From a virus, in the IMG/VR virus record IMGVR_UViG_3300028394_000354, positions 1-21,371 of that record: a stretch of 21,371 nucleotides of DNA. The stretch is one strand, 5' to 3'. The translations under genes and the position numbers were made by a program. A model generated the notes under the pieces. The model was given only the letters and a program-made list of their open reading frames with translations. It had not been told where the DNA came from and ran no database searches. Positions 1 to 21,371 of the stretch are shown piece by piece. The first letter of the stretch is position 1; every line of letters starts with the position of its first letter.

Positions 1-39
1 TAAAATAATCGGCAGTAAATGCTCCTTAATTTGTTTCAT
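1..39 (-). CDS. 5' end of a gene cut by the window edge
   Basis: An ATG at 39-37 opens a frame that stays open to base 1 (13 codons visible, beginning MKQIKEHLLPIIL). It overlaps the 3' end of the preceding 45-residue gene, whose last codons and TAA (28-26) lie inside it. Overlapping stop/start junctions of this kind are common through the window, which supports a real start. The visible residues are a short basic segment followed by a hydrophobic run, as at the start of a small membrane protein. A holin would fit a position after the tail fibre, but 13 residues cannot show that. Confidence 0.4.
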   Translation of the reverse strand, partial: MKQIKEHLLPIIL

Positions 40-163
40 CGTCTTGCAATTTAGCCGCTAATTTGTCAAGTATTTGCGACAAAGCAACCACGTCAGCCAT
101 TTGATATACGCCCGCTTTTACTGCGATTTCAATCGCTTGTTTAATTACGTTTAACTCTTCCAT
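26..163 (-). CDS. Small hypothetical protein (45 aa)
   Basis: A 45-residue, mainly helical, acidic protein (starts MEELNVIKQA, ends QDDETN). The ATG at 163-161 was chosen because it lies 2 nt after the stop of the preceding gene (TAA at 168-166). A longer in-frame start at 208 would overlap that gene by 43 nt. The sequence looks like one or two amphipathic helices with no Cys, no signal peptide and no membrane segment. Its place after the tail fibre suggests a small accessory of the tail or lysis region. No family is recognised. Confidence 0.6.
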   Translation of the reverse strand: MEELNVIKQAIEIAVKAGVYQMADVVALSQILDKLAAKLQDDETN

Positions 164-165
164 TT

Positions 166-417
166 TTAGTATGTTAAAATAGTAATGTTTTTGTCTTTTG
201 CTACGCATTGCTCAACCCAAGTGTTATTCATACCCCAAAGCGCAAACTCGTCATCGGTTAACGTGTAATTCCAATTAGCACACATTAACCCTTCATCGGT
301 TAGTAACTCGTTGTAAGTTGTGCAAGTGGTTGCATCGGTTGCAAAGTTAAGTATTAAAACTTTTAGTGTTGTCGCTTCGCCTGTAAAGGGGAAATTAATC
401 GGTTGAATTTGTGCCAT
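166..417 (-). CDS. Conserved hypothetical protein after the tail fibre (83 aa)
   Basis: An 83-residue protein starting MAQIQPINFPFTGEATTLKV. The first half looks like beta strands (TTLKVLILNFATDATTCTTY). The second half (LTDDEFALWGMNNTWVEQCVA) looks helical with conserved-looking Trp residues. Proteins with this pattern (a strand-rich start, a TTC.TY element, then L..(D/E)EF..WG.(D/N)..(V/Y)E) recur beside tail-fibre genes in Bacteroidota phages, as far as I recall. It begins 6 nt after the fibre gene and ends 2 nt before the next start, so it is probably co-translated with the fibre. A small fibre-associated or chaperone role is possible; nothing in the sequence proves it. Confidence 0.7.
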   Translation of the reverse strand: MAQIQPINFPFTGEATTLKVLILNFATDATTCTTYNELLTDEGLMCANWNYTLTDDEFALWGMNNTWVEQCVAKDKNITILTY

Positions 418-423
418 TTTTAT

Positions 424-2898
424 TTATATTGATGTTATTGTTTCCCAAGTTGATGCGGTTCTTACGCATAATTTTCCAAGTGTTGTATCGTAAACAACCA
501 ATCCCGCAGCGGGTGTAGTTATTGCGTTTTTTTGCGTGGTTGTCATTCTCGGTGGAAGGAAGCCTTGAGTTGTTGAATTTACTGTTAAACGTGCCGAAGC
601 CTCATCAGTATAAGTTCCCCCGTTTTGAATAATAAAATTTCCCGTTGTATTAGTAATACGAGCAAAAGTAATACCTGAATTTGCAAAACTTAAATGTGTA
701 TCAAAAGAGGCAAATACGTTTGAAAAAACGGTATTTTTAAAAAGTCCGTTTGAAAATGGAAATGATGAACTTCCTATATTGTAAGTACTCCCTACCGATG
801 GTAGTATATTCCCAACAACAGTTAATACCCCACTAACCCTCGCCGTGCCGTTTACGTCTAATTTATAGCCTGCGTCGGTTGCAACATTTATAGCGACATT
901 ACCATTTGCAAAAATTCGCATTCTCTCATTTGAATTAGTCCAAAATGCGATTGGATTTGCACCATTTTGGAATAATATTAAACCATTTGAAAATCCTGAG
1001 TCCGAAAGTAACATTGAAGTGTTTGCCCAAGGTGCGTGAGCCGCTGAATGCGCTCTTAAACTTAAACCTCCAACAGCTGAATTAGCAACAACAGTTCCGT
1101 AAGCTAAACTTCCTGTATTTAGATTTCTTGCCCATATTCCATCCGAACCATTAACGCTCGTTTCAACTTGTAATTTCAGAGATGGCGTTGTCGTTCCAAT
1201 CCCTAAACGATTATTCGTATTATCCCAAAATAGTTGAGCATTTGATTGCGCTATTGTCGTGCCATTTGAAAATAAAACGCTGCCGCTTGTTAGTGCGGGA
1301 AGTGTAAATTTGCCGTTAAATGTACTCCAATCAGTAGACGATAAAGCCCCGCGATTTGCAGCCGAAGCCGTTGGTACGTTTAATGTAATTACAGGCGTTG
1401 TTGTGCCTGTTGCAACGCTACTGCTTAAATCCGTTCCGGTAGTGCCTAAAGTCAAAGCCGATACGCTTGTAACAGTTCCGCTACCTTTGCCGTTAAATGT
1501 ACTCCAATCGGTTGAAGATAAAGCCCCACGATTTGTTGCGCTTGCCGTTGGAAGATTAAATGTGTGCGTTGCAGTTGTTGAACTTATAGCAAAATCCGTT
1601 CCGCTTGTGCCTGTTGTAAATGATTGCACTTGCGCAGTCAATCCGTTTAGCGCAGTTAATCCTGTAGAAAATGTTGTAATGACTTCACAAAGGTGTCCGT
1701 TTTCAGTATGTAGTGTAATTGTACGCCCTGAGTGAGTTACATATATTCTTACCGCCAACCTATCGGTAGCTAATAAGGTTGTTTGTGGCACTGCTAACGC
1801 GCTAAAATACGCATCAATTGCCGTTCCGTTTGTAATCCCTTCGGGTGTTGCTGAGTTTGACGCTATTAATGATAAAGTCGTTCCGTTCCACTTGTATAAT
1901 TCAACGTAAAATGATGGACTACCGCCACCGCTTGACGCGCTAAAATAGGTTTCAAAGTTCCAATTACCCGCAGGAATTTCCAATAAATTAGGAACGTTTG
2001 CGTCGGTTATAAATGATTGAATATATCCGTTAGCTGCAATAGTAAAATCAGTTCCCGCCCCTAAAATCGGAGTTCTATCCATCTCTTTAAAAGCAACACC
2101 GCCAAAAGTGCCTTGCGAAACTGAGCCGTTTAAATAAAAAGCCAAAGATGACCCTCCACCTGTTGAAGTTGGGAAGTTTGCAAGTGAGCCATCGCCTCGC
2201 ACGTATTGACTAACAAGGCCCGCGCCTGTAACTTCCAAAGTTCCTGCGCTTGTAATTGGGCTATTTGCTACGCTAAACGCTGATGGCATTGTCAAACCTA
2301 CCGAAGTAACGGAAGCGGGAATATCGGCAGCCGTGATAAACGGATTGATGCCATCCTCGCCATCGTTTGTTAAGTCGCTTGTTAAGGTCGGAATGCTCGG
2401 TGTATTTGATAAATCAGTATAACTGCCACTTGTTGCAACAGTTGCTAAAATAGGCTTATTTAAAATCTGAGCCACTCCACTAGTCGCATTCCAATCGCTA
2501 TTTACTTGGGCCGCTGGTATAGTTGGTTTATTTAAAATCTGAGCCACTCCACTAGTCGCGTTCCAATCGCTATTGACTTGAGGCGTTACATCGGCAGCAG
2601 TTATAAATGGATGCACGCCATCCTCGCCATCGTTTGTTAAGTCGCTCGTTAAAGCTGGAATGCTAGGCTTGTTTTTTATGTAGTCGGGAGCTTGGTCGTC
2701 CGCTTGATCCCAATCGCTTTGCACCTGCTCGCCAATTACGCGGTTGATATTAACCACATAATTATTGGGGTTTGCTATAATTTGCACCTCGTCGACCGCC
2801 GCTTGTACGTTGATGTCGATTGTCTCAACTATAACGGCTGCGTTTACGACGATGTCGTTGATTGTGTCTTGTACTATTATATTAACGTTGTCGGCCAT
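424..2898 (-). CDS. Tail fibre / receptor-binding protein with internal repeats (824 aa)
   Basis: Likely the trimeric tail fibre that contacts the host surface. Residues 1-55 form an acidic, strand-rich attachment region. At 59-79 is a knob-type motif (QVQSDWDQADDQAPDYIKNKP-like), followed by two near-identical 24-residue repeats (107-130 and 131-149) with the core QVNSDWNATSGVAQILNKP, and two copies of LTSDLTNDGEDG (83-94, 172-183). Further on, a motif GALSSTDWSTFNGK occurs twice, 59 residues apart. The distal part contains the fibre-type phrases LGIGTTTPSLKLQVE and YKLDVNGTARVSG. The last about 46 residues (GFLPPRMTTTQKNAITTPAAG onward) are typical of Bacteroidota fibre C-termini. The ATG at 2898, 2 nt after the preceding stop (TAA 2903-2901), is preferred over the in-frame start at 2946, which would overlap that gene. 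The repeats make this a likely site of recombination and host-range change. Confidence 0.85.
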   Translation of the reverse strand: MADNVNIIVQDTINDIVVNAAVIVETIDINVQAAVDEVQIIANPNNYVVNINRVIGEQVQSDWDQADDQAPDYIKNKPSIPALTSDLTNDGEDGVHPFITAADVTPQVNSDWNATSGVAQILNKPTIPAAQVNSDWNATSGVAQILNKPILATVATSGSYTDLSNTPSIPTLTSDLTNDGEDGINPFITAADIPASVTSVGLTMPSAFSVANSPITSAGTLEVTGAGLVSQYVRGDGSLANFPTSTGGGSSLAFYLNGSVSQGTFGGVAFKEMDRTPILGAGTDFTIAANGYIQSFITDANVPNLLEIPAGNWNFETYFSASSGGGSPSFYVELYKWNGTTLSLIASNSATPEGITNGTAIDAYFSALAVPQTTLLATDRLAVRIYVTHSGRTITLHTENGHLCEVITTFSTGLTALNGLTAQVQSFTTGTSGTDFAISSTTATHTFNLPTASATNRGALSSTDWSTFNGKGSGTVTSVSALTLGTTGTDLSSSVATGTTTPVITLNVPTASAANRGALSSTDWSTFNGKFTLPALTSGSVLFSNGTTIAQSNAQLFWDNTNNRLGIGTTTPSLKLQVETSVNGSDGIWARNLNTGSLAYGTVVANSAVGGLSLRAHSAAHAPWANTSMLLSDSGFSNGLILFQNGANPIAFWTNSNERMRIFANGNVAINVATDAGYKLDVNGTARVSGVLTVVGNILPSVGSTYNIGSSSFPFSNGLFKNTVFSNVFASFDTHLSFANSGITFARITNTTGNFIIQNGGTYTDEASARLTVNSTTQGFLPPRMTTTQKNAITTPAAGLVVYDTTLGKLCVRTASTWETITSI
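1312..1563. repeat. Two diverged 75-bp direct repeats in the fibre gene
   Basis: Segments 1312-1386 and 1489-1563 share most of their bases, starting with GCCGTTAAATGTACTCCAAT. They are 177 bp apart, exactly 59 codons, so the reading frame is kept. They encode the two copies of a block containing (A/T)NRGALSSTDWSTFNGK. Confidence 0.85.
2350..2646. repeat. 30-bp identical direct repeats flanking the knob repeats
   Basis: A 30-base segment starting GCCATCCTCGCCATCG is found at 2350-2379 and 2617-2646. It encodes the two LTSDLTNDGEDG copies. The copies lie on either side of the 53-bp repeat pair, so recombination between them would remove both knob repeats in frame (267 bp, 89 codons). Confidence 0.85.
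2456..2580. repeat. Tandem 53-bp near-identical repeats in the fibre gene
   Basis: Segments 2456-2508 and 2528-2580 are identical except for two bases (A/G at the Cys/Arg-type third position region and T/G near the end). The period is 72 bp, exactly 24 codons, so unequal exchange would add or remove whole repeat units without a frameshift. They encode the repeated QVNSDWNATSGVAQILNKP block. Confidence 0.9.
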
Positions 2899-2900
2899 GC

Positions 2901-3224
2901 TTATCGTGTAATATCGTCGGTTACTGTAAAGAGTCCACTTATCCAAGTATCAACCTCGCCGCTATCTTGAGTGATTTGTATATCGTATCGATACGAGCAG
3001 GCTTGAATATCTATGATTTGCTCATCAATACAAAACTCGCCGTTAACCGCGTCAAAAATAGTGATTGGCACCTCAAGGGCAACAACTCCCCCTGGCTCTT
3101 TTCTAAGCTGCATTTTAACGTCTGCGCCTGTAAGGTTGAGAGCTACGTCGTTAACGTTTATTTGGAAGTCCGTTTGTTTGAAAGTGTCCCCTCTTTTGGT
3201 CGTGAAATTTAATGTCGATGCCAT
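2901..3224 (-). CDS. BppU-N-like beta-sandwich tail/baseplate protein (107 aa)
   Basis: A 107-residue all-beta protein. The layout resembles the N-terminal domain of BppU-type upper baseplate proteins: a start with TTKRGDTF, then a LNLTGADVKMQLRK strand pair, a G-x-F-x-I turn (VNGEFCIDEQ), a Y-x-Y-D-I-Q-I strand (SYRYDIQIT) and a closing GLFTVTDDITR strand. In phages such domains are used to attach fibres or receptor-binding proteins to the tail tip. The gene sits immediately before the fibre gene (2 nt between stop and start), which fits an adaptor role. The fold call is by pattern only; sequence identity to known BppU is likely low. Confidence 0.6.
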   Translation of the reverse strand: MASTLNFTTKRGDTFKQTDFQINVNDVALNLTGADVKMQLRKEPGGVVALEVPITIFDAVNGEFCIDEQIIDIQACSYRYDIQITQDSGEVDTWISGLFTVTDDITR

Positions 3225-3285
3225 TTTTTAAAAATAGTTTTAATTTTTTGATGTTCTCCTCAGTTCGTTTGTCTACTTTTCTCAT
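3151..3285 (-). CDS. Candidate small overlapping ORF (44 aa)
   Basis: After the connector-like gene stops (TAA 3291-3289) there is an ATG 3 nt further on (3285-3283). It opens a 44-codon frame starting MRKVDKRTEENIKKLKLFLK. The ORF is strongly basic, with a likely helix at the start. It overlaps the first 74 nt of the BppU-N-like gene in another frame. The stop-to-ATG spacing is like that at other junctions here, and the ORF would otherwise be the only explanation for the 64-nt gap. Against it: the long overlap, the short length and no family match. It may be only a leader that couples translation. Confidence 0.3.
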   Translation of the reverse strand: MRKVDKRTEENIKKLKLFLKNGIDIKFHDQKRGHFQTNGLPNKR

Positions 3286-3288
3286 ATT

Positions 3289-3798
3289 TTAGTAAGGTCG
3301 ATCAAGCCACCATTTGCCACAAATCAAACGTGAACGCAAAGGGTTGACGATATTATTGGAATTACTTACATACTCAGGCAAATGAAATCTATTTAGCCAG
3401 CGCAACATACGGTCTTGATACATTTCGCTTTTTAATCGCATATTATTTACCAAATAGTCGACTTCGGTTTTGTCAATTGCCACCGAATTGTCGGGTTGAG
3501 ACTTAAATATACCGTTATTGTTTACTTTGTATGCCCCAATTAGGAGGTATTCTACCGCGCTTGCAGCGATTAAAAATGGTTTGATGTAATCTTCGTACAA
3601 AATCAAATAATCGTCGATTAAATCGTCGTTATCGAAGTCATCGCAAATTTTATTGTATAGCGTTTCTCCTAAAATCTCCTCAAGCCTTGTTCTTTGGGCA
3701 TCGGCTATGCAGGGAATATATAAATCGATATCAATATTGCCCCCTAATAGAGTGTTTTTTGTGAGTTCGTTTTCTTTTAAAAGTATAATAGTTGCCAT
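3289..3798 (-). CDS. Head-tail connector-like protein (169 aa)
   Basis: A mostly helical 169-residue protein starting MATIILLKENELTKNTLLGG. It contains an ILGETLYNKICDDF segment, a YIKPFLIAASAVEYLL helix and a C-terminal stretch with YQDRMLRWLNRFHLPEY. Proteins of this shape (including the DUF6712 type, as far as I recall) sit next to portal genes in Bacteroidota phages and are thought to be head completion or adaptor proteins, the role played by gp15/gp6-like connectors elsewhere. The start at 3798 is chosen because it forms a TAATG overlap with the portal stop (TAA 3800-3798). An upstream in-frame ATG at 3828 would overlap the portal by 31 nt. Translational coupling to the portal is likely. 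Confidence 0.6.
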   Translation of the reverse strand: MATIILLKENELTKNTLLGGNIDIDLYIPCIADAQRTRLEEILGETLYNKICDDFDNDDLIDDYLILYEDYIKPFLIAASAVEYLLIGAYKVNNNGIFKSQPDNSVAIDKTEVDYLVNNMRLKSEMYQDRMLRWLNRFHLPEYVSNSNNIVNPLRSRLICGKWWLDRPY

Positions 3799-5702
3799 TA
3801 TTGACGATAGTTTGGAGTTAATGACCAAAAATTGTTTGACTCAGACGCGGTTTGTGCAACTTGTGGCTCGTTTTGTTGCCATTGTGCCATTGGTCGGTCG
3901 GCAGGATCAAGGTCTAAAATCATTTTTCGTGCCTCGTTTACGCTTATTTGTTTGTTATTTCGACGCAAATATATTTTTCTCATCCAAAAATGATTGCAAT
4001 TTACGCCACCTTTATAGAGCCAAATGCTATAATCGTCTGCGCCTTGTGGGCCAAATCCTTTATTCACGCCTTTGGAGCCTGCAATAGTGATGTCCTCTTT
4101 GCGATAGGTACGCCCTGCGCTTACCATTTTTTGGCAAAAGTCACGCTCGGCACCTAAACTGCCCTCGTATGTATAGCGTATTTTAAATAGACTTGTGTCT
4201 TGCTCGCTTGTCACGTTTGGGAAACTTGCAAACGACTTGGCTAAACTCAAAGTTATTTCGTTAATTTCTAAATCTCCTCTAACTGGTATAGCATCAACCT
4301 CAACCCACTCATCCTCGTCTACAATTTCGCCCATCTCAATAAGCGCGTCTGCAACTTCGGAAAGTCTGTTGTCATCTTTTGAGCAACAAACGTGTTGAGT
4401 TAATTGCGTAACCGCTGCGGCCTGTTGCGGATTGAATAATGCTTGGGCTACTTGCGCTGGAATGTTTAAGAATTGAACTAAGAAAACAATCGCTTGCTCG
4501 GTTGTTAAAATACCCTCACGAACTTTGGCGAATATTTCAATTGCTGAAGTAATTTGCGCACCGTTGTAAGAAACTGCCGCGTCGCTTGTTGCTTTGTCTA
4601 TTCCTGTTGCAGTAGCAACTACATCCTCAGCTCTTAAGCTCTCAAATTGTAAGTCCAAAGTAATTCCGTTAACGGCAAAAATCTCCATCAATCCATCGAG
4701 TATAATCTCTTGCTTTGGCTTGATTACATTAATCATTAACTCCTCAAATCCTACTCTAATTTCGTCAGCCGTAGAACTAAATCCTTTTGAGGACGAAATC
4801 CCCACAAGCATTTGAGACGTCAATTTGTGAGCCGTGCAAATTTGCTGTCTTGACTCTTCGCTTAAATATGCATATTGTTGATGCGCGTCGCTAACCTCCA
4901 AAGCGGAGATTGTGATTTCGCTATCTTTGTTATCGTTCCAATTTAAAAAGAATGCGCCCGCGTTTTGTGAGCCTGTTAAGTGGTTACGGATTTGGCGTGT
5001 ATTCTCTTGGATTGTCTCAATTGACTCTTGGACTCCAGCGTTCATATTAATTATGTGGCCAAAGCTCAACCCGTTTTGAATGTGGTTGATTGAGTAGTTA
5101 CTAATTTCCTCCTCCATACGCGCCCAACTAATCCCCGAAACGTACGAAGGGTTGCTATAATAAAATTGCCCAACTTGGTAATCGCGAATGATGTAAATCT
5201 CGGAGCGTTCGCCCATGCCATCGCCAAAACCAAACGCGTCCATGCGCTCGGGCTTGTATTTGTTTACGTTTGAAAAGTCGTAGCTATAATAATATCCAGT
5301 TATATCGCCCTCCTCGTTTGCAACTTCGGGAGCAATTCGTTGTTTGGCTACGTGAAAGCATCTTTGTATTTTGCCGTTTACATATTTTAACTCGAGTGAA
5401 GCCTCGCCAAACATCTCGAAATCCTTGCAAATTTTACGCAAATCTTTTTTAGACAATAGAGATATAATCGCGGCCCATTCGCTTGGCTTGCGTGCTTTGT
5501 CTTTTGAGTTCAATCCTTTACCATAAATGAACTGCGAATAACTGTCAATGATAGCCGAATTTGTAGGCGATCCGTTATAGGCGTCAATTATGACTTGATA
5601 AAACGAGTTTTTTTCTCCATTTAATACCCACTTTTTACCGCTTACCTCTTTAATCTCGGGGCGTATGTAATTCGATAGGTTTATAATTTGTAATTTTTCC
5701 AT
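3798..5702 (-). CDS. Portal protein with a C-terminal fused domain (634 aa)
   Basis: The portal forms the dodecameric ring at the capsid vertex through which DNA is packaged and the tail attaches. Residues 1-430 have the portal pattern: an N-terminal clip/wing region (Y..SPTNSAIIDSYSQFIYGKG at about 42-63), IPxx-like beta segments around 115-190, and a long helical stretch 190-345 (including SKGFSSTADEIRVGFEEL, about 305-322) matching the stem helix region. After a Q/A-rich linker (about 415-436) and a CC pair (439-440), residues about 500-580 form a second domain with DFC (C523), YRKEDI, a GFGPQGADDYSIWLYKGG turn and CNHFW (C569, H571, W573). That domain looks like a minor-head-protein (MuF-like) or metal-binding module; its identity is uncertain. 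The gene starts 3 nt after its upstream neighbour and shares a TAATG with the connector gene. Confidence 0.8.
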   Translation of the reverse strand: MEKLQIINLSNYIRPEIKEVSGKKWVLNGEKNSFYQVIIDAYNGSPTNSAIIDSYSQFIYGKGLNSKDKARKPSEWAAIISLLSKKDLRKICKDFEMFGEASLELKYVNGKIQRCFHVAKQRIAPEVANEEGDITGYYYSYDFSNVNKYKPERMDAFGFGDGMGERSEIYIIRDYQVGQFYYSNPSYVSGISWARMEEEISNYSINHIQNGLSFGHIINMNAGVQESIETIQENTRQIRNHLTGSQNAGAFFLNWNDNKDSEITISALEVSDAHQQYAYLSEESRQQICTAHKLTSQMLVGISSSKGFSSTADEIRVGFEELMINVIKPKQEIILDGLMEIFAVNGITLDLQFESLRAEDVVATATGIDKATSDAAVSYNGAQITSAIEIFAKVREGILTTEQAIVFLVQFLNIPAQVAQALFNPQQAAAVTQLTQHVCCSKDDNRLSEVADALIEMGEIVDEDEWVEVDAIPVRGDLEINEITLSLAKSFASFPNVTSEQDTSLFKIRYTYEGSLGAERDFCQKMVSAGRTYRKEDITIAGSKGVNKGFGPQGADDYSIWLYKGGVNCNHFWMRKIYLRRNNKQISVNEARKMILDLDPADRPMAQWQQNEPQVAQTASESNNFWSLTPNYRQ

Positions 5703-5705
5703 AAA

Positions 5706-6014
5706 TTATACTTTTAAAACTCCTTTATTGAGTTCAAAATTCTCTAAGTCGGTTTGTGAAGTAGCATAAGCCTTGCCTCTATATATTAAATTGTCATCCT
5801 CGTTGATTGTAACCTCAAACGATTGCCCTTCGGTCATGATTGGCACGCTAAAAACTAATATTAAAACGTTGTTTTGGTAGTAAACGCCAGTAAGGGAAAT
5901 TTCGTGAGTAATATCTTTGGTCTCGTCACGTAAAAAAAACGTGATTACGCCACTATTATAGCCTCTCGGAATACAACGAAATTGATAAGGCGCAGTTAAA
6001 TTGAATATCCACAT
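5706..6014 (-). CDS. Small beta-rich structural protein of unknown function (102 aa)
   Basis: A 102-residue, strand-rich protein (MWIFNLTAPYQFRCI at the start). It contains a GVITFFLRDETKDITHEISL hairpin, a VLILVFSVPIMTEGQSFEVTI strand pair and a closing IYRGKAYATSQTDLENFELN. The pattern 'YRGK.(F/Y)AT.Q' occurs in small proteins encoded next to portals in Bacteroidota phages, as far as I recall; their function is unknown. An immunoglobulin-like decoration or connector protein is possible. It is the first gene after the hairpin at 6047-6074 and carries one of the three conserved boxes 5 nt before its ATG, so it probably opens a transcription unit that continues into the portal (3 nt spacing). 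Confidence 0.65.
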   Translation of the reverse strand: MWIFNLTAPYQFRCIPRGYNSGVITFFLRDETKDITHEISLTGVYYQNNVLILVFSVPIMTEGQSFEVTINEDDNLIYRGKAYATSQTDLENFELNKGVLKV

Positions 6015-6019
6015 ACTAT

Positions 6020-6033
6020 TATAACTGATTTTT
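6020..6033 (-). promoter_or_regulatory. Conserved leader box, copy 3 (before the portal unit)
   Basis: TATAACTGATTTTT on the plus strand, identical to copies at 8677-8690 and 15850-15863, exactly 5 nt from the ATG at 6014. Flanking bases upstream are also similar (an ACAAAACAA-type run on the minus strand). In this copy the element continues to a perfect TATAAT on the minus strand. It may be a phage promoter giving a near-leaderless transcript, or a translation-enhancing leader. Confidence 0.6.
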
Positions 6034-6046
6034 ATTGTTTTGTAAC

Positions 6047-6074
6047 AAAAAACGCCCCAATAAGGAGCGTTTTT
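6047..6074 (-). terminator. Rho-independent terminator after the tail-tube gene
   Basis: Arms 6052-6058 and 6064-6070 with a 5-nt loop form a 7-bp stem, extended by A/T pairs and followed on the minus strand by a T6 run. One position is a C-A mismatch as plus-strand RNA but a U-G wobble as minus-strand RNA, so the hairpin is built for minus-strand transcripts. It lies 22 nt after the 6096 gene end. Confidence 0.75.
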
Positions 6075-6095
6075 AGAACAAAACTATGAAAGAAT

Positions 6096-6620
6096 TTAAG
6101 AAACAACAACGTTTGAAACCAAAGCTTTTAAGGCCGTAATCATTCCACTTGTTAAAAATGGAGATAAATTAGACTGTTCCGATGCGATGGTCAAGGTGTA
6201 ACCACTTAGGTCTGCACCTGCTCCGCCGCTCACTTTTGTGCAGTTTGACATAGTACCATTTGTGGCACCAATTAACATAATATTTCCGTTGTAGTCTTCA
6301 ACGAAAACTTGAGGGCGTCCAGCGCAAATAAGTTGTACTTGAGCTTGTAAGTCAGCCGACAATTTTGGAAGTGTAACCGCCAAAGATTGGGCGTTTACAA
6401 ATGTTCCGTTGTCTTCCGAACTTGTACCAGTTTCGGTTAAAGCGTTTGTAGTCGCTTTTACCTCGTATTGAAACACCTCGTCGAGTGTTCCGAGATCGGT
6501 CAATTCTTGAGCTGCAATCGTGTAACCGTAGTCGGCAAAATTTGCAAAATACAAATTTTTAATTCCGCCACGCTGGTCACGGCATCCAAGTAATTTTCCC
6601 GCTGAAATTAAACAGGCCAT
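6096..6620 (-). CDS. Probable major tail (tube) protein (174 aa)
   Basis: A 174-residue protein starting MACLISAGKLLGCRDQRGGI. The features are a C-rich start (C3, C13), then KNLYFANFADYGYTI, a beta strand pair around FQYEVKATTNALTETGTSSE, a helical LPKLSADLQAQVQLI segment and a closing strand-rich region (QVFVEDYNGNIMLIGATNGTMSN...GYTLTIASEQ). This order (GGIK.(V/L)YF at the start, a TENGT(F/V)-like phrase, 'VEDNNG...G..NG' and a final strand 'LTF.(A/S)') matches small structural proteins beside capsid genes in Bacteroidota phages, often labelled tail protein. A tail-tube function is my best guess; a second head protein is the alternative. The gene stands alone between two hairpins (6640-6661 upstream, 6047-6074 downstream), as suits a protein needed in many copies. 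Confidence 0.55.
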   Translation of the reverse strand: MACLISAGKLLGCRDQRGGIKNLYFANFADYGYTIAAQELTDLGTLDEVFQYEVKATTNALTETGTSSEDNGTFVNAQSLAVTLPKLSADLQAQVQLICAGRPQVFVEDYNGNIMLIGATNGTMSNCTKVSGGAGADLSGYTLTIASEQSNLSPFLTSGMITALKALVSNVVVS

Positions 6621-6639
6621 ATATTTTTAGGTATTTAAA

Positions 6640-6661
6640 ACCGCCCGAGTTAACGAGCGGT
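6640..6661 (-). terminator. Hairpin between the capsid and tail-tube genes
   Basis: Arms 6640-6647 and 6654-6661 with a 6-nt loop form an 8-bp GC-rich stem, with one U-G wobble in minus-strand RNA (a C-A mismatch on the plus strand). It is followed by TTTT-like bases on the minus strand (AAAA at 6637-6640, partly in the stem), so it may be a weak or partial terminator or an RNA-processing/stability element. It starts 12 nt after the capsid stop. Confidence 0.55.
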
Positions 6662-6673
6662 CTTTATTAGTAT

Positions 6674-7573
6674 TTAGTCGAAAGTTAAGTAAACAATTTC
6701 CTCAGCATTGTAGTATCCAACACCAACGTTGTAAACTACTTTACCGCGAACTTTACCAGTCAATAACCCGATTTCGTCTTCGTCTACTAAAGCAACTTGG
6801 TTGTGGTCAGCAGTCAAACCTGTTGCAAAAACTAAGTTTTTACGCTCGTAGATAACTACGGTGTTTGCAGGCAATCCGTTTAATACGGTCAAAGTGTGAC
6901 GTCCGAAAGTTAAAGCGAAGTCGTTGTTTCCGTTTCCGTAAACAATACCTTGAGTTGACAAGTAGAAAGCGTAGTATTGAGCAACGTCAGGAGATACTGC
7001 GAATACTAATTCTTTGTTTCTCAAAGCGATTGGCACGGCAGCCAAAGCTGGTTTCAAATACTTAGCCAAAACGTTGCCTTCAGTTACGGCAGCGTCAGCA
7101 GTTGGCTTGTTTACGTCACCGTCAAGAGCGAACTGAGTTAAGAAACCATCAAAGTTACTTGATGAAGTCCAAATATCAGACTCTAATTTCTCTCCGATAG
7201 CACCCAAAACCTCAGCTTGGATTGCATCCATAATGTCACTTGGAGCGGTTGGGTTAGCAGCACCGCCACCCATGATTCCATCAGACCAAGTAGCACGGAA
7301 ATCTTCTTTACAAACGTCAAAATCATTTTTGAATTTGAACGGCTCAATTAAGTTTTCGTTCAATACGATTGTCCCAGCAGGAGCAAATCCGCAAGTGTAT
7401 GCAGTTGTTCCGTCAGTGTATGCGATTTTTCGCAAAGACAATTTGTAGTTTACATTTTCAGCGATAGTTACCGCATTTTTTTCAATAGTGTCAATCGTCT
7501 TGAACGCTTGACCAATAATCACGCCCGCATCACGGCCAGCGTAGTTAGATGATACAGTTGTAGTTGTAGCCAT
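6674..7573 (-). CDS. Major capsid protein (299 aa)
   Basis: The main head subunit. The length (299 aa) suits a short HK97-type capsid protein. An N-terminal arm (residues 1-60, including an AGRDAGVIIGQAFK helix) precedes an acidic region with a DVCKEDFRATWSDG segment, a long helix (PSDIMDAIQAEVLGAIGEKLESDIW) like the HK97 spine helix, a P/A-domain stretch (LAKYLKPALAAVPIALRNKELVFAVSPDVAQYYAFYL) and a closing strand region with YERKNLVFATGLTAD and GKVRGKVVYNVGVGYYNAEEIV. The gene follows the protease/scaffold gene by 3 nt, the usual protease-capsid pairing, which is strong support. The base composition is richer in GC than the neighbouring tail genes, as for a highly expressed gene. Confidence 0.85.
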   Translation of the reverse strand: MATTTTVSSNYAGRDAGVIIGQAFKTIDTIEKNAVTIAENVNYKLSLRKIAYTDGTTAYTCGFAPAGTIVLNENLIEPFKFKNDFDVCKEDFRATWSDGIMGGGAANPTAPSDIMDAIQAEVLGAIGEKLESDIWTSSSNFDGFLTQFALDGDVNKPTADAAVTEGNVLAKYLKPALAAVPIALRNKELVFAVSPDVAQYYAFYLSTQGIVYGNGNNDFALTFGRHTLTVLNGLPANTVVIYERKNLVFATGLTADHNQVALVDEDEIGLLTGKVRGKVVYNVGVGYYNAEEIVYLTFD

Positions 7574-7576
7574 TTT

Positions 7577-8137
7577 TTAATTTAAGTTTTTAAGATTATT
7601 TTGAATTTTTTGTGATCTCGTCAATTTGACGTTTGAGTTTGAAACCTCTTTAACTTCGGGTTTCGCTTTTGTTGATGCCTTAACGTCAACTTGAGAAGTT
7701 TTTACCTCAGCGATTTGAGCTGTCAATTCAGTTCTAACCGATTCGATTTGTTTTGCAACTTCAACGCTCATTGATGTAACGATTGATTTTACTAACTCAG
7801 CGAATTGATTTTCGCTTGACATTTCCATAGGTGCTTCCTCAACAACTACTTCCTCAACCATTGCCTCTTTAATTTCGGCGATCATACCTTCCTCGGTAAT
7901 TACCAAAACTCGTCCGTCTTCAAGTTCGTGTTCTCCAATTGGAGCAGGAACTTTGTCTCCGTTTTCAGCTACAATAAACACAGGCACGCCAGCGTCAAAT
8001 GATTCAGCTTCCAAAACGGTAACACCATCTTTTAGCATCATGGTAGCCATTGCAACTTCCACTTGCTCGGTCTCGTTCGATAATTTTATCGAGGCAAAAC
8101 CGTCTTTTATCGCGTTAACGATTTCATTAATATTCAT
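7577..8137 (-). CDS. Possible nested scaffold protein from an internal start (186 aa)
   Basis: An in-frame ATG at 8137-8135 begins MNINEIVNAIKDGFASIKL, exactly where the scaffold-like half of the protease gene begins. It is preceded by an A-rich leader (AAATTTAAAAAGTGAATAT on the minus strand), similar to leaders of real starts in this window. Lambda C/Nu3 is the known precedent for a protease gene with an in-frame internal scaffold start. No direct evidence of use. Confidence 0.35.
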   Translation of the reverse strand: MNINEIVNAIKDGFASIKLSNETEQVEVAMATMMLKDGVTVLEAESFDAGVPVFIVAENGDKVPAPIGEHELEDGRVLVITEEGMIAEIKEAMVEEVVVEEAPMEMSSENQFAELVKSIVTSMSVEVAKQIESVRTELTAQIAEVKTSQVDVKASTKAKPEVKEVSNSNVKLTRSQKIQNNLKNLN

Positions 8138-8671
8138 ATATTCACTTTTTAAATTTACTCTCTCCATGTCAAAAACCCCATCTATTGAGAAGCCTTTAAC
8201 TTTGCCTGTCTTAACGTAGTTGTTCCAAATATCCTCGTTGTTTACTTTCATTGCTGCAAACCACGTTCCCACTGGCTCGTTAAATCCGTAGTGTACCGAC
8301 TTGTCGTGTACCTCGTCCATCTTAATCCACGTTTCAACAAAGGTCACATCCTCCAAGTTGTCGCCTGAGTGTTCAATCGTTGAATTGTTCTGATATCCTT
8401 GACGACTGAAATTTTGTTGCACTTGTTTAATCGTTTCCGCAGGGAATACGATATTAAATTCGTGTCCATCCTGATTGCGATATATTGGTTGGTTTGGTAT
8501 CAATACCGCCCCTAATAAAATACGCTGCTCTTCGTTTATGGTTGCAAGTTGTATCTCCTTTTGTTGTGACAAAGTGATAAACTGTACTCCTATTGCAGGG
8601 TCCGATACGAGTGACACCGCGTAGACGCCATCGTTCTCCTCCTCGTTAAACATTACTTTGTAAGTGTCCAT
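7577..8671 (-). CDS. XkdF-like prohead protease fused to a scaffold region (364 aa)
   Basis: Prohead maturation protease of the XkdF family (putative phage serine protease, herpesvirus-assemblin-like fold), which removes the scaffold during head assembly. Residues 1-165 are the protease: strands around IQLATINEEQRILLGAVLIP, a likely catalytic His at 101 in STIEHSGD, further His at 122 and 127, a PVGTWFAAMKV stretch (about 133-143) and a likely nucleophile Ser162 in GFSIDG. Residues about 180-364 are acidic, helical and coiled-coil-like (QFAELVKSIVTSMSVEVAKQIESVRTELTAQIAE) and end in a basic tail (TRSQKIQNNLKNLN), like scaffold proteins that bind capsid subunits. An internal ATG at 8137 could give the scaffold alone. 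The gene follows a non-coding gap of 122 nt and a conserved box (8677-8690), and runs directly into the capsid gene. Confidence 0.8.
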   Translation of the reverse strand: MDTYKVMFNEEENDGVYAVSLVSDPAIGVQFITLSQQKEIQLATINEEQRILLGAVLIPNQPIYRNQDGHEFNIVFPAETIKQVQQNFSRQGYQNNSTIEHSGDNLEDVTFVETWIKMDEVHDKSVHYGFNEPVGTWFAAMKVNNEDIWNNYVKTGKVKGFSIDGVFDMERVNLKSEYMNINEIVNAIKDGFASIKLSNETEQVEVAMATMMLKDGVTVLEAESFDAGVPVFIVAENGDKVPAPIGEHELEDGRVLVITEEGMIAEIKEAMVEEVVVEEAPMEMSSENQFAELVKSIVTSMSVEVAKQIESVRTELTAQIAEVKTSQVDVKASTKAKPEVKEVSNSNVKLTRSQKIQNNLKNLN

Positions 8672-8676
8672 ACCCT

Positions 8677-8690
8677 TATAACTGATTTTT
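8677..8690 (-). promoter_or_regulatory. Conserved leader box, copy 2 (before the head unit)
   Basis: TATAACTGATTTTT (plus strand), identical to copies 1 and 3, exactly 5 nt from the ATG at 8671. An inverted repeat (8719-8738) lies 28 nt further upstream. The intervening minus-strand sequence contains AACAAACAATT, close to the same flank in the other copies. Confidence 0.6.
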
Positions 8691-8718
8691 AATTGTTTGT
8701 TATAAACTTTTTTTCGTT

Positions 8719-8738
8719 TTCAAGGTTTTAACCTTGAA
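8719..8738. promoter_or_regulatory. Operator-like inverted repeat
   Basis: A perfect 9-bp inverted repeat with a 2-nt centre (TTCAAGGTT-TT-AACCTTGAA). A second, shorter pair ATTCAA/TTGAAT follows at 8740-8759. There is no T-run after the repeat on either strand, so an operator or an RNA-processing hairpin is more likely than a terminator. It lies in the 122-bp gap between the tape-measure gene and the protease gene. Confidence 0.45.
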
Positions 8739-8793
8739 CATTCAACCCATAGATTGAATATTTAACCCTTTTGTTAACTTTTAAATTGATATT

Positions 8794-10530
8794 TTACCCT
8801 CCAAGCGTTGCGCTTTGGATTATATTACGGTCTAAGCCTTGGGCCGTTGTCACATTATTTGCTACGACGTAGGCTTGCACGGGCGTTTGTTGCTGCGCAC
8901 CCATTACACCCGCTAATTGATTGACACCTGTTGAGCCAACGACGTTGAATTGTGGGGCAGTTGCACCGCCTCCTGCGGCTCCCATACTCGGACTGCTGCC
9001 TACACTTCCACCACCGCCGCCACCTATTTGCGATAATGCGGTTGATGTAGCTTTTATAGTTGCTGCAATAGATAAAGCACCTGCCGCAGTATTAATAGCA
9101 GTAAATGGCATACCTGCAGTCAAAGGAAATGCAGCTGCCGCTTTTGTGTTTGCAACCATTGTGTTGACAATAATTTTTGCAATACCTGCTGCGTTTTCTA
9201 AAATAATACCTGCTCTTGCAACATCTTTATTTTTACCTGCTAATATTTGTAAACTTTGACCAATTGATGCAACATTTTCAAGGCCATTCATTCTTACCTC
9301 TTTCTTTGCAGCCTCTTTTTGCTTTTCAATTTCAATTTCTTTATTTGCCGCGTCTTGTTCTTCTTTTAAACGTACTGCAATAGATTCAACATTTAATAAA
9401 GCAACTTTGTCAACCGTTCCTTTTCTTAATCTATAAGTTAATTCGCCAATTTCCTCACTTTGTCTAATTGTCTCCGTCTTGTCTTTTTCATATTCAGCAA
9501 TTCGTCTTTCTCTTGCTTTTGTGGCATTTGTGGTTTCGGTATCTCTTGATTTTACCGCTTGATTAGCTTCAAAATTTGCAACTTCCAAACGACCTTGACG
9601 AAGTAAATCAAGATTTTGAGTTCTTAAATCTTGAATTCTTTTGTTTTGCTCTTTTGTCAATAAATACTCTTCGCTTTGAGTGCTTTTTATAGTATTAATT
9701 TCTCTTGCATTATTTTGTATTCTTTCATTAATACCATTTATTTTTATTTGAGTCAATTCTCTATCTGACGCCCCGCGTTTTTTTGCCGCTGCAAGTTCAG
9801 TTTGTGTTTGATAATCTATTGATTTTGCAGCGTCAGCTGATAATTCTTTTGTATATTCTAGTTGTCTATTTAAAGCCTCTTGCTCTTTTGTTAATTCCTT
9901 AGCAGCATTTGCCCCTTCATTCATTTTGGAAACTAAATAACCAATTCCAACAACTAAGGCACCAATCCCAGTTGATACAATTGCAACTTTTAATGCTTGA
10001 AAAGAGGCTGCGGTTGTATTTACCGCTCCTGTAAATACTTTTTGAATTACTGCTGCTGCGGCAGTAACCGCTGAATTAATTTTTTGAAAAGTGGTTGAGC
10101 TTTGTACTACCGCACTTAATTGTTTAAACGAGTCAATGCTTTCCCCTACGGCTTGGATTCCTTGAGACAAAGCCATTGCACTTTGTACTTTTAAAAGTGT
10201 AGCTTGTACTTTTTCAGATTCTACACCAAATAAAGCTAAACCTCCTTGAGCCGCAGCAAAACCTCCAGCAACACCCGACAAAGACGAACTCAAAGCTTTA
10301 AATTTAGCGTCGGGATTGAACGCATCCGTTAACGCCTTAGCGTCCCCGATTTGGTCTTTAAGTTCCGCGGCCTTTCGTGCCGCTTGCGCTGCCTCTACCG
10401 ATGTAACCCCAAATTTATCGGATAACGCGGCTACCTCCGCTTGGGCCTCTCTAAGTTGCGAGCGTAAAGAGCCAACGGCTTGCTCCGCGTTGCCTTGTAC
10501 TTTTATATCAATAACCTTCTCTATTGCCAT
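8794..10530 (-). CDS. Tape-measure protein (578 aa)
   Basis: Sets tail length and is packed inside the tail tube. An N-terminal amphipathic helical region (1-75, with SLRSQLREAQAEVAAL) precedes an Ala/Gly-rich hydrophobic zone (80-200) that ends in a membrane-like segment 181-200 (KVAIVSTGIGALVVGIGYLV). A long charged coiled-coil stretch (about 205-420) follows, then another hydrophobic zone (about 420-505), a glycine run (GGGGGG, about 508-513) and a Gly/Ala-rich C-terminus. At about 1.5 angstrom per residue this predicts a tail of roughly 85-90 nm. The ATG at 10530 lies within the end of the 45-codon gene upstream (ATG in AAATGG, 7 nt before that gene's TAG), so it is probably coupled to it. 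Confidence 0.85.
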   Translation of the reverse strand: MAIEKVIDIKVQGNAEQAVGSLRSQLREAQAEVAALSDKFGVTSVEAAQAARKAAELKDQIGDAKALTDAFNPDAKFKALSSSLSGVAGGFAAAQGGLALFGVESEKVQATLLKVQSAMALSQGIQAVGESIDSFKQLSAVVQSSTTFQKINSAVTAAAAVIQKVFTGAVNTTAASFQALKVAIVSTGIGALVVGIGYLVSKMNEGANAAKELTKEQEALNRQLEYTKELSADAAKSIDYQTQTELAAAKKRGASDRELTQIKINGINERIQNNAREINTIKSTQSEEYLLTKEQNKRIQDLRTQNLDLLRQGRLEVANFEANQAVKSRDTETTNATKARERRIAEYEKDKTETIRQSEEIGELTYRLRKGTVDKVALLNVESIAVRLKEEQDAANKEIEIEKQKEAAKKEVRMNGLENVASIGQSLQILAGKNKDVARAGIILENAAGIAKIIVNTMVANTKAAAAFPLTAGMPFTAINTAAGALSIAATIKATSTALSQIGGGGGGSVGSSPSMGAAGGGATAPQFNVVGSTGVNQLAGVMGAQQQTPVQAYVVANNVTTAQGLDRNIIQSATLGG

Positions 10531-10658
10531 TTCATTGCCTTTTTAAATAGTTGTAAATAGTTGTGCGTGTATTCGTATCGCCCCTTGGCAATAGATATTG
10601 TCTCGTTGTTCTCATATTGCTCCGCGATTAGGAGCATATCTAAAATATTTTTAAGCAT
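10521..10658 (-). CDS. Small linker gene between tail protein and tape measure (45 aa)
   Basis: The ATG at 10658-10656 overlaps the stop of the 795-residue tail gene (ATGCTTAA). The frame ends with TAG at 10523-10521, inside the start of the tape-measure gene. The 45-residue product (MLKNILDMLLIAEQYENNET at the start, KKAMKWQ at the end) looks like two short helices. It fills exactly the 120-nt gap and overlaps both neighbours, the pattern of translationally coupled phage genes. A small tail-assembly factor is possible. A 10-bp tandem repeat (10545-10564) encodes part of its NYLQLF segment. No family is recognised. Confidence 0.7.
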   Translation of the reverse strand: MLKNILDMLLIAEQYENNETISIAKGRYEYTHNYLQLFKKAMKWQ

Positions 10659-13038
10659 ATTGTACTACTGGTATTTTTATTTCGGTTTCTACTCCATTTA
10701 AATAATATTGTAAAGCTAACGAGTCACTGCGCTCAATTCCCGAAGTGTTTGCAGGAATAGTTACCTCAATAATAATATCGACGTCGTTGTCTGAGCTTAG
10801 TGGATAAGTTAAAAAACCGCCTGATGCAACCACATTAAAAGTATCGTAATTATTGCGGTAAATTATAAACTCAACTTTTTGAGCCGTGTTGTCAACTTGC
10901 ATAACCATAATATTTGCATAGCGCAAGTAGGTTGTGTTTTCGGTTATATCTCTAAAATCGTTGATTAATTCCAAATTGACTTCGCCTGTTGTGAGGTCGG
11001 TAGTCATGGTATTAATTAAATAGCGTTTATTTGATAAAATAATACGATCATTTAGATTTATTGATGTCAACAAATTAGTGTTAAAATGCGCCTTCGCTTT
11101 TACAACTCTTGTTCTTTGGTTGTATAAATTATTTATGTAATTAGAATAAAATTGCTGATATAAACCATTTGGCGCAATATCTAAATTCCAAACTGAATTT
11201 TCAACTCCCCAGTTTAGAGTTTGCAAATAATTTAAATCACTTGCTCCAAGCTCAATTTCGTTTGAAAATCTTTGATAAGCAGGCAAATGAAAATCTAATC
11301 CTGAAGGCGTGTCTTTTAACCAATAATAATTAGCAGTAGTTGGATAAAAACTAACTCGGTTATTGTCATATAATAAAACAGGCTTAGGAGTATATGGTTG
11401 CCTATCTTTATTCCAACAGGTAGCAGTTAAAAAATCAGTTCCTGTTGTACGCTCGTACATAATATCTTCAAAAGGTGTTTTAACTTCGTAATTTGTCGTA
11501 AATGCTGAATTTTCATTGTCATAAAACAAATTGCCATACTCCTGGTTGTCGTTAAAATCTCTAAAATTTGTATTTAAAATATTATCAGATTTTTCGTGTT
11601 TAAAATCTAACTTTTTAAACAAATTTGGTTTTGCAATTTCTATATTCTCAGCCTCAACAAATTCAGTTATATTAATTTCATTGCCATTTTGATACCATAA
11701 TTCAAGTGGTAAAAATTCAAATTCAGTTTCACTTGTTGGTATAATAACCATATTAAACATTTTAACTAATCCTGTAATAAAATCGTTTACCGTAATATCA
11801 GGAATAAATTTTTGAACATTTAATAAAGCTAAAGACGTAGTTGGTGTAGGTGTATATAATGCATAGCTATTTGTATAACCTGTATTTTGTTGAACAAATT
11901 CCACCATTAAATCAGTTTCAAAAGTGAAAGTTGTAAGCTCGTCACTATTTACAAAAATGGTAAAATTATAAGTATCGCTAAACGGCCCAACTCTATAAAA
12001 AAATGAACGATAACTAATATTTCCGCTTTGGTTTAAAAAAGAGGTGTAAAGCGTTCCGTTATTGTAAATATAAACATTGTAATTTGTTGAAGCGGTAGTT
12101 ATAAAAAAATAAACTTTTTGACTCCAAACAGGGTCTAAATTTGTTGGAGGTCCTATAAAATTATAAAAAGGGACAAAGTTAATTGTTAAAGTATTATTTG
12201 GTAAAGGTAAACCCGTACTTCCATATTCTAAATTAGATTGTACTAACTCGGTTTTAGTACTCATTTCATCGCTATTTTTGCAATATAAATATAGCTTGCT
12301 AAATGTTTGACTATTTAAAAACTCTCCTGTAAAATTTAATCCGTAGGCTGATTGTATATATTCAAATATTTTTGAAATTTTTATTGCAGGAAATAATTCA
12401 GTATATTCAATTGCACCACTTAGCAAAGTAATATCATTGTCTATATTGCCTGTTTGATACTCAAATCGTCTTGTATTCCCAATTAAGGGGAACATTACGT
12501 CATATGAACCATAACCTAATAATTTTTGGGAAATTTCGTAAGATGAATATTCAAAATTTAATTCGTTGTAATAACTTAATCCGTTTGAATTTTTTAAACT
12601 ATTTAATTTGTCCTCCTTAAATTTGTCTTTAAGTTGCACCAAATTACCTACGAAATTAATCGTATATGATTCTATAAAACCGTTTTTCTTATTGGCTTTG
12701 TCCATTGTAAACTTACCATCTCGAAAAGGAATAGTGTCAATCTCAATAAATCCAAAATACTTTATTCTATGGTCAAACGCACCGATTACATTTTGTGGCA
12801 AATCTAAATCAGTTTCTCCCACTGCCGATTCATACCAATGGCGCAAAACGGAGTTGTTATGTTTGCTCGCTGGTATTGTAAACGACTGCGAGTAATCAGT
12901 AAATAATTTACCGATATCATTAAAATTTTGAACGCTTGAGGTAACGCTGATTTTCTCGTCGTTAAATAACTCAATTCGGTGCGCTACTGGAACTCCCTCG
13001 GCATCGTCTACGTAAATATATAATTGAACATTTTGCAT
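10651..13038 (-). CDS. Large distal-tail / baseplate hub-like protein (795 aa)
   Basis: A strand-rich 795-residue protein. The start MQNVQLYIYVDDAEGVPVAH is followed by an N-terminal domain containing DIGKLFTDYSQSFTIPASKHN (about 41-61) and VLRHWYESAV. This phrase recurs at the same place in large tail proteins encoded before or beside the tape measure in Bacteroidota phages, as far as I recall. Later parts have many aromatic residues (runs such as FYNFIGPPTNLDP), an HEKSDNILNTNF segment and a C-terminal strand region (LNDRIILSNKRYLINTMTTDLTTGEVNLELIND) like the last domain of hub/Tal proteins, where coordinates are set by ring closure. It is very AT-rich compared with its neighbours. It starts 1 nt after the 13040 gene and is coupled to the 45-codon gene. 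It probably forms the tail tip to which the fibre complex attaches. Confidence 0.6.
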   Translation of the reverse strand: MQNVQLYIYVDDAEGVPVAHRIELFNDEKISVTSSVQNFNDIGKLFTDYSQSFTIPASKHNNSVLRHWYESAVGETDLDLPQNVIGAFDHRIKYFGFIEIDTIPFRDGKFTMDKANKKNGFIESYTINFVGNLVQLKDKFKEDKLNSLKNSNGLSYYNELNFEYSSYEISQKLLGYGSYDVMFPLIGNTRRFEYQTGNIDNDITLLSGAIEYTELFPAIKISKIFEYIQSAYGLNFTGEFLNSQTFSKLYLYCKNSDEMSTKTELVQSNLEYGSTGLPLPNNTLTINFVPFYNFIGPPTNLDPVWSQKVYFFITTASTNYNVYIYNNGTLYTSFLNQSGNISYRSFFYRVGPFSDTYNFTIFVNSDELTTFTFETDLMVEFVQQNTGYTNSYALYTPTPTTSLALLNVQKFIPDITVNDFITGLVKMFNMVIIPTSETEFEFLPLELWYQNGNEINITEFVEAENIEIAKPNLFKKLDFKHEKSDNILNTNFRDFNDNQEYGNLFYDNENSAFTTNYEVKTPFEDIMYERTTGTDFLTATCWNKDRQPYTPKPVLLYDNNRVSFYPTTANYYWLKDTPSGLDFHLPAYQRFSNEIELGASDLNYLQTLNWGVENSVWNLDIAPNGLYQQFYSNYINNLYNQRTRVVKAKAHFNTNLLTSINLNDRIILSNKRYLINTMTTDLTTGEVNLELINDFRDITENTTYLRYANIMVMQVDNTAQKVEFIIYRNNYDTFNVVASGGFLTYPLSSDNDVDIIIEVTIPANTSGIERSDSLALQYYLNGVETEIKIPVVQYA

Positions 13039-13039
13039 A

Positions 13040-14140
13040 TTATACGACGTCGTTAATTAGGTTAAAAGAGTAATCAAACTCAATTGTGTAATTGATGTTT
13101 TTATCCTTCAATCGCGTTTTGAGTGCGGTCGATTTTGTCTTAACGTTTACAGGTTTATTGTCAAGTAGTACCGTCTCGCTTAACATTAAATCCGTGATCA
13201 CGTTAGCAAAGTTCTCGTCAATCCAACCAGTGTTAAGTGTAACCGATTGTTTGCCTTTAAAATTGAACGATTGAAATTGATTTCGCAGCGGGTTATAATC
13301 CCAATTGTCGGGCAATAGTTGAAACGTTGAGTTTTCAACTTGTAAACTATTTGTTTGAGCTTTGAAAAATACAAGGAATTGCCACCCTCCGTATCGGTTT
13401 ATAAATTCGCAAGTCACTGGAGTGTACTTCGCCTCGCAAATTGGTAGGAATGTGACCGTTGGTTGCAGCGTTCCCACAAGTTCGCTCTCGATTATAACAT
13501 CGTTTCCGTAGTTATGGTCTGCAATTCCCGCGTCTTTTGCGGGTATCATGTACATATAAGTGTCCGCAGGGAAAGTATCGTCTAATAACACCTGAGTGCT
13601 TGATGTATTAGTTCGTCGATTTGTCCATTTTGCCTCGGTTAGTGACTCGCCATCATGCTCAATTAGTACGTTGAAGTAAGGCAAGTCGTCTTGGATTGTA
13701 TCCTCGTTATAATATTGCTTAATATCGGGATTTGTTAGGTATGCGATTGGAGCCGTTGTCGTTTGATTTGCGCCACCTATGTAGGAGGTAAACCCATTTA
13801 CACCAATGTAGTCAATCTCGCGTACAAGAACCCACGTTTTATCGATGGCCGTATTGTAATACCACTCCGCTCGAACGTACACCCAAATATCGTTTGACTC
13901 CTCGTGAGCGTAATCTCTTGGGTCAGCATCAATCGGCATGATTTTCTCAGCGATATATGGAGCGATATTGAAAATAATAGCCGTTTGCGTTGCCGATACG
14001 ATTTTCTTTTCAAGTGTATAGGTCGCGTTCACTGGCTCGCCCTCGCCCTTATGCCAAACCCATATTTTTAACTGCGCCGCTACTTGGTCGCCCTCATCTA
14101 CCTCGATAAAATATGGGCTTCTAACGTTTAATATTTTCAT
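13040..14140 (-). CDS. Distal-tail-like (Dit-like) structural protein (366 aa)
   Basis: A 366-residue beta-rich protein. The N-terminus (MKILNVRSPYFIEVDEGDQV) is followed by IWVWHKGEGEP and AIIFNIAPYIAEKI. A central part has ESLTEAKWTNRRTNTSSTQVLL, and the C-terminal part has CEAKYTPVTCEFINRYGGWQ (with two Cys) and LVFFKAQT. The block 'YTPV..(T/E)F(I/V)NR(Y/F)G....(V/F)FK' is found in Bacteroidota phage tail proteins adjacent to the large hub protein, as far as I recall. The role as distal tail ring is inferred from position between the gp10-like gene and the hub-like gene. It overlaps the gp10-like gene by 20 nt and ends 1 nt before the hub-like gene. Confidence 0.5.
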   Translation of the reverse strand: MKILNVRSPYFIEVDEGDQVAAQLKIWVWHKGEGEPVNATYTLEKKIVSATQTAIIFNIAPYIAEKIMPIDADPRDYAHEESNDIWVYVRAEWYYNTAIDKTWVLVREIDYIGVNGFTSYIGGANQTTTAPIAYLTNPDIKQYYNEDTIQDDLPYFNVLIEHDGESLTEAKWTNRRTNTSSTQVLLDDTFPADTYMYMIPAKDAGIADHNYGNDVIIESELVGTLQPTVTFLPICEAKYTPVTCEFINRYGGWQFLVFFKAQTNSLQVENSTFQLLPDNWDYNPLRNQFQSFNFKGKQSVTLNTGWIDENFANVITDLMLSETVLLDNKPVNVKTKSTALKTRLKDKNINYTIEFDYSFNLINDVV

Positions 14141-14651
14141 TTACTACGTATTTTAAAAATGATTCTAAGTCGAGGCCGTACTTCTCAGCTACCACCTCGT
14201 CAAATTGTTTGTATTCTAACTCAAAAGCCGAGCGAAAAAACTTCGTTTCGGGCGTTCCTGTTTTATTTATCGAGCGTGTTATCTCTGCGACCATCGATTT
14301 GCGGCTTGTAAATTGACCGCTTGCGCTTCGTGTGCCTTTGAGTCCTTTACGAACGACCCATTTATCAATAGCACCTGTTGACGCGTTGGCCTTGTATGGC
14401 GATTTTGGAGCCTTATTGCTTGACTGACTTCCTTTTGTTCCATAGTCCAATAGTTTCCAGTATGACTCAGCAAAGAAATCAAACTCCAACGAGTTCGGGT
14501 TTATCTTTGTTTTGAACGTGAGCGACCTTGACAAATTACCGCTTGCGTTATGGGTGCCATATTTGCCCCCTTGTTTTAAATTGTCCTGCGCTCGCTGAAC
14601 AACTAACGCGCCAAAATCATTTAGGGCCTGTTGAACTATTTTAGTTTCCAT
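14121..14651 (-). CDS. HK97 gp10-like head-tail/tail protein (176 aa)
   Basis: A 176-residue basic protein of the gp10-like type (a head-closure or tail-completion family). Evidence: an N-terminal helix (KIVQQALNDFGALVVQRAQDN), a middle strand region with FFAESYWKLLDYGTKG (the usual 'Y...ldyGt.g' element), an IDKWVVRKGLKGTRSASGQF block and a closing TGTPETKFFRSAFELEYKQF, where gp10-like proteins have 'G....pFl.pA'. It starts inside the end of the 14641 gene (11-nt overlap) and overlaps the next gene by 20 nt. The position between a tail-terminator-like gene and a Dit-like gene supports a role at the head-tail or tube-end joint. Confidence 0.65.
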   Translation of the reverse strand: METKIVQQALNDFGALVVQRAQDNLKQGGKYGTHNASGNLSRSLTFKTKINPNSLEFDFFAESYWKLLDYGTKGSQSSNKAPKSPYKANASTGAIDKWVVRKGLKGTRSASGQFTSRKSMVAEITRSINKTGTPETKFFRSAFELEYKQFDEVVAEKYGLDLESFLKYVVNENIKR

Positions 14652-15105
14652 CGCAGCACACTGAAAAATCGTCGTTAGGAATACTCAACTCAATATCGCA
14701 CTTCCAACCGTCGAGCGCATTTGTGAACGCCATAAATATCGGCTGCAACGATGGCTCGTTTTGCAATTCGATGTCGTTGTCGTTGCGTCTCAAATTCATC
14801 TTAGTGATCATGTAGTTAAGTATAGCGTGGCAGGTGTTAAGGTTGTCGAGTTCGTTGTCGTTGCCCAAAAATTTGTCGTTGCCTCTGACCTTTGAGATAT
14901 TGCGAATATCAACCACTGCCACCTCAAATACAAAAGTCACAACGCCATTACTAACGACTGACGATAGTACGTTGATATGAGCCAGTGGGAATATATTTTT
15001 TTTCACGTTGTCGATTATATCGGTGCCGTGAGTAATCGTGTTTAAAAGTGGTGCGCTTTCGAGCGTCGTTCTGATGTAATCTATTGCCTGATAAAATGCT
15101 CTCAT
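14641..15105 (-). CDS. Tail-terminator-like protein (154 aa)
   Basis: A 154-residue alpha/beta protein starting MRAFYQAIDYIRTTLESAPL. It has a long N-terminal helix, a GTDIIDNVKKNIFPLAHINVLSS segment, paired strands (VVTFVFEVAVVDI), a helix (DNLNTCHAILNYMITKMN) and a C-terminal phrase NALDGWKCDIELSIPNDDFSVCC. The order helix, N-x-FPL-x-H strand, 'F...V.D', helix, 'l.Gw..d..i..p....C' fits tail-terminator/tail-completion proteins. Proteins of this kind are found next to gp10-like genes in many siphoviruses. The start overlaps the chaperone T stop (ATGA). The assignment is from pattern and context. Confidence 0.5.
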   Translation of the reverse strand: MRAFYQAIDYIRTTLESAPLLNTITHGTDIIDNVKKNIFPLAHINVLSSVVSNGVVTFVFEVAVVDIRNISKVRGNDKFLGNDNELDNLNTCHAILNYMITKMNLRRNDNDIELQNEPSLQPIFMAFTNALDGWKCDIELSIPNDDFSVCCDGN

Positions 15106-15359
15106 TTCATTTGTTTTTTAATTTGTCTAGCTTCCTCTGCTGCCTCGTCGATTAGGTATGATAATAGCGTGAGTGATTCGTGAAGAGGCTCTTTTCCCAC
15201 GTCTCGAATATGGATTTTAAGTTCACGTCCAATTCGTATAAATGATTGATACCACCCCCAGCGTTCTCCAAAATTTCCTCCAAATTCATTCCCTCCCTCG
15301 CTGCCTTGTCCTCCAAATGCAATAGGGTATTGCTCAACAATTCCTTGTTTAAAGTCCAA
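15102..15359 (-). CDS. Tail assembly chaperone, downstream frame (T-like)
   Basis: An 85-codon region in the -1 frame relative to the upstream chaperone, overlapping its last 208 nt. It has no good start codon of its own; only a TTG at 15359-15357 adjoins the T9 run. It is best read as the second half of a frameshift product, like lambda G/GT. The protein contains FGERWGWYQSFIRIGRELKI and LHESLTLLSYLIDEAAEEARQIKK, a pattern (W-x-W-Y-x-x-I...L) that is conserved in Bacteroidota phage proteins at this place, as far as I recall. The predicted fusion has about 247 residues (162 from the upstream frame plus 85). It ends in ATGA overlapping the next gene. It could also be started separately at the TTG. 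Confidence 0.6.
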   Translation of the reverse strand: MDFKQGIVEQYPIAFGGQGSEGGNEFGGNFGERWGWYQSFIRIGRELKIHIRDVGKEPLHESLTLLSYLIDEAAEEARQIKKQMK

Positions 15360-15844
15360 AAAAAAAGCATCGAACCAACCACAATATCCATTGTGACATC
15401 CTTATAAAAATCTGCCTTGCTTTCGTCCCCAGTGTATTCCTCGATTTCATAAAATTCTCCCGCTTTACGTTTAATAGGTCTATATAATACCGACATCAAT
15501 AGCGGTATGTTGTCATCGTTTCCGAGTAGCGTGTCAATTGTCGCATGTTCGCCGATTGATATCTTATCAAAGTTTGGAATAAATCCGTAGTGTACGCCGT
15601 TCATTTTAAACGTGCGGACGAGCTTAGGCTTTTGATCCAAAACTTTTGCAAGAGTTTCAATAATATCAGTAAAATCATTAACAGGAATTTTCATTACATC
15701 GGCAACGCTGAGGTTGCAAAATATAGCTACCATTTGAATACAAACAAAGGTCTCATCGTCCTGGTTGTCTTTTAATACCTTCTGATATCTCGCATATTGC
15801 GACAATTTAATCTCGCTTAGCGATGTTGGAATTACTACTCTCAT
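15152..15844 (-). CDS. Tail assembly chaperone, upstream frame (G-like; 230 aa)
   Basis: A 230-residue helical protein (MRVVIPTSLSEIKLSQYARY at the start). It contains a QMVAIFCNLSVADVMKIPVNDF segment, a FIPNFDKISIGEHATIDTLL strand/helix pair and a DVTMDIVVGSMLFFWTLNKELL region. The DFTDII, 'IsiGEha.ID.ll' and FF..L.KELL phrases are characteristic of tail-assembly-chaperone-type proteins in Bacteroidota phages, as far as I recall. These bind the tape measure and recruit tube subunits. The frame continues 68 codons past the T9 slippery site before stopping, so the region 15359-15152 codes in two frames. The conserved box (15850-15863) lies 5 nt before its ATG. It is the first gene of the tail unit. 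Confidence 0.65.
   Translation of the reverse strand: MRVVIPTSLSEIKLSQYARYQKVLKDNQDDETFVCIQMVAIFCNLSVADVMKIPVNDFTDIIETLAKVLDQKPKLVRTFKMNGVHYGFIPNFDKISIGEHATIDTLLGNDDNIPLLMSVLYRPIKRKAGEFYEIEEYTGDESKADFYKDVTMDIVVGSMLFFWTLNKELLSNTLLHLEDKAAREGMNLEEILENAGGGINHLYELDVNLKSIFETWEKSLFTNHSRYYHT
15358..15367 (-). other. Probable -1 frameshift (slippery) site
   Basis: A C followed by nine T on the minus strand, read in frame 0 as CTT TTT TTT TGG. It contains the ideal heptamer T TTT TTT. A -1 slip leads from Phe162 into the codon TTG at 15359-15357 and on into the downstream chaperone frame. T9 could equally allow polymerase slippage, giving a mixed population of mRNAs. Confidence 0.6.
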
Positions 15845-15849
15845 ACTTA

Positions 15850-15863
15850 TATAACTGATTTTT
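15850..15863 (-). promoter_or_regulatory. Conserved leader box, copy 1 (before the tail unit)
   Basis: TATAACTGATTTTT (plus strand), identical to the copies at 6020-6033 and 8677-8690, exactly 5 nt from the ATG at 15844. Upstream on the minus strand is a similar A-rich flank (AACAAAACAACA). A 15-bp palindrome lies 19 nt further upstream. Confidence 0.6.
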
Positions 15864-15882
15864 GTTGTTTTGTTTATTTTTT

Positions 15883-15897
15883 AAGTGAAATTCACTT
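15883..15897. promoter_or_regulatory. Operator-like palindrome before the tail unit
   Basis: AAGTGAAATTCACTT: 7-bp perfect arms around one central base, flanked by A/T tracts on both sides. It looks like a binding site for a dimeric regulator. It is too close to the conserved box (19 nt) to be unrelated if the box is a promoter. Confidence 0.5.
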
Positions 15898-15915
15898 TTT
15901 GTATTTGATTTTCAC

Positions 15916-15975
15916 ACCCTCTCGGGTACGCTTTGTACCCTCTTGGGTATGCTTTGTACCCGCTTAGGTACAAAA
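15916..15975. repeat. 21-bp tandem repeats, each with a palindrome, after the terminase
   Basis: Two 21-bp units (15924-15944 and 15945-15965) match at 19 positions, with a partial unit on each side (15916-15923 and 15966-15975). Each unit contains GGGTAC/T-GCTTT-GTACCC, a palindrome with a 5-nt centre. In minus-strand RNA the units would form a row of small hairpins, but there is no T-run after them. The repeats lie 25 nt after the terminase stop, in a 155-bp non-coding gap with no ORF. Possible roles: regulator binding sites, an origin-like iteron or a packaging signal. Confidence 0.75.
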
Positions 15976-15999
15976 TTTGGAAAAATTCATGCAGTTGCC

Positions 16000-17163
16000 C
16001 TACGTTATGATAACATTTCGCGATTTTCTTATCGATAGGCCCATCATTGCAAAGTATCTAAGTGCATCGATGGCGTGGTTATAGTCATCGATTGGTCGGT
16101 TTAACTTTTTGCCTGTCTTGTCAGTGTCCCAACTGTAATTGCGTAGCTCTTTGATTAAGTTAGTGCTTGACTTTGTGACAAGTATCTCCTTTTGTTGCAA
16201 TACCGATATCCCGAAATTGATTGAGTCGGCACCTTTTACAACTGGTTTAATGTTAAATCCTGCTCGGCGTATCTCCTCGATTGACTTTGGCTCGGCTGAG
16301 TCTGCCCAAATCGGTAGGCGTTTGTCTTGTTTCATTAATCGAATGATATCCGAGTTTAAAAGTGAGGTCGAGTAAATCAATTCATCTGCGATTATTTTAC
16401 CATTGTACTCGTATATGGCGATCATTGCAGTTGGATCGTTTGAGTAACCGAAATCGAGGCCACAACCTAAGAATTTTGCCTCAGCTGGGATTGTATCTAT
16501 TTGTTCCCAATTCGGGAACACAACGCCCTCAAGTGATCCGAGTTGACCTAAGCCGTAAACGTTATACCAGTTCGCCCAAAAAGTTGAGGTCTTTGCTTTC
16601 TCTTTTGCTTTGAGAATAAAATTTAGGGCCGACTCAGGGCAAGCCTCGTTGTCCTCGTAGTTTACAATTAAAAAATCGACGTCGTGGTCATTCATTAAAT
16701 CGGTGTGAAACCAAAACTCGTTGACAGGATTCCAATCCAAATAAACTCCTTTTTTAGTACGTGAGGCGAGTTCGGTGTAAGCGTGGAAGGTCATATTATT
16801 TGCCTCGTTCATGTACAAATAGTCACGTCTTGCGCCTCGAAGCTTTGAGTCGTTCTCTGCGCTAAAAAATTCGATGGCTGAGTTGTTGGCAAATGTGTAC
16901 TTGAAATCGGTCGCGTTCCATCGGTTTGGATTCCATCGGCCTGTCAATACCATTATTTTTTTAAAGTCTTTTATTGCCCCTCTTTTGAGGTGGGGTATCG
17001 ACTCCGCTACAACCGAAATCTCGAGGAGTTCGGTCTTGCAGCATAAGTCAATTAGTATTGGAAGGATTCCGAAGGTCTTGCCCGCTGAGGTGCCTCCTTG
17101 TATTCCTTTTGTAAATTTGGTAAGTCCTAAGACTTTATTTATTACTGTTGTCCGTACAAACAT
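16000..17163 (-). CDS. terL: Terminase large subunit (387 aa)
   Basis: Packaging motor ATPase with a headful/cutting nuclease. Using the ATG at 17163, the Walker A is GIQGGTSAGKT (20-30) and the Walker B is DYLYMNE ending in the catalytic Glu120, followed by ANNM. The RNase H-like nuclease domain has D237 (in GLDFGYSNDPT), D288 (in IWADSAEP) and D366 (in NHAIDALRY), the three acidic residues expected. The start at 17163 is preferred because it leaves only 7 residues ahead of the first strand; a start at 17247 would add 28 residues with no family sense and overlap the small subunit by 113 nt. It overlaps the small subunit by 29 nt. Length is normal for compact terminases. It is followed by a non-coding repeat region. 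Confidence 0.9.
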   Translation of the reverse strand: MFVRTTVINKVLGLTKFTKGIQGGTSAGKTFGILPILIDLCCKTELLEISVVAESIPHLKRGAIKDFKKIMVLTGRWNPNRWNATDFKYTFANNSAIEFFSAENDSKLRGARRDYLYMNEANNMTFHAYTELASRTKKGVYLDWNPVNEFWFHTDLMNDHDVDFLIVNYEDNEACPESALNFILKAKEKAKTSTFWANWYNVYGLGQLGSLEGVVFPNWEQIDTIPAEAKFLGCGLDFGYSNDPTAMIAIYEYNGKIIADELIYSTSLLNSDIIRLMKQDKRLPIWADSAEPKSIEEIRRAGFNIKPVVKGADSINFGISVLQQKEILVTKSSTNLIKELRNYSWDTDKTGKKLNRPIDDYNHAIDALRYFAMMGLSIRKSRNVIIT

Positions 17164-17551
17164 CGGGGAAAAGTGGTTGCTCTTGGTGTGTTGTGATGTC
17201 TTGATACACTCGGTCGGAGTACTTCTTTGGGTGCAATTTTGCAACAATCCATTTGCGAGCGTCGATTTTAAGTCGGTCTCTTTGCACTACATTCGCTCCA
17301 GTGAAGGGTGTATGGTCTTCGTCGGAGTGATCAGCGATGTCAATAATGTCCTCAAAGATAACGTCAGCTCGGATTTCGCACGCGCGCACGTATCTTTTTG
17401 CTTTGTTTTCGTCTGCTTCCAACCACTGGTAAAACGTTGCAGTACTTGGGAACTCTTTACGTCTTAAAATCGAGATAAGTGAGTTTCCTTGCTCAATCTC
17501 GTATAGTATATCGTTGAAAGTATCTTCGATTTGTTCTTGTGAGTATGCCAT
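17135..17551 (-). CDS. terS: Terminase small subunit (138 aa)
   Basis: Recognises phage DNA and brings it to the large subunit. Residues 1-50 contain a helix-turn-helix-like segment (NSLISILRRKEFPSTATFYQWLEAD), the DNA-binding part. This is followed by a helix (CEIRADVIFEDIIDIADHSDED) and a conserved RDRLKIDARKWIVAKLHPKKYSDRV block, where the lysine-rich 'KLxPKKYxD' ending is typical of the small-subunit family in phages of many hosts. The position directly before the large subunit, overlapping it by 29 nt, confirms the call. It begins 3 nt after the preceding small gene. Confidence 0.85.
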   Translation of the reverse strand: MAYSQEQIEDTFNDILYEIEQGNSLISILRRKEFPSTATFYQWLEADENKAKRYVRACEIRADVIFEDIIDIADHSDEDHTPFTGANVVQRDRLKIDARKWIVAKLHPKKYSDRVYQDITTHQEQPLFPDVCTDNSNK

Positions 17552-17554
17552 AAT

Positions 17555-17821
17555 TTATTTTTTTTTTAAATCGTCGTCAAAAAACATTCTACCGATTGCG
17601 GTCATGTTGTCGGGCAATAATTTATGTGTATGAATAGAAAAACCTCTATACTCTTTTAGTTTGAGTATATCGTAAAGGTTGGGTGCAAGCCAAAGCTCAT
17701 TGTGTGTAACGTCTTCGGGTTTATTATCGATTAATTTGTCTAAAAAATCAACCAACAAATAGAATTCCTCTTGCTTTTGTTTTTTCATTGATTTTGTCGA
17801 CTTGCTCCTGGTTGTTGTCAT
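17555..17821 (-). CDS. Small hypothetical protein before the terminase (88 aa)
   Basis: An 88-residue charged protein. The N-terminal about 15 residues are basic (MTTTRSKSTKSMKKQKQ), followed by EFYLLVDFLDKLIDN (helix) and a mixed C-terminal part with ELWLAPNLYDILKLKEYRGF. Two starts are possible: 17821 (preceded by an AAGGA sequence 5 nt away, but overlapping the HAD gene by 74 nt) and 17788 (MKKQKQ..., still overlapping by 41 nt). No family is recognised. It ends 3 nt before the terminase small subunit, so it is probably part of the same unit. Confidence 0.6.
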   Translation of the reverse strand: MTTTRSKSTKSMKKQKQEEFYLLVDFLDKLIDNKPEDVTHNELWLAPNLYDILKLKEYRGFSIHTHKLLPDNMTAIGRMFFDDDLKKK

Positions 17822-18053
17822 AGTGTTCCTTTATGTTGTATTTGATTACAAACGACCATTTGTCTCGGCCGTTGGTGTAGTAAATTGTATCGATACCTAA
17901 GTTTTCGGCGGTTGCCTCCAAGTCGCTATTATCGTCAGCAATATTGCGAGCAGTAAGTATACGAACATCTTTGCCATCGCTTATAAATTTAGCGGCCATC
18001 TCCTTGCCTTTTTTGGTTGAGAGTGTCCCATCGTAATCAAAACTAATTGGCAT
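17748..18053 (-). CDS. Minimal HAD-like phosphatase-type protein (101 aa)
   Basis: A short haloacid-dehalogenase-fold protein. Motif I is FDYDGTLS at residues 5-12 with the nucleophile Asp and the D-x-D pair. Motif II is ILTAR (residues 32-36), giving the conserved Thr. Lys in GRDKW (residues 63-67) may serve as motif III, and HYDNN (residues 77-81) matches the position of the acidic motif IV, though the second metal-binding acid is weak. There is no cap domain. Such small HAD proteins are common in phage genomes of several host groups; substrates are unknown but phosphate esters of nucleotides or polynucleotide ends are plausible. It overlaps both neighbouring genes (11 nt with the upstream gene, 74 nt with the next). 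Confidence 0.75.
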   Translation of the reverse strand: MPISFDYDGTLSTKKGKEMAAKFISDGKDVRILTARNIADDNSDLEATAENLGIDTIYYTNGRDKWSFVIKYNIKEHYDNNQEQVDKINEKTKARGILFVG

Positions 18054-18417
18054 AATTATACAATTTGTATAAATCCTTAATTATTTGCTCATGTACTTTG
18101 GAGCAGGTTGGGCAATTGCTATTGTCAAGACCAAAATAATTGAGATATAAGGCGTTTAAATAGATCACGTCGTCCAAGTTTAACTCGGTACGCTTTGCGT
18201 CGAGTACACGCTGTCCTTTAAGCTCAAGGAAGGTTTTAAACGATTCTTTGTCTTCTACTGACATCTCGCTTTTAACTCTTTTAAAGTTAAATAAACGATT
18301 CAGTCCGAATTGTCGCTCTTTGCATCCTTGACAAGGCTCAATCCCAACTGAGTTGGTGATATTAGCGATAACATCGCCTAAGCCTTGCATTTCTTTTTTA
18401 GTCCTTCTTTTTGCCAT
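18043..18417 (-). CDS. Conserved two-CxxC protein next to the terminase (124 aa)
   Basis: A 124-residue protein starting MAKRRTKKEMQGLGDVIANI. CQGC (29-32) and, near the end, CPTC (about 102-105) form two CxxC pairs, so a zinc site is likely. The opening phrase GLGD.IA..T...GI..C..C..R...LN is well known from small proteins near the terminase in Bacteroidota phages, as far as I recall; their function is unknown. The remainder is helical and basic to acidic. It overlaps the sigma-like gene by 20 nt and the HAD gene by 11 nt, so all three form a translationally coupled set just before the terminase. A regulator or a packaging-related accessory is possible. Confidence 0.7.
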   Translation of the reverse strand: MAKRRTKKEMQGLGDVIANITNSVGIEPCQGCKERQFGLNRLFNFKRVKSEMSVEDKESFKTFLELKGQRVLDAKRTELNLDDVIYLNALYLNYFGLDNSNCPTCSKVHEQIIKDLYKLYNYAN

Positions 18418-18823
18418 TTATTTTAGATTTGACCATCTTATTTACTCGATGGATAGTTTGTAAGTGTATGCCTGTTTGACGGCTAAGTTCACGCTGACCG
18501 ACCAAAGTTGAAAGTTCAAACATTGTGCGTTCATACCAGGTTAACCCTTTCATAAGTTGAAAGTAATCCACTGGCTCAATGTATTCCGTATCCTCAATCT
18601 CTATATTACTAAAATCAACTATTATATCCTTTTGACTTTTAGTATAGTCATAAAATAAGTTCCTTAATACTGTATAAATATACCCTTCTTTTATTAGATT
18701 GGTATTTTGATACAATTTAAGATACATTTCCTGTACTAACTCATCCGCTAAATCCTTGTCTTTGCATATTTGAAAAGCCATCTTGCGCCATTGGGCATCT
18801 TTTTTGGCTAATTCCTCGAGCAT
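18398..18823 (-). CDS. Sigma-70-like (ECF-type) transcription factor (141 aa)
   Basis: Residues about 12-64 resemble sigma region 2 (CKDKDLADELVQEMYLKLYQ ... GYIYTVLRNLFYDYTK), with the DLADELVQE core-binding helix and the aromatic-rich segment used for -10 melting. Residues about 93-135 resemble region 4 (LTWYERTMFELSTL, then a helix-turn-helix RELSRQTGIHLQTIHRVNKM). A short linker with acidic residues (69-85) replaces regions 2.4-4.1. The lengths fit ECF sigma factors. A phage-encoded sigma factor just before the terminase suggests control of late genes, and the three conserved boxes at unit starts are possible targets. The gene shares TAATG with its upstream neighbour. Confidence 0.75.
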   Translation of the reverse strand: MLEELAKKDAQWRKMAFQICKDKDLADELVQEMYLKLYQNTNLIKEGYIYTVLRNLFYDYTKSQKDIIVDFSNIEIEDTEYIEPVDYFQLMKGLTWYERTMFELSTLVGQRELSRQTGIHLQTIHRVNKMVKSKINGKKKD

Positions 18824-19056
18824 TACAGGGTCATAGGATTAAAATATTCCGATAAAAAAAGCAATAGGGCTTCATTATTCTCAACATAGTAGACCGTCCC
18901 TTGCACTACGATACAAATCTCGCTTTCGTTCTCGATCCAGTAGCCGTTGATTGCGTCAACCATTACCCGAAACTCGACAAAGCTCCCGCCCATTCCAAGA
19001 TCGTCGTCCTCTTGTTCAAGCCACATTTGTGTACTTATAGTGTGCGGTTTTACCAT
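18823..19056 (-). CDS. Small hypothetical acidic protein (77 aa)
   Basis: A 77-residue acidic protein (MVKPHTISTQMWLEQEDDDL at the start). It includes GSFVEFRVMVDAINGYWIEN and GTVYYVENNEALLLFLSEYF, giving an alternating strand/helix impression and a conserved-looking aromatic core. No family is recognised. It starts 4 nt after the preceding gene and its stop overlaps the sigma-like gene start in TAATG, so the two are probably co-translated. Possible roles include a small regulator of the sigma-like protein, as an anti-sigma would be, but that is speculation from position alone. Confidence 0.6.
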   Translation of the reverse strand: MVKPHTISTQMWLEQEDDDLGMGGSFVEFRVMVDAINGYWIENESEICIVVQGTVYYVENNEALLLFLSEYFNPMTL

Positions 19057-19060
19057 ATCG

Positions 19061-19252
19061 CTACAAACCTACTAAATATTTCGATACCAAACTACTTTTT
19101 ATCTCAATTATTTCTCCTGTATCTATATAACGGCAAAAAGCCGTATTGTAACAAAGTCCGCTTATATAAAACTCACGCCCTTGCTTATTGATATGTATAG
19201 GTGCGCTTATTGGCACCTCAAGGCCTTTGTATATTTTTGAGCCTGCTCTCAT
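19061..19252 (-). CDS. Small hypothetical protein (63 aa)
   Basis: A 63-residue basic protein (MRAGSKIYKGLEVPISAPIH at the start). It contains FYISGLCYNTAFCRYIDTGE and ends KSSLVSKYLVGL. It looks strand-rich, like a small SH3- or OB-like fold, with two Cys (in GLCY and AFCR). The start is 3 nt after the stop of the preceding gene. Function is unknown. It is part of the compact run of small genes between the nuclease and the sigma-like gene. Confidence 0.6.
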   Translation of the reverse strand: MRAGSKIYKGLEVPISAPIHINKQGREFYISGLCYNTAFCRYIDTGEIIEIKSSLVSKYLVGL

Positions 19253-19255
19253 TGT

Positions 19256-19459
19256 TTAGGATATTTTTGTTAATATATTTTGATCTTTTGTTAATTCAAA
19301 TTCATTGTAGTAGTTTTTACCCTTATTTGAATCCCTGCATTCATAACTTATAAAATTATCCTGTAACCAAATAGAAGTCACAATCATTGGATCTTGGTCT
19401 TTATCTAATTTGTAATAAACTATTTGCCCTATTTCAAATTCAATGCTAATTGTTTTCAT
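19256..19459 (-). CDS. Small conserved hypothetical protein (67 aa)
   Basis: A 67-residue strand-rich protein from MKTISIEFEIGQIVYYKLDK. 'F.IGQ.VY...D..Q.P.(I/M)VT.I' followed by a Y-E-C-R element and '(Y/F)..(E/F)EL(T/S)' is a pattern I know from small phage and prophage proteins in Bacteroidota. The fold is probably a small beta barrel (possibly KOW/SH3-like). The start at 19459 overlaps the end of the previous gene by 14 nt (ATGAAAACAATTAG); a longer in-frame ORF from 19543 would overlap it by about 100 nt and is rejected. Confidence 0.6.
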   Translation of the reverse strand: MKTISIEFEIGQIVYYKLDKDQDPMIVTSIWLQDNFISYECRDSNKGKNYYNEFELTKDQNILTKIS

Positions 19460-19694
19460 CTTGATTGTCTTTAAATATTTTAAACCATCTATTGAAACAC
19501 ATATCTTTATCATCAATTCCTTCAACATCGCTACCATATCCAAGAGTGAATCCTACCTTAAATGCTTTTTCTAAATCTTCCCCAGTATAAAATTGTTTTT
19601 GTTTTTCAATCTCTTGTTTAGGTTTACAATCACAACTCCCCATTGTACATCTACTTGTAAAATCATAAGGGCAATCAAGTCTTTGTTCTTTCAT
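19446..19694 (-). CDS. Small conserved protein with a Cys-rich N-terminus (82 aa)
   Basis: An 82-residue protein. Four Cys near the start (in LDCPYDF, SRCTMG, SCDCKP: residues 8, 16, 21, 23) could bind a metal. The middle (KAFKVGFTLGYGSDVEG) and the end (CFNRWFKIFKDNQ) match a small family with 'f..GF.lGy' and 'WF..(F/L)' that occurs repeatedly in Bacteroidota phage genomes, as far as I recall. Function is unknown. Its start lies 1 nt after a leader motif (TTATTTGTTTT on the plus strand) shared with neighbouring genes. Confidence 0.6.
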   Translation of the reverse strand: MKEQRLDCPYDFTSRCTMGSCDCKPKQEIEKQKQFYTGEDLEKAFKVGFTLGYGSDVEGIDDKDMCFNRWFKIFKDNQDENN

Positions 19695-19715
19695 CTTATT
19701 TGTTTTAATAAATTT

Positions 19716-19856
19716 CTAATTACAACATTTTTTACATTGAATTAAACCTGCTTCTATAAAAAGTTCTGTAGCATATACCTTATCTTTTGTAAACCCACAA
19801 GTATCACAATAGTTATGTGTGAATAATTTTTTAAAGAAATTAAAAATTTTTATCAT
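19716..19856 (-). CDS. Small zinc-ribbon-like protein (46 aa)
   Basis: A 46-residue protein starting MIKIFNFFKKLF. Two CxxC pairs, CDTC (17-20) and CKKC (41-44), with a further Cys at 45, fit a compact zinc ribbon. The N-terminal part is hydrophobic and basic and may be a helix. The start at 19856 lies 1 nt after the preceding stop (TAA at 19860-19858); a longer in-frame ORF from 19901 would overlap it. Zinc-ribbon peptides of this size are widespread in phages and may bind nucleic acid or a host protein. Confidence 0.6.
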   Translation of the reverse strand: MIKIFNFFKKLFTHNYCDTCGFTKDKVYATELFIEAGLIQCKKCCN

Positions 19857-19857
19857 T

Positions 19858-20058
19858 TTATTTGTTTTTAAATGTTTCGTTGTAGTATTGTTCTGTGTCA
19901 TAATATTTCACATAAAAATCTGTTCTTTGTGCGTTATCACAAGCATCAATAATCTGTTGCTTTTCAATTTCTTTGGCTTGTTCAAATAAATCAAAATATT
20001 CTTTAGATATTTTTTCGGGTAAATGAATCCAAAACCATTCCACTGCTGTTTGTTTCAT
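19858..20058 (-). CDS. Conserved small hypothetical protein (66 aa)
   Basis: A 66-residue protein, mostly one long helix. The opening MKQTAVEWFWIHLP is followed by an acidic/basic coiled stretch (FDLFEQAKEIEKQQIIDACDNAQ) and an ending EQYYNETFKNK. The phrases MKQTAVEW(L/F), (F/L)EQAK.(M/I)EK.QI and EQYYNETF are familiar from many flavobacterial phage and prophage genomes, so the protein is conserved though of unknown function. It starts 1 nt after the DUF3310 gene stop. Confidence 0.75.
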   Translation of the reverse strand: MKQTAVEWFWIHLPEKISKEYFDLFEQAKEIEKQQIIDACDNAQRTDFYVKYYDTEQYYNETFKNK

Positions 20059-20075
20059 ATTATTTGTTTTTAAAT
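19858..20075 (-). repeat. Identical 16-nt stop/start junction motif (two copies)
   Basis: TTATTTGTTTTTAAAT (plus strand) occurs at 19858-19873 and 20060-20075. In both places it carries the end of one gene (coding FKNK and the stop) and precedes the next ATG by 1 nt. A shorter match (TTATTTGTTTTAATAAAT) is at 19696-19713. It is probably a translation-initiation leader that was copied between adjacent genes. Confidence 0.7.
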
Positions 20076-20272
20076 TTTAGTTTTGTCTCATGGTGTATTA
20101 TTTCGCGGTCGAGGTAGTGCATCGCTTTGCGTAAATCGTCAAGGTGCGCGCCTTTGCGTCTAGCCCTTACGATATACTTTACTGCATTACCCTCGTTAAA
20201 ATTAAGTTCGTAGTCTTTGATTATATCAATAACATCGTATTGCTGCTGGTTGTCGTAGTGTTTTGGTGTCAT
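20060..20272 (-). CDS. DUF3310 protein (70 aa)
   Basis: A 70-residue protein of the DUF3310 type (Pfam PF11753), recognised by the opening KHYD, a VIDII..YELNF...NAVKYI(V/I)RA.RKG block and the helical LDDLRKAMHYLDREI ending. This family is a very common phage protein that often lies in nucleotide-metabolism or replication regions; its function is not established. It shares ATGA with the gene upstream and precedes a conserved junction motif at its stop. Confident family call. Confidence 0.9.
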   Translation of the reverse strand: MTPKHYDNQQQYDVIDIIKDYELNFNEGNAVKYIVRARRKGAHLDDLRKAMHYLDREIIHHETKLKFKNK

Positions 20273-20472
20273 AGTAGTTCGATTTCTTGTTTTATGTCTT
20301 CCCAGTGTTTTATACCTATTTTATTACCGCCCCAACAAAGATTTAATATCTCATCAACTGCAATTAAAGCGCATTGTTTTGCTCTATCTAAACAATCTTC
20401 TTGCCCTAATTTCCATTGAACGCTTGGGTAAAATTTATATACTAATTCTTTTGCTTTCTCTTTTGGTGTCAT
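20269..20472 (-). CDS. Conserved small hypothetical protein (67 aa)
   Basis: A 67-residue helical protein from MTPKEKAKELVYKFYPS. The repeating pattern MTPKEKA.ELV.KF, then (Y/L).(A/R)AK.CALI.VDEI, is known from small proteins in flavobacterial phages and prophages, as far as I recall. Two Cys lie in the middle (EDC, QCA). Function is unknown. The ATG at 20472 was chosen because it follows the nuclease stop by 1 nt (TAA-T-ATG). A further in-frame ATG at 20493 would overlap the nuclease gene. Confidence 0.7.
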   Translation of the reverse strand: MTPKEKAKELVYKFYPSVQWKLGQEDCLDRAKQCALIAVDEILNLCWGGNKIGIKHWEDIKQEIELL

Positions 20473-20473
20473 A

Positions 20474-20728
20474 TTATTTAAAATCAGTTTCAAAGTCAGT
20501 CCAAATCTTTACAATCGCTCCTGCGGCTTTTAGTTCCTCGATGCGCAGCTCTTGAATAGGCGATAGCTTCCCGCCTTCGCGTTTCACTTCTATAAACATC
20601 GCCTTGCCGTATTTAATTGCCAGCAGGTCGGGAATGCCGTTGGTCGATGTCTTAATTAGTTTGGTCACATACCAACCGCGCTCAATTAGTTTGCGTTTAA
20701 TGTTAGTTTGTATTTGCTGCTCGGTCAT
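20474..20728 (-). CDS. VRR-NUC endonuclease (84 aa)
   Basis: A small VRR-NUC-domain nuclease. Residues 2-22 form the N-terminal helix region (EQQIQTNIKRKLIERGWYV), NGIPDLLAI (about 30-38) carries the catalytic Asp of the PD motif, and FIEVKREGGKLSPIQ (about 45-59) carries the E-x-K catalytic pair and the Q helix. These are the elements of the PD-(D/E)xK nuclease superfamily as used in VRR-NUC. Short stand-alone VRR-NUC genes are common in phages, usually beside a replication helicase, as here. Expected role: structure-specific cleavage of branched DNA in phage replication or recombination. Confidence 0.9.
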   Translation of the reverse strand: MTEQQIQTNIKRKLIERGWYVTKLIKTSTNGIPDLLAIKYGKAMFIEVKREGGKLSPIQELRIEELKAAGAIVKIWTDFETDFK

Positions 20729-20789
20729 AGCTTACTAATTATGTAATGGAATAGCTTAATTAAATTCGGCCTAATCATTTCGTATATTA

Positions 20790-20818
20790 CAAAAATTAGT
20801 ATGTATTTCATAGGTCAA
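20790..20818 (-). promoter_or_regulatory. Weak promoter candidate before the nuclease gene
   Basis: On the minus strand TTGACC (20818-20813) is followed after 17 nt (from TTG to TA) by TAATTTTTG (20798-20790), one base longer than the Bacteroidota -7 consensus TAnnTTTG. The predicted start is about 55 nt before the ATG at 20728. A weak match. Confidence 0.35.
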
Positions 20819-20840
20819 TAATCAAATAAATTTGCTTATA

Positions 20841-20917
20841 TATAAAACAAACACCCCTCAATTGACCGCCAAGTGCAAAAGAGAGGTGTTGTTAGTTGTG
20901 TGTTTTCTCTTGGCGGT
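20841..20917 (-). ncRNA. Candidate structured small RNA / attenuator
   Basis: Two 10-bp stems are interleaved. Stem 1 pairs 20909-20918 with 20864-20873, perfectly. Stem 2 pairs 20881-20890 with 20850-20859, with nine Watson-Crick pairs and one G-U wobble in minus-strand RNA. That position is a C-A mismatch on the plus strand, which supports minus-strand transcription. A TGTTTTATAT stretch follows the last arm, as in a terminator. The predicted start (about 20917) from the promoter at 20921-20952 falls at the first base or two of stem 1, as for a designed RNA end. The stems interleave as a pseudoknot would, but the 4-nt loop joining them seems too short to span 10 bp, so competing hairpins (a switch or terminator/antiterminator) are more likely. 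No known RNA family is recognised. Confidence 0.45.
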
Positions 20918-20920
20918 CGT

Positions 20921-20952
20921 CAAATATAATTAAAGTTTTTTAAATATCGCAA
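20921..20952 (-). promoter_or_regulatory. Bacteroidota-type promoter (-33/-7)
   Basis: On the minus strand TTG (20952-20950), a 21-nt spacer and TATATTTG (20928-20921) match the TTG/TAnnTTTG consensus exactly. It overlaps the last codons of the helicase gene. The expected start, a few bases after the box, is near 20917. It would drive the structured RNA and possibly the small-gene operon. Confidence 0.65.
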
Positions 20953-21371
20953 GTGTGAAGTCTTTTTTTTGTTGCACGGTCTTATAAATATCGTATTCGA
21001 TGCCGCCTTTTGAAAATATCCAAAAGACCTCGTTTTCTTGTCGCTGCATTGTGGTCATTCGATCACGGCTTTGCCAGTAACTCGTAGCACTAAAATCAAT
21101 GTTATAGTAAACCAAATACTTTGCGTTTTTTAAACTGACTCCCTCGCGGCCGCTGACTATTTGTAAAGCGATATTTTTATCGGTTGCGTCAAACTCCTCG
21201 ACTGAATTTGTCAAGTAATCGGCTCCAAATACTTGCAGCAGCGCGTCCCATTCGGCCTTGAATTTATAAAAGATTGCGATTTTCTCGCCTTGAAACTTCT
21301 CCTTTATAAACCTGGCCTTTGAGTCGTCAATTACTTTGCTGGTGCCGTCCTCAAACTTACAAGTCCCGCTT
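20930..21371 (-). CDS. C-terminal part of an SNF2-like helicase (partial)
   Basis: The 5' end lies outside the window. 146 codons are visible, from the window edge to the stop at 20932-20930; the frame is open through the TTG at 21214, which is not the true start. The C-terminal RecA-like domain of a superfamily 2 helicase is visible: KIAIFYKFKAEWDAL (motif IV region), then ATDKNIALQIVSGREGVSLKNAKYLVYYNIDFS (motif V with the G-x-G-x-x-L core) and SYWQSRDRMTTMQRQ (motif VI with Q-x-x-x-R-x-x-R-like spacing). This SNF2-type arrangement is known from phage replication helicases, commonly followed by a VRR-NUC nuclease, as here after a 200-bp gap. It probably remodels branched DNA in replication or recombination. 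Confidence 0.85.
   Translation of the reverse strand, partial: SGTCKFEDGTSKVIDDSKARFIKEKFQGEKIAIFYKFKAEWDALLQVFGADYLTNSVEEFDATDKNIALQIVSGREGVSLKNAKYLVYYNIDFSATSYWQSRDRMTTMQRQENEVFWIFSKGGIEYDIYKTVQQKKDFTLAIFKKL

Follow-up and report, generated by a model that had tools for sequence, protein, structure and literature searches.

A promoter-linked leader with two interleaved stems at the start of a phage operon, and similarly shaped leaders with unrelated sequences

What might two interleaved stems directly behind a promoter do at the start of a long phage operon? The question is raised by the window, i.e. the whole stretch of viral DNA that was analysed (21,371 nt; IMG/VR record IMGVR_UViG_3300028394_000354), whose minus strand holds, from 20952 to 20843, a promoter of the Bacteroidota sigma-A type, two interleaved 10-bp stems (S1 and S2) and a U-rich tail. 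The promoter had been described in the initial annotation as a full match, and the sequence match was confirmed: TTG (20952-20950), N21 and the -7 box TATATTTG (20928-20921), together spanning 20921-20952 on the minus strand. In every aligned homologue the -7 box reads either TATATTTG or TACATTTG. As the -7 element occupies positions -12 to -5 in F. johnsoniae (PMC6847099), transcription is predicted to start at about 20916-20917, the outer end of S1; a start at this end had been proposed before, and the position rule, with a predicted +1 at ~20916, agrees with it. In a second, diverged clade of homologues the predicted +1 is exactly the first A of ACCGCCAA. The promoter type, together with related Flavobacterium phages, points to a host of the Bacteroidota type.

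Read along the minus strand, the predicted RNA has at its 5' end the 5' arm of S1 (GACCGCCAAG, 20918-20909; the core kept in homologues is ACCGCCAA), followed by the linker L1 (18 nt, AGAAAACACACAACTAAC, 20908-20891), the 5' arm of S2 (AACACCTCTC, 20890-20881), L2 (TTTTGCA, 20880-20874), the 3' arm of S1 (CTTGGCGGTC, 20873-20864), which lies within the S2 loop, L3 (AATT, 20863-20860; 5-7 nt of the form CAATY in homologues), the 3' arm of S2 (GAGGGGTGTT, 20859-20850) and the tail TGTTTTA (20849-20843), which adjoins S2 and has the counterpart TTTATTTTTT in the second clade; past the 3' arm of S2 the window reads TGTTTTATA. S2, including its single G-U pair, and the T-rich stretch behind it were found as described earlier, and a terminator-like tail is supported. 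S1 had been placed correctly, but its outermost G-C pair is not conserved, so that the conserved helix comprises 8-9 bp. The description of L1 as an accessible A/C-rich loop lacking G and U did not hold: AGAAAACACACAACTAAC contains one G and one U, and since L1 differs among homologues in sequence as well as in length (11-17 nt, counted up to a 12-nt S2 segment), such an accessible loop is not conserved. The 80-nt stretch folds better than its shuffles (z -2.25); folded separately, S1 and S2 each beat 200 of 200 shuffles (z -3.2 and -4.3, respectively). ViennaRNA, which cannot draw pseudoknots, favours S2 plus a small extension, in which UUG of L2 can pair with CAA after S1 and close a small loop around the 3' arm of S1; UUG and CAA are kept in nearly all copies. 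S2 escaped a simple terminator scan, since the S2 loop lies above that scan's size limit. A -1 frameshift signal at the helicase end (an A-rich run before the stems) was considered and rejected, the phase being wrong and the spacer too long.

Using the VRR-NUC and helicase genes as leads to related IMG/VR contigs, we parsed 84 copies of the element in related phages, window included. Near-identical copies occur in 35 related contigs, and the second clade, first met behind more distant helicases, adds 47 copies plus that of L507, the sole true addition from a relaxed viral scan. With regard to strong copies in long contigs, 23 of 26 records hold one full-length copy, one holds a copy at the contig end and two hold none. 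No copy of the window's sequence family was found in standard phage records; a broad pattern (GACCGCCAAG..AACACC) and one genome-contig scan gave apparent chance matches in unrelated genomes. In the alignment of 25 distinct sequences of the window's family (A1), S2 shows 96% pairing, and both partners have changed in 4 of its pairs; its pairing percentage, both-side changes and covariation score were each reached by 0 of 500 shuffles, which identifies S2 as an RNA helix, and, since the copies all come from one phage group, the covariation amounts to few independent events. S1 (8 bp in A1) is 100% paired and 7 of its 8 pairs are invariant, so that covariation is no test of S1 in this family; here its predicted pairing is supported by the complementarity of the arms and by analogy with the sister families. 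The covariance check of both stems suggested in the initial annotation thus came out positive for its S2 half, with compensated changes, next to invariant S1 arms.

One sister family, the HNH leader, is broader than the window's family. In an alignment of 20 sequences (A4) it has two hairpins joined by an AU-rich linker, with apical loops that are complementary over 7 nt. All four helices covary: both partners have changed in 15 of 22 pairs, pairing is kept in 99.1% of cells, and the covariation score is 0.483 compared to 0.129 in shuffles, while slid controls collapse. The loop-loop helix itself is 100% paired, with 3 of 7 pairs covarying. Hairpins and loop-loop helix of this type can coexist, which speaks against S1 and S2 simply excluding each other in the RNA of the window. 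The competition between the two stems that had been put forward is not supported, as their arms do not overlap and sister families can form all helices together; no antiterminator sharing an arm with the terminator-like S2 was seen. In the NUMOD4-HNH leaders (L610-L689), the second hairpin is interrupted by a conserved internal loop, UGAU/UGAU, in which tandem G-A pairs could form.

The shared architecture comprises a promoter, a 5' arm, a hairpin with a loop pairing back to this arm, a U tract and a start codon. Searching 1385 distinct -7 boxes in related loci for the pattern S1a-L1-S2a-L2-S1b-L3-S2b-U tract, we found it at 61 of them, compared to 0 of 1385 dinucleotide shuffles. Pattern matching did not assign 22 of the 61 to the window's family, one of which (L049) is nevertheless a variant of that family. 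When the U tract was dropped from the requirements, 96 real matches were obtained, as against 44 in two shuffled sets, no shuffled score exceeding 23.6, and the strong promoter-linked matches still had U tracts and a nearby ATG, barring opposite-strand readings. A VirE-like replication gene is preceded by differing leader types in different phages (AGTGGTAG, AACTTCGACA, CATCTAC, GCTCAAC), other leader families precede NUMOD4-HNH and GIY-YIG endonuclease genes, and about 27 contigs (matched by contig name) have a VirE-gene leader in addition to a member of the window's family. Besides endonuclease genes, it is thus the first gene of helicase/VirE operons that has such a leader in front of it. 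Among isolated phages, the HNH leader is present in 34 Flavobacterium phage records (strains LMO6/LMO9) with ~91% identity; the covariance model R3 detects it in Mumin and Stinky (E 6e-18), and in mumin6-1 the leader's ATG is the annotated endonuclease start (11765). A second leader (GTGGAACG or GTGAGACG types), a relative of which occurs in V156, lies ahead of replication genes in mumin6-1 and Stinky9-1, and FCL-2 has a CATCCAC member before CDS 37596. In mumin6-1 the two leaders span 11674-11767 and about 12710-12820. Shuffled phage genomes gave zero leader matches, and no convincing member was seen in FPSV-S2, BK687P1, the first half of crAss001 or MW202828.

The gene neighbourhood varies. 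In the window the upstream neighbour is the C-terminal part of an SF2 helicase gene (20930-21371, minus strand), cut by the window end. The operon opens with a 28-aa ORF (MKYILIFVIYEMIRPNLIKLFHYIISKL, 20811-20725) whose stop overlaps the next start (ATGA), that of the VRR-NUC nuclease gene (20728-20474), which is itself the first gene behind the leader in four homologues. This small ORF (MKYILIF...HYIISKL) is below the usual gene-calling size; homologues of it come first behind 17 of the 84 leaders, and it looks like a conserved small phage protein. Clustering the neighbours of the 84 copies gave about nine groups upstream (SF2 helicase, several DNA methyltransferases, HNH, GIY-YIG) and 14 for the first downstream ORF, one of them spurious (inside a tRNA-like sequence), i.e. 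about 13 unrelated families. With genes varying on both sides, promoter and RNA behave as a module. Just upstream of the promoter, four relatives (L003, L010, L012 and L014) have a canonical terminator (CTCGTATGCCAGTACGAG with a T run behind it, or of the ATCTCGTATGCCAGTACGAGATTTTTTTT type), so that the downstream genes need the element's promoter or a later one. In L010 this terminator is preceded by a promoter box TATATTTG and about 40 nt, possibly a second small RNA or an operon end. A 106-nt tRNA-like sequence directly follows the element in L003 (2640-2745) and L014 (2798-2903), and also in L018 and L020; it has a 7-bp acceptor (TAGTCAG/CTGACTA) and the T arm CAGGTTCGAATCCTG, and the L003 copy begins like tRNA-Leu. 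ARAGORN reports nothing here in its default mode; when introns are allowed, it calls a tRNA-Ile with an intron in L003. Elsewhere in the window, the minus strand holds a canonical terminator (ACGCTCCTTATTGGGGCGT-TTTTTG, 6053-6071) between the ORFs 6620-6096 and 6014-5706.

Leader structure and leader position are well supported by these data; the function has to be judged from the U tract and its distance to the start codon. In the second clade the gap from S2 to the ATG is always 12-19 nt, whatever the ORF, and the last 15 nt before the ATG are 72% T (37% in 357 background ORFs). In the window's clade the gap ranges from 7 to 44 nt, and is 127 nt in L003 with its tRNA-like insert. The U tract keeps next to S2 even where the ATG is 26-44 nt away, and in Mumin and Stinky the ATG lies at a distance of >20 nt. 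A stable hairpin with an adjoining U tract is present upstream of the first gene, with exceptions in the L575 and L593 groups: among the kissing-loop relatives the U tract is weak in L593, L598 and L603 and absent in the L575 group. These same kissing-loop leaders, located before the VirE-like gene, have no obvious promoter box nearby. As the U tract tracks the hairpin and not the ATG, we rate a conditional intrinsic terminator most likely and propose, with slightly less than even confidence, that the element is a cis-acting 5' leader of the phage operon in which S2 and the U tract form such a terminator, tethered to the RNA 5' end. Transcription would start at the outer end of S1, and the first 8-10 nt would pair with the S2 loop in an H-type pseudoknot (in sister families, a 7-bp loop-loop kiss of two hairpins); S2 is followed directly by the U tract and soon after by the first start codon. 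S2 and U tract would thereby act as an attenuator, its strength presumably set by tethering of the 5' arm to the S2 loop, and the tethered or untethered state, through a release of the tether, may gate transcription into the operon. Against termination stands the size of the S2 loop, 21-23 nt being long for a terminator.

The missing or weak U tracts of the relatives also imply that termination is not the whole function of the class, and they place a translational or stabilising role close behind. The pseudoknot would then shield the mRNA 5' end and offer an unstructured U-rich initiation region at the AUG, without termination at S2 and the U tract, in a host that does not use Shine-Dalgarno sequences. 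The 12-19 nt spacing kept in every second-clade copy despite unrelated ORFs fits this role, as do the L575- and L593-type leaders, which keep their structure close to the ATG and have hardly any U tract or none; likewise, structure in the translation initiation region tunes translation in F. johnsoniae (PMC6847099), and a pseudoknot is reported to help standby translation of tisB (PMC7708055). We nevertheless regard this role as less likely, because in the window's clade the spacing is loose while the U tract stays with S2, and because the region before the start is U-rich, whereas F. johnsoniae prefers A-rich initiation regions. Processive antitermination of the HK022 put kind, in which the folded leader would ride on RNA polymerase so that the enzyme reads through the long operon downstream, would suit an RNA of ~75 nt that directly follows an early-type promoter and starts more than one operon per phage, as well as the 20.8 kb of co-directional sequence downstream, near the start of which the element is the only full minus-strand promoter match (three others are far downstream). 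It appears improbable given that unrelated sequences fill the architecture, while putL and putR share sequence, that one would not expect an antiterminator to have a U tract right behind its last stem, and that second-clade phages have more promoter matches 0.2-0.8 kb downstream.

Much the same low probability applies to a stand-alone, trans-acting small RNA of ~75 nt ended at S2, with variable accessory genes dropped in behind it. Freely varying neighbours, invariant S1 and loops, and one strong copy per long contig would agree with such an RNA; on the other hand, most copies have a start codon right behind the U tract, L1 is not conserved, and leaders of the same shape and unrelated sequence swap before the same gene, which fits action in cis better than a sequence-specific target in trans. 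Least credible, and hardly to be entertained, are DNA-level inverted repeats for a repressor with no role for RNA: the S1 arms do form an invariant inverted repeat from about +1, but S2 covaries with G-U pairs, the S1 arms lie at distances that differ by 1-6 nt and show no helical phasing, and the crossing helices of the HNH family covary as a folded RNA would. Of the two options in the initial annotation, small RNA or leader switch, the operon leader is therefore the better one, the small RNA being less likely and the switch by stem competition not retained.

The occurrence of one shape in unrelated sequences, before other operons and endonuclease genes, makes a built-in gate on phage gene expression the probable role of that shape. 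More generally, and again at somewhat under an even chance, Bacteroidota phages may repeatedly build a gate defined by shape, with the 5' end kissing or knotted into the loop of a terminator-like hairpin, as a standard switch for early operons and homing endonucleases. How these phages time and limit gene expression is poorly known, and their hosts have an unusual sigma factor and non-Shine-Dalgarno translation. A recurring leader that is recognisable by shape independently of sequence would give annotators a marker of operon starts and experimenters a compact, testable element; since Mumin and Stinky (on Flavobacterium sp. LMO6/LMO9) and FCL-2 are isolated phages that have it, direct tests are possible.

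With 4227 Rfam models at gathering threshold the window gave no match (best PK-repZ, 18 bits versus a gathering score of 44), nor did 16 related loci, and no description of such a leader was found in the open-access literature searched. Classical attenuators and intrinsic terminators likewise have a promoter-proximal hairpin and U tract ahead of an operon's first gene; in the window's leader, however, neither an overlapping antiterminator arm nor a leader peptide was seen, and the terminator-like hairpin has the RNA 5' end as the predicted partner of its loop. In type III toxin-antitoxin systems, a promoter is followed by a small pseudoknotted RNA (ToxI), a terminator-like element and an ORF. 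The window's element has the same order, but it is a single unit where ToxI repeats, and its downstream genes are diverse, none being recognised from sequence as a ToxN-type nuclease. The pseudoknotted translational leaders of tisB and rpsO also have a 5' UTR pseudoknot near the start codon, whereas here the host presumably does without Shine-Dalgarno sequences, a U tract adjoins the last stem, and members share shape but not sequence. HK022 put is a promoter-proximal RNA of ~70 nt with two stem-loops (PMC9378689), and the likeness to it lies in the size (about 70-75 nt), the position directly after phage promoters at operon starts and the purely RNA nature; compared by that description, put consists of two stem-loops of shared sequence, whereas the leader has a U tract behind a pseudoknot or kissing loop, and its members are unrelated in sequence.
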